A DNA stretch of 64,000 nucleotides from Cucumis sativus (taxonomy: Eukaryota > Streptophyta > Magnoliopsida > Cucurbitales > Cucurbitaceae), in the NCBI RefSeq assembly GCF_000004075.3, contig NC_026660.2, forward strand, positions 26,539,498 to 26,603,497, written 5' to 3'. Under the pieces are notes generated by a model. The model saw only the letters and a list, made by a program, of their open reading frames with translations, was not told the DNA's origin and did no database searches. A program made the translations under genes and the position numbers. Position 1 is the first letter of the stretch. Every line of letters begins with the position of its first letter. Positions 1 through 64,000 of the stretch are shown here, in pieces.

Positions 1-713
1 GAACTCAACAAAAAGGTGTACACTTGCAGTCTGAAAATGAATAACGTGTTTTTTTTAAAGTAAAAGTAGTCCCACAGGTCACCTTTTTCTAAACAGTTAT
101 GTAACGTTTGTATGCAATGTGATGTATCTTTGAGTTTTGGTATCCCTTTAATATTTGTTTATTTGGCGTCGTCTTTACAATGCGGCTGTTGTTTTGTTTC
201 TTGTCTTCTTCTTTGACATGGAGTGTGAGTTTTATTTTATTGTGTTGCTTTCCTTATGATTTATGAAGTGTTTGGCCTCATAAATTTGGCATATTCCAGA
301 GAGGGAATGGTTGTTATCATTTATCGAAGACAAAATGAACATTTATTGGGAGAGAAGAAAATTCAACTTACAAGTTTGGTACTAAATTTATAAATAATTT
401 ATCTCATACGGATAGATCATCATATTTATATTAGAGGTTTGATTCATCACCAAACTTTAAAAGGGTATCTTATAAATATTTAAATCTTCACTTTAGTATC
501 TAATAAATTCTTAAAATTTTATTTCCATAAGAATTATTTGATATTTTTTTAAAAATTCAAGACGATATGGACATAAAATTAAAAAACAATAGTGGATCCA
601 AAAGGGCAAGGGAAAATATAACTAATCAACAATCAATAAAATATCATCTTAAACTTAACATTTAACTTCGATCATTCAACCCTTAAACTCTTTATGCTGA
701 CGGCACTAGCAAA
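1..713. other. Intergenic, 3' flank of the Elongator gene
   Basis: AT-rich sequence with no convincing coding region on either strand. It lies downstream of the minus-strand ELP4 gene, so its right end probably holds that gene's 3' UTR. The left end may be the tail of a neighbouring transcription unit, but nothing in it can be identified. Confidence 0.5.
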
Positions 714-3700
714 CTAAAACTCGAGAGAAGCTGTCTTAGAGGAGCCAGAACAACTCCCAGTTGAGCCATATGAGCTACCACTTGAAGCATCAACAGGCGC
801 TTGATTAAGACATTCTAAAACCAAGTACCTTCTCTTTTGCAACTTTATAGAGAACGTAGTCGCCTCAAGAATCTTTGGAACCTGCCGTTGGATTTTGAAA
901 TCAATGAGCACGGTTAGAAACCAGCTAAAAAGAAGTAATCATCCAGGAAAATTATATTTCAATTTAGAAAGTTCGGGAAATAAATCAATCAGTGAAGGTT
1001 TCTGAAGATCAGATATATACATTTTTAAAATTTTAGTTCAAGGACACTTAGAAGTGAAAATTCCAAGCTTTGACATTTTAGTTGAAATTAAAATAACTTC
1101 CCTAGTTGAGATTTTTTCTAGATTAAACCGCTTAAACATTAAATCAACCTGAATATCGATGCATACCAAGTCCAGTTATAAATAAAGAGTCAAGATGACC
1201 ATTGGGAGGTAGTCATGCGGCTCACGTATGAACCAAAGCCAATAAAAGTATGCAGAAGAGTAAAGAAGCTAACGTTGGGGGGAAAAATTGCACAAACAGC
1301 ATTTCACCATTCAGTCCATTTCTAAGTTGCAGGCATGCATACCTGTGTATTGAGTTGAGCTACTTTATGCACATTGAGAAGACCAACCATGTCTTGGTAA
1401 CCAGTGAGGAGCTTTGCTAATTCCTTATCCTCATCTGTAATAATTTCTAGTTAATTCTCATTGATGCCAGAGACAAAAAGGTAACATAGTTGCCAAGTTT
1501 AAACCTGGGATTGCTCTGACAGAAAGCAAGGTATCTGCCATGTGCTGCCATCTTTTAGAGAACGACGGCAAAAGAAGAGAAGGTGGAAACGTCACTACGG
1601 CTACTGCATTGGAGGACCTTACCATGCTTTTCAGAGACCTTAAAAAGGAAAGCATTTCCCATTCCTGCAGCAAACGTAGACTTTTAAGACAGTAAAGAAT
1701 TTCAAATCTTCTGTTGGAGGAAAATGTGCACAGAGCTTTATCAATTTAATGAAACTTAACGAACGATCATTATAATGTGATCGTTGCCACCATAAATTTA
1801 ATTTGTCACTAACCATGTTGGAGTGATCACATTGTGGAGCACATAATGATTGAATGGCAATACGGCCACCAGAGGATATATTGCCATCATTTCTGAAATT
1901 GTCGCATGACATCAATGTAAGTACTATTGGAGTGATCACATCAAACATAAATTAAAAATAACTTCAAAGTTCAAATTACCCCAATTGACAGATTCATTTT
2001 TTCTTTTCCCCATTTTTTTCTTTTGAAAACAAAACTTTCATATGAAAAAAATAAGAGGGTGCACAAGGTTGCAAAAGCAAACAGATGAAAAGAAGGGCCT
2101 CAACATATATCCAAGACGCTGTACAACAACGAACAAGGGACAAAACCAGTTGATGTTTAGAGTTTCGTTTCAAGTCATTTTGTTCTGTTGTGGGCTTATA
2201 TTTGATTGTATTTTCTTTACTTTCCTTGATTAGGTCAGTTATGTGCTAAATTTAGTTGTATTTGCCTTACCGGCTTATTTTGTTTCAAATGTATTTTGCA
2301 CATTAGTATCTTTTCATTTCATCAATGAAAAACTGGTTTCCTTTCAGAAAATAATAATAAACAATAATCAATTCAGTCCACAATTCAGGTTTTCTCCCAA
2401 ATAGATTCCACGCCCACTCTCTAACAAAAGGTTTTCTTGGATGCCAAATCTGAAGGTGGGATAAATTACAGATCAAATCCAGAATAGTTCATTTCATATA
2501 GGCCTAAAGTTATTGCTCTTGTATTTGGAGTTAGAAAATGAGCTCTGATGGTTGCGTTTAGCAAAAACTACATGTCATGAAAACACTGCAGGATGTAATT
2601 TGATGCCCAATTATGTTCCAAATCCCAATCACCTCTATATTAGATAAGAAGACCCTATTTTTCTTTATCAAACGTTCTCCAAATCCCAACGAGGAGATAC
2701 AGAATCTAACCCAAGATCCCAATCCAACTATTTCCATCTCAAAGAGAAGCTAGCACAGGTTTATCAAACGTTCTCCAGATCCCAATGCCCACTTCAAATA
2801 TTTTACAATGAATTGAAATTGAATCTAACTTACTAATGCAATGACTTTAATATATGTAATTTAGGAGGGAAAGCAGAGGTCAACCGTACCTTGGAACTTG
2901 TGATAGGAACGTGGCACAGCGATCACGAAGAGTAGAAAGACTAGAAGAATCTAGAATACTAACACATTCCACATGCTTTCCGCTGAAAAAATGTCTGTCA
3001 AATGGCCTTCGCAAATCAAAGTCATTGCAAAACTCGTATTTACTATCTGTACAAGAATTACATAATTATCTCCAATAAGAACAGTATTGCACTATATTTA
3101 AGGTTGTGGCAGTGAGAGTGAGTCATTATTGAAGGGGTTGGGAAAAATGAATAGATCTCAAGATGTTTTTGTAACATGAGAAACAGGTCAGGATGAAAGT
3201 TGTACTGCAATCCTCGAATGGACATTAACTAAGTACATATACTACATGAAAGTTGACAGAAAGTTGTACTTTTTCCCAGAAGACTTCATCATAATATGAC
3301 AAGCAGTTTCACCACATAATTAAAACAATTCATTGGTTGTTGTTCATTGAGATCAAACACCAGCCAAAAACTATTAGGTTGAGGTCAGTAAGATTACCAA
3401 TTGCATTGGCGCTCTCTTGATCGTCTCCAAAATACTTCTTATATTGCCAAGCAATCCTCAAGCCCTTTTCCTGAAATAAAGCCAATCCGATCATACATCT
3501 TTCCATCTAAATCCGAAATCGAAATAGTTGCATAAGTTAATAAAAAGTATAGCACCTGTTCAGTAGAATTATCACGAGATTTGTCATCTTTGGATGCCCC
3601 TGGGCTCGGCAAAGTACCCAGGAATCCTCTAGGGTCTCTGGATGGACTAGCATAAAGAAGAGGTTGGTCATGAACAAGTCCCTGAGACATAAAATTCCGC

Positions 3701-4011
3701 AATAAAAGCATGTGATGAGGAGCTTCTGCATCTTCCATCACCAAGACCAAGCTTCCCAAAGGAAACCCACCACAAAGAATCTCTGCAACCAAAAAAATGG
3801 AGAAATTGAAGCTAGTCCAAATGTAGGATATGGGTAACTCCAACAATTTTGAACTGATGAATATGGTGCTGAAAGTACTGTCAAGGTCTGGTATTCCGGA
3901 TGAGATGAATGTCGTGCCATTGGGACCGTGTTTAAATCCTGGCGTCTTAGATGAATGGGCAGAAGAAAAGTTGCGTGAGAAGCTGCTTGTCCGAGGCTTT
4001 GTCGCTGCCAT
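714..4011 (-). CDS. ELP4: Elongator complex protein 4 (PAXNEB family), 8 exons
   Basis: Subunit 4 of the Elongator complex. In the family it joins Elp5 and Elp6 in a RecA-like ring needed for tRNA wobble-uridine modification and linked to transcription. Exons read from the start: 4011-3879, 3782-3556, 3470-3398, 3046-2890, 1892-1814, 1664-1505, 1434-1343 and 881-714. All joins keep phase and predict 362 residues, close to the usual plant length. Visible family blocks are [17 protein letters not shown] with the following [10 protein letters not shown] near residues 38-70, [13 protein letters not shown] in the middle, [14 protein letters not shown], and the C-terminal [12 protein letters not shown] followed by a Ser/Gly-rich end. 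The first Met of [10 protein letters not shown] is chosen because it matches the N-terminus of plant ELP4. The Walker-A-like loop is not canonical, as is normal for this subunit. Identification is firm; exon edges are inferred by eye. Confidence 0.93.
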
Positions 4012-7000
4012 ATTTTGGTTAATGCTTTAAAGCGTTGAGTAAATCATCCAAAAGATAGTTCTATGGTCTACCCAAGTCAATGAAGATCCTGAAAGCTGCA
4101 ATTAACTGTCTTAAATCATACGATGCACGACAATAATAAACTGATCAGGGAAAGAAGAAGACGGCGACAAAGTAAGAGCAAAAATGAAACTATTCATACA
4201 TACATACAGGTTAAAATAAGAAACTCCATCAGTCCAACAAATATTGCAACTTTACTGAAATAACTCCTATGGGCTTTTCATCAAACACTTGATGGGCAAC
4301 GCAAAAGAAGATTCATTTACTTAGCAGCCGCCGGAAAACTAGAAAAATTACGGAATAATTACAAAGATTCATGAAGCACATACCTGAGATGCAACGTTGG
4401 GAATTGAGTTTCCCTCAAATCAATAGAAGTTTAATTGAAAAAATTGGCGGGAGCAAGAAGTAAGAACTGGATTCTTCTCAATTTGACCGTGGGGTTTTGT
4501 GTCCAGAAGCCACTTTGCAATTTTAGCAAATAAGGGGCCTTAGACAGCGCAACTACAAAAGTAGCCTAGGTTAATTAACAGTACGTCGTTACAAGTTATC
4601 TCCTAATTATTTCTAATTTGCTTCCACTTCCGAATAATTTTTATAAACCAATGCCCCAACTCTTGCACATCAACTTAACCCATCTACAATAATCTCCTAA
4701 CCATATCATCCATCACAAACAATTCATCACACTTCTTTTTTCTAATTTCCTGTTCAATAGTGGATTTCACCTTTTACCCATTGATTGGGGAAAACACACA
4801 AAATTTCTCAATTATATCCACCCTCACCCTTGTTGTGCTGTCTTCTTCTTATTGAGAGCCAAAGACCATTGTTTTTCTTCAACAAGAACTTTTACAAGCC
4901 GCACAATTGTGGCCCATCCTACTATTCAATTAAAAATGACCATTAAATTGGGCCATCAAACTAGATAACCCTTTGTACCCAGATTCAAACATATAATTTA
5001 TAAGGACAGAGGAATACGACAATAAATAACATCTGTATGTAATGTGGACTGTACAAAGGCCAAACCAATAAGACCAAAAACAGTTTGTGTATTTTTAACT
5101 TCAAATTAGTTTGCACAAATAAAATTTTCTCTCCCAACTCTCTGCAGAAAAATTATCACACAAATATGTGGTTTAGAGAAGCATACACATAGTTCATAGA
5201 AATTGATAGAAGTCTTCTGTGATAGAATCATAAATTTGTTACATTTGTGAGTATTTTCAAAAATTGTGTCATTTAGATAAGGTACGATACAAAAAGGATT
5301 AGAGATGATGAAATTTGTGCAAGAGAAAACTCTGACTTCTCATTTCACATTTGATATTTTACAAAACCTTCAAATATGTAAAGGGAAGCATAAATGAAAA
5401 ACTATACACTATAGAGTAAAAATTTCTCATGGAACCACATGTTTCTAGAACAAATATATGAGCTTTAATACATTAGACCTGATAAAGATAGAAATGAAAT
5501 AAAGCAAACAAATACTAATCAATGGACTATGTTAACATATTAACAGCAATAACTTTTCTCTCTAATTCAATTATGTTAACTATTGTATTTAAATACTTAA
5601 ATATACAAACATGAATGATCATGTTTTTAAAACGAAAAGTGGTAAGAAAGAGTAAATATTTAGGTGCATATGCACTCAAGTTTTTCTTTCATATTTGAAT
5701 GCACTTAGATATACCGTGTTTAGGTGATGCTGTTAACTTTTTTCTATTATTGTTAGTAGTCAATCAATGTATTTGATAACTGTTAGCTAAGTAAGCCAAA
5801 GTGCGCAAACTAACTACGATAGCACATTATTAGTTTTGTGTGAAGTGTTAACCGCAGGTGAAACAAAATGGTAGCGACCACCCTGGCGTAGACCCAGAGT
5901 CATAGTCAGAGCATGCTTAGTCGTACTCTTGGGAAGGCAACGATATCAAGAGAGCTAGCAAATCAAAGACAACACACAATTTTTACCTATTGAAAATTAA
6001 TCAAACGTAATGTTATTCATGAGTGGGTTAGTGAATCCCATATGTCTCATGTTGCAAGACTGATGGCGATTTATCATATTCGTATTTATTCCAATTCCTC
6101 GATCTTCTTATTTCTATCTTCATAATCAAACAACCCAATAAATTATTACCATCAAAATAATGTCAACTCGTATATTATGATATACATTCACACCCACTAC
6201 AGGACATTTCAAAATTACAACAACTTAGCTCTAGTACTCCAAGGCTGACTTTGATTGTGTGTCACAAGTTGAGCCTTCCCCCTGTGGTCTGCGTGGGATA
6301 AACTTGAACAATTTACGATCTACTCTCTTTCTTGAAGCTGAAGCAATTTAGTTAGTGCATGTCTGATAGTGATTTTCAAATTATGTTATAATCATTTTTG
6401 GCAAAAATAATATACTATTTAATTATTTTAGACTTTTAAATACAGGGTTTCGTATATATAATCAAAATTGATAAGTGATAGAAAAGAAATAGCACATGAT
6501 GTCAATTCACCAATGGTTATTGAATCATACTTGTTGATTTCTGTTTCTCAAACTATGTTGTCACCCATACCCGTCCTTTTATTGATGATATTATGGATAT
6601 ATAACCAATTTTGTGTTAAGTTTCTGTTTGCTCTCAGATAGAAGAACAAAAAAAGTTCATGATTTCATTGATGCTTTAATTTGATTTTTCTGTTGGGAAG
6701 AGAAATGTAAGTTAGAGCTTCTTACAAATATATCAAAATAAGTTCTAAAAATTAGAATCATAGTCCACACTAATTTGATACACTCTATACACTAAAAAGT
6801 GTTATTTCTACAAAATGAGAAGAATATACTACACATTTTAAATATCATATTCTTAATTTACCCCACTACAATGTTTGTAGAAGTTATTTGAGTCAATGAT
6901 AAAAATATTTACACATTTCAAATATCATAGTCCACGCTCCTATCGTCAATTCCATTATTGAAGTTCTTGACGTACAATTTCAGCTAATTGATTCAAGAAG

Positions 7001-8080
7001 CACAAAGGTCACAATCTAATTCATCCAGCCTATCAAATTCTAAAGCAAAACTTTGAATAGCCTTATAAAAAGAAAAAGGAACTCAAGTGTTCCTTCATGG
7101 TTCATGGTAAAAAAGACAAAAATACATATCATGTGATTATAAAATAGATATTTTATTTTTAAATGAATTAATAATAATTTGATACATAAAATGGTTCATA
7201 TCAATCAAAATATTACTTAGATACTTTTATCTGTATCGCTCTATCCTCTAACTAATTATGTTAAGGCATGCATTTTTTAAAACAAAATGTATTGTCAATA
7301 TTACAAATGTCTATTTAGCATGTTATGAAAATGTGTCAAATAATCATAGCTTAAAATTTGATGGTACTTTACCAACATTTAATATATCATCTCAACTAGC
7401 TATAACTACCTATGTCATAGCTAGGAGTTTAGAGTTTGGACTTTTGACATTTTAGGTTTAATTTTTTAACTACTACTTATGTTCAAGGTATAACACCTTC
7501 ACACTTCCCAAATAATAAATTTAGGATAAATTGTGAAGGTTCTTCCTAACTCTTTGTACAAACTCTAAAATAATAAGTCTACACACATATATACATGAAC
7601 AAAATAAAAATATATAATATCACATTATACCATGAGATTTAATTATCATTTGTCATGTTATTAAATTTGTATAATTATTAACTTATAATATATCCTGCTA
7701 TACAGTTTATAAAATATCATATTTGAATTCAAAGAAGGATTTATTAGTTTATAAACTTAAATAACATATCATTTATATAATTAATTAAAATTGAAACGCA
7801 CAATCCGAAAACAAGGTTAGGAAGCAAGTTCACCAAAAATATTTGATAATTCAATGAACCTAAAAAGGAGTAAAATGATGATAATTATGTATGAGGATTA
7901 TATTAATTGATAGTTTATGTTAAAAATAAAAATGGGTAGCTTCCACTTTGATGAAAATCACAGGCGAAGCATCCACCTTCTTTTTTGTGTTCCCTCTCTT
8001 GTTTCCCATGCATCACTCCCTCCATTTAATTCCCTTTGCCATCTTCACTACGAAACTCAACAACCCCTCCAACCGCACTT
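4012..8080. other. 4-kb intergenic region between ELP4 and the Dof gene
   Basis: The first 400 bases upstream of ELP4 probably hold its promoter and 5' UTR, possibly with a leader intron near 4.04-4.38 kb. The rest is mostly AT-rich and non-coding. Two patches, about 5.86-5.96 and 6.22-6.32 kb, have more balanced base composition than their surroundings but no recognisable coding or RNA signature. Short open frames in this stretch, such as the one at 7.26-7.46 kb, show no family similarity. Confidence 0.5.
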
Positions 8081-8115
8081 TCCCTTCTTCTTCTTCCTCT
8101 TCCTCTTCCTCTTCC

Positions 8116-8146
<31 letters not shown>

Positions 8147-8156
8147 CCTCCTCTGT
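8081..8156 (+). repeat. (TTC)n/(CTT)n pyrimidine microsatellite in the Dof leader
   Basis: A near-pure pyrimidine tract of TTC and TTCCTC units ends about 20 bases before the Dof start codon at 8175. It most likely lies in the 5' UTR. CT-rich leader tracts are common in plant transcripts and can act as promoter or translation elements. Read in the Dof frame it gives a run of Phe and Leu that is not part of the family fold. Confidence 0.8.
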
Positions 8157-8174
8157 TTTCATTGCCAATTTCAA

Positions 8175-9140
8175 ATGTTGCCGGAAAAACTCCCCTCCGG
8201 TGGCAGCCGGCAACCAAAACCCATATCAGATCATAATCAACACCCACTCAAGTGCCCTCGTTGTGATTCCCCCAACACTAAATTCTGTTACTACAACAAT
8301 TATAGCCTAACTCAGCCTAGGTATTTCTGCAAGACCTGTCGCAGATACTGGACCAAAGGTGGGGCGTTGCGCAATGTTCCCGTCGGCGGTGGCTGCCGGA
8401 AAAACAAGAAGCTTAAATCATCGTCTTCTTCTCCGTCATTGAGGCTGCCGTCGTCGTCCAACGATGACTCCGGTTCGTCCAATTCGGAAATTGGCCGGTT
8501 GGGTTTCTTCGTCAATGGGTTTTCGTCGGCTCAATTGAGTGGAAATCGAAATTCGTCTTTCTCCTCTGCTCCGACGATGGGTCTCTACGATCAGTTTGGA
8601 GGGTTTTCTCTTGATCAATCGAGAAGTTTAAATAACTCCTTCATTAATCCTTCAACTGGGTTTGTTAATTCGCTGAATGTAGATACGAGTCTTGCGTCTT
8701 CGATTGAATCTTTGAGCTCTATGAACCAAGACCTTCACTGGAAATTACAGCAGCAAAGGCTAGCGATGCTATTTGGATCAGGACATAACAATACAGCCAT
8801 TGATAAAAACAGGGGAGTTTCTTCTCCAATCGCACTTGAAGATCACGGCCAAGAACTGAACCCAGGCTCGTTTCGGAATCTGGAGATTTCGAAACCGGAA
8901 GCTTGCAATAATTCTTCCGATTTCAGTAATGCAAGAAAAGAAACCGTCGTCGATGCCGGAGCCAGAGCAGGAGGAGAATCTGCAGTGGCGGACGAGTGGT
9001 TCTTTGGGGATTCTTATACGGCTCCCTCAATGACGACGACGGGTGCGGCGGCAGCGGGATATAACTCCGGCGACAGCGCCGCCCGGTGCGATGGTGTTCA
9101 GGAGTGGCACGATTTGCATCCATACACCCATTTACCGTAG
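8175..9140 (+). CDS. Dof-type zinc-finger transcription factor, 321 aa, single exon
   Basis: Plant-specific nuclear DNA-binding protein. Dof factors recognise AAAG cores. The start at 8175 ([10 protein letters not shown]) is preferred over an upstream in-frame Met at 7917, because the added 86 residues would be a poly-Phe/Leu translation of the leader. The Dof domain spans about residues 24-80, with zinc ligands C27, C30, C52 and C55 in the CX2CX21CX2C spacing. Around them are the hallmark stretches [37 protein letters not shown] and GCRKNKK. The rest is low-complexity Ser/Asn-rich sequence, with Gln-rich [10 protein letters not shown] near the middle and an ending of [12 protein letters not shown]. 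The family is certain; the subgroup was not assigned. A 20-base A run lies about 40 bases after the stop. Confidence 0.95.
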
Positions 9141-12100
9141 GCAGGGAGGTAACCCATCCCCCACCCACAAACAAATTATTAAAAAAAAAAAAAAAAAAAC
9201 GTTGATGTAAAAGATGATCAACGTTTTCAGCTTAATTTTCTGACAGTTATGTGTTAGAGAATACAAACCAAAATTGGAAATGAGTGTATAAATTCAAAGT
9301 GCTCTAAAAACTTTTGAATTGTCATCAATACATTAGTGTTTGTTTAAATTAAAATGAAGAATTCTAAAAAATGAACAAACTGCAAAATATTTGAAAAAAT
9401 AAAATGATCTACTTTTGTCTTTTAAGTGATTTTCTATAAATGATACTTTTTTAAAACTATTATTTGTTTTAAAAATATAGCAAAGTTTATAAAATCTCTA
9501 AGTTATTAAGTACTTTGTGGAGGTTAAAATGGAGGTGGAAATTAAAATGGTTTTGATGAAGATGATGCTTTTTGTGGGTATGGGAAAATGGAAGGTGGCG
9601 TGATGATGGGATTGCCGTTGTAACGTTTATATGGGGTTGTTGCATGCAAATGCATGTAATTGCACTAAGTTTCGCTGATACTTCAGGCAAAAAAGCGTTA
9701 TCTGCTCTTTTTCAAGGCCCTCTCCTTGCACTGTTTTCTAGTTGACTTCATGCTTTAATCGGTTACACATATCATAAATTAATTCTTTTTTCTTTCGTGT
9801 ACTGATCATTATTAATATAGGAAATTTAATTATGTGTTTCTTTTCTTCAAGTTACCAAAAACAAAAACTGAACTCAAATTCACCATATGTAGTATAATTC
9901 ATGTATTTAAAAAGTTACTATATTCGGTGTTCACAATCTATACATCTCTAACTAAAATCAAATGAGGAACTATAATTTATTTTTTATTTTAAGCTAATTT
10001 TAAAATTATCTCGTACTATTCTTTTCAATATTCAATGGTTGGAAATATTTTTTTTTCAAAGCAGGTTTTATATGCAATTACAACAAAAGTATTGTTACAA
10101 TAGGACAAACATGCACTTGTTAGAGTAACAATTATGTTATTCAATTTTATGGTTGAAATTTTTGAACCAAAAATAATTTGTTCTATATCATACAATGTTA
10201 ATCTAAGTTAGATTCTTTTAAAAAACAATGGAGTTACGTCATTTTAGTTTAATTTTTTAAGTTTTATAATTTAGTTACACCGCACTAATGTTATTAGTAT
10301 CAAAGGGTGATGCTTTTCCAATGTCTTTTTCTTCAAAATTTTGTAACTTTTTAGCTTTGTTTTCCATCCAACACTTCTATTTGCAAATAATATGAATTGG
10401 AAAAAAAAAAGACCATGTAGATTTGAAACCTCATTCGGACTTTTTACATCATTAATCAAATGTTTATTAACTAATAATAACTTCTTTCATTTCGGTAAAG
10501 TTTTTTGAAAATTCTATTGATATACATATTCTGTCAATTGAAGACAATTTCAATACTTTATTTCACATCTACATGTTTCAAGCTTTGCTTTGATGTCAAA
10601 GTGAATTAAAATTCAATTAGTTAACATATTAAGATTCAAATAACAAAATGTAGCATAAGTTACTACTTATAATTCAAATTCAAATAACACTTTTTAGTAT
10701 GGTAAAAAAAAAATTTATGATGTAACAAAAATCATTTTAATATATAGTATACGTTTTTAACTTCAAATCTAAATTTACCCTTCTTTTCAACTAATTCTAA
10801 CGATGAATTTTTTTTGTAAAGAACACGAGTGGATCAAATCTATCAAAAAGGAAGAATATAGTTTTTTTAAAAATTTGTGACCTATTGTGAACTAACATTC
10901 TTTCTGTCGCAATAAATTATCATTAATGTAAGATGCTTTTTTTTTTTTGAGAAGGGAATGTAGGATGTTTCCCCATGAAGAACTTTTTTTCCCCTTTTGT
11001 TCTCTTTCTTCTTCCATTCAACGTGAGTTGTCACCAAGGTGAATGCATTAACTAGTTGAGGTTCTATACTAAGAACAATTTTATTCTTTATGTGTTATCG
11101 GTTTTTTGTCACTTAATTCATCTAGGACTTAAAAGTGATATACAATAATGTATTAAAAAGTTGTTCTTAATCCATTTTAAGTTCTATCACATATGTGTTA
11201 ATAGTATATCAATTACGTTTATTGTAAAGTAGTTCAATTATATTCAATTGTATGTCGAATGTTAGTTCAAAAATAATTAACAGTATTAGCTCTATCAATA
11301 ATTAATTATAAATATATACATCGTTCTATAGTATATCAAGCAAGTAGATAACCACACATTCAAAATCTGATTTCATATATAAATATAATATTGATGCATT
11401 AATAGTTTAACAATGCACACTCATAATGTTTCACCAGCATAAGTTAAAATTATTGTAAGTTGATGACAATGTACTAGAAGATAATTACATAAAAGTGCAT
11501 GAATACTCATTGATCGATAAATTTAGTATAGCAATTGTACAACCAATCAATCTATTAAGTGATACACTAAATATGAAGTATATATTTTTTTAATTTATTA
11601 ATTTATCATTATTTTAAACTTAATCAAAATATATATTTTAAAATATATCAACGACATATATGAATATATACACATACATTTCTAGCGTATCATTTATAAA
11701 TTCTAAAATTTTGTAAATTTTTTTTGGTAGTTTATGTGAGTGTTTTTAGTAGTTTTTTTATATATATCAATTTATTTGGATGGATCGATACAAAATTATA
11801 AAAATTGAATAATAATAATTAAAAAAATAGTATGTTTAGATTACATTTTCAAGTGTTTAATTAATAAAATAAGTTATTTTAAAAAAAACTAAAATGTTTG
11901 AAAATTATGAAAAGATAAATTTTTAAGTGTATTTTAAACATTCTTTTTTAAACAAAAGAGGTTTAAACAAAAATAAATTTATTGAAAAATACTTTTTCTT
12001 AAGTCTAAACCCCAAATCACATTTAATATTTTGTTGAAGATGTAGGATTATAGGAAATTAAAGAGGGATCGAGAAGAAAGAGGGAGAAAAAAATAGGTGA

Positions 12101-12300
12101 TAATAAACCCAAAACAATGTATATGATAACTCTTTCCCAAACACGGGTTAGTTACCATAACTCAAGTATATAGTGATAATTATCGGACAAAACGGTTTCT
12201 TAATTTTTAGATTTTATTTTGGAGTTAGAACTGGCCATTATAATAATTTTAAGATATTAGATTAGACAAATTATAGGTACAATTTAAATATGTAATAAGT
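9141..12300. other. 3.2-kb AT-rich intergenic region
   Basis: Downstream of the Dof gene. It contains a poly-A run near 9180-9200 and long A/T-rich stretches (especially 11.2-12.0 kb), with only short open frames lacking codon structure or family similarity. No mobile element ends were recognised. Confidence 0.5.
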
Positions 12301-12309
12301 ATTGAGCAT

Positions 12310-12320
12310 AGCTTTATAAA
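12310..12320 (+). promoter_or_regulatory. Candidate TATA box for the FAR1-ALDH6 gene
   Basis: A TTATAAATAC match lies upstream of a GC-richer, pyrimidine-bearing segment (12.42-12.75 kb) that looks like a transcribed leader. Position and motif are only suggestive. Nothing in the sequence alone fixes the transcription start. Confidence 0.3.
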
Positions 12321-12399
12321 TACGTAAAACTCTCCCATGGTTGAGAATGGAAATCCAAAATCCTACATCTCGTCATTGTTAAAAAAAAAGTGCACTCCA

Positions 12400-12755
12400 T
12401 CCAATTTCGTGTGTATTAAAGATGGACGGCAAGCAAAAGAAAGAGAAAACAGGGACGAGAAGAAGTAAGAAGGCCTTTAAGAATGAAATAAAAGAAGCAA
12501 TGATCCAGTTTCAATAAGGGGCGTGCAAGACATTGCCCAATCTTCATCCTCCACATCAATTCACTTCAAACTGTTTTCAACACGCCACTTCATCTATCGC
12601 GTCAGTTCGGTTCCCGTCTCTGAACTCCGGCGCAAGGGCGCCCAACCCCGTTTAAAGAAAACTGAAAGAAGAAAGAAAACCTCCGAGGCTCCCACGATCT
12701 TGTCCACTTTCCACTTCCACCATTCAAAATTTCACTTCAACTTTTTATGAGGTGA
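12400..12755 (+). other. Probable 5' UTR exon of the FAR1-ALDH6 gene
   Basis: This segment is clearly less AT-rich than its surroundings and ends at a plausible donor (TATGAG followed by GTGATT). The first coding exon begins shortly after an acceptor (CCTATCAG) at about 14282. A leader intron of about 1.5 kb is therefore inferred. The open frame at 12523-12750 is not similar to any protein I recognise. Confidence 0.4.
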
Positions 12756-14306
12756 TTTTCAGTTTCTGTGTGAAATTATACTCATTGGAGTTGCTTTACT
12801 GAAAGTATTGGCTAGTCTGTCGGATCTATCACCTCCCTGAAAATTTGGATTCATTTATTTATTTAACCGCGCCGTGAAATTTCTTGGTTTGATTCTAATT
12901 CTAAGATGCTTGTTTTTCGTTGGAATTGCTAATTAGGGTGCACGAATGAGCTTTCTCTGCTCAGGTGAAGCTCATTTCTTCATGTTGTTATTACAAATTA
13001 AATTATGAGGTGCTAGGTGGATTGAAATTGCAAGTACTAGCTTAGGTTGCTGTTTGAATTTGGTGGGGGATTTGTATGGTTATTATTTCTGTTTTGTTGT
13101 TTGAAATTCTTCCATTTTAAGCTGTGCTCTGGTCATTTCCTACATGGTTGTTGAATTATGAAAAACTTCTTGTGAACGAACTTTTTCCTGATGGATTGAG
13201 ATAGCTCACTTCTTCTGTGTGAATATGTTGTCATGTGATATATGTAGTACGTGTTATAATTTAGATAGATATTCATCAAGTTGTGAATTGAACAGTCAAA
13301 GTTTCTTTGCTTGGAAATTTGACAAAGTTGGTTGTGATTGTTCTGCATTTTGTTGCTTGACGAATAGTATTCAACGTAGTTATTTTCAAACCTTTATCAG
13401 TTAAGACCCTTCACATTGGCTTGCTCAATGGTTCAGTGGTATTTCTTTTTCTTTGGTCATCCCTCTCTTTTCTTTTTAATCTTCTTCATGAAAAATGGGA
13501 GTTTATGATTTTCAAATTTTTTTGCTTCAAATAGAATGTCATTTCTTATTTACTGTGGACGTCTTGTTCTATACTAGCTTCTGAATTCTTGATGGAGTTT
13601 TCACTTTAAGACATGAACTATCGCTACTCCTGCGTTTGAGATCAAGGTGTAATTTATACTTACTGCCAAATATTGGAAAACTGAATTATATCAAGAACGC
13701 ATTTTGCATATGAAGTATGTGTATGCATTGAAGGTGAAACAAGTGCTTTCTAGAATGACCTAAATTACAAATAACAAGTTGTCAAGAAGGTTGATTTTGA
13801 TTTTTTATTATTTATTTGAATGGTATTAACTTTTCTTAGGAAGTTTGCATTGTGTATTCGATAGTTAAGCCTTTTATTGGCGTTGTTGCTTGTTTTTTTT
13901 TAAAGCATAGATGCTATTTTTGATCCCATCTTACAATCAAGTAAACTTTCTGGGGCAATTGAAGAGTAACCATCGAAGTAGATTGAAGACAAGTGAATTC
14001 AAGAATATCCCACACGAGAAGAAATTTTGAGCGTATTTTGGGTCTATCACTTGTGATGTGGATCATGGAGTCAAATGCGTTATTTAAGGAAGTTGACGTT
14101 CTTCTATAATGGTAATCTATAATGCTGTTATATATTCATTTTGCAGTGCAGTCTAGAAAGCTAGGCCTCATTCAATTGTTTTTTCTTATTTATTTTACTT
14201 TCTCGTAAACCATTAATGTTTGAAAGCTTCACAATTTCTCTTTCTTAGCCATTGTGTTTCTCATTGTTCTTTATCCCTATCAGGTTTAATTGGTACTGAC
14301 TGTAAG

Positions 14307-17300
14307 ATGGGAACTCAAGGTCAAACAGGATTAGTAGCACAAAAGAAGATGCACCCTCCTCAGTCCGGAAGATTTGAAGATCGTGAAGATCTTATTAAAT
14401 ATGTTCGCGATTTTGGTGCTGATCAGGGATATGTCGTAACAATTAAGAAGTCTAGGAAAGATAGAAGAGTCATCCTTGGTTGTGATAGAGGAGGTGTGTA
14501 CCGTAACAGGCGTAAGATTGCTGAGAGTCCACGCAAAAGGAAAGCTAGCTCACGCCTGATAAATTGCCCATTTGAAGCAATTGGCAAGAAGGAAGATGAT
14601 GCCTGGATGCTTACCATTAAAAATGGAAGCCATAACCATGAGCCCTTAAAAGATAGGTCAGAGCATCCTTACAGTCGCCGTTTTACAGAGGATGAAGTAA
14701 AGCAAATAAAACTAATGACTGAAGCTGGTATAAAACCACGTCAAGTGCTTAAAGCTCTCAAACAACACAATCCAGATCTGCAGTCAACACCAAGGCATTT
14801 GTATAACCTCAAAGCCAAAATTCGCCAAGGAAATCTATCAGGTTATCACTTGTGTCTACTTTGCTGGGAAAAGATTCACTGCTTGTCAATGTGGGAGACG
14901 TGAAAATAATAATAATAATAATAATGAGATGAAGAGAAATGTAATTCCACAGGCTCTTGATGGAGGTAGCATTGAAACTGAGTCCTAATATTGCTCTATG
15001 CTGGCCTTGTGGTTGGTTTTTAGTTTTTCTTGTCTCCATTTTGATCAAGAATATAGTCCTTGGGTGCATCTTATCTAAATTTGATATCAGAGGAGCAATT
15101 TTTGTTTAATAGGTGGCTAGAGTTCAAGTTCGTAATTCTTTTCAGGATTAATCCTACTACTCCTGTACATCCATTTATGGTTACAAAAATTGGATTGATA
15201 AATGAGAACGTTAAATTTCAGTACTTTTGTGGCGTTTTATAGGCATCAAATTCTAATAGCTGAGTATGGTTGCTTTTCTCAAACTCAAACTCTTAACCAG
15301 ACCAATTTTTTTTTTTCAGATAAGAATTTCAAGTCTTGGAGGCCTAATATTTCCGTTCCTACAAATAGTAGTCATACAGTCGCTGGGGATTCAATCAAGC
15401 AAAATCATCAGCTGGTAAGATCCAATACAAAAGGACAAAAAATGATGTAGATGAGATGTCTGTCCCTATACTCCTATTTGATTGGTTTCAAAGTATATGA
15501 CACATATTTGACTGACCCATAGGTGATAAGTAATTGTTTGAACTGTAGAAGGTTCCTAATTTAATTGGAGGGGAATTTTTGGATTCGCACAACTGTCAAG
15601 TGGTTGATGTTATTAATCCAGTAAGCTCTATTCTTCAGACAACTTATTTGTTCATAAATGGGGGTTTACATGTCAATCATGGTGTGCCCTCTACTTTTGA
15701 GTTAGGCAACACAAGAAGTTGTTTCTCATGTTCCTTTAACAACCTACGAAGAGTTTAAGGCTGCTGTCAATGCAGCCAAACAAGCTTTTCCCTCATGGAG
15801 AAACACACCAATTTATACTCGTCAGTGTGTTATGTTCAAGTTCCAGGAGCTCATCCTCAGGGACATGGTTAGTATCAGTCATGTCTTTTTTAGAATAATT
15901 TGAAATATATAAACCTTGATTTTCTGATATGGCAAGAATTCTTGTTATTAGGATAAGCTTGTAATGAATATTGTTGCAGAACAGGGAAAAACATTAAAGG
16001 ATGCTCAAGATGATATCATCTGTGGTTTAGGTTGGTATATTCACTTATTATATCTTGTTGCAGTATCACATCACGTGATCACATATGAAAAGATTGCACT
16101 CACTTGCCTTCTGTTTTGCCCGAAGAGGTGGTTAAACATGCTTGTCGATTGGCCACTATGCAAATGGGGGAGTTCATCCCTAGTGCATCTGATGGAATTG
16201 ATTCGTACTGCATCCGAGAACCAATAGGTGTGTGTGCTGGGATATGCTCTTTAAACCATCCAGCAACAGTTTCCTTATGGGTATGCCCCTGAGCTTTCTC
16301 TTTGCTTCTATTGACCTTCATTCATATTCCCCACCTCCTTTCTTTATTCAATATTTTTACTTGAAATTTAACCTTTTCATCTGTCCAAGGCCTCCAAAAT
16401 TTTCATTTTGTGCTTTATGAATCGATAAAATTTTAAAAAATGCATTAAATTCCTCAATTATTAGAAACAAAATTCAAAAGTTTTGGAATTAAACTTGTAA
16501 TTTAACCTACAATTTATGTTCTATCATTTTCTTTTATGAACTCTCAAATCTTTGCCTTACATATTTATAAAGGAAACCGGAGTGCAAAGTGCTAAGTATG
16601 TTATCCTTGCCATGCAGATGTTCCCAATTGCAGTTACATGTGGCAATACATTTGTTCTTAAACCATGTGAAACGCACCCGGGTATGTTCTGTTCAGAATC
16701 TATCTTTCTTTTACTTGTAAACGTGATCTATGAAATTCCCACATCAACAGAGATGAATTTTTTTCCTATTAATTTTTATTGCAATCAAATACATTTTTCT
16801 CTTCTCGTTTCCTATATTTGAAAAAAAGTTAGGATAAGGGACAAGTTATCTAATGTGATTCACTATCGGGGATTTGGAAACTCTGATATTTGAATGTTGC
16901 TAGCAACAAAAATCTCCACGAGAGTTCACTTTGACAGTGATGAAACATGGCACACTTCATGTAGAAATCCTTCCGTGTGATGTTATAAATTATACATAGA
17001 TTTTGGTTTAGTTCTTTTGGCTTTTTGACAGTCAACATTAGTCCAGGGGTTATTTAGTGTTGTATTTCTTATTATTTTATAATGAACGGATCTTGCTACA
17101 AAGCTATTATTATTATTATTGTTACTATTTTGAGTAAAAATGCTTTTATTATCCTGCACATCACAGTTTTAGCATATGGTAATATTATCCATTTCAGGGG
17201 CTTCAATGTTGCTAGCTTCATTAGCGATGGAGTCTGGCTTGCCTGATGGTGTTCTGAATATTGTTCATGGATCCCATGTAAGACAGTTCCATGAGAGATA

Positions 17301-20300
17301 TTGTTTCTTTTGATTGGCATCTAAATAGCATATTTCCTGAGTTAATCTTCTGTTATTTTGAATAATATTAACTTTCCCACTTTCGGAGTTTGGAGTTTTC
17401 TACTTCTTTTTTCATTTCACATATCAATGATTTTTTTAATATAAAAAAAAACTGTCAATTAGTACTGGTTCATTATTTAATAGCTAACTGTGCAATTAAA
17501 TTTATTTACTTCCCATGAATATGTTAAGTTATCACCCTAACAATCTAACTTGAACTCTCAAGAACAAAAAGAGCACAAAGAACCCTAAATGATAGAAATA
17601 TATATTGCAATATCAATAAAGAAATTACAGTATACTATAGATTTTTAAGAGGGCTATTGTCTCCCAAATTCCCCAACTGAAAATTCCTGCTAAATTTTTT
17701 ACCCCTTGCGGAAATCCACTTCTATTTATAATTAAAAATCTTAACAAACTTATTAGTTAATTACTAATATGACCCTTTTGATAATCTTAATACTTCCTCA
17801 ACTAAGGGCGTTCTAAAACATCTTTATAAAATAAAAGATTTAACTACCAGACAATAATTCTCTTACGTATCCAAATTTCACATGCGCAATGTCATGCAGT
17901 TTAAACTGTAGACATTTAACTTCCTAATATTTAATCTGCATATCCATAAAACATAACTGGGAGGAAATTGATCTCCTCTTTAGAACTCTTGAAATTTCAT
18001 TGAGTTTTATCTTACTGCAAAATTTAAATAGCAACATGGCTTCCCGATTTTATGTATGGCGTATTATTCAGATCATAAAATGTTTCAAAAAGTTCCATTC
18101 CTAATAAGCAGTAAAATTAATCTTTTGCTATCCATGGTGGCTACCTATCTAGGAATTAATTTCCTATGGGTTTTCTTGACGTCCAAATCTTACACATAAG
18201 TTGGCTCGGACACTCATGGATAAAAAAAAACTTTTGCTATGCCAACTCATGATGGTTGTTCAAAGCTTTTTCTTCTTTCTCAAATTTGTTATATTTTATA
18301 TTTAATTTTCTAATTCTTATTTGTGTGGTAGTGATTTTGAAAATGTTCAAATCATTTTTGTCATGTCTAAAATTACTTCGAAACAAGTTTTGAATCACTT
18401 AAATTAATTTAATATTTGATTCAACACTTTTAGATGCAATTTTCGTGCGATAAAAATTAGTTTTGAATGATTAATATCATGTTTAGTAGTGATTTTGCTA
18501 TGTTCTGATTCATGTTATCTCCATTTTTTGTTTTAAATTCTCTGGTCAGGATATCATCAGCTATATATGTGACGATGAGGACATAAAAGCTGTATCCTTT
18601 TCCAGTTCAAGTTCAGTAAGTGCTTCTCCTTATTAATAGTACATGAAATGCCTAAAAATTGAAAGTTTAGTATGTTTGACGGACCACAATAATATCTATA
18701 AGAGCACGATACATCTCTTATTTATCTGTTCTTTAATTTTATGGATTATTTTTTTCATAACTAACTTTGTGTTCAAATCCTACGACTACTTTTTCTTTAT
18801 GACTAAGACACGTTCCATGTACTTTTCATTCCTGTACATGATTGAAACGAAAATTAACTTGCAAGTTTAGTATTTTTTGGTTGACTATTCTGAATTTTCA
18901 TTGTCTTTTTTTTTACTTTACTGTTTATTTTACTTGAAGGTTGGAAAACACATATATGCTAGGGCTGCTGCTACAGCAAAGAAAGTTCAGGTTTATCCTA
19001 TTTGTTCATTCACTGTTTTGTTCCTTCTGTTAAAAGTGTTACAATTAGGATATTGTATTGAAGAATTTGCATCTATATGTTGATTTCTTAGTCTCATTTT
19101 GGAGGCAAGAGTCATGCAATTATTATGCCTGATGCTAACATGGAGGCTACTTTAAGTGCTCTGGTTGATGCTGGATTGGGTACTGTTGGACGGACATGTA
19201 TGGCTATTGACATCATTGTCTCCGTTGGGAGTTCAACCCTGTGGTATAGTGATTCTTTTGTTTATTGCAATCCTTTTCTTCCTTCTTCTTTCCTTTCCTT
19301 TGGAAGTCTGCTACTTGATTGAGTTCATTATCTCTGGACAATTATAATCAAAATTCACTGTCTTGTGGACACTATTTTATTATCCTTGCAGTACTAGTAA
19401 GTAGTACCTAGTCTTTTTATTCTTGATTTTTTGTTTTCTATTTTGATTTTGAAGTTTAAGATCCTTGAGAAAAGACACATTCTATAAGATTTCCAATATG
19501 GATTTTGTGGTTGCAAGCATAGGCAGATTGATTGGCTTCGTATGATTGAGAGTATGTGTAAGAAGATTAGCTTTCATAAATCCATTACGTCAGTCATAAA
19601 ATGCTGTCGTAGACAGCCAAGTGACACCTAAATCTTTTGCTGCTGCCGTCTGTTTACTTCACAGTATGTGTATTATGAAGATGAGACACATGCATCACAT
19701 TTTTATGCCTCCCAACATTTCTACAAGTATAAAATATGCAACGTATGCACTTTGGCTCCGAACTACATTTGGACTTCTTCCTTCTTTCTACTTGTAGATT
19801 AGCTTTTCACTGAACTTTTGAAAACAACAAAATTAAAAGTTGTTTTTGTAACAGCTTCTCGTTGAGGAAGGGACTTCTTGTCCCTTTGTTAGGTTTTTTT
19901 TTTTTTTTGGAATGAACTGGTTTCTCGGTTGTCATGTCAATGTTTTTGCAGTTAGGGTGCTCCAAATGATTAATTTAAATTTATGAACATATGAGTTTTC
20001 TAGTTATTGGTCCTCTATCATGATTTTCCAGGGAAGAAAAACTTGTGGAATGTGCCAAAGCACTTAAAGTGAATGTGGGAACAGATCCCAATGCTGACCT
20101 TGGTCCTGTAACTACAAAAGAGGTAAGTGTACAGAAAAATTTATTATTAGGTTACGAGATCTATGGTCTATGCACATGTAGAAGATTATTCTTTTGCCTA
20201 TAATCATTTGATAATTTCAGGTGAAGGCTAAACTCTAACTTTAAGTTGGATATCAAACTTTGCCATTAAAGCTGGCAGTTCATTCTTTTGTGAATGTTTT

Positions 20301-23300
20301 GCCGATGTGTTTTCTTCAATTAAAAGTAACTTAATTCCATGTGAGTGTTTTGTTCTTAATGGTCTTGTGACACTCATAACTCTTGTAATAGGTGTATGGG
20401 GATGTTTTATTTATGTATAAGCAGGGACAAAATTGAAGGATTCCCCACACAAGCTACCAGCCAATTTTAGAGGCTTGCTCTCCCAAAAATGCTCCGCTAA
20501 TCCCAAAATAACAGATATCCCACTCTCACGAACTACAAAGGCTACAGAGCGTGTCCACATTTCTAACAAACTCACTTAATTTTTTCTTTTACCCTTTCTA
20601 TTATAACCATCTACCATGGGTGGTTTCACATTGGCCTTCCTAGTATACATATTCACAATAAGAGGCCTAACATCTTGTTCTCTCTCAAAACAATTACAAT
20701 AAACCATTACCGTCTGTACGTTTAGTGGGACATTCATGTCTTTATGTTACTATGCACAATAATATTCAACTATTAAATTAATTCTCGGAAAAATATTCCA
20801 CAGGTGAAAAATCGTTTTTGTAAATTAATTCAAAGTGGCATTGAAGATGGTGCTAGACTTTTGCTAGACGGTAGAGATATCGTGGTACTGATTTGTTATT
20901 ATTCCGAGTTTGTTAAATAAATTCTTGTTATTATCTTTTACTAAAATCTAATGATCCTGCTTTTCATTAATAAACAATAGAACTTTTGGACGTTTCTAAG
21001 TTTTTTTGCAACATTTTGTAGGTCTCAGGATATGAAAATGGAAATTTTATCGGCCCAACCATTTTATCAGGTGTAACAACTGACATGGCGTGCTACAAGG
21101 TACTCTTGTCTTTTTCTATTGAAATGTTGTCAATACTTTGACAGCATTCATTTGCACATTAATTTTAATGACAATAATTTGCGTCGACAGGAAGAATTTT
21201 TTGGACCAGTTCTCCTTTTTATGCAGGTACTATCCAGTTTTTCATCCAATTGGTAGTATTCGTTGTCTTCATCAGGCTGTCTTACTGTTTTCCTTTGGTT
21301 TTACCGGCAGGCTGACAACCTAGAGGAGGCTATAACCATTGTAAACCGAAACAAGTACTTCTTTTAACTCTAGTAAACTGAGGTGACATTTAGATGGCAT
21401 ACTTTAACCATTATAGTCATTGAGTTGCTGCATTCCGTATACCATTTTACGTTTCTGGTATTCCTTCATCAACTTTGAATTGATCTCTCTATTTTAAAGT
21501 TGTAGTACCTTTCTTTTAAATCTTGGTGTTGGTTCTAGCTTCTTGAAGCTGCTTTCCTTGAAGAAGAAAATTTGTAGACCTTTTTTTTCTTGACTTTTTT
21601 TTTATGATAAGGTGTTACACGTGCAAAATTCTTCCTCCTTAGTCATGACTCCCTGGACATCCTTTGATCTGCTTTCGTCAATTTTTCTGCAGAAACCGAA
21701 ATGGAGCTTCCATATTCACAACTTCTGGCATTTATGCGAGGAAGTTTCAGAGTGAAGTGGAAGTGGGAACGGTTAGTGATCAAATTTATTGGCTCTACAA
21801 ATTTCTTTTTATTTAGATTCGTTTGTTGAACGCCCAAGTAGATAGGTTGAATTTTTTATGTTTTGCTCTGACATGTTTATTATAATGTTGAGTGAAACCT
21901 TTGGCCTTCGAACATTTTCATGGAAGTTCTAAGCTGGGTCTATTTGTCACCAATAACCACATACCTAAGCCTATTTTATTCTATGAATGTTCTCCTAAAT
22001 AGATACTCGTATTTGTTGTTCGTTTCCTATTCATTTTTATTTTCCTTCCTAAATCATTTTCAGGTTGGTATCAATGTTGCTGTTACAGTTCCGTTGCCAT
22101 CTTCCTTTAATGGTTTGAAGCCAACTTCTGCTGTTGATCAAGTTCTTTTTCAGTTCAACTTTTCATCCTCTTAATGCCTCGTTTCCGTCTTGCAATACTA
22201 TCCTTCATTTCTTTTTGCTCTCACTTTCTCCTCTCCGTCTGGTTTGTAATTTGAAGATAAGGTAGGGCTGGAGTTTTACACCCAATTGAAGAGAGTGGCT
22301 CAACAGTGGAAGAACTCACCAAGTATTGGCGTCTCAATGGCGGTGCCTTCACCATCTGAGAGACATTTGAGATCCCGTGCTGCACCTTCCATGTTGGTTT
22401 CAACATCTGAGAAAGATTCACCTGGTATGAAGCACAGGAGTTTACCTCCGTTGCCTTCCACATCTGACAGGGATTCACCCAGCGTCCCTGTACTTCTGCC
22501 GAACCCTCGAATAACTCCGACAGGCTTAACTAATGAAAGATCCACTTCCTCTCCGCCGACTCCTGATAGGAATTTGCACGGACTCTCCCTGATTTCTACC
22601 TTATCATCGGAGGGGGATGTATCCAACCAAGATTTGTCTCCTGCAATGCTTTCACAGCGTGATAGAGATTTACCTGGTCAAGCTATGTCAATGGCAACAT
22701 CCAGATCATCTGATAGACTGTACATACCTCAGAAATCTCATTGGAATGAAACCCCGAGGGCTGATTCAATTCCATCCAGTTCCGAGAGGATCCATGCGTC
22801 TTTTTCGCAGACAAGCAGCATCAAAGGACAGGCATGTCGAACAACTCATCCTGCTTTGGTTTTAGCCACAGAGAGGGGGTTATATGTGCCAACATCTCAT
22901 GACGCTATTTGTCTAATTAACCATGGAAATGATAGCACCAGTCCGTCTCGAAGAATGAACACCATGTGTCAATCATCAGAACGAGTATACATGCTAGCAA
23001 CTTCTCATCTGAACGACAGTATGGGTCAAACATTGGAGAGAACTGATACCTCCTTGTTTCCTTCTTCAGAGAGGCATTATGCGCCTCCCTCTTCTGATGG
23101 AAATGACCACATCAGCTTAGCCTCTCATACAGATGTCACTTTGCAATCAACCTCAGATAGAATGTTTCTGTCTAGTTTGTCTGAAAGGGACGATAATATG
23201 GCTTCCACTGCTTCCCAACAAGGTGAATCTTTAACATCCACTTCAGAGAGAATGTATAGACCTCCATTGGTTCATAGAAATGCAGGTATGGCACCGAAAT

Positions 23301-23428
23301 CGGAATGGTTATGCATTCCCACGCCTGCTGGAACTCAGAGAATGTACACACAAGATCCAATGGTTTCAGCAGATGAATTTCAATGCCAAGGAGCATCATT
23401 GACATTGCCTGCATCGCAAAGAATGTAA
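14307..23428 (+). CDS. FAR1-type DNA-binding domain fused to ALDH6 (methylmalonate-semialdehyde dehydrogenase-like) with Ser-rich repeat tail, 19 exons
   Basis: Exons: 14307-14841, 15320-15414, 15549-15620, 15706-15867, 15952-16030, 16126-16280, 16618-16681, 17198-17277, 18550-18615, 18940-18990, 19092-19243, 20032-20122, 20804-20884, 21022-21099, 21191-21226, 21311-21354, 21693-21771, 22064-22141 (end uncertain) and 22262-23428. They stay in phase and predict about 1054 residues. Residues 1-178 carry a FAR1/WRKY-GCM1 zinc module (C59, C87, H109, H111) and a basic PRKRK patch, suggesting nuclear DNA binding. Residues about 211-680 follow the ALDH6 fold, which normally oxidises methylmalonate semialdehyde in mitochondria. 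Catalytic-type N358 and C489 remain, but the cofactor loop usually written FVGSN reads FSSSSSVG at 431-438, and the usual GQRCMA reads GRTCMA. No mitochondrial presequence is visible. The last about 370 residues are a degenerate Ser-(Glu/Asp)-Arg repeat tail. I recall similar fused models in other plants but could not check. The fusion rests on one continuous phase-compatible exon chain; two adjacent genes remain possible. Confidence 0.75.
17520..18540. other. Long intron 8 of the FAR1-ALDH6 gene
   Basis: This 1.27-kb intron (17278-18549) is the longest of the ALDH6 part. Its middle (about 17.52-17.85 kb) differs in texture from the flanks and could be an old insertion, but no terminal repeats or coding remnants were recognised. 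Intron 12 holds a comparable odd patch at about 20.39-20.75 kb. Confidence 0.3.
22350..23428 (+). repeat. Degenerate tandem peptide-coding repeat, tail of the ALDH6 fusion
   Basis: The last exon encodes about 18 loose copies of a Ser-rich motif, roughly S-T/S-S-E/D-R followed by a few residues and often Pro. Examples are PSPSERH, STSEKDSPG, STSDRDSPS, SSDRLYIPQKSH, SSERVYMLATSH, SSERHYAPP, STSDRMFL, STSERMYRPP and the final ASQRM. Spacing is irregular, about 15-30 residues. The region is predicted to be disordered. A duplicate of this exon near 34.0 kb lacks almost exactly this block. Confidence 0.75.
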
Positions 23429-24606
23429 GGGATATTATTTTAGAAATAGAACATTAGCATCTAGGAATAGGATTAGCCAAATTCTCATAATTTTTTTCCT
23501 TTGTCAACACAACAAATTACTAATGTCTTTTTTTATTATTATTATTATTATTTTTCTTAGAGTCATTAGCTTGATTTTGTTCCTGTTTTCCTAGAACTGT
23601 GGCTATTAGTATATGTTAAGATTTTTGAAAATAAATTTACGTCTCAATGAACCTTCTTTTCTATTGTGTTTGAAAAAATATTTACATGCACAATGTGTGT
23701 TTATTTGACGGAAAATTATAATTATTATTTTATCAATTTTTTTTAAAAATAACTTGAAATCAACAAAAGCAAATTTGCGAAAATAAGTTTTGGCTTAAAT
23801 GAAATCACTATGTTGGCTTGACTATGAAGTCTATTATTTAAGTTTCCACTCTATTATACTAAAAAATAAAAAGAAGGAGAAAAGGATCTAACTAAATTTA
23901 GACTTTGAAAGTAGAATATCTTGATATTATAAATTAAAAATGAGTGGTTGTGGTCGTGCATGTGAAAAATTTCAAAACTAGGCAACTATGAAGTATGCAC
24001 CCTTTAATTTTATTCCGAACGAAAACTATTGCCAAACTTTATTCTAAAAAAAAATTATAACACTCAAGTTATTCTTTTTTATTTATTGCTTCAACAGATT
24101 TTCTACTTACACCGGGAAAAAATATCATGTTGCTCACCCTTTAGCAATTCTCTACGAAAAATCAAAATTTGCAGGGTTGACTATCATAATGTTAACCAAT
24201 ATTGCATCTTTTATTGTTGTATCAAACTTGAAACAAGTTTAAATGAAAGAGCAATGATCATGTATTATTAAAAAAGAACAATCAGATTTTTATATCAAAC
24301 TTCAATCACATGTGTTCTTCACTTCTCTCAAAATAATAATAATAACAGCAACTTTTTATTTAAAAAAAAAAAGTGCCACGTGTGGCAGCATTTTTTAACT
24401 CACACTTCAGCAACTTTTCTCTAAATGAAAATATGAAAACAGTAGCAACTGCATCTCAACTTACACTTTCTTTTTCTTTTTATTTTTCCTACTACACACA
24501 TTAAAAGACAAATCCATGTGACTCAAAATATAAACAATCAATTTTATTACACAATCAATAAGATTGATTGTATTACACACTCTAATGTTCTGAAATTCAT
24601 AGTTAA
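23429..24606. other. Convergent intergenic region between the ALDH6 fusion and the first UGT
   Basis: It holds the 3' ends of two convergent genes. It contains an (ATT)n run near 23.53 kb and AT-rich sequence, and most of it recurs at about 34.10-35.56 kb in the duplicated block. Relative to that copy, about 190 bases after 23.60 kb appear to be missing here. No gene is seen. Confidence 0.6.
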
Positions 24607-26013
24607 TTAATGATCCTGCTCATCAACATTGTTTCTATGCTTCTTTAGATAGCTCAAAAACCCATCAATTAACTTCTCATCTCTTTCTTTGTTCACAAAC
24701 AAATCCTTCATCTCTCTTATTCTCTCTCTATAAACCTTACCTTCTTCCTCCACCATTACCAACTTCAATGATTCGGCCACTGAGTCCCTCGTAAACGAAC
24801 CATCCAATTCGCTCCTTGGAACGCAGTAACCCATCTTCTTCTCTTCCAACACTCTCGCAATGATTCCTTGGTCCGCCACAAAAGACAGTAACACCAACGC
24901 TCTTTCACTCTGAATCGCTTCCACAACAGAGCTCCAACCAGAGTGTGTCAAAAACCCACCCACCGACTCATGCCCCAATATCTTCAACTGCGGCGCCCAA
25001 GTGGTGCACACAACACCCCGCCCTTTGGTTCGTTCCTCAAATCCCTCGGGCAGCTCAATCGGTTCAGGGTCAGATAGTCCGAGCCGTGTCCTTAAAACCC
25101 AAAAAAACGAAAACCTCGATTGTTCCAACCCCAAAGCGATCTCTGTTAGTTCGTGTTGACTAGGTTTGGCCTCACTCCCGAATGCCACGTAGACCACAGA
25201 ACCTTTAGCTTGTTTGTCCAGCCACTCTTTAATGGACTGCCACGTTGGATTGTCCTCCTTCAGATCGTACTCCGACGTGGGTAGTTGACCAACTGGTAAA
25301 ACGGTTTTATGGTGTATATCTTCAAGCAGTTGAATCCACTCCGGTTCGAATTCAGGGAAGGCTCTCACAACCACTAAATCGCTGTAGTGAGCACTCATTT
25401 TAAAGCGATCTATATCGGTAACTCCGGTGGCATTACCTGCTACAAAGTCGAAAATCTTCTTAATTTCAAAGTGACGAAATGCTACGGTAGTGGGGAAAGG
25501 GATCCAGTCGGGAGGAACCGTAAAATCCTCCAGTTTCATGCGACTGTCCCCTGACATGGGACCGACGAATGCAAGAGATTGGAGAATAAAGATGCTGAAA
25601 AAAGCAGTCTTAATCCGGAGATTGGGTCCGATCTCTTGACCAACCCAATAGGGAGCAAAGTCGTACAAGATCCAATCTGCATCGGAAGTTTGAAGAAAGT
25701 CAGAGAGGGGTTGTTTGAGGGCGTCGAAGGCTTCTTTGAGAAACTGAACTTTGTCGTAAGGGAGATCGGATGTGGCCTCTGCGTCGGGAGGCAGAGTATG
25801 GAGTTGAGGCAGAGGAATTTTGACGAAGCTGAGAAAAGGAGATAAATGAGGAGGGAGTTGTGTTGGGAGACGGTCGATGTTTTTGGGGGTGGAAACGAAG
25901 GAGACTCGGTGACCCTTTTGAGCAATGAGTTTGGAGAGCTCAAGATAAGGAATCATATGGCCGAAAGCTAGCCATGGGAACATTACTATATGGAGCTTCT
26001 TGTCGACGGCCAT
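24607..26013 (-). CDS. UGT91-family glycosyltransferase, copy A, 468 aa, intronless, intact
   Basis: GT1-fold UDP-sugar transferase. Family members add a second sugar (often rhamnose or glucose) to a glycoside such as a flavonoid, steroid or terpenoid; the substrate here cannot be read from sequence. The predicted catalytic pair is H19 (in WLAFGHMIP) and D118 (in WILYDFAPYW). The PSPG nucleotide-sugar box spans residues 339-382, starts WAPQLKILGHES and ends at Q382. Its usual HCGWNS core reads HSGWSS (357-362). There is no signal peptide or membrane segment, so the protein is probably cytosolic. Length is normal. It is nearly identical to the copy at 35.6 kb, including about 350 bases of 3' flank, so it is a young duplicate. 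Similarity to other copies upstream of the start ends only about 50 bases out, so the promoter differs from that of its relatives. Confidence 0.93.
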   Translation of the reverse strand: MAVDKKLHIVMFPWLAFGHMIPYLELSKLIAQKGHRVSFVSTPKNIDRLPTQLPPHLSPFLSFVKIPLPQLHTLPPDAEATSDLPYDKVQFLKEAFDALKQPLSDFLQTSDADWILYDFAPYWVGQEIGPNLRIKTAFFSIFILQSLAFVGPMSGDSRMKLEDFTVPPDWIPFPTTVAFRHFEIKKIFDFVAGNATGVTDIDRFKMSAHYSDLVVVRAFPEFEPEWIQLLEDIHHKTVLPVGQLPTSEYDLKEDNPTWQSIKEWLDKQAKGSVVYVAFGSEAKPSQHELTEIALGLEQSRFSFFWVLRTRLGLSDPEPIELPEGFEERTKGRGVVCTTWAPQLKILGHESVGGFLTHSGWSSVVEAIQSERALVLLSFVADQGIIARVLEEKKMGYCVPRSELDGSFTRDSVAESLKLVMVEEEGKVYRERIREMKDLFVNKERDEKLIDGFLSYLKKHRNNVDEQDH

Positions 26014-26443
26014 GGTAGTCTGTGAGGAGGGAGGTGGTTGCTTTGATGGTTGTGCAAAATGTAATAAAAGAATTCCTTTTGATGTTCGAAGTTTGAGATT
26101 TACATCTAATTTAATTTATCTAAGTTTCAAAGAACATTTTAGCTCATACATACAAAATCCTTATTCGTATCCTTATCTTTTTATATATTAAAAGTGGTTC
26201 ATGAAACAATTATTTTTGGACTATTCTAATTTGTCAAATTCTAATATTGTAAAAATTTTAATTATTATTTTTATTTATAATTATTCAATTAATATAAAAT
26301 ATAATTATTATTAACCAATTATAATATTGGAAAATTATACAGGGATAATTACTAAAATACCCATACGTCCATGTGTCAAGACCTTTTTTTAAAAAAAATT
26401 ATCTATATTTTCTTTCTTTCAAAATTATATATATATATAAAAT
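26014..26443. other. 5' flank of UGT copy A
   Basis: Up to about 26062 this matches the 5' flank of copy C. Beyond that point the match stops and AT-rich unique sequence follows. A TATATAA-like motif on the minus strand lies at about 26182-26188, roughly 170 bases from the start codon, farther than in the sister copies. Its use as a promoter is unproven. Confidence 0.5.
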
Positions 26444-27109
26444 AATATTGAATTGAGGAGCGTTTATCCATTATAAAGAAACATAATAAAACGATTAAAG
26501 AAAATATTAGTTTATTAAACTAATACATTTTTAATATAATAATAGTAGGGATAGATCATGATAAACTTTCAATCTCAAACGAGGGAGTAAATGAGTGAGA
26601 TGAACTCACTTAGTCTTACTAAATGAGTAACCTCGTTGTGTATATTTTTTTAAAATTTTCAACACTTGAATTTAACAAATGTATTGTTGTCTTCATTGAG
26701 ATCACTCTATAAAGTGTAACCGCAATCTATGATTATTGTCGTTGTAAAATTGAACATCACTAAAAGCAAAAACAAAAAAGAACAATAAAATCAAATTAAT
26801 AAATTACACATACTCAAATTTAATTCTAACTTACAATGTTGTGAAATTAATAGTGAGAATCAAAATAGACAAAACTCTATAATTTTCTTTACACTAAAGT
26901 TTGGAATTTGTATATATTTATTGATTATTAATAGAGTAGAAGAGTGAGAAACAAGTATGTTATTGAGATAACATTTTAAGTAACTTAATTTATTAAATTA
27001 TAAGCACTGGCTTTTAACACCTCTAAAAGTTCTTCATTTTTTGTTTTATATCTTTCAACTTCTTTTAAAATTTCAATTGTTTTGAAAAAGTTTCAAATCT
27101 TCTATTAAA

Positions 27110-27412
27110 ATGTTAATCATCAAACTTGCAAATTTATCACAATGTATTAATAACCATATAATAGTTTAAATAAAATTAAATAAACAATCGTAAATCTAAA
27201 ATTTGACTAAGACATGGTTTTTTATTAAAAGAAAATCAATGATTGACCTAATACAAATGCATTTTTACCATCAAATCTACAAACTGACCCGAAAGTATTA
27301 GTAACAATAATTTAAATAAAAATTAAATAAATTATGATAAATCTAAAACTCACCTAACACGTGGTTTTTTTTTTTTTTTTTATAGAAAAAATAAAGGATT
27401 GACATATATACT
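27110..27412. repeat. Direct tandem pair inside the left foldback arm
   Basis: Two diverged units of about 146 bases (27110-27255 and 27256-27412) each run through a ..CATCAAA-CT-..-CAAA-.. start, a TTTAAATAAA-ATTAAATAAA core, TAAATCTAAAA and an ending of GATTGAC. The same pair is present in inverted form in the right arm near 28.03-28.28 kb, so the duplication predates the inverted arrangement. Confidence 0.6.
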
Positions 27413-28460
27413 ACAAATGAATCAACTTAGGATAGAAATGAAAAATTGATTTGCTTACCAAATGTATATCACTATTTATAAAAAATGCAAAATTTGTTAC
27501 TTTTTTTTTGGTATGGTTGATGGAATTTGAAATGAGTAATAAACAATATTTATCAAAATTTAAATATTCGTAATAATAACTTATATCAATTTTTTTTTAA
27601 TAAAAAATGATAGATACTAATTACCTACCTTAAAACATTTTAAGATGGTAAGAAGATAAAAATAAGATTGTTACTTTCTCGAGAAATAAGACTCTAATCA
27701 TGTATCGCTGATACTAATGTACTACAGATTAAATTTTTGAACTAATTCGTACAACTTGAAAAAGTTCATTAGTTTATTGCGATTAATTATTTTTTAAAAA
27801 AAAAGCTAAATACATTATAAGAAATAATCTATGTACACTTAATTCAAAACACACGTTACTATATATAATTATATAAAAAAGAACTCATAATTCTTGGACT
27901 TAGATTTCATAATTGATATTGTTTCAATTTTGTACCATTTGCATATGTTGTTCAAGTCTTCTTTTAAATTTTAAAGTATTAACCTATCACAAATGCAACA
28001 CAAAAGTATATATCTATATAAATGAAGTAATAGACAAAACAAAACATAGTGTCAGATGAATTTTAGATTTAATATTTTATTTAAATTATTGTTACTAATA
28101 CATCGTGGCAAGTTTGTAGATTTGATGCTGAACGTAATTTTGTATTATGTCAATCATTGATTTTTTTTAATAAAAAAGTCAGGTAAACAAATGTTAGATT
28201 TACGATAGTTTATTTAAAACTATTACGTGGTTACTATTGCATTGTGATAAATTTGCAAGTTTGATGATTAACATTTTAATACATTTTCAAAATATTTGGA
28301 ATTTCAAAGAAAGTTGAAAGATATAAAAAAAAATGAAGAAGTTTTAGAGGTGTTGAAAGTAATTATAATTAAAATCACAACCATACATTTCATATTTATT
28401 CATTGTTATAATTTAATAAATTAAGTTACGTAAAATGTTATCACAATATAATACTTTTTA

Positions 28461-28795
28461 TATATACAAAATCCAAACTTTAGTTTAAAAAACTTATACA
28501 TTTCTGTTCATTTTGATGTTCAATCCTTGTTGATTTTACAAAATTGTAAGTTAAACTTTGTGCGATTTATTAATTTAATTTTATAGAGTTTTTCTTAACT
28601 CTTTTACTCTATTCATAATTAATACTTATATACAAAATCCACACATTAGTTCAAAAAACTTACAGATTTTTATCAGTTTTGTTGCTAACTATTGATTTCA
28701 CAACATTGTAAGTTAGACTTAAATTTGAGTTTGTGCGATTTATTGATTTAATTTTATTGATTTTTGTAGTTTTCAATGCTGCTCAATTTTACAAT
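28461..28795. repeat. Tandem duplication of about 167 bases in the right foldback arm
   Basis: Two units start with TATATACAAAATCCA at 28461 and 28628 and share the downstream TGCGATTTATT-ATTTAATTTTAT block. The left arm has only one equivalent, which explains why the right arm is longer. Confidence 0.6.
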
Positions 28796-29141
28796 GACTA
28801 TTAACAAAGGCTCAAAGGCAAACAATATTATATATTGAATTTTATCTTTCTACCGAGACAATAATAGGTTGCAGTTGCACTTTATAGAGTTGATCTCAAT
28901 AGAAACAATAAAACATTTGTTAAATTTAAATGTTGAAAATTTAATCAAAAAAAAAATGTATATAACGAGGTTACTCATTTAGTAAGACAAAGTGTGTTCA
29001 TCTCAATCATTCACTCGCTTATTTGAGATTGAAACTTTATTCTTTATCCCTATGGTTAGAATATTAAAAATGTACTAGTTCAATAAACTAATATTTTGTT
29101 TTTTTTTTTTTAAATTCTTGAACGTTAGTCAATTCAATATT

Positions 29142-30270
29142 GTTCTGTTCGTATTAATAATATTTGATGACATGTAAAATGATTGTTAATTAAAATTCCC
29201 ACGATGAACACAACTCCGTAGAATGTTAAGGCCGTGCTTCCGCTCATTTCATCTTACAAAGTATTGTTTTGACAATCTTACAAAGTATTATTTATTTTGT
29301 CAAAACAATGAGATTTTGAAATCATCCTCAAACTTCAAAGTAAAATTGAAACTTGGAGACAAAAAACTTCGTGATATGTTTGGTGAAATCTATCTCTCAT
29401 CCATTACTTGAAATCATGTGGTGTTTGTTAATTTGGAATCGCATAAAAGAAAAACTATTACATATTTATTATATTCTTTTCATCGATAATACATGAAAAA
29501 TAAGTAAGATGATCAATAATATCCTCAAGTTATAGCAAAAGTAATTAAGTGATAGAATAAGTAAAGAAACAAAAAGTACAAATAACACATAAGACTTTGT
29601 ATCGAGTTTGACGAATATCTCTTATGTTTGGGGAGCTTCTTTGCTCAGATAAGAATTATTATTAAGATTCAAATAAGTAATCAACAACACTTACGTTATA
29701 ATAGAAATTTAATCAAAGACAGACTTCCCTAAATTTATTGTCAACATGTGCAACATAAATACTTGCAGTACTTCAGTAATCCATCTTTATAAATAAGACA
29801 ATTCAACAACTTTCCCGATGATAATTTTTCACTTTAGTAATCAATTTTCATTAAATAAGGCAATTTGACTACCTTCCCCAATAATAATTATTCAAAAGAG
29901 AACTACTCCAAAATCAATTTTTCATCAATGTGCACACCGAACTAAGCTAATAACTTAGGTATTTAAAGATCACGATAATATATATTCTCTCATTTATTTA
30001 TGCAAAGATATAGACAAAAGATTCCTATTAAAAATCGTTTATCTTTAAATAGTATTTTTCATTTAAATAACCATATTATTAATAATAATAAAAAATAAAC
30101 TTATTATTTCGTTACAAAAATATCTAACAAACTCCACTTGTTGTCCAAAACAAAATAACTTCTTTTTTAATAGAAAGTCAAGTAACCTGCATTCCTTACT
30201 TGTGAGAAGCTTCACAAATCTTGTAAGTTGTCATTTAACAAAATACTCTAACTTTAGTTTTATTAAATAC

Positions 30271-30312
<42 letters not shown>

Positions 30313-31248
30313 TTAACTTGATTTTCTAACTCCAACCCTAAACCCAATCCAACTAGAAAAACCAAATTTTTTTTATCCGACCTACCCACATTTTAAACTA
30401 ACTCAATTCAACCGATATAAAAAGAATATGATAAAAACGTTCTAGAATCAACGTTAAAAGCTCACGGATATATTAGACAAAATTGAATATAAGTTTTCTT
30501 ATTTGTTTAAAAATATATTGATACATTTGTAACTTAAAAAGTTGGACACGAACTTCTAAAGTTTGGGAACTAAAGATGTAACTTAATCTAATATGTATTT
30601 GTGCCATTTTCTAGCATAATATAGGAAAAGCCGCCCCCAGTAAAGAGTTAATAGACTAAGAGATCAAAACAATTACGAAACACACTTAAAAGGAAAGTAT
30701 ATACAACATAAGAAAAAAAAAAATCAAGGAAGCTAGATAGCTACCATGAATTCTTTCAAAAAAAAATTCCAACGCCAATAATTCAAATTATAAAAGAAAA
30801 CACCAAGCTACACAACTTGACTAACCTAACAAGTTGAGATGCAAAATGTACGTTGAATCCAAACATGATTAATGAAATTCTATTTCAGTATGTAAATAGG
30901 TTATTGTTACTCTCCAACCTTACACCTCATTCAAAGCCTAATACAATAGGTAAAGAGGTTGTAACTCTCCAACCTTACAACCTTACACTTCATTCAATGC
31001 TGCTCTATACTAAAATTACAAATCCAACCAAACTAAGTAACTTGGGTGCATCATCTTGTGTTAGAACATAAATTTCAAACGACCAGAGGGTGGATGCAGC
31101 CTACCTAAACTTAAAAGTATTGTATATTATCTATGAGGAAACATACTTAGATGCACGTGCCTACTAACATATTCAATGCAGAGAATATGAAACCAAAGAA
31201 TCAAGACTGTGCTTGCATTCCCATAGCAACGCATCCCCATCAACATTT
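29142..31248. other. Intergenic region downstream of UGT copy B
   Basis: No gene recognised. Parts of it (about 29.19-29.42 kb and 30.56-31.25 kb) are repeated at about 38.61-38.77 and 39.69-40.05 kb, marking it as part of an older segmental duplication. An (AT)n microsatellite occurs near 30.27-30.31 kb. Confidence 0.55.
30272..30311. repeat. (AT)n microsatellite
   Basis: An uninterrupted dinucleotide run of about 19 units inside AT-rich intergenic DNA. It is likely to vary in length between individuals. Confidence 0.9.
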
Positions 31249-32655
31249 TTAAAGTGCCTTGTCAACTTTTCTATGAGACTTCAAGTAGCTTAGAAATTGA
31301 TCTATTAACCTCTCGTCCCTTTCTTTGTTCACAAATATAGCCTTCAACTCTTTTATTTTCTCTCTATAAATCTTACCTTCATCCTCCACCATTACCAGTT
31401 TTAACGATTCCTCCACTGAATCTCTTGTAAACGAACCATCTAATAGATTCCTTGGGATACAGTAACCCACCTTCTTTTCTTCCAAAATTCTTGCAATGAT
31501 TCCTTGATCCACCAGAAAGGGCAAAAATATCATAGCTTTCTCACTCTGAATCGCTTCCACGGAAGAGCTCCAACCAGCGTGTGTCAAAAACCCACCCACA
31601 GACTCATGACCCAATATTTTCAATTGTGGCGCCCATGTATTCCACACGATGCCCCGTCCTTTGGTTCGTTCCTCGAACCCCTCGGGTAACTCAGTTACAT
31701 TTGAGTCGGACAATCCTGCCCGTGTCCTCAAAACCCAAAAGAATGGCAACTCCGATTTTTCCAACCCAAAAGCGATCTCTGTTAGTTCGTCCTGACTAGG
31801 TTTGGCCTCGCTTCCGAATGCCACGTAGACCACAGATGCTACAGGTTGTTTGTCGAGCCATTCTTTAATCGACTGCCACGCTTGATTGTCGTCCCCACAG
31901 TCGTACTCCGACGTCGGAAGTTGACCAATTGGAAATACAGTCTTACCGTGTAAATCTCCAACAAGTTGAATCCACTCCTGTCCGAACTCAGGGCAAGCTT
32001 TCAAAACAATAAAATCGCTGTTGTGAGCACCCAACTTGATGCGGTCTAAGTCAGAAATCCCAGTGGATTTACCTGCTACAGCCTCGTCAAAAATTTTCTT
32101 CATTTCGTAGTGACGTAAAGCTACGGTGGAGGGAAAGGGGATCCAGTCGGGAGGAACAGTAAAATCCTCTACTTTCTTACGATGATCTCTTGGCGACATA
32201 GGACCGATAAATGCCAGAGTTTCGGGAATAAAGATACTGAAAAAAGCCGTTTTAATCCCGAGATTTGGTCCGATCTCTTGACCGATCCAATAAGGAAAGA
32301 AATCGTATAAAATACAATCTGCATCTGAAGTTCGAAGAAAGTCAGAGAGGGGTTGTTTGAGGGCGTCGAATGCCTCTTTAAGAAATGGAATTTTGTCATA
32401 AGGGAGATCAATGGTGGCCTCTGCATCTGGGGGAAAATTGTGGAGTTGAGGCATAGGAATTTTGATGAAGCTTAGAAAAGGAGATAAATGGGGAGGGAGT
32501 TGTGCGGGGAGACGGTCGATGTTTTTGGGAGTGGAAACAAAGGAGACACGGTGACCCTTTTGAGCAATGAGTTTGGAGAGCTCAAGAAAAGGGATCATAT
32601 GCCCAAAGGCGAACCATGGGAGCATTACAATGTGGAGCTTCTTGTCGTCGGCCAT
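31249..32655 (-). CDS. UGT91-family glycosyltransferase, copy B, 468 aa, intronless, intact
   Basis: Same family and layout as its neighbours: catalytic-type His in WFAFGHMIPFLELSKL, Asp in CILYDFFPYW, and a PSPG box starting WAPQLKILGHES. The box core reads HAGWSS in place of HCGWNS and the acceptor side ends LVDQ. It is the most divergent intact copy of the array (start MADDKKLHIVMLPWF, GISDLDRIKLGAHNS in the middle, end KSHRKVDKAL). Its 5' flank is unlike the other copies, so it probably has different regulation and may have another acceptor substrate. A relic of its 3' end and downstream flank lies near 39.7-40.1 kb. Confidence 0.93.
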   Translation of the reverse strand: MADDKKLHIVMLPWFAFGHMIPFLELSKLIAQKGHRVSFVSTPKNIDRLPAQLPPHLSPFLSFIKIPMPQLHNFPPDAEATIDLPYDKIPFLKEAFDALKQPLSDFLRTSDADCILYDFFPYWIGQEIGPNLGIKTAFFSIFIPETLAFIGPMSPRDHRKKVEDFTVPPDWIPFPSTVALRHYEMKKIFDEAVAGKSTGISDLDRIKLGAHNSDFIVLKACPEFGQEWIQLVGDLHGKTVFPIGQLPTSEYDCGDDNQAWQSIKEWLDKQPVASVVYVAFGSEAKPSQDELTEIAFGLEKSELPFFWVLRTRAGLSDSNVTELPEGFEERTKGRGIVWNTWAPQLKILGHESVGGFLTHAGWSSSVEAIQSEKAMIFLPFLVDQGIIARILEEKKVGYCIPRNLLDGSFTRDSVEESLKLVMVEDEGKIYREKIKELKAIFVNKERDERLIDQFLSYLKSHRKVDKAL

Positions 32656-33388
32656 GGAGGAAACGTTAAGAGTGTTGGGTGTAGACGGAAGTCAATGCTA
32701 AAAACTAAAAAGGATGCCTCTGGTGTTGGTGTGTGATCAGGATTCAGTGTAGGGTTCTTATCCAAATTTGGATGAAAGAAAAACAATAATGGGAAGAGTA
32801 TGGACAACAGCAGTCCATGTCAACTCAATCATACAAAACTATAATTAAATATCTATCTTTTATTTTTAAAAAGATTTAATAACACTATTATAAATAACTT
32901 TGAAAAGTAGCTTTTTTTTTATCCCCTCAGCATTCTTTTATTTTAAATAATAAAGAAAAACTGATGTTCTACTCAGCATTCTGTGTCAACGTCTTGAGAA
33001 TTTTTAGATTGCAAAAACCATCAATTTTATGTTTTAATTTTGGGAAATCGAAAAAAATATATATTAAACAGAAATATCTACTAAATACATTTTGTGCGTT
33101 TCTGTGAATAGTTTGTGAAATTTTTCTATTTAATTTTAGCTAAATTATAAAAAATATTATCAACTCTCTGGTTTAGGGTTAAAAAGGTATACCTAAATTT
33201 TTATAAAAGAAATCATTAAAAGTAGCAATTTTGATCAAATATTTACTATATATCAAAATTTTCCAGATTTTATCATTAACAAATTTTGGTATAGTTGGTA
33301 AAAAATTTAATTTATTTTGTTATTTTAAAAAATGTATAATTTTAAAAGTAAAAAAAAAATGTTCTTATTGCTTTATTTTAAAAAAGAA
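32656..33388. other. 5' flank of UGT copy B up to the duplication border
   Basis: AT-rich, without recognised genes. The right edge is the breakpoint of the segmental duplication that brought in the ALDH6 fragment at 33.39 kb. Any promoter of copy B lies here, but no clear TATA motif near the gene was picked out. Confidence 0.5.
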
Positions 33389-34235
33389 AATCTGCAGAAA
33401 CCGAAATGGAGCTTCCATATTCACAACTTCTGGCATTTAATTTATGCGAGGAAGTTTCGGAGTGAAGTGGAAACGGGAATGGATAGTGATCATATTTATT
33501 GGCTCTACAAATTTCAATACATTTAGATTCGTTTGTTGACGCCCAAGTAGATAGCTAAGTTGAGTGAAACCTTTGGACTTCGAACATTTTCATGGAAGTT
33601 CTAATCTGGGCCTATTTGTCACCAAAAACCACATACCTAGGCCTATTTTATTCTAAGAATGTTATCCCAAATAGAGATTCATATTTGTTGTTCGTTTCCT
33701 CTTCATTTTTATGTTTCTTCCTAAATCACTTTCAGGTTCGTATCAATGTTCCTGTTACACAGTTCCGTTGCCATCTTCCTTTAATGGTCTGAAGCCAACT
33801 TCTGCTGTTGATCAAGTTCTTTTTCAGTTCAACTTTTCATCCTCTTAATGCCTCCTTTCCGTCTTGCAATATTGTCCTTCATTTCTTTTTTCTCTCACTT
33901 TCTCCTCTCATCATCTGGTTTGTAATTTGAAAATAGGGTAGGTTTGGAGTTTTACACCCAATTGAAAAGAGTGGCTCATGTCAACAGTGGAAGAACTCAC
34001 CAAGTATTGGCGTCTCAATGGCGGTGCCTTCACCATCTGAGAGCATCATTGACATTGCCTGCATTGCAAAGAATGTAAGGATATTATTTTCGAAATAGAA
34101 CATTAGCATCTAGGAATAGGGGTAGGCAAATTCTCATAATTTTTTTCCTTTGTCAACACAACAAATTACTAACCATTTATTTTTTATTTCTCTTAGAACC
34201 ATTAGCTTGATTTTGTTCCTGTTTTTGTAGAACTG
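33389..34235 (+). pseudogene. Fragment of the FAR1-ALDH6 fusion gene (last three exons)
   Basis: A partial copy of 21.69-23.6 kb: exon 17 (from TCTGCAGAAACCGAAATGG), intron, exon 18 and the first and last parts of exon 19. Similarity starts within a few bases of the exon 17 acceptor. A 5-base insertion disrupts exon 17 (GCATTTAATTTATGCG against GCATTTATGCG), and the exon 17 donor reads GGATAG where the parent has GGTTAG. The repeat-coding part of exon 19 is absent: CCATCTGAGAG joins directly to CATCATTGACATTGCC, a loss equal to parent positions 22363-23393 (1031 bases) at a GAG microhomology. No upstream exons are present, so it is non-functional as an ALDH. Confidence 0.9.
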
Positions 34236-35560
34236 AAGAGTTGTTCAGCAGCAATTGCTTCTCAGACTATATTGGATTAGCTGTATTTATTTTCAAAAAA
34301 TCGATATGGGTGAAGTTTTGAACATGGGTAATTCCAAGAATGCAAAAGTTTTTCCTCCTTAATTTGGGTTGGTATGGTTTGAGACTTCTTAATTTAGTAC
34401 GCAATATAAAATCTTAAATTTTTTATTTACTATTAGTTTATGTTAAGATTTTTTAAATAAATTTAGGTTTCAGAGCCTTCTTTTCTACTGAGTTTGAAAA
34501 AAAAATTTACATGCATAATGTATCTTTATTTGAACGAAAGTTATCATTATTATTCTATCAATTTTTAAAAAAATTACTTTAAACAAAAAAAAAAAGCGAA
34601 TTTGATAAAATAATATGTATGTGGTATTGATCAATAAGTCTACTACTTAAATTTCCACTATATTATACTAAAAAGAAGGAAAAAAAGGAAAAAAAAAAGG
34701 AAAAAAGATTTAACTAAATTTAGACTTTTTAAAAGTAGAGTATCATGAACCTTATGAATTAAAAATGAATTAAAAATGAGTGGTTGTCCTTATGAATGCA
34801 AAAAAATTAAAAACTAGTAAAATATGAAGTATGCGTCCATTAATTTTATTTAAAACCAAAACTATTGCCAAACTTTATGTTTTAAAAAAAATTATATGTT
34901 CTTTTTATATTCTCTTAACGATAAGTGGACACAGAATTAAACTTTTGATCTTTAGAGAAGAATATTAAGTTATTTTTAATTGTGCTTACTTTGTTTTGAT
35001 ATCAAACAATTATTTCTAACACCTCGACCAGTTTATGTTATTTGGCTTCATCAGATTTTCTATTTATACAAGGAAAAAAATGATGTACCCTTTAGCAATT
35101 CATAATAGGAAAATCAAAATATGCAGGGTTGATTATGACAATGTTAACTAATGTTGCATCTTTTATTGTTGTATCAAACTTCAAACAAGTTTTGAAGTTT
35201 AAATGAAAGAGCAATGATCATGTATTATTAAAAAAGAACAGTCAGATTTTTATATCAAACTTCAATCACATGTGTTCTTCACTTCTCTCAAAATAATAAT
35301 AATAATAACAGCAACTTTTTATTTTTAAAAAAAAAGTGCCACGTGTGGCAGCATTTTTTAACTCACACTTTAGCAACTTTTCTCTAAATGAAAATATGAA
35401 AACTGCGTCTCAACTTACACTTTCTTTTTCTTTTTATTTTTCCTACTACACACATTAAAAGACAAATCCATGTGACTCAAAATATAAACAATCAATTTTA
35501 TTACACAATCAATAAGATTGATTGTATTACACACTCTAATGTTCTGAAATTCATAGTTAA
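34236..35560. other. Duplicated intergenic region between the ALDH6 fragment and UGT copy C
   Basis: It matches 23.6-24.6 kb closely, increasingly so toward the UGT. It keeps about 193 bases (34236-34428) that the parent region lacks; these may be original ALDH6 3' UTR. Purine-rich A/G stretches occur near 34.67-34.71 kb. No gene is seen. Confidence 0.6.
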
Positions 35561-36969
35561 TTAATGATCCTGCTCATCAACATTGTTTCTATGCTTCTTT
35601 AGATAGCTCAAAAACCCATCAATTAACTTCTCATCTCTTTCTTTGTTCACAAACAAATCCTTCATCTCTCTTATTCTCTCTCTATAAACCTTACCTTCTT
35701 CCTCCACCATTACCAACTTCAATGATTCGGCCACTGAGTCCCTCGTAAACGAACCATCCAATTCGCTCCTTGGAACGCAGTAACCCATCTTCTTCTCTTC
35801 CAACACTCTCGCAATGATTCCTTGGTCCGCCACAAAAGACAGTAACACCAACGCTCTTTCACTCTGAATCGCTTCCACAACAGAGCTCCAACCAGAGTGT
35901 GTCAAAAACCCACCCACCGACTCATGCCCCAATATCTTCAACTGCGGCGCCCAAGTGGTGCACACAACACCCCGCCCTTTGGTTCGTTCCTCGAATCCCT
36001 CGGGCAGCTCAATCGGTTCAGGGTCAGATAGTCCGAGCCGTGTCCTTAAAACCCAAAAAAACGAAAACCTCGATTGTTCCAACCCCAAAGCGATCTCTGT
36101 TAGTTCGTGTTGATTAGGTTTGGCCTCACTCCCGAATGCCACGTAGACCACAGAACCTTTAGCTTGTTTGTCCAGCCACTCTTTAATGGACTGCCACGTT
36201 GGATTGTCTTCCTTCAAATCGTACTCCGACGTAGGTAGTTGACCAACTGGTAAAACGGTTTTATGGTGTATATCTTCAAGCAGTTGAATCCACTCCGGTT
36301 CGAATTCAGGGAAGGCTCTCACAACCACTAAATCGCTGTAGTGAGCACTCATTTTCAAGCGATCAATATCGGTAACTCCGGTGGTATTACCAGCTACGAA
36401 GTCGAAAAGCTTTTTAATTTCGAAGTGACGAAATGCTACGGTAGTGGGGAAAGGGATCCAGTCGGGAGGAACCGTAAAATCCTCCAGTTTCATGCGACTG
36501 TCCCCTGACATGGGACCGACGAATGCGAGAGATTGGAGAATAAAGATGGTGAAGAAAGCTGTCTTAATCCGGAGATTGGGTCCGATCTCTTGACCAACCC
36601 AATAGGGAGCAAAGTCGTACAAGATCCAATCTGCATCGGAAGTTTGAAGAAAGTCAGAGAGGGGTTGTTTGAGGGCGTCGAAGGCTTTTTTGAGAAACTG
36701 AACTTTGTCGTAAGGGAGATCGGATGTGGCCTCTTGCGTCGGGGAGGCAGATTATGGAGTTGAGGCAGAGGAATTTTGACGAAGCTGAGAAAAGGAGATA
36801 GATGAGGAGGGAGTTGTGTTGGGAGACGGTCGATGTTTTTGGGGGTGGAAACGAAGGAGACTCGGTGACCCTTTTGAGCAATGAGTTTGGAGAGCTCAAG
36901 ATAAGGAATCATATGGCCGAAAGCTAGCCATGGGAACATTACTATATGGAGATTCTTGTCGACGGACAT
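35561..36969 (-). pseudogene. UGT91-family glycosyltransferase copy C, broken by a 2-nt frameshift
   Basis: Nearly identical to copy A over its whole length and into both flanks. Compared with copy A it has two single-base additions at about 36734 (CTCTTGCG against CTCTGCG) and 36741-36744 (GGGG against GGG). Together they shift the frame after about residue 76 (PQLHNLPP), so the N-terminal part and the 353-residue C-terminal part lie in different frames. The rest is well kept, including the PSPG box with HSGWSS, so the break is recent. It keeps the promoter-proximal module shared with copies D, E and F. An assembly or base-call error is possible, because both additions lie close together. 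Confidence 0.85.
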
Positions 36970-37032
36970 GGTAGTCTGTGAAGAGGCGGGAGGTGCTTGG
37001 TTTGATGGTGGTGCAAAATGTAAGTAAAGTTA

Positions 37033-37078
37033 TAATGGAGGTGTTGTTGCGTTGGATGTATGAGTAATATATATAAAT
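37033..37078 (-). promoter_or_regulatory. Shared UGT promoter module with TATA-like box, copy C
   Basis: A TAATGGAGGTGTTG..TTGGATGTATGA..ATATATATAAATA arrangement (plus-strand reading) about 65-110 bases upstream of the copy C start. The same order of blocks stands upstream of copies D, E and F. The A/T-rich end is in the expected place for a TATA box. Confidence 0.5.
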
Positions 37079-40029
37079 AGGATAGTAAGATCAAAGTTGT
37101 GGACAGTTGTCATCTCACACTTCCTTTTTTATTCTTTATATTTATATTAATTAGTCTAATATTCAAGTATTAAATTAACATTCCCTTTCCAAGTTAATTT
37201 AATTATTTTTTATATTAAAAAACTATTTTTCTTTATATATATATATATTAAATATACCAATTTTCAATCTTAAAAATATTTTTTTTTATTAAATTTACAT
37301 CGAATCTAATTTTATTTTAATTATTTTTCTTACTAACCTTTTGTTTCTAATTTTAATTGTTTAATCTCCCTGTTTTTTCATAAAAATATGAAATGTTGGA
37401 AAAAATTAAAAGAAAAGTTATGATAACAACGCTTTTGTCACTGTATTTTCTAAATTACAAAAGTAGCAAATTTAAAATCGGATAGTCATCTAATAGCATT
37501 ATGATATCCGTATAATATATCTAATTGTTTTTCATATTTACAACAAATAAATAATAGGTGTTATGAACGGTTCTTTTTTCTTTTTTCAATTTTCTCTTTT
37601 CGGTGCAATTTTCCTAAAAAATATTTGTTTAAAATTTTAGTTACAATAACATAATTTATTGTATTTTTTTAAAAAATGTATTTTTTTATCATCAATATTA
37701 AAACCTAGATTCTAATTTCATTTACAAATTTCAATTTTATATTTTTCTTAAAAATATGTTTTTAACATTTAAAAGTTTTCATTTTTTTAAATAATGATAT
37801 TTAAGTAGTTTAATGAATTTTGTTCGTGGGGATTCATTTAGGGTGTTTAAATAAATTTCATTGTTATTTTGAAAATTCTTGTGAATTATGCATTACTCAA
37901 TAATTTGATTTGATGTTTTTGAATTTTTGTTTCATAATTTAGACATGTAATAGTTTTAATTGATGAGAATAGTTTTATTTCATTCATAGGGTTTTGAGTC
38001 ATCCCCATGATCAAAATCAGACTAGGCAACAAATAAAAAAGTTTTCTTTTAAAGGAAGTGGAAGTTTCCATAAACTAAAACTACTCTATTTTTTACAATA
38101 ATTTGGGACTAAACCCAATTTCTAAAAAAAATTCATATTGTCACGTTTTTGTCATTATTAGAAAAACATTATAATTAAAAATACTTCAGAAAAGTACGTG
38201 GAATTAAATAGTTTTCTAAATGAAATATTTGAAATAATATATTGTAACTTTATAAAGTTTTGTAAGACATCTTTCTTTTTTTTACTTTAAGGTGTGCTAG
38301 TTGATATGTTATAATTAAATTTATCTTTGCACTCCTCCATCAAACCATGTTATCAAAAAGATGCTTTACGAAGATTTTGTGTCCATAGTTGTTTCATTTT
38401 TATTCCATATTAATTTTTTATTTTTGATCCTCTATTTTAAGATTTACCTCTATTGAATGGATGAAGTTTCAAAACTAACATCATCTTAATTCATTATATA
38501 TACAAAATATTTTTAAACACACGTATCTGTACGGAAATTTTATGTACATGTGTACATGTGTTTATATTAATTATATTTGATGATGTATAAATGTATTGTT
38601 AGTTACTATTCATATGATCAACACAGCTCTATAGAACGTTAAGATTGTTTCATCTTATAAGTTATTATTTATTTCGTCAACACAATCCGATTTTGAAATC
38701 ACCATCAAACTTTAGAGTACAATACATGGTGATATATTTGGTGAAATCTGTCCTTTATCCATTACTTTTTTCATTGGGGTTTGTTAATAATTGGAATCAT
38801 GCAAAAAAAACTATTAAATAATATTTATTATATTATTTTCTTCAATAATAACATAACAATAATTGTATAACCAATCCACTTAAATATAATTCATAAGAGA
38901 TTAAAAATAAATATGTAATCTCACCAACTTTCTGATTTAATTATACTAAAAAAATATATCAGATTGTTCATCATTTTGTCTTTCATGGGAAATTAATGGA
39001 GTTTGTGCTTTTTTTTTTTTTTTGAGATATTCTAATTATCTCCTAATTTAAAGATTCGTAAATTTTAAAATGTTTTGCTGTCAGTGTATGAAGAGCTGTT
39101 GCTTGTTCAGGATATATAATTAATTAGATTTATAATAGAATATTGAAAAGTTTAAAGATTGAATAATCAAGATTCAATATTCTTACAGTATGTAAATAAA
39201 ATGATTTAGTAACATCAATTTTGGTTGAATTAAATAATAAAGTAACAATAAATTATTTTGGGCTTCTTTATTTTGTTTTTATATTTATATGTAGATATTT
39301 TGTAGCTAAATATTATTTAATCTAAAAGTTATATATATCAATACATCTAATTTATATATGAATAATTCAAATATTACCAAATTGGTTCCCTACCCTTTCA
39401 AATTTATGTTCACAGCAGATTCTTAAGTTTTGATATTTCTTTCATTTTGCATGCATGACATTAATAAAATCTTTAAAAATTAGCGATTCCTTAAATTGTT
39501 TTAAAATGTACCATACACTTACAAAGTTGTATATAACGCATAAAAGTGTTTGTTTTTAGAATGGAAAAAAAAAATAAAGAATAAGATAAAAACTCAAAAT
39601 TAAAAGCTTATCTATATTAGACACAAATGAAAATGTTAAGAATTGAATATAAATTTATTTTTTAAGTTAGACATAAATTTCTGAAGTTTGAGAAAACAAT
39701 TAACTTAATCTGATATGTATTTGTTCCATTTTCTAATATAACATAGAAAAAGCTGCCCTAGTAAAGAGCTAAGAGACGAAGAGATCAAAACAACCAAACA
39801 AGTCTAAAAGAAAAATATATAGAACACGAGAAAAAGTATTCAAGGAGGCTTTGATAGTTACCACGAATTATTTCGAAAGAAATCCCAACGGGAATTCAAA
39901 TTACAAAAGAAAACCTGGAGCTGCACAACTTGGCTAACCTACCAAGATATTGAATGCAGAGAAGAGAATATGAAACTAAGGAATGAAGACTGTGATTGCA
40001 CTCCCATAGCAACGCATACCATCCACATT

Positions 40030-40120
40030 TTTAAAGTGCATTGTCAACGTTTCTATGAGTCTTCAAGTAGCTTAGAAATTGATCTATTAACCTCTCCTCC
40101 CTTTCTTTGTTCAAGAATCA
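40030..40120 (-). pseudogene. UGT91 3'-end relic (copy B-like)
   Basis: About 90 bases match the last codons and 3' flank of UGT copy B (31.21-31.34 kb), with the TGTCAAC-TTTCTATGAG-CTTCAAGTAGCTTAG and TTGATCTATTAACCTCTC stretches recognisable. Similarity stops at TTTCTTTGTTCA. Together with the matching flank to the left it shows that copy B was once duplicated here and then mostly lost. Confidence 0.75.
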
Positions 40121-41379
40121 TATTTTTAATAATTAAAAATACAATTATAATTTTTTATAAAATTAGTGACAAATGAATGAAAGATAAAATATATAATCTA
40201 TAAATGAATTGGAATTTTAATAATATACTTTGATCTAATTATTTAATTATTTAGAAATATTAATCCAAATTTAATATGAGAAGGAGGAAGTCGATAACAA
40301 AATTTAAGTTTTAACAAAAACTGTTAAGACAAAGGCACCAAGAAAACAATAAGGAAAATTAAATTTTGACAAGTAATAAAAAAAATGACAATGTCTTAGA
40401 TTGAACGCAAGATATTTGAGAGAGAAAGCAAATACCATGGCATTTTTATAACTACAATATTTCAATCATTATTTACAAAAGTTACATTATTAGCCCAATT
40501 TTTCAGTTAGTTTTCATTTTGTTCATAGTTATGAAATAGTTTATAAAAATTTCCTATTAAAAAAAAACTCTTTTTATTTTAGCTAAATTATAAAAACTAC
40601 TATCAACTCTGTGTTTGGGTTAAAAGATATCAACTAAAATTTTTAAATAATGCTCTTACTCTCTGGAAAATAGTCCAAAAATATTTTTATGTTAGTTTGA
40701 AATGAAACCACTAAATTTTTTTTTAAAAATATCTCTAAAATATTGAAATGTTTCATTACTTAATGTAAGAAAAAAATGAGTAAAAATACTCTCAAAATTT
40801 GAAGTTGAAATCGTAATTTAAATTTACACTGATATGTATTTTCACATTTTCATAATAGTAAAAAAATCAATGAATCATGAAAATGACACTAATATAAATA
40901 ATTATATAAACAATACACATGTTTATTTATTTGAAAATAATGAAATATTTATTTATTGATTTAAATTTACTTTTAAATTTTTTATTTTTATATTTTCAAG
41001 AATATGCATAGAAATAAAAAATTATGGAAAATTAAAACTTTAATATATCCATTAACATTCATGTTTTAAACATTGGTTAAAAGGTGAAATTTCAAAAAAT
41101 CTAACGACATTCAAATATAAAAATTCCTCATCTAAAACATAGAAAACAAGAATTAGTCAAAAAAAAAAAAAAGAATCTCACACTTATAGATTTAGCAACT
41201 ATCACAGTGTACGAATAGTCAAATACATCTTTTATTTGACAACTAACAATATGCTAATTATCAAGATCGATTGTAATTATAATATGATTTTAACGAAACT
41301 TAAAATTTAGGTTAAATAGAAGGAAAAAAAAGGCTATGCAAGAATTGGAGGTATGATTTTACGTTTCTTCTCCTCCAAC

Positions 41380-41880
41380 TAAATCAATACCCTCAAAAAA
41401 GAGACCATACGTACGTATGCTTAATGCTGTCGTGAGGTACAAAACAGAGAAAATGCAGTGTTACTCATGCCATTGCCAGTTATACTACACTGTTATCAAT
41501 AAATGGTCACATGCCTATTGAATGTATTTAAATCAGCTGCAGATCAATGTTAGATTTTAGATACATAAATATTATATATGTTTTCAAGTGTGAATTTACA
41601 GTCTAAATATATAGAGTATAGTATTATAGCAGAGAAAAAATAGTTGACTGGACCTTCGACAACACAGATTATTGCATCAATTCAAAATTTGTCAAGTGTC
41701 CATTTTTAAAAAAAATATTTGTCCTTTTACGTACTTATAGAAAGAAAAGTATGAAGCTTAAGCTGAACCTAAATATATAGCATCTAATATGTAAAAGTGA
41801 TTGTGGATCGATCGATGTATGTTTTTTGTGGTAACGCTAGGAAGAGAATAGGTGTTAGATCACCGTTGCTTAAAGAAAAA
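41380..41880. repeat. Direct repeat block, first copy (3' flank of UGT copy D)
   Basis: It shares ordered blocks with 43.62-43.99 kb: AGACCATACGTACGTATGC, GCTGTCGTGAGGTACAAAACAG, TATTGAATGTATTTAAATCAG, CTAAATATATAGA, and GAATAGGTGTTAGATCAC at the end. It also shares blocks with 48.97-49.24 kb (GGACCTTCGACAACACA, AGAAAAGTATGAAG, TAAGCTGAACCTAAATAT). It is a duplicated UGT downstream flank. Confidence 0.7.
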
Positions 41881-41898
41881 TAGGTTTAGAAAACTTAT

Positions 41899-43036
41899 TT
41901 AAAATGCATTTTTATTTTTATCTTTTATCTCTCTTATCGTTTCTCGGTAAACGCTTCCAACAATCTTACCTTCTTCCCCTACTACTACTAGCTTCAATGA
42001 TTCTGCCACCGCATCCCTTCTAAACGAACCATCTAATTCATTCCTCCGAATTGAGTAACCCATCTTCTTCTCTTCCAACACCCTAGCATTGATTCCTTGA
42101 TCTGAAAGAAATGTCAGTAACACCAAAGCCTTTTCATTTTGAATCGCTTCCACAAGGGAGCTACAACCACAGTGTGTCAAGAACCCACCCACCGACTCAT
42201 GCCCTAATATTTTCAACTGTGGCGCCCAGGTAGTCCACACAACACCCCGCGCTTTTGTTCGTTCCTCAAACCCCTCCGGTAATTCAATTGGGTCTGGGTC
42301 GCTTGGTCCTCGTCGTGTCCTAAAAACCCCAAAGAATGGCAGCTCTGATTTTTCCAACCCTAAAGCGATTTCTGTCAATTCATTCTGACTGGGCTTAGCC
42401 TCACTTCCAAATGCCACGTAAACCACCGAATCTTTGGGTTGTTTGTCCAGCCACTCTTTAGTCGTCCGCCACGCTGGATTCTCATCCCCTATTTCGTACT
42501 CCGACGTTGGAAGTTGACCTACTGGGAAAATAGGTTTACCGTAAAGATCACCAAGTAATTGAATCCACTCCTGTCCAAATTCAGGGCAGCCTCTCACAAC
42601 CACTAAATCGCTGTAGTGGGCAATCGTTTTCATGCGATATAAATCAGAAACTCCGGTGATGTTACCGGCTACACTGTCGAAGACGTTCACGATTTCGAAG
42701 TGGCGAAACATCACGTTTGTTGGGAAGGGAACCCAACGAGGGGAGTCATAAGGCCTTTTTGAGAAACTGAACCTTGTCGTAAGGGACATCGGAGGTGGCC
42801 TCTGCGTCGGGGGGTAGATCATAGATTTGAGGGAAAGGAAGTTTGACGAAGTGAAGAAAAGAGGATAGATGGGGAGGGAGTTTGGTGGGGAGACGATCGA
42901 TGCTTTTAGGAGTGGAAACGAAAGAGACACGGTGACCTTTTTGAGCAATAAGTTTGGAGAACTAAAGAAAAGGAATCATATGGCCGAAAGCTAGCCATGG
43001 GAAGATGACTATATGAAGATTGTTGTCGACGGCCAT
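41899..43036 (-). pseudogene. UGT91-family glycosyltransferase copy D, degenerate
   Basis: The start ATG at 43036 and the first 24 codons (MAVDNNLHIVIFPWLAFGHM onward) match the intact copies. Then a Glu codon has become TAG in the LELSKL block, and about 240-280 bases between the KVQFLKKAF and SPHWVPFPTN blocks are missing, with a frame change. The remaining C-terminal part is readable, with the PSPG box core as HCGCSS. An 18-base-scale insertion follows EEEGKI (VGSVYRET), and the last about 30 residues are replaced. The lesions are several and independent, so this is an older pseudogene than copy C. Closest relatives are copies E and F. Confidence 0.9.
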
Positions 43037-43089
43037 GGTAGTCTGGGGGGAGTAGATTGGTTTGGTAGTGCAAAATATTATTTAAAATA

Positions 43090-43128
43090 ATGGAAGGTGT
43101 TGGATGTGTGAAAGGAAAGATATATATA
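43090..43128 (-). promoter_or_regulatory. Shared UGT promoter module with TATA-like box, copy D
   Basis: The AATGGAAGGTGTTGGATGTGTGAAAGGAA block is followed by TATATATA at 43121-43128, about 85 bases upstream of the copy D start. It matches the modules of copies E and F. Confidence 0.45.
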
Positions 43129-43619
43129 ATAGAATATATTATAAAATATTGTTGTGCTTTCTTTTTAATTTCAGACCCAAATTGAAGTGCAAAATAGCTT
43201 ACAAGAAGGACATAGAGGCCGTCTCTTCTTCTTTGTTGCTGTACACGTGGACGAGGTAAGATCTCTCCTTTCTTTTCATTCCTCCACTTCACCAAAGAAA
43301 GATAAAAATGAAAAGAAAGAAAATACCTACCTTTCCTTTCACTCTTTCTTCTCTGCAAACCCCAAAACTTTCTTTAATGAAGATGAAGGAGAAGAAGAAG
43401 ACTACAACATTTACATGGTTCTACAAAAAAATGCCTACATCTACTGAAGGAATCACTTTCCTTTAAACAATTAATGTTTAAAGATGAGTATAATATTTCT
43501 TTTCCTTTTTCTGTATCTACTGTAAAAAGAAATTAATGTACGTGAAAACTTAGATTAATTTTTTTTTATACACTTGGAAATAACTGAAAAACCAATATTG
43601 TTTAAATTCAATGCCTACA

Positions 43620-43985
43620 ACTAAATCAATGAGCTCAAGGAAGAAACCATACGCGTATGCTTATGCTGTCGTAAGCTACAAAACAGAAAAAATGAACGTG
43701 TTACTCATGGGACTATCAATAATGGCTGCATGCCTTTATATATATTGAATGTATTTAAATCAGCTATCAATATTAGATATTAGATATATAAATATTATAT
43801 TCTTTTTCACCTTTGAATTTATACTCTAAATATATAGATTACAGTATTAGAGGAGTAGAAAGAAAAGCCCAAATATTGCATCTAATTTGTGAAAGTGATT
43901 GTGAATCGATCACTCCCTAAAAAAGATGTATATTTTTCAAGCTAACACTACCAAGAGAATAGGTGTTAGATCACAATTCCTTAAA
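43620..43985. repeat. Direct repeat block, second copy
   Basis: It matches 41.38-41.88 kb: AAACCATACGCGTATGC, TGCTGTCGTAAGCTACAAAACAG, TATTGAATGTATTTAAATCAG, and the ending AAGAGAATAGGTGTTAGATCAC. It has no UGT coding sequence immediately beside it, which suggests that a UGT copy was lost or that only the flank was duplicated. Confidence 0.7.
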
Positions 43986-44190
43986 GAATATATTTTGTCA
44001 AATTTTTTATTTTTGACAATTTTTCTACTGAAAATATATTCACATAAATATTTTTAAGTATTTAATTCTAAAAAGTTAACTTTTTTATTTTAAAAAATTG
44101 AAAGGTATCTCAACCATTTAAATAGCTTTTTATCTTATTTTTTAACCATTTTTATCCAAAAATAAATAAATAAGTTTAAAATAGATTATT

Positions 44191-44437
44191 TTAAGTTAAT
44201 CCAAAACGGATAGAAAATTTTGAGTTATAAAATTTATGGACATAGTTAGTAGTTGCTAAATATTTTTGAAAAATTCATTTACCTAATTTTAGGCCGGGAG
44301 TGGAATCTAAGGTATTATTTTAAGTTAATCCAAACAAGAGAAAATGTTGAGTTATAAAATTTATGGATATAGTTAGTAGTTGATAAATACTTTTGAAAAA
44401 TTCATTTACCCAATTTTAGGTTGGGAATGGAATATTT
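44191..44437. repeat. Tandem duplication, two units of about 128 bases
   Basis: Units begin TTAAGTTAATCC at 44191 and 44320 and share TTGAGTTATAAAATTTATGGA, ATAGTTAGTAGTTG and AAAAATTCATTTACC. A third, more diverged relative lies at about 49.74-49.85 kb upstream of the copy F 3' end. Confidence 0.8.
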
Positions 44438-44992
44438 TTCTTACTTTAAATAAATAAATGTATAGTTTATAATTGTGATTTCCCCCAATGAAGGTTATGG
44501 CCAAATGTATAATAAATAAAGACAATTATTAGTTGTTTGTCATTCTATCTATGTCTTTCCATCTCCAAGCCCACACAAGTAAAATTAATAGTTATTTTTT
44601 TAAAAGCAACTTTTCATTCTCACCACACAAAAATAACTTTTAATTTGACTTTTGTATAGTTGACGGATGGAATGACATTTTGTATCTAATTTTTCCAAAA
44701 AAAGAAAAAAAAAAGGTTTAGTCTAAAGATGTACATGTGATTGGGGACGAGGAGAAAATGAACATCTGATTATTAGATTCTGATGTGCTATGAGTCTTAG
44801 GATTGAGTAACAAACTCAAAATACACTAAAGAAATTTGAAATCATTCTACTAAACTTATATTTACTTCAAATTTTATTGAGAGTGAAAAGAAACTAAGAT
44901 TTTACATTATTAACATTCAAATGGAACAACAGCAAATAAAAGAAGCACCTTATCAAGATTGGTTACACGTAAAAATTCCATGCATACTCACC

Positions 44993-46393
44993 TCAAAGTT
45001 GTTCCTTCTTGCTTATTTTTTCTTTCATATGGTCCAATAGCCGATCAATTAATTTATCATCTCTCTCTTTATTCACAAACAAATCTTTTGCCTCCCTTAT
45101 CGTTTCTCGGTAAATCTTACCTTCTTCCTCTACTACTACTAGCTTCAATGATTCTGCCACCGCATCCCTTGTAAACGAACCATCTAATTCATTCCTCGGA
45201 ACTGGGTAACCCATCTTCTTCTCTTCCAACACCCTCGCATTCATTCCTTGATCTGCAAGAAACGTCAGTAACACCAAAGCCTTTTCACTTTGAATCGCTT
45301 CCACAACAGAGCTCCAACCGGAGTGTGTCAAGAACCCACCCATCGACTCATGCCTCAATATTTTCAACTGTGGCGCCCAGGTAGTCCACACAACACCCCG
45401 CCCTTTGGTTCGTTCCTCAAACCCCTCCGGTAATTCAATTGGGTCTGGGTCGCTTGGTCCTCGTCGTGTCCTAAACACCCAAAAGAATCGCAGCTCTGAT
45501 TTTTCCAATCCTAAAGCGATTTCTGTCAATTCATTCTGACTGGGCTTAGCCTCACTTCCAAATGCCACGTAAACCACCGAATCTTTGGGTTGTTTGTCCA
45601 GCCACTCTTTAATCCTCTCCCACGCTGGATTCTCATCCCCCGTTTCGTACTCTGACGTTGGAAGTTGACCTACCGGAAAAATAGGTTTACCGTATACATC
45701 ACCAAGTAATTGAATCCACTCTTGTCCAAATTCAGGGCAGCCTCTCACAACCACCAAATCGCTGTAGTGGGCACTCATTTTCATGCGATATAAATCAGAA
45801 ACTCCGGTGATGTTACCGGCTACACTGTCGAAGATCCTCATGATTTCGAAGTGGCGAAACACCACGTTTGTTGGGAAGGGAACCCAATGAGGGGAAACAG
45901 TAAAATCTTCTGGTTTAATTCGGTTATCGCCGAACATGGGTCCGACAAATACAAGAAATTCAGGAGTGAAAATACTAAAGAAAGCAGTTTTGATACCAAG
46001 TGTGGGTCCGATGTCTTGACTCAACCAATAGGGAGCGAAGTCGAACAAAATCCAATCGACATCGGAAGATCGAAGAAAGTCAAAGATGGGTTGCTTGAGG
46101 TCGTCGAAGGCCTTTTTAAGAAACTGAACCTTGTCGTAAGGGACATCGGATGTGGCCTCTGCGTCGGGGGGCAGATCATTGATTTGAGGGAAAGGAAGTT
46201 TGACGAAGCGGAGAAAAGAAGAAAGATGGGGAGGGAGTTTGGTGGGGAGACGGTCGATGTTTTTGGGAGTGGAAACGAAAGAGACTCGGTGACCTTTCTG
46301 AGCAATAAGTTTGGAGAGCTCGAGAAAAGGAATCATATGACCGAAAGCTATCCATGGGAAGATGACAATATGAAGCTTCTTGTCGACGGCCAT
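44993..46393 (-). CDS. UGT91-family glycosyltransferase, copy E, 466 aa, intronless, intact
   Basis: Full-length family member: start MAVDKKLHIVIFPW, catalytic-type His in IAFGHMIPFL, Asp in WILFDFAPYW, PSPG box starting WAPQLKILRHES, core HSGWSS, ending LADQ. Unusual here are Arg in place of Gly (ILRHESMGG) and Met in place of Val within the box. The C-terminus KEKISKKEQL is shared with copy F. It is closely related to copy F, including 3' flank, 5' flank and an upstream GA-rich tract, so the pair arose by a block duplication. Probably cytosolic; the sugar donor and acceptor cannot be told from sequence. Confidence 0.93.
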   Translation of the reverse strand: MAVDKKLHIVIFPWIAFGHMIPFLELSKLIAQKGHRVSFVSTPKNIDRLPTKLPPHLSSFLRFVKLPFPQINDLPPDAEATSDVPYDKVQFLKKAFDDLKQPIFDFLRSSDVDWILFDFAPYWLSQDIGPTLGIKTAFFSIFTPEFLVFVGPMFGDNRIKPEDFTVSPHWVPFPTNVVFRHFEIMRIFDSVAGNITGVSDLYRMKMSAHYSDLVVVRGCPEFGQEWIQLLGDVYGKPIFPVGQLPTSEYETGDENPAWERIKEWLDKQPKDSVVYVAFGSEAKPSQNELTEIALGLEKSELRFFWVFRTRRGPSDPDPIELPEGFEERTKGRGVVWTTWAPQLKILRHESMGGFLTHSGWSSVVEAIQSEKALVLLTFLADQGMNARVLEEKKMGYPVPRNELDGSFTRDAVAESLKLVVVEEEGKIYRETIREAKDLFVNKERDDKLIDRLLDHMKEKISKKEQL

Positions 46394-46437
46394 GGTATTC
46401 TGGGTCGGTTGCTTTGGTAGTGCAAAATGTCATATTA

Positions 46438-46468
46438 AATAATGGATGTATGAAAGGAAGGATATATA
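46438..46468 (-). promoter_or_regulatory. Shared UGT promoter module with TATA-like box, copy E
   Basis: An AATGGATGTATGAAAGGAAGG block followed by TATATA at 46463-46468, about 70-75 bases upstream of the start codon. It is slightly shorter than in copies D and F because the GGTGTT part is lost. Confidence 0.5.
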
Positions 46469-46499
46469 ATATAAATTAGAAAGGTAGAAGGAAGAAGAT

Positions 46500-46690
46500 A
46501 ATGGAACGGAATACAAAAGAAAACAAGAAAGGGAAGAAAAAGTGAAGTTGGTAAGGTATAAGGAAGAAAGAAAAGAAAGCAAAATTAGGAGACTGTCTTT
46601 GTTGGATGGGAAGAAATAAGAAGAAGGAGAGCGAGAGGGAGAGAGAGAGAGAGTTTAGGGATGTGAGAAGAGAAGAGAGATAATTGAAAT
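46500..46690. repeat. GA-rich purine tract upstream of UGT copy E
   Basis: A purine-dominated stretch ending in a GAGAGAGAGAG run (about 46.63-46.66 kb) and GTTTAGGGATGTGAGAAGAGAAGAG. A matching tract with the same ending motif lies upstream of copy F (52.15-52.40 kb), so it belongs to the duplicated block. Confidence 0.75.
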
Positions 46691-48527
46691 CAAAATACGG
46701 CCAAACAAAATAAAAAGCGGAGAAAACAAATTTGAAAATAATTGAAGGAAGATTAGTCCTTTTCTTTTTTAATGAAATCCATCATCTACATTTTTATTGG
46801 TTTTTTTACTTGCTTGGAGGTTTTGATATTTTATTATTATTTAAAATAATACGATTATCATAATTCTACATTATTATACTTTATAGTAATTTTTGTTTGA
46901 GTAAATTATATTTTATATAGTTGAGGAATAAACTATTTTAATTTTTTTAAAATACACTAAACGTTATAGTAAAAAACTAAAAAGATTTATATGCTGTGGG
47001 AGAAGGATTACAACATTGTTGCCACATAAATGTCAGACTTAGTTAAAATTGGGTTTGAAAGAACAACAACCTTTTTCTATTTTTAAGACTTGTCCTCTCG
47101 TATACATTCTAAAAATTCTATCTTAATAAAAAATATATTTTAAATTATAATTTTTTTTAAAAACATTTACAAATATAATAAAATGTCATGAATATTGATA
47201 ATATTTAGTATATGTATCTATTTGGTAATATTTTGCTATAATTTATAAATAGTTTTATTCGTTTTGCAATGTTTGAAAATAACTCTTCGAAGATAGTTTT
47301 AGTATATGAATTCATTCATTTCATGCTTATTTTTCTAATGGTAAATTATGCTTATTTATCTAAATGGTAAATTGAAATTGTGGTTCATTTTTTCAATTTT
47401 TTCGGTACAACACTAGTCGGTTTTAGAAACTATCAAATCGACAGTGGCTGTATTTGGTTTTCAAGTTTTTTTTTTTTTTTTGTCGCACATCCCTCTATTT
47501 GCAAGTTTCATTTTCACAGACTTTGATTTTTCTTGGTTAATTACTTGTGTTATATTTTGTTGTTAGCTTGTTAAGATCTTGTATGGTCTGTTGTGTATAG
47601 ACACTCATATGCATACTTTACTCAAGAAGATCAAGAAATATACAACAAAACTACACATACTAATACAAATTGTTCCGAAAAAATTTGCTTTCTAATAAAA
47701 ATAAATAATGCCAACTAATATGCAAAAAAAAAAAAAAAAAAAGAATGTCGATGAAAATAGTTATCTCCAACCATGTAAAATACTAAAAGTTGTTTGAGAT
47801 GTTAGTCGTCGTTATTGTATAATTTATACTCCATGTTCATGAACAAACTACATTTTAGGTTATTATGAACAAACTACTTCACTTTAGGTTACAATAATAT
47901 ACCTTTTGGGTACAAACTATGTTATGTGTGGATTACAAATAAAAGAATAAGACATAATACAAAATAGTTTATTCAACTTTAGTCTACATAGTTTCAATTC
48001 TTAAATTCTTAAAGTTAATTTCTTTTTTAAATTGGTTAAATAATTATAATTTCGTGAATATACTCTCAAAATTTATAACCAAAATGATAATAGATAATAA
48101 AAAGTTTTAGAAAATTATGGATAACCTACGGTTGAAGATTAAGTTTAAAATGATTGAAAATAAAAAGGGTAACGTTAGACACTTGACTAAAATTGAGAAC
48201 AAACTTCAAGATAAATAAGATGGAATGGAATCTTTCTTATTATTGTTATTATGAAACAAGTATGTGTTTAAATTACATAGATCAAAATATTATTCCAACA
48301 AGTGGAGCCTCCCTAAATTTGTTCAAATTACATATATTGCTATTGCTTATTAATCTCCATCAGTATTTCAAAATTGCTATTTGGTTCAGTTTGGTTTTTG
48401 GTCAAAAGAAGTATATTTAGTGTACACATTTTAAAGTTAACTGTCAATATGAAATCATCACCCTCCTAACATGAAACTCTGGAAACCATTGCCTACATGG
48501 AAAGACCAAGCCAAACAAAGACTACCA
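46691..48527. other. Intergenic region between UGT copy E and the 48.5-kb relic
   Basis: AT-rich with poly-T (about 47.47 kb) and poly-A (about 47.73 kb) runs. No gene, repeat border or RNA was recognised. The open frame at 48193-48420 has no visible family similarity. Confidence 0.5.
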
Positions 48528-48950
48528 TATCAAGATTTCTTACACATTAAATTTAGTTCATCCTTACCTCAAGGGTTCTTCGATGATCCCCATTTCTTTG
48601 TGCTATTAGATAATCTAATATCTGATCAATTAACATGTCTCGTCTTTTTCTTTATTCACAAATAAATCCTTCATCTCTCTTATTCTCTTTCTATAAATTT
48701 TACCTTCTTCTACTACTACATACTTCAACGATTCTGCCATGGAATAATCTCTTGTAAATGAACCATCCAATCCATTCCTTCGAATTGAGTAACTCATCTT
48801 CTCCTCTTCCAAGACTCTGGCATTGATTCCTTGATCTGCAAGAAATGATTAGTAATACCAAATCTTTTTGACTCTGAATTGCTTCCACACTGGAGCTCCA
48901 ACCACAATGGGTCAAAAACCCACCCACCCACTCATGAGTCATGCCCCAAT
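48528..48950 (-). pseudogene. UGT91 C-terminal relic with PSPG core
   Basis: Only the last third of a UGT remains: a PSPG core reading VGGFLTHCGWSSSVEAIQS, then a frame change after DLVLL, then the MSYSIRRNGLDGSFTRD and IREMKDLFVNKEKDE blocks, and the 3' flank resembling copies E and F. Similarity ends abruptly near 48950 at the ATGCCCCAATA stretch. At least one frameshift is present, and about 310 N-terminal residues are missing. Confidence 0.9.
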
Positions 48951-50520
48951 AATAGAAAAAGAAAACTTTAGTGGAGAAGAAAAATAATTAGAGTGGACCT
49001 TCGACAACACACATTATTGCACCAATTAAAATTTATCAGGTGTCCAAATTTTTTAAAAAAATATTTCTCTTTTTACGTATTTATAGAAAGAAAAGTATGA
49101 AGTTTAAGCTGAACCTAAATATTTGCTTCTAATTTGTAAAAGTGATTTGTGGATCAATCACTCACCAAAGAATATGTAAATTTGTCATGATAACACACTA
49201 GGAAGAGAATAGGTGTGAACAATTCCTTCAAAAAAAATTACGTTTTCTTCCTCTTCTTTTTTTTTATTGCAATTGAGTGGAGAACAGATTCCAATTCTTA
49301 ATATTTTAAATAATAATCATCTTCAAGGTTGATTATTTCTTAATTCATCACGTTTCAAACAATATATAAATTGTTTACAATTTATTTATTTCTAAGTAAA
49401 AAAAGTTATGATTTAGAATATAGTTTAAGGATATAGTTAGAATACAATTACAGGTGGAATTATAAAAAATAACAAGTGTAACAAACTATTTATAAATATA
49501 CAAAATTTTAGATTTTATTAATATAAGATTAGTAGAAGTTTATCTATTATAATAGAATTTAAAATTTTATTTTAAATATTTTAGTTTACTTTACTATATT
49601 CTTCAAAAAAAATATATAATTTTTTTATTTTAAAAAATTAAAATGTTTATTCAATCATTTAAAATAGTTTTTTATATTTTCTTTTACAAATTTTATTAAA
49701 AAATTTAGATAAAAATAAGTTTAAAACTTATTTTTCAAGTTGATCCAAACCATACAAATGTTGAGTTTTAAAATTGAAGGACTAAGTTAGAGTCGTTAAA
49801 TATTTTTGAGAAAATCATTTATCGAAGTTTAGGTCGGAGTGAAATCTTTTTCTTGAGGTTTTAACAACGCAGAATTTATTATACTTTAAATAAATAAATG
49901 TATAGTTTACAGTTTTGCTTTTCCCGATGAAGGATATGGCTGTATCGTGAATCTCTAGGGCGGTGAGAATTAAAAGAATATGGGGCGCAAAATTTGCAAC
50001 TTTCTTTATTCTATTTTAAATGAAAACTATTTTTTGATTGATCTACTACAAGAAAAAAACGAATTAATTTGGATATAGTTGTAAGGAAATAGAAAGGGAA
50101 AAAAAACCTGTATAAAATATAGGAAAGGAAAATTTAAGTTGATCAGCGAGAGAGTTTCATGAATTTTGTTTAAAAAAGAAACTTTTAATTTGACTTTTGC
50201 ATGCTGGGCGGATGGGATGAAATTTAGATAGTAACTGTACAAAAGGGTTTTGTTCTTGATACAACAAATACTTTTACCTCTTTAGTTTATAGATGTGATT
50301 GGGGATGAGGAGAAAAACAACATCTAATCATTAGCTCCTGATGTGCTATGAGTCTTGGGATTCAGTAACAAATATAAACAAACTTTAGAGTCTCATTCTA
50401 GTAAATTTGTACGTAATTCAAACAATAAAGCCATGAACATGGACAGAGAGACTAATTCAGCAAATCAAAGAAGCCCTATATCAAGATTGGTTACACGAAA
50501 AAATTCCGTGCATACTCACC
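48951..50520. other. Intergenic region between the UGT relic and copy F
   Basis: Its left part (48.97-49.24 kb) repeats the flank seen at 41.64-41.88 kb. The part near 49.74-49.92 kb resembles the tandem pair at 44.2-44.5 kb, including the GTATAGTTTA-AG-TT and CCCGATGAAGG stretches. The last 250 bases match the 3' flank of copy E. No gene is seen. Confidence 0.55.
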
Positions 50521-51921
50521 TCAAAGTTGTTCCTTCTTGTTTATTTCTTCTTTCATATGGTCCAATAGCCGATCAATTAATTCATCGTCTCTCTCTTTAT
50601 TCACGAACAAATCTTTTATCTCTCTTATCGTTTCTCGGTAAATCTTACCTTCTTCCTCTACTAGGACTAGCTTCAATGATTCTGCCACCGCATCCCATGT
50701 AAACGAACCATCTAATTCGTTCCTCGGAACTGAGTAACCCATCTTCTTCTCTTCCAACACCCTCGCATTGATTCCTTGATCTGCAAGAAATGTCAGTAAC
50801 ACCAAAGCCTTTTCACTCTGAATCGCTTCCACAACCGAGCTCCAACCGGAGTGTGTCAAAAACCCACCCACTGACTCATGCCCCAATATTTTCAACTGTG
50901 GCGCCCAGGTAGTCCACACAACACCCCGCCCTTTGGTTCGTTCCTCAAAGCCCTCGGGTAATTCAATTGGGTCTGGGTCGCTTGGTCCTCGTCGTGTCCT
51001 AAACACCCAAAAGAATCGCAGCTCTGATTTTTCCAATCCTAAAGCGATTTCTGTCAATTCATTCTGACTGGGCTTAGCCTCACTTCCAAATGCCACGTAA
51101 ACCACCGAATCTTTGGGTTGTTTGTCCAGCCACTCTTTAATCCTCCCCCACGCTGGATTCTCATCCCCTGTTTCGTACTCCGACGTTGGAAGTTGACCTA
51201 CCGGAAAAATAGGTTTACCGTATACATCACCAAGTAATTGAATCCACTCCTGTCCAAATTCAGGGCAGCCTCTCACAACCACCAAATCGCTGTAGTGGGC
51301 ACTCATTTTCATGCGATCTAAATCAGTAACTCCGGTGATGTTACCGGCTACACTGTCGAAGATCCTCATGATTTCGAAGTGGCGAAACACCACGTTTGTT
51401 GGGAAGGGAACCCAATGAGGGGAAACAGTAAAATCCTCTGGTTTAATTCGATTATCGCCGAACATGGGTCCGAGAAATACAAGACACTCGGGACTATAAA
51501 TACTAAAGAACGCAGTTTTGATACCAAGTGTGGGTCCGATGTCTTGACTCAACCAATAGGGAGCGAAGTCGAACAAGATCCAATCGACATCGGAAGATTG
51601 AAGAAAGTCAAAGAGGGGTTGTTTGAGATCGTCGAAGGCCTTTTTGAGAAACTGAACTTTGTCGTAAGGGACATCGGATGTGGCCTCTGCGTCGGGGGGC
51701 AGATCATGGATTTGAGGGAAAGGAAGTTTGACGAAGCGGAGAAAAGAAGAAAGATGGGAAGGGAGTTTGGTGGGGAGACGATCGATGTTTTTGGGAGTGG
51801 AAACGAAAGAGACCTTGTGACCCTTTTGAGCAATAAGTTTGGAGAGTTCAAGAAAAGGAATCATATGGCCGAAAGCTAGCCATGGGAAGATGACTATATG
51901 AAGCTTCTTGTCGACGGCCAT
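50521..51921 (-). CDS. UGT91-family glycosyltransferase, copy F, 466 aa, intronless, intact
   Basis: The start at 51921 (MAVDKKLHIVIFPW) is chosen because all sister copies begin there; an in-frame ATG at 51957 would add 12 residues read from the leader. His in WLAFGHMIPFL and Asp in WILFDFAPYW form the expected catalytic pair. The PSPG box starts WAPQLKILGHES, with core HSGWSS and end LADQ. It differs from copy E by few residues (for example SIYSPECLVFLGP, TDLDRMKM, GINARVLEEKKMGYS). The two share flanks on both sides. Likely cytosolic glycoside glycosyltransferase; substrate unknown. Confidence 0.93.
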   Translation of the reverse strand: MAVDKKLHIVIFPWLAFGHMIPFLELSKLIAQKGHKVSFVSTPKNIDRLPTKLPSHLSSFLRFVKLPFPQIHDLPPDAEATSDVPYDKVQFLKKAFDDLKQPLFDFLQSSDVDWILFDFAPYWLSQDIGPTLGIKTAFFSIYSPECLVFLGPMFGDNRIKPEDFTVSPHWVPFPTNVVFRHFEIMRIFDSVAGNITGVTDLDRMKMSAHYSDLVVVRGCPEFGQEWIQLLGDVYGKPIFPVGQLPTSEYETGDENPAWGRIKEWLDKQPKDSVVYVAFGSEAKPSQNELTEIALGLEKSELRFFWVFRTRRGPSDPDPIELPEGFEERTKGRGVVWTTWAPQLKILGHESVGGFLTHSGWSSVVEAIQSEKALVLLTFLADQGINARVLEEKKMGYSVPRNELDGSFTWDAVAESLKLVLVEEEGKIYRETIREIKDLFVNKERDDELIDRLLDHMKEEINKKEQL

Positions 51922-51969
51922 GGTAGTCTGGGGAAGTTGGGTTGTTTGGTGGTGCAAAATATGATTTAA

Positions 51970-52012
51970 ATAATGGAGGTGTTGGATGTGTATGAAAGGA
52001 AGAATATATATA
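51970..52012 (-). promoter_or_regulatory. Shared UGT promoter module with TATA-like box, copy F
   Basis: AATAATGGAGGTGTTGGATG, TGTATGAAAGGAAGA and ATATATATA (52004-52012) lie about 50-90 bases upstream of the copy F start. This is the fullest form of the module shared by copies C, D, E and F. Confidence 0.5.
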
Positions 52013-52149
52013 ATATAATATAACGTTGGGTGACAGCCGAATTTGTTTATGCATTAATATTAAATTGGAGCTGCACGTGGTTCACGACCAATACCCATGT
52101 AAATTTCTTTTCCTCCGTTAAGGGTATTTGTATCCATCCGAAATTATGA

Positions 52150-52402
52150 AATTAGAAAGGTATAAGGAAGAAGATAAAGAAACGGAAAAGATTAAAAAAA
52201 AAAAGGATAAAGAGAGAAGATAGATCATAAGAAAGGCAAGAAATAGAGAAGTTAGAAAAGGAGTACATGGAAAATATAAGAGAAATGGTCAAATTAGGCG
52301 ACTTTGTTTGTTGAATGGGAAGGAAGAAGCAGGAGAGCAGGAGAGAGTGAGAGAGTTTAGGGAAGTGAGAAGAGAAGAGAAGAGAAGAGAAGAGAAGAGA
52401 TA
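52150..52402. repeat. GA-rich tract with (AGAAG)n microsatellite upstream of UGT copy F
   Basis: Purine-rich sequence matching that upstream of copy E and ending in a pentanucleotide AGAAG run at about 52.37-52.40 kb. The run is longer than in the copy E version, so it expanded after duplication. Confidence 0.8.
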
Positions 52403-52924
52403 TAAAGGAAATATTATATTATTTTATAGTTTAAAATATCAAGTTGGATTTTTTTTAATATTTGTAAATGATTGTGACCTTATACATTTACCATTCTTAT
52501 CTTACTAAATGGTTCCATTCCATTGGATTCTAAATATTGTCGTCCCAAACAAAATCAAAATACGGCCAAATAAAAGATAAATTAGAGAAAACATTTTTTT
52601 CTAAAAAAATAAAGGAAGAGTAGTTCTTGTCTTTTTTTTTTTCCAAATGCATCGTCAAAAAAGTTTTGAATATTAAAAAAAATCAAACAAAAAGATTTGC
52701 ATGTTGGGGAGAGGGATTACAACATTGTTTTCAAATAAATGGTCAAATTCCTTGATTAAATATAGGGTGAAAGCACAACAAAACATTATGCGCTTTCTAT
52801 ATTTTTAAAACTTTTTCTTCTAATATACACTTTTTAAAATATATATCGAGTTAATTCAAAAATTTTGTTTTAAATATGATAAAATATCACAATCTAACTA
52901 TCAAATATAATTCGAAAAAAGAAA
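52403..52924. other. Intergenic stretch upstream of UGT copy F
   Basis: AT-rich. Parts (for example ATACGGCCAAA near 52.56 kb and GGGATTACAACATTGTT near 52.71 kb) match the region at 46.69-47.02 kb upstream of copy E, so the E/F duplication extends through here. No gene. Confidence 0.5.
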
Positions 52925-53072
52925 TCATATACGTGGGAGTAGAGATGAAGAAAACTCGATAATCTTTTTGAGCGATGAGTTTGAAGAGATCAAGAAAAGG
53001 AACCATATGTGGCCAAAGTAGCCATGGGAACACAAGTATGTGGATCGGAAAGCTTCTTGTGGACGTCCATTG
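52925..53072 (-). pseudogene. UGT91 N-terminal relic
   Basis: On the minus strand it reads a start (MDVHKKL), then after a frame change LHILVFPWL-WPHMVPFLDLFKLIAQKDYRV and FFISTPT, matching the first about 45 residues of the intact genes. It ends abruptly. It is the outermost trace of the array on this side. Confidence 0.85.
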
Positions 53073-56000
53073 AGGTTTTCTTGGAGGTCTTTCCTTTGTT
53101 GAGAGTCCGGACGTACAACAGTGTATATATATAATATGGTATATTGAAGTAAACTTTGATTGAGGTATAGATTTATTTTTTTATTGAAGAAATGTGGTTA
53201 TTCTATTCTATGCTTTTATTATTTTTATTATTTTTATTTTTTTTTTCAAATATCTTTTGTAATAGGATTATAAAATGGATTGATACTTTGTTAAGAGCTT
53301 TAACTTAATTGTCTTTAGATTAAGAATCCATACATTTGTGGATTAAGAATCAATACATTTGTGGTTCAAAAATGTATTCGAGTATTATTTGTCTAACAAT
53401 TAGTACATGATTTTGGAAGAATTTTGTTTTTAAATAATATTTTAGTTGAGTACAAGCTCCTCGTGTTTCATGCATGCAACTGCACAAAAAAAGTCTTTGA
53501 AAATAAAGTTGGATACCCCATTTTACCTTTTTTTTTCTTTTAATAATTTCTCAGTGCTCGTAATCTTTAGAAAAAAATCTTAGCCAAAATCTTAAAGATC
53601 TGTTTTAATATATTCAAGTTGTAATACTATTTACTTTTGCAAGATATATATATATAAGTTATATTATTTTTCAATTTTAACTTTAGTATTGTAAGAGAAT
53701 TTATTCTTCTACTAAAATAAAATTTCAGACTTTAATTGCAAAAAATTAATATATCAAAATTCTTTTGTTCTATATGGCATGTCTAATTGTATAAACACAT
53801 TTAGAATGATGTTGAAATAAAAATGAACCCATATACTTCATTATTTATTACCTAAACCCATATAATGCAGTAAACATTAATAACCCAGATTCGATCATCG
53901 TTTAATTTTTCTTTTTCAAAAGTCAAAGTTAATAACACTATTTGTAGAGGATGTCTCATTAAGTTTTGTTTGTATAAACTTTACTTTACTTTGTATTTAA
54001 ATATAAAGAAAATTGTATTAGATGAAAAAAAAAATTAAAAAAAAACAACTCATAACATTTTTTGGAAATTTAGCAAATATGATGGTTATCAAATGACAAT
54101 ATGATAATAATTTATTTTTAAATTTACTATTTTTACAATTTAAAAAATGTAAGTGACATGGACATTATTATCATAAAAAAAATTGTTAGTTTTTACAAAC
54201 CCACTTGAATATAAAGATTATGATAAGATATACTAAGAAAATAAATTTTCAACCGATAAAAGAAAACAAATGGTCATCATATGATTCATAAGGAGTGTGA
54301 ATCATTTTAAATCATGTCAAAAAATGAGTGATACAAATATCCTAACACATTGGACGGTTCATATCAATAAGGGACTATCTAGATTTAAAAAATTGAGATG
54401 AGAATAAAACTATTGAAAATTAGGATACTATGAGAATATTATATTATGGAAATATTATGTTAAGAAGGTATGAGAATAAATTATTTTTATATTTCATTTA
54501 TAAAATTCATCATTTAAACTTATAAAATTTTAATAGATTAGTTTTTTAAAGAAAGCAAACCTAAATTTTCAAGCAAATAATTAAAGTATTTGTAAAATGT
54601 TCAATGTGATGATTTTACATAACTGTATCATAAATAAGTAATAAATCCTAATTAATCAATAATAAACTTATTATAACTATTTAAAAAATATAATTAATCA
54701 ACTATCATTGACTAACTACAAATATAATTAATTAGTTGATGGATAGTTTTATTGCATATTTATTACATGTTATTTAAAAATGAATGTGAGTACATATGTG
54801 TATAACAAACTAATTTATTAAACTAAAATAAAAATTGAATTTAGAAAAATTAAATTGGAGAAGTAAAATTTATACACTATAATTTTAATTTTAATACAAT
54901 TTTATAAACTAAAAATTTAATTTTAAATTTTAATAATATATAAAATAAAAGAAGAAAGAAATGTATCAAAAGAGGAAAGAGTGTGTGCATGAGTTTTTGT
55001 ATATGAATAGAATTTATGGGTATAAGTAGTGCATGGGAATAACTTATTCTCATGCCTAACTTGTACCAAACAAGGCCATTTTTATCACTCATTCATTCTC
55101 ACTCTTATTTTCATTTAAATTCACCCAACCCAAACAATATTCATAATCTTTTCTTTTTCTTTTTATGTTACCATCTTTTTAAATTATTGTTAAATAACTT
55201 CGAATAAGAATTTTAGCTAATAATTAAGTGTACAACAATTTTTTTTTTTTTTAAGAGTTGAAAATGTAGGCAAAACTTGTCTATGATAAATTCATATTAA
55301 TAATATAAAATATCATTGTTAAATTGCGAGAACTAGATTTAAATTTAGTTATATTTGTAATGATGTCATGTTAATAGAAAAAAGGACTCTTAAGATATAT
55401 TAACATGAGCTCTCTACGGATAACTTCATTTTTATAATCTCATTTTCACACTTTAAGTACTGGGGTTTTTCAAATAGTATGTAAGTCCAATCTAATTTTA
55501 CATGTTTTTATACATTATAAGTTTTTTTGTTTGTTTAATGATAACAATAAGTTTATGATAACATTATTGGATTAAATAGATTTATCATTTAAGAGGAAGG
55601 GACTTAGAGGAAGAAAAACTCAAATTTGTTGCCAAATTGAACTTGCGTTTGGCATGAATGGTATACTGTACGAAAACCTTCCATGAGTTTCCTTTTTGTC
55701 TTCTATAACTTGTCTATTTTAGAAAAGAAAGAAAAAGGGGGAGAAGTTATATGAAAAAACCCTTCAAAAGTTTCTTGCGAAAAGTTGGAAAGTTTCCTTT
55801 TCCCATTCGAAATATCCTCACAGAAATTAGGAAAATTTCTCTTTCAAATAGAAAATTCATCGCAACAGATTTCAATTAATTATTTGCAAAAATTGTCCTC
55901 AAATGGCATTAAAGAGATCAGGTATTTCTCCGTTTGGTTAAAAAGAAATTAATCGATTAACTGAAACTAAACTTCCACAAATAAATAATTAATTAAATAG

Positions 56001-56556
56001 TTAAAATTGTCATTCGGAGTTAAGTTAAATTGAAAAAACCCCAAGAATTTAATTCCAAACATACAATTTCGTTCTTTCTGGAGAAATAAATAGAAATGTT
56101 CTTGACCATTAAACAAAAAAGGAATTCAAATTTTAATATAATATTTATATAATAGTAATAATTAACATAATATCAAATTATTATAATTTTAGAAGTTTTA
56201 TCATTCAAAATAATATTTGTAAATAATAACTATTATTTGTAACTTTTAAAAAAACGAATAGAAAGGGGATAAGAACACATATTTGCACAATCTAGTCTAG
56301 GTATGGAAAAAATGAACATCTCTACGGACAGTTAATAAAAGGAAAGTACGGTGTGATTGGTGAAACAATTTTCCTGGACGAGGACGACTTAAGAAGTTAC
56401 AAACCCCATTACAACTTGGGTAGCTCAAGCCTTCTCGGATATACAATGGGATTGGCCGATTGGGTGTGCACAAGGTTTTGGAAAATTTGTGGTTCAGAGA
56501 GAGAGAGATACACATGTACATGGATAACATTTAATAATAAATAGCAACTTCCTAAA
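53073..56556. other. 3.5-kb AT-rich intergenic region
   Basis: Between the end of the UGT array and the next gene. It contains a perfect-looking 23-base tandem pair at 53318-53363 and long A/T runs. No coding or RNA gene recognised. The last few hundred bases are the 3' flank of the minus-strand gene. Confidence 0.5.
53318..53363. repeat. 23-base tandem duplication
   Basis: Two adjacent units of GATTAAGAATC(C/A)ATACATTTGTG, differing at one base. The high identity indicates a recent slippage or short duplication. Confidence 0.9.
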
Positions 56557-59500
56557 CTATTTACTTGAAGGTGAAGTCAATCTAGCTTCCTCCGAGTCAT
56601 GTTTCGACGAAGTATCCCCACCCATTAGTTCTTGGAAACCCTCGACCTTCACCGGTGGAGCCCTAACAACATTAGTATTCCTGCATATCAATAAGAACGC
56701 TACAACAGCTCAGGAAATAACTCATTTAAGGAATTTATAATTTTCATATTTTAAGATTCTCTTACGGTGTCTGGATTTGGGGCATTTGCATAGAAGGAAT
56801 TTGCCTAAACTGATTTCCCGGTGAAGCATGAATATTAGACATAGCTGCAATTTGCTGTTGGCGGAACTGCAACTGGGGATGTCTGATGTTAAGAGCATTT
56901 AAGGCATTACCATCCATTGGCAATTCTGTGTTTTCAACCTTGACTTGAAGTAGTGGTCTGTCTTTGTTCGCTTCCATAACAGCACGTGGGGTTGCAGCTT
57001 GCCGTCTTCGCATCTTTTCAAGCACAAATTGCTGTTGCTGCTGCTGCTGCTGCTGAAATGCTTGTGAATTAACCATCTGTTGCATCTGGGGATGCATTTG
57101 TCTGGGTACCTACAGATCCAACAAATTTGTTGTATGATTTCAATATGCAGTATAGAATTTTTAATTATTTTACTTCTAACAAGTGTCAGAGAGCACGACA
57201 AACAAAATATAGCAATGAGGTCTTGATATATGGTTTGACGAAATCTAGCTACCCAATGATTGATAATAAATGTCATCAATTTCTTTTCAGCAACATCAAC
57301 GGCATGTGAAACAATGAATATTCATGAGATGAATGGCATGTTAAAGTTAAACGGGAAAACAATGTGGGACAGAAATCTGTTTGTCTCAAGGCAGGGAGAG
57401 AGTTACGCCAGTAAAGGATGTCTACCCAGAACTTGATATTCAATGTCTAGTGTCTGCAATTACACGAGAACATCATGCAATAGGGACCTCATACAACAAG
57501 GGCAAGTAGCATAAAACAAAAATTAACATGCAGGAGAAAATATAGAGATACATACTTGCTGAGGCACTTGAAGAAGGGTCTGATGCTGTGCCTGCAACTG
57601 CGGCTGGACTCCATGGTGCATGGATTGCCGTACATAATTCCTGGAACCATCCTTGACAATGTCCGCCAAGGGTCCAAAATTACTGCATGGTATGAGAAAA
57701 CCAAAGGAAATGTCATAAAGTAGCTTGAACTTAACTTGATCACAAATGCAGATGCTGTCTAACAAATCTCTTTGAGATTATTGTAACCCCTACAAGTTTT
57801 GAGATCAGATTCAAGCTTAATATTTTTTATAATTAAGAAAAGAAAAGCAAAAGCTTCTGCGGTCATTTGTTCAAACAGGTTAACAGCATTGACATAAATG
57901 ACAAAATAACAAAACGTTATGGAACTAGATAAGATATAGCCCTAGCTAGGAATGCCGACTTCAGAAACATGACCCGAAGAAATAGAGAAAACGAGATGGT
58001 GAGAATTATTAACATGAAAAAGTGTTAACGGTAGGAAAACTGTTGGCCATTTAAACACTTCCAAGTCTTTATGTACATCATTTAATTTCATATCAATCTC
58101 ATGAAAAATATAAGGATAATAACTCAAGCTTACCTATATCCCATTGTTTTGAGGAACATCCTGAGTAAATCCACAGCCGAACACTGCTTTCTGTAACTAT
58201 CAGCCAGCACTCTCAAAGTGCTACCAAGTTTACAGATATGACAGCTCAAGAACTGGGAGAAAACCTCCAATGGAACTTCTGTGGCACCCTCAAACCCTAA
58301 ACTCATCAACATTCGAGCTACTACTTTCTGTGACATCTGGAAAGATTGCTCTTGACCAAGGCTTTTCCTGTTCCCTCCTGATCCACTTTTTGCACGGTGT
58401 ACATTAACACCCCGTTCTGTGCTAACATAATCAGGCTTCACACCAAGCCTCTCCATCATGGCCGAATTCCTAGTAATAGGTTGAGGCAAAGTGTCAATTA
58501 CTCCAGGAACTTCCGGTCTCCTATTGTCTTTCATATCATCAGGCGGTGGAAGTGCACTCTCCGGCACACAGTTAAAAGTAAACATGATCTCAGGGAAAAA
58601 ATTAGCATCATCTTCAACTGAATTACTGAAATCAAAAACAGAACTGGAGGCATTTGCTGAGACAGAATTTCCAAAATTTGTCAGCAAATCGTCCTTAAAG
58701 ACCATACGCCTTTTCTTATGTTTCTCAAGTAATCTAAGGTAAGAAGACATTTCCTCAGATGTTCTTTTCTCTGCAACATTGTTCCCATGTGACAAACGAT
58801 ATGGCTGTTTAACTCTATACTTCTCAATGAACTGACTGTACCATGTTTCAGGAAGTTCATTTTTCAATCTTTGGGATGAATCACCAATGTCAGATTCTCT
58901 AGATCTTGGCCCAGCAGTTGAAGCTGCTTTTGGCTGAATCTGCAAATCCAGTCAACAAGTAAGGTATGCTGCATCTTGGGGTTTGGACACTATAAATTAC
59001 AGGCTGTAACAACTCGAAAGTATAAATAAGCATAAATATACCAAAATCATATTATTGACCTCAAAAACATTTTGCTCTTCAAATCTCCCATCCCATCTAG
59101 TAATCATCCGAAATTAACATTGAACAACTAAAGCCACACCAAAGGAGACTAAACTTAACAAGAAGGAGAGTGAACTTTTATCATATTTCTGAGCAAAAAC
59201 CATAGGTACATAAAAGGTATCATGTGATACTAATATTTCTCTGTCATGATCGGTGTCAGCTTATTGATATTCTCTTTTTTCTTTCCTTTTTCTTTTGAGA
59301 AAGATAATACCACGTTTGAGAAGAAGGTTTAGTGTGTGTGTGTATAGATATAAAAGACAGCGAGAGGCCTAAACTATAGAACTACATAACTGTTGCAAAT
59401 TCAGATGTCAAAGAAAAGTGTAGAAGAAAGATAGATGCAATTGATTAATTTAAGCCATAATCTCCCATTAAGTACTTTCCACAATGGAACACAAATTAGA

Positions 59501-60396
59501 CCTGAACAGCTCCAAAAACTCTTCGGAACAAAATAAATTTTAAAAGGAAGCATTAAAATTGAGAGATGGCTAACAACCAACATCAATGCAATTGATTTGA
59601 GATCAACGTAACTTCATCTAATCAAATTCTTTCATGATAAGTCGATTAAGGTTCCACCCCAAATCCAATCGGTTCCCGTAATCATAAAACGCCCAAATCA
59701 GACAGGATTGTCCCAAGTAAGAAGCCATTAAACACTAGATTCAATCCACAAATTGTAGTTCTCACAAGAACAATATTGGGGGAGGGGGGAAGAAATTGCA
59801 AATTATGACGCATTAAAATTTCAAGCAAAATTAACCAATTAAAGCATGGGAAATAGTTAAGCATAAGATAGAACCTTTCCGGAAGCCTTATTGGAGGAAA
59901 CATGACCCTCCCGCTGTTGAACCCCATCTTTTGAAGAATTTTCTAGTGTAAAATATACATCATCACCGTGAAGCTGCAAGTCTGCAAAACATAGCACCAA
60001 ACTCGATACTGAGGAAGTACAGTAACCATAAGAAAAACAATAATCGAATTCGAAATGAATCTCACAATTAGGACTGAGCTTCGAAATAGCAAGAGAAGAG
60101 GACGATAAGGGATTTCCAGTAGAATAAGAAGGTGAAGAAGGCGATGGAGTGGAACGGAGGAAGAGGGAGACGCTAGCTTTGTCGAAAAGAAGAGCTCGAG
60201 CCCTAAGTTGTAGCTGGATCTGAGCCCTAGATTTTGAATCGTCGGTTCGCATGAATGTATCCCATGTGGAAGTCGAAGCGAGAAAAGGCACAAAGATAGA
60301 GTAACTCAAATCCCCGAGCCAAGTCTGCCATACCCCAAGCGTATCGAGCTTTCGAGCTAGCTCATAGCCCCGACCATCGTCGCCGAGAAGAGCCAT
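56557..60396 (-). CDS. Nuclear-type protein with probable histone-fold (Bromo_TP/TAF-like) region and Gln-rich tail, 6 exons, 612 aa
   Basis: Exons from the start: 60396-60066, 59981-59875, 58939-58134, 57682-57556, 57109-56766 and 56680-56557, all phase-compatible. The start MALLGDDGRGYELARKL is preferred over an upstream in-frame Met at 60465 because the fold begins there. The N-terminal part (to about 146) carries WQTWLGD and many short hydrophobic blocks. LPETWYSQFIEKYR and MSSYLRLLEKHKKRR follow at about 175-230. The region VVARMLMSLGFEGATEVP through HICKLGSTLRVLADSYRKQ to LRMFLKTMGY (about 345-415) looks like a histone-fold helix set such as those of TAF-type transcription subunits. The C-terminus is Gln/Met-rich with a run of nine Gln (FQQQ..QFVLEKMRRRQ). 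This suggests a chromatin or general transcription cofactor; the name is not recognised and the histone-fold call is tentative. Confidence 0.7.
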
Positions 60397-61635
60397 ACAG
60401 TTATAGAAGAAACAGACGTCCCGGAAAAATGTAAGCCGTCCGTTCCCGGCGTCGCGGCAGCACAAAGTCTAAAACTATGTGTAGAGTTAAATTTTTTGTT
60501 AAATTAATAAAACTGTAGAAAATACCGTACTTTGTTACGAAAAATCCACAAAACGAGTTATATTTTTGTTAAATTATCAAAACTATAGAAAATGCCATAA
60601 TTTGTTACCAAAAAACCACAAATGACAAAACCAACCTTTCAAATTTTTTAGGTAAGAAGTGAGCTAAAGACGTTGTTAAGATATTAATTAATTTAATTAT
60701 TTCTATTTTCGAATTAATCTTTACTCTATCCCTCTCTTTCATAGCCCAGGTTGTGCATGATATCAAATCAATAACAAGAGACTGAAATTTTGAGGATTGT
60801 TCTTCTTCCATGATTCTAATTGTTCTTGATAAAATTGTCCATGAAAAATAATGAGAGAATATCATATTGCTGTCTATAGTAGTTCTATGTAATAGGTTTG
60901 AAAACACAAACAGTATATAATATTTCGTTAAGATTTAAACTGAAGGTGTGAAAGATTAATCACCATGATCAAATTGATATTTCTCCGTGGCAAGAAAAAA
61001 CGTAAGTATTTATCATTATTATTATTATTTTACAAAATTATTATTGTTATTATTTTTTAGAAAGATCCGAATTAAATATTTATTTGTTCGCAATAAATGA
61101 ATAATATTACGTCATATTAAATGATATGTTATCTAAAAAGTAATATTTTCTAAATGATAAACCGAAATTGGGAATCTTTTTCAAGCAAGAAACCCGACTT
61201 ATTTTATTGAGAAGTCTTCGCTCTTTTCCTTCACTCAACCGCCACGAAAAGGACAATTTCCCTTCTCCCCATATTATAATGGTGATTATGAGGATAGATT
61301 TCTTTTCATTCTCTTTTATTTTTTAAATAAATAGATGAGTCATGTCTTCAATTTAAAGTGTGAGTTTGTAATATTTTTATTTTTCCTTTTTTCTTTTTGA
61401 AGATGTGCATTTGTTGTAATGAAAACTAGGACTGGGGTCGTTCGAAATCTTCTTTAGACTTCTACCAATGAAATAAAAACATTTTGGCATATAAGGAGGG
61501 AGAGAAACGAATAACCAACGCATGCAAAAAAATGATAGCCAGTTGCCAACCGAAACAACGTCTCCTCCAAAGGCAAGGCCTCTGCGAATATAAAATAAAA
61601 AATCATGGCCGTCCTTGTCTCTTCAGATACAGAAC
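60397..61635. other. Divergent intergenic region and promoters of two genes
   Basis: Between the minus-strand histone-fold gene and the plus-strand kinase gene. It contains a 70-base tandem pair at 60491-60626, directly beside the minus-strand gene's 5' end, and AT-rich sequence. The open frame at 60605-60907 has no family similarity. Confidence 0.5.
60491..60626. repeat. Diverged 70-base tandem pair
   Basis: Units start at 60491 and 60561 and share TTTTTGTTAAATTA, AAACT-TAGAAAAT-CC, and TTTGTTAC-AAAA-CCACAAA. It sits in the likely promoter of the minus-strand histone-fold gene. Confidence 0.75.

Positions 61636-61636
<1 letters not shown>

Positions 61637-61679
<43 letters not shown>
61637..61679 (+). 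repeat. (GA)n microsatellite in the kinase-gene leader
   Basis: An uninterrupted dinucleotide run of about 20 units, some 220 bases before the start codon at 61900. It probably lies in the 5' UTR or core promoter. GA runs there are frequent in plants and can bind GAGA-type factors. Confidence 0.9.
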
Positions 61680-61681
<2 letters not shown>

Positions 61682-61899
61682 AATTTAAATGGAAATGGAA
61701 GAAGACGATGGGAAAAAGTCTTCGCCAGAAAATTGGATATCCAAAACCATCCTTCTATGAAGATTTCACTCTTAAACCTCCCAAAAAAGAAGAATAAACC
61801 CCCAAAAACCTTTCCAATTTCTGAATTTACCCATTAACGCCTTGAGGAAGTCATTGGCAACTCCTTCAATCACAACCCAACGCCAAAGTACCTTTGTCA

Positions 61900-64000
61900 A
61901 TGAACGCCAAACCAGATAAGGTTTTTGTCGCTATCGGGAACGATCTTCAAGATGGGTTCAAGACCTTGGGATGGACTCTAAGGAAATGGAAGTCTCACCC
62001 AATTTCAATAGTGATTCTCCATGTCTCCCACAACAATTCCATGGAATATGTTCACACTCCATGTGAATTCTGGCTTTTCTTCAATTTACTTTTCATAATT
62101 TGATTGCTTATTCCTTTTCCTAATCTTCGTTGGTTTTTTACTTCATTTCAGTTGGGAAGCTGCCTGTGAGTTCTGTAAGTGAGGAGAAAGTGGAAGTTCT
62201 AAGGAGATATGAGCAGGAAAAGATCAACAAGCTACTTTCTAAATATGTAGATTTCTGTGGCAAGGTTTGGCTTCTCTACCTTATTGTTTCTTGCAGGATT
62301 CTAGCATTTGCACCAAATATTTATCGTCTTGTGGCTTTAGGTAAGAGCAGAGATTCTCAAGGTTGAGAGATCTGATAAACCTGTTCATAAGCTCATTGTT
62401 GACTTAGTTTCAGAACTGGGAATAACCAATTTGGTCATTGGTTTCACATTCATGAAATCTTCATCTTGGTATGCAGAAACTTTCTGAGATTTGATGATAT
62501 TAGATAAGACTGCAGTTTCTACATTGAAGCATCTTGTCTCTGAATTGTTCTTTTGCAGGAAGCCAAAGAATGCTATTAGTGGTTCGTTTTACATTTATAG
62601 GAACAAGGCCCATTTTTGCGAGTTATATGTAATATGGGGAGGAAAACAGGTATTTCTCAGAGATGAAAGAATCATGGAAGATGATAGAGGTGTAAGGATC
62701 TCTAAAATCAGCACTAAGCATTCGTTAAGGGGCTGGCTGGGAAAGATGTTCATGGAAGACCCAACCTATTCCTCAGACAGGAATTTGAGTCTCTCATCTT
62801 CTTCACCACGTAATTCAAATTCGATGAGTTCTCGAAACTATTGGGACCATAATGTTCAAGAACTAGAGAACTACTATGAGGAATTGCTTTCATTAAATGT
62901 GCAGGAAGAAGAAGACTGTGAGCAGGATCAAGATGGTGTCCTTGAAAATTCATGTTCAACCCAGTTCAATATTCTGGATTATTTGGATTCAAACACGGTA
63001 AAAATTTTACTGTTCGATTGAGCAATAAATTAAATAATAGCTTTTCATCATCATTTTTACATTACAGTATTGGATTTATTGAGTTTTGGAGCCCCAAATC
63101 CACTTTGCTTTCTAGCAACACTGACAGTGATCTTCCCCTTCGATTGCCCTAGTGTTGGACCATTAGTCTATGATAGTAAAGGATGCTGCCATACTGAACC
63201 GTTTTTTACTTAGTTCCTAGAAATGTTTCTCCCATTTTGATCTGCACCAGTTATGTTACACAGTATACCAATTGCCTTACTGATGTTGACAGAATCCTGA
63301 GGAAAGAATTGAGCACCTGCGAACTAAAATTGAGGAAGCTCGCAAGAGCATCCAGTTGATGAGAGATGAAACAAAGGGTAGTTCTGAAAGGCAAGCAAAA
63401 GCAGAGTGGGCCATTAATTTGTGCAGTCAGCGGGTACTTAGCCTCTTTATTCACTCTGTTTTATTCCTTTTATATTGATTCTTGTAACCATCAAACCATT
63501 CATGATTTGCAGACTGACGAGCTTGAAGCTAAGATAAAAGAAGAGGTTACAATTAGGGAAGAGTTGCAAAAAGAATTGGGTTCGGCAAAAGAATACATCC
63601 TTGAAATAGTAGCCGAAATCAAGGAAAGCAAGATCAGATTAAGTTCACTTCTCGAACTCCAAGCTGAATTATCAAGCAAGCTACAAATTTCCACAGCAGA
63701 AAAATTGCGTTTAGAGGCTCAATTGGAGAAGACAGCAAAAACAAAAAAGGGGATGGAAAGAGAAATTGAGGAGCTGAGAAGACAAAGAGAGATTCTTCAC
63801 CGGAGAATTGAGTTCTGTAAAGACAAAGATGCCATTGGAATGGGCGAAAGGTCAACTGAAGTGTCTTGTAGTACAAGAGTGTACACGGTGGAAGAGATCA
63901 GCTTGGCCACAGATAACTTTTCAGAACAAATGAGACTGAGTTCCCGAGTGTATAGAGGACGTATCAACCATATGTCAGTAGCAATCCAGATGATCGCCTC
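61900..64000 (+). CDS. UspA / coiled-coil / protein kinase gene of the plant U-box kinase type, cut by the window end
   Basis: Exons: 61900-62062, 62152-62264, 62341-62468, 62559-62997, 63293-63433 and 63513 onward, all in phase (at least 490 residues, 3' part missing). The start MNAKPDKVFVAIGND is the first ATG of the frame. Residues about 8-150 form a universal-stress-protein-like domain (VFVAIGND, GWTLRKW, ISIVILHV, LVSELGITNLVIGF). A Ser-rich linker follows (SLSSSSPRNSNSMSS), then a long Glu/Lys-rich coiled coil (about 282-430). The entry to a kinase domain follows at about 452 (RVYTVEEISLATDNFSEQMRLSSRVYRG, with VAIQMI where the ATP-lysine strand is expected). In this family a U-box E3 domain usually follows the kinase, but it lies outside the window. 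The residue in the VAIK position is Gln (VAIQ), so catalytic competence is doubtful. Confidence 0.85.

Follow-up and report, generated by a model that had tools for sequence, protein, structure and literature searches.

The 64,000-nucleotide stretch of cucumber (Cucumis sativus) DNA that was analysed here, referred to as the window, raises the question of whether a DNA-binding module of transposase type, an enzyme domain of the ALDH6 family and a Ser-rich tail belong to a single gene, and whether the product is still a metabolic enzyme. The first-pass annotation had proposed one such unit and had suggested that its product could be a metabolite-sensing nuclear factor.

Gene Model and Exon Structure

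Positions 14307-23428 of the window were read as one gene on the + strand, with 19 coding exons and a product of 1046 aa. No stop interrupted the frame between the ATG at 14307 and the stop codon ending at 23428, and all 18 introns were of the GT-AG type and in phase. The features of the gene are given below, where the C7 paralogue is the second ALDH6 gene described in the next section.

14307..14841, + strand: coding exon 1, starting with the ATG at 14307; 178 aa plus one base
14842..15319, + strand: intron 1, phase 1, the putative site of the exon swap; exons 1 and 2 of the C7 paralogue are likewise separated by a phase-1 intron
15320..15414, + strand: coding exon 2, 95 nt, apparently a degenerate former presequence exon that now forms a linker (DKNFKSWRPNISVP...)
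15549..15620, + strand: coding exon 3, joined to exon 2 in phase 0
15549..21771, + strand: coding exons 3-17, the ALDH6 domain; 15 exons with the lengths and phases of the C7 paralogue
22064..22112, + strand: coding exon 18, 49 nt, compared with 91 nt in the C7 paralogue
22257..23428, + strand: coding exon 19, 1172 nt; the last ALDH6 residues, then a Ser/Pro/Thr-rich tail, with the stop codon at its end

Exon 1 was joined to exon 2 in phase 1 (14841/15320) and exon 2 to exon 3 in phase 0 (15414/15549). Both splice joins had been called in phase by the first-pass annotation, and their coordinates were exact, with the frame open throughout. Its description of a single unit with a DNA-binding module, an ALDH6 domain and a Ser-rich tail was borne out by one continuous frame of 19 exons. 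The transcript is presumably spliced as modelled, and the fused architecture is, judging from the sequence, very likely real.

The C7 Paralogue and the Probable Origin of the Join

The genome (226.6 Mb in 88 contigs, with the fused gene on contig C6) was searched with the ALDH part of the fused gene. A second ALDH6 gene was found on contig C7, with 19 exons and 537 aa, which is also the published length of the ordinary melon protein CmALDH6B2. The ends of C7 exons 3-17 were initially placed by the exon lengths of the fused gene and then checked for splice sites; each exon end so placed lay between AG and GT, apart from one GC donor, and no stop occurred in the whole reading. The acceptor of C7 exon 2 was picked by hand because the preceding acceptor led to a stop. 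The exon lengths (nt, fused gene/C7 paralogue) were as follows.

Exons 1-7: 535/25, 95/95, 72/72, 162/162, 79/79, 155/155, 64/64
Exons 8-13: 80/80, 66/66, 51/51, 152/152, 91/91, 81/81
Exons 14-19: 78/78, 36/36, 44/44, 79/79, 49/91, 1172/113

The 16 consecutive exons 2-17 were equal in length and phase in the two genes, an agreement far beyond chance, and the differences were confined to exons 1, 18 and 19. C7 exon 1 (25 nt) encodes MLQSSIWR and C7 exon 2 (95 nt) encodes VKKLSVLRPQIF...; judged by eye, the product of these two exons looks like a mitochondrial presequence. Exon 2 of the fused gene was identical to C7 exon 2 at 44 of 95 nt in an ungapped comparison, a value reached by none of 5000 shuffles. 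The gapped score of the same pair was 59, and the best of 1000 shuffles gave 37. By alignment, no mitochondrial presequence was found in the fused protein; the first presequence exon was replaced and the second was degenerate.

It seems that, at the N-terminal end, the 25-nt exon alone gave way to a new exon, which is 535 nt long and has the same end phase. Since the homology of exon 2 to the presequence exon of the C7 gene has survived, exon shuffling at a phase-1 intron seems the likely source of the join. The main argument for a real join, and against a gene-finder error, is that the DNA-binding exon occupies the place of the old first exon.

Changes in the ALDH6 Domain

The ALDH part of the fused gene scored 389.9 bits against PF00171. 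Against TIGR01722, the model of the CoA-acylating methylmalonate-semialdehyde dehydrogenase (MMSDH), the fused protein scored 551.5 bits (cut-off 448.5) and the C7 paralogue 729.4 bits. The two proteins shared identical residues at 306 of 479 aligned positions. The conserved set was defined as the 214 columns common to the chain of 8xxq, which we take to be human ALDH6A1, and to 95% or more of a set of 80 relatives from bacteria. These were the best 80 of 595 and mostly came from Pseudomonas; one of them (L100) was kept although its translation contained a stop, and the C7 protein was used only after position 40. The fused protein was changed in 60 of the 214 columns (including 8 gaps; the changed columns close to the C-terminal loss are alignment-dependent), whereas the C7 paralogue was changed in 17.

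The substitutions R312C and R488T of the fused protein occurred in columns that were invariant in the comparison set. These residues presumably correspond to R124 and R301, the arginine pair to which the substrate carboxylate binds. The NAD loop carried V432S and G433S, with the loss of the Rossmann-loop Gly; Q487R and the change of MGAKN to FGGKS were also observed, and much of the block FFSFTGSKASFAGDLNFYG was missing. The catalytic Cys489, Asn358 and Lys381 and the motif EEFFGP were present. The segment HFGGKSH of the fused protein and NMGAKNH of the C7 paralogue lie at what we take to be the usual place of the ALDH general-base Glu, which was absent. According to the accessible parts of the ALDH papers on common bean and potato, ALDH6 proteins lack this Glu.

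When the 8xxq chain was used as an outgroup, 68 unique changes fell on the branch of the fused gene and 25 on that of the C7 gene; four rows of the bacterial set of 80, taken as outgroups, gave counts of 69-83 and 21-23, respectively. The branch of the fused gene is the faster-changing of the two. In exons 3-17, dN was 0.220 and dS was 1.400 (NG86), values that point to selection on the paralogue pair taken together, whatever its distribution over the two branches.

The first-pass annotation had called the ALDH part a metabolic dehydrogenase. This label fits poorly with 60 of 214 conserved columns changed, compared with 17 of 214 in the paralogue, the two presumed substrate-binding arginines being among them. 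A bifunctional or relocated enzyme may still be considered, in which the ALDH6 domain would act on an aldehyde, possibly a different one, and the DNA-binding module would bring it to chromatin, with acyl-CoA or NADH made locally. Retained MMSDH activity is possible because the ALDH part passes the TIGR01722 model, and the preservation of Cys489, Asn358 and Lys381, together with the excess of dS over dN between the paralogues, agrees with an enzyme of this kind. However, both presumed substrate arginines, the Rossmann-loop Gly and the C-terminal block were changed or missing, and such a relocated enzyme is considered unlikely. The ALDH part is probably a changed protein that is no longer an MMSDH, and not the remnant of a dead gene.

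The Putative DNA-Binding Module of Exon 1

Exon 1 scored 26.1 bits against the Pfam family AFT (PF08731; cut-off 21.6) and 22.4 bits against FAR1 (PF03101; cut-off 28.1). The corresponding scores of the whole fused protein were 22.0 bits for AFT and 18.2 bits for FAR1. Hence, the term "FAR1-type" that was first given to the module holds at the superfamily level only, because the AFT cut-off was passed and the FAR1 cut-off was missed; an assignment to FAR1 itself was not upheld. A search of the genome with PF03101 listed 23 places, none of which was inside the window. When the whole protein was scanned against Pfam at E <= 10, only Aldedh, AFT and FAR1 were listed, and MULE and SWIM domains were absent.

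The sole sequence match of exon 1 in the PDB at E <= 10 was AFT2 (4lmg), a weak one (E 0.0016, 21.9 bits). The zinc-ligand candidates C59, C87, H109 and H111 were aligned with Cys and His residues of AFT2, and their pattern would suit a WRKY-GCM1-type finger with C-C-H-H ligands. Exon 1 also contained a basic stretch (RNRRK...PRKRK), with basic runs at 68-79. The AlphaFold model of exon 1, made without an alignment, was of low confidence (mean pLDDT 62.1, pTM 0.38), and in its order of strands and helices a three-helix part was predicted after the zinc finger and the basic stretch. When this fold was compared with the PDB by Foldseek, 317 matches reached E <= 10; the best had E 0.46, so that no match passed E <= 0.001. 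No zinc finger of the WRKY-GCM1 kind was recognised among the 50 matches listed, and only the order of strands and helices was taken from the model as support.

Exon 1, when searched against the genome, had four matches, namely exon 1 itself, a stretch with 30% identity at C6:30554948-30555424 and two weaker ones. In the C6:30554948-30555424 stretch (L040 3446-3991), AFT ranked over FAR1, as in exon 1 of the fused gene. This finger exon lay downstream of an AMP-binding-like stretch (PF00501, 18.8 bits, under the cut-off of 29.9). A scan of viral contigs with exon 1 matched 43 stretches, none of which was a relative.

Judging from its domain class and its helical part, the module of exon 1 would derive from a Mutator-type transposase. 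The fused product may bind DNA through its zinc finger.

Long ALDH6 Proteins in Other Plants

Published tables of ALDH genes, as far as they were accessible, list long ALDH6 proteins for melon, grape, poplar and cotton, i.e., for 4 of the 10 further plants compared. The melon protein CmALDH6B1 (MELO3C007705) has 1043 aa and 19 exons, and it is the sole member of the 17 melon ALDHs with a predicted nuclear location; its reported expression was low in all organs, with an RT-qPCR peak at 6 h of NaCl. The grape protein VvALDH6B7 has 1031 aa. In poplar, PtALDH6B7 (958 aa) and PtALDH6B5 (713 aa) are both predicted to be nuclear and form a pair with a Ka/Ks of 0.116; several short poplar ALDHs have the same predicted location. 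The cotton pair GhALDH6B3A/D (1072/1134 aa) is predicted to be nuclear and has a Ka/Ks of 0.44, which is among the higher values of the table rows covered.

The same kind of published table gave no long ALDH6 in the other six plants, i.e., soybean, common bean, potato, Arabidopsis, licorice and tomato (the last without a length). The largest ALDH listed has 756 aa in soybean, 720 aa in common bean, 717 aa in potato and 726 aa in Arabidopsis. Potato ALDH6B2 is listed with 88 aa, the licorice ALDH6 proteins with 510 and 483 aa, and tomato with one ALDH6 of mitochondrial location. In the tables there is also a class of ALDH6 genes of middle length (571-825 aa), which in grape and poplar are reported as tandem neighbours of the ordinary gene; the cotton gene of this class has a gene number and position neighbouring those of the ordinary gene.

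The words "FAR1" and "DNA-binding" do not occur in the main text of any of the four ALDH papers (melon, grape, poplar and cotton), and the long relatives were for this reason likened to the fused gene solely by length, by exon structure and by the compartment predicted for them. On this likeness, as given in the published tables for the four plants, the conserved architecture that had been suggested for other eudicots is likely. The architecture is probably conserved in several rosid orders. No account of a FAR1/AFT finger joined to an ALDH6 domain was found in the literature searched, which lay largely outside subscription journals.

Intron 1 and the Proposed Single Transcription Unit

Exon 1 read through into intron 1 met a stop at 14901-14903. 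Moreover, an in-frame ATG was found at 15202 within intron 1, from which a stop-free reading (15202-15414) ran into exon 2; it is a possible alternative start, and the earlier statement that no new start lay between the two parts was not strictly correct. No Met is encoded by exons 2 and 3 of the fused gene. These features leave room for two transcription units, i.e., a short DNA-binding protein ending at about 14.9 kb and an ALDH-like protein with a promoter of its own, for example with the ATG at 15202 as the start of an ALDH-only product, and the joined model would then be an artefact. However, intron 1 has the phase and the place of the corresponding intron in the C7 gene, and exon 2 is homologous to C7 exon 2. 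Positions 14842-15319 were free of AATAAA, ATTAAA and AATGAA, with only one AATATA and an AATAAT run, and the published melon model of 1043 aa likewise comprises 19 exons. Two separate units are thus regarded as improbable.

Exon 18, the Ser-Rich Tail and the Partial Duplicate

In the DNA alignment of the two genes, no GT of the fused gene stood opposite the donor GT of C7 exon 18, and the likeness to C7 exon 18 continued past the putative donor at 22112 into former coding sequence. Exon 18 appears to use an upstream GT (ATG/gtttga) after the loss of the old donor. This upstream GT keeps the phase, and 14 residues of the conserved C-terminal block are removed in frame.

Exon 19 was open over 390 codons. 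None of 20,000 first-order Markov simulations of this stretch was open, and the mean number of stops was 18.2. The tail contained 67 Ser, 34 Pro and 31 Thr among 371 residues, and the motif S-E/D-R recurred in it. A protein search with the tail found only the tail itself in the genome. The tail might have arisen through successive duplications of the C-terminal peptide of ALDH6. The tail may be a regulatory region, which is probably disordered. The ALDH6 C-terminal peptide VSMAVPSPSER was seen to resemble later units of the tail.

A partial duplicate lay farther downstream in the window.

33391..34235, + strand: broken copy of the 3' end of the fused gene, beginning just before exon 17 and lacking the Ser-rich tail

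This copy is not part of the working gene and travelled with a neighbouring UGT-like gene, which was named by eye from its ORF. The duplicated blocks were 21686-26070 and 33391-37029, with 95.7% identity over 2 kb. By eye, the exon-19 acceptor was no longer present in the copy, and a small insertion had been added.

That the fused gene is itself a decaying pseudogene, an ALDH6 copy losing its function with the long model spanning relics, could be argued from the 60 changed columns, the lost exon-18 donor, the weak published expression of its melon counterpart by length and the tabulated cotton Ka/Ks, but it is very improbable in view of 1046 codons without a stop or frameshift, a last exon whose openness no simulation reproduced, the long ALDH6 proteins tabulated for melon, grape, poplar and cotton, and the contrast with the 33391-34235 copy, where decay is indeed seen.

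Proposed Origin and Function

Starting from the open gene structure, the paralogy, the exon-2 homology and the residue losses demonstrated in the DNA, the fused gene was interpreted, with a probability of about 0.62, as a real gene, i.e., an ALDH6 duplicate with a Mutator-type finger exon swapped in, whose product would be nuclear and DNA-binding and would use the ALDH fold as a scaffold and not as an MMSDH. The product is most likely a conserved nuclear DNA-binding protein that is an MMSDH no more.

In a duplicate of the nuclear gene for the mitochondrial ALDH6 (MMSDH), the first coding exon (25 nt), with which the presequence began, would have been lost. A recombination event in the phase-1 intron would have supplied a substitute exon for the DNA-binding N-terminus of a transposase of Mutator type, with an AFT/FAR1-like finger and a helical part. 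Exon 2 would then have decayed into a linker, the shifted splice donor of exon 18 would have removed the C-terminal block of the ALDH fold, and the last exon would have grown into the Ser-rich tail. The product may be nuclear and bind DNA via its zinc finger, and the ALDH6 fold may serve as an oligomerising scaffold that possibly binds NAD or CoA.

A metabolite-sensing role, as first suggested, is possible for the fused protein in view of its domain content. A wider proposal is that such proteins are rosid-wide nuclear regulators, in which exon shuffling joined a mitochondrial enzyme of amino-acid breakdown to the zinc finger of a domesticated transposase; the captured ALDH6 fold, now lacking its substrate arginines, would be an oligomeric scaffold that reads the NAD, CoA or acyl-CoA state and tunes DNA binding, and the tail would be controlled by phosphorylation; this proposal is tentative and, for the present, doubtful.

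If the preferred reading is true, the genes filed as methylmalonate-semialdehyde dehydrogenase include nuclear DNA-binding proteins that no longer carry out that reaction, and pathway counts and stress-expression papers may misread such genes because of this filing. The locus would likewise be a clear example of a mitochondrial enzyme made into a nuclear factor through exon shuffling, in which the former presequence exon can still be seen as a fossil. Furthermore, it would offer a handle on a possible link between amino-acid breakdown and gene control in plants.

Comparison with Known Systems

The best Pfam family of exon 1 was that of AFT2, an iron-regulated activator with an AFT/WRKY-GCM1 zinc finger. 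To our knowledge, AFT proteins have no ALDH domain. FHY3/FAR1 and MUG are described, in the parts of the literature that were accessible, as transposase-derived plant proteins with a WRKY-GCM1 domain, and the FHY3 family as transcription factors. Unlike FHY3/FAR1 (FRS) and MUG, the fused protein had no MULE or SWIM domain, and its FAR1 score was under the Pfam cut-off. Melon CmALDH6B1, grape VvALDH6B7, poplar PtALDH6B7 and cotton GhALDH6B3A/D are long as well and are treated as ALDHs in the published tables; they are likened to the fused protein by length, exons and compartment. A further related system was the plant mitochondrial ALDH6B2/MMSDH (the C7 gene; melon CmALDH6B2), with the same 19-exon skeleton and with C7 exons 2-17 equal in length and phase. 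Compared with it, the fused protein lacked the start of the presequence and had the DNA-binding exon 1 instead, and it carried R312C, R488T and G433S, the loss of 14 C-terminal residues and a Ser-rich tail of about 370 aa.
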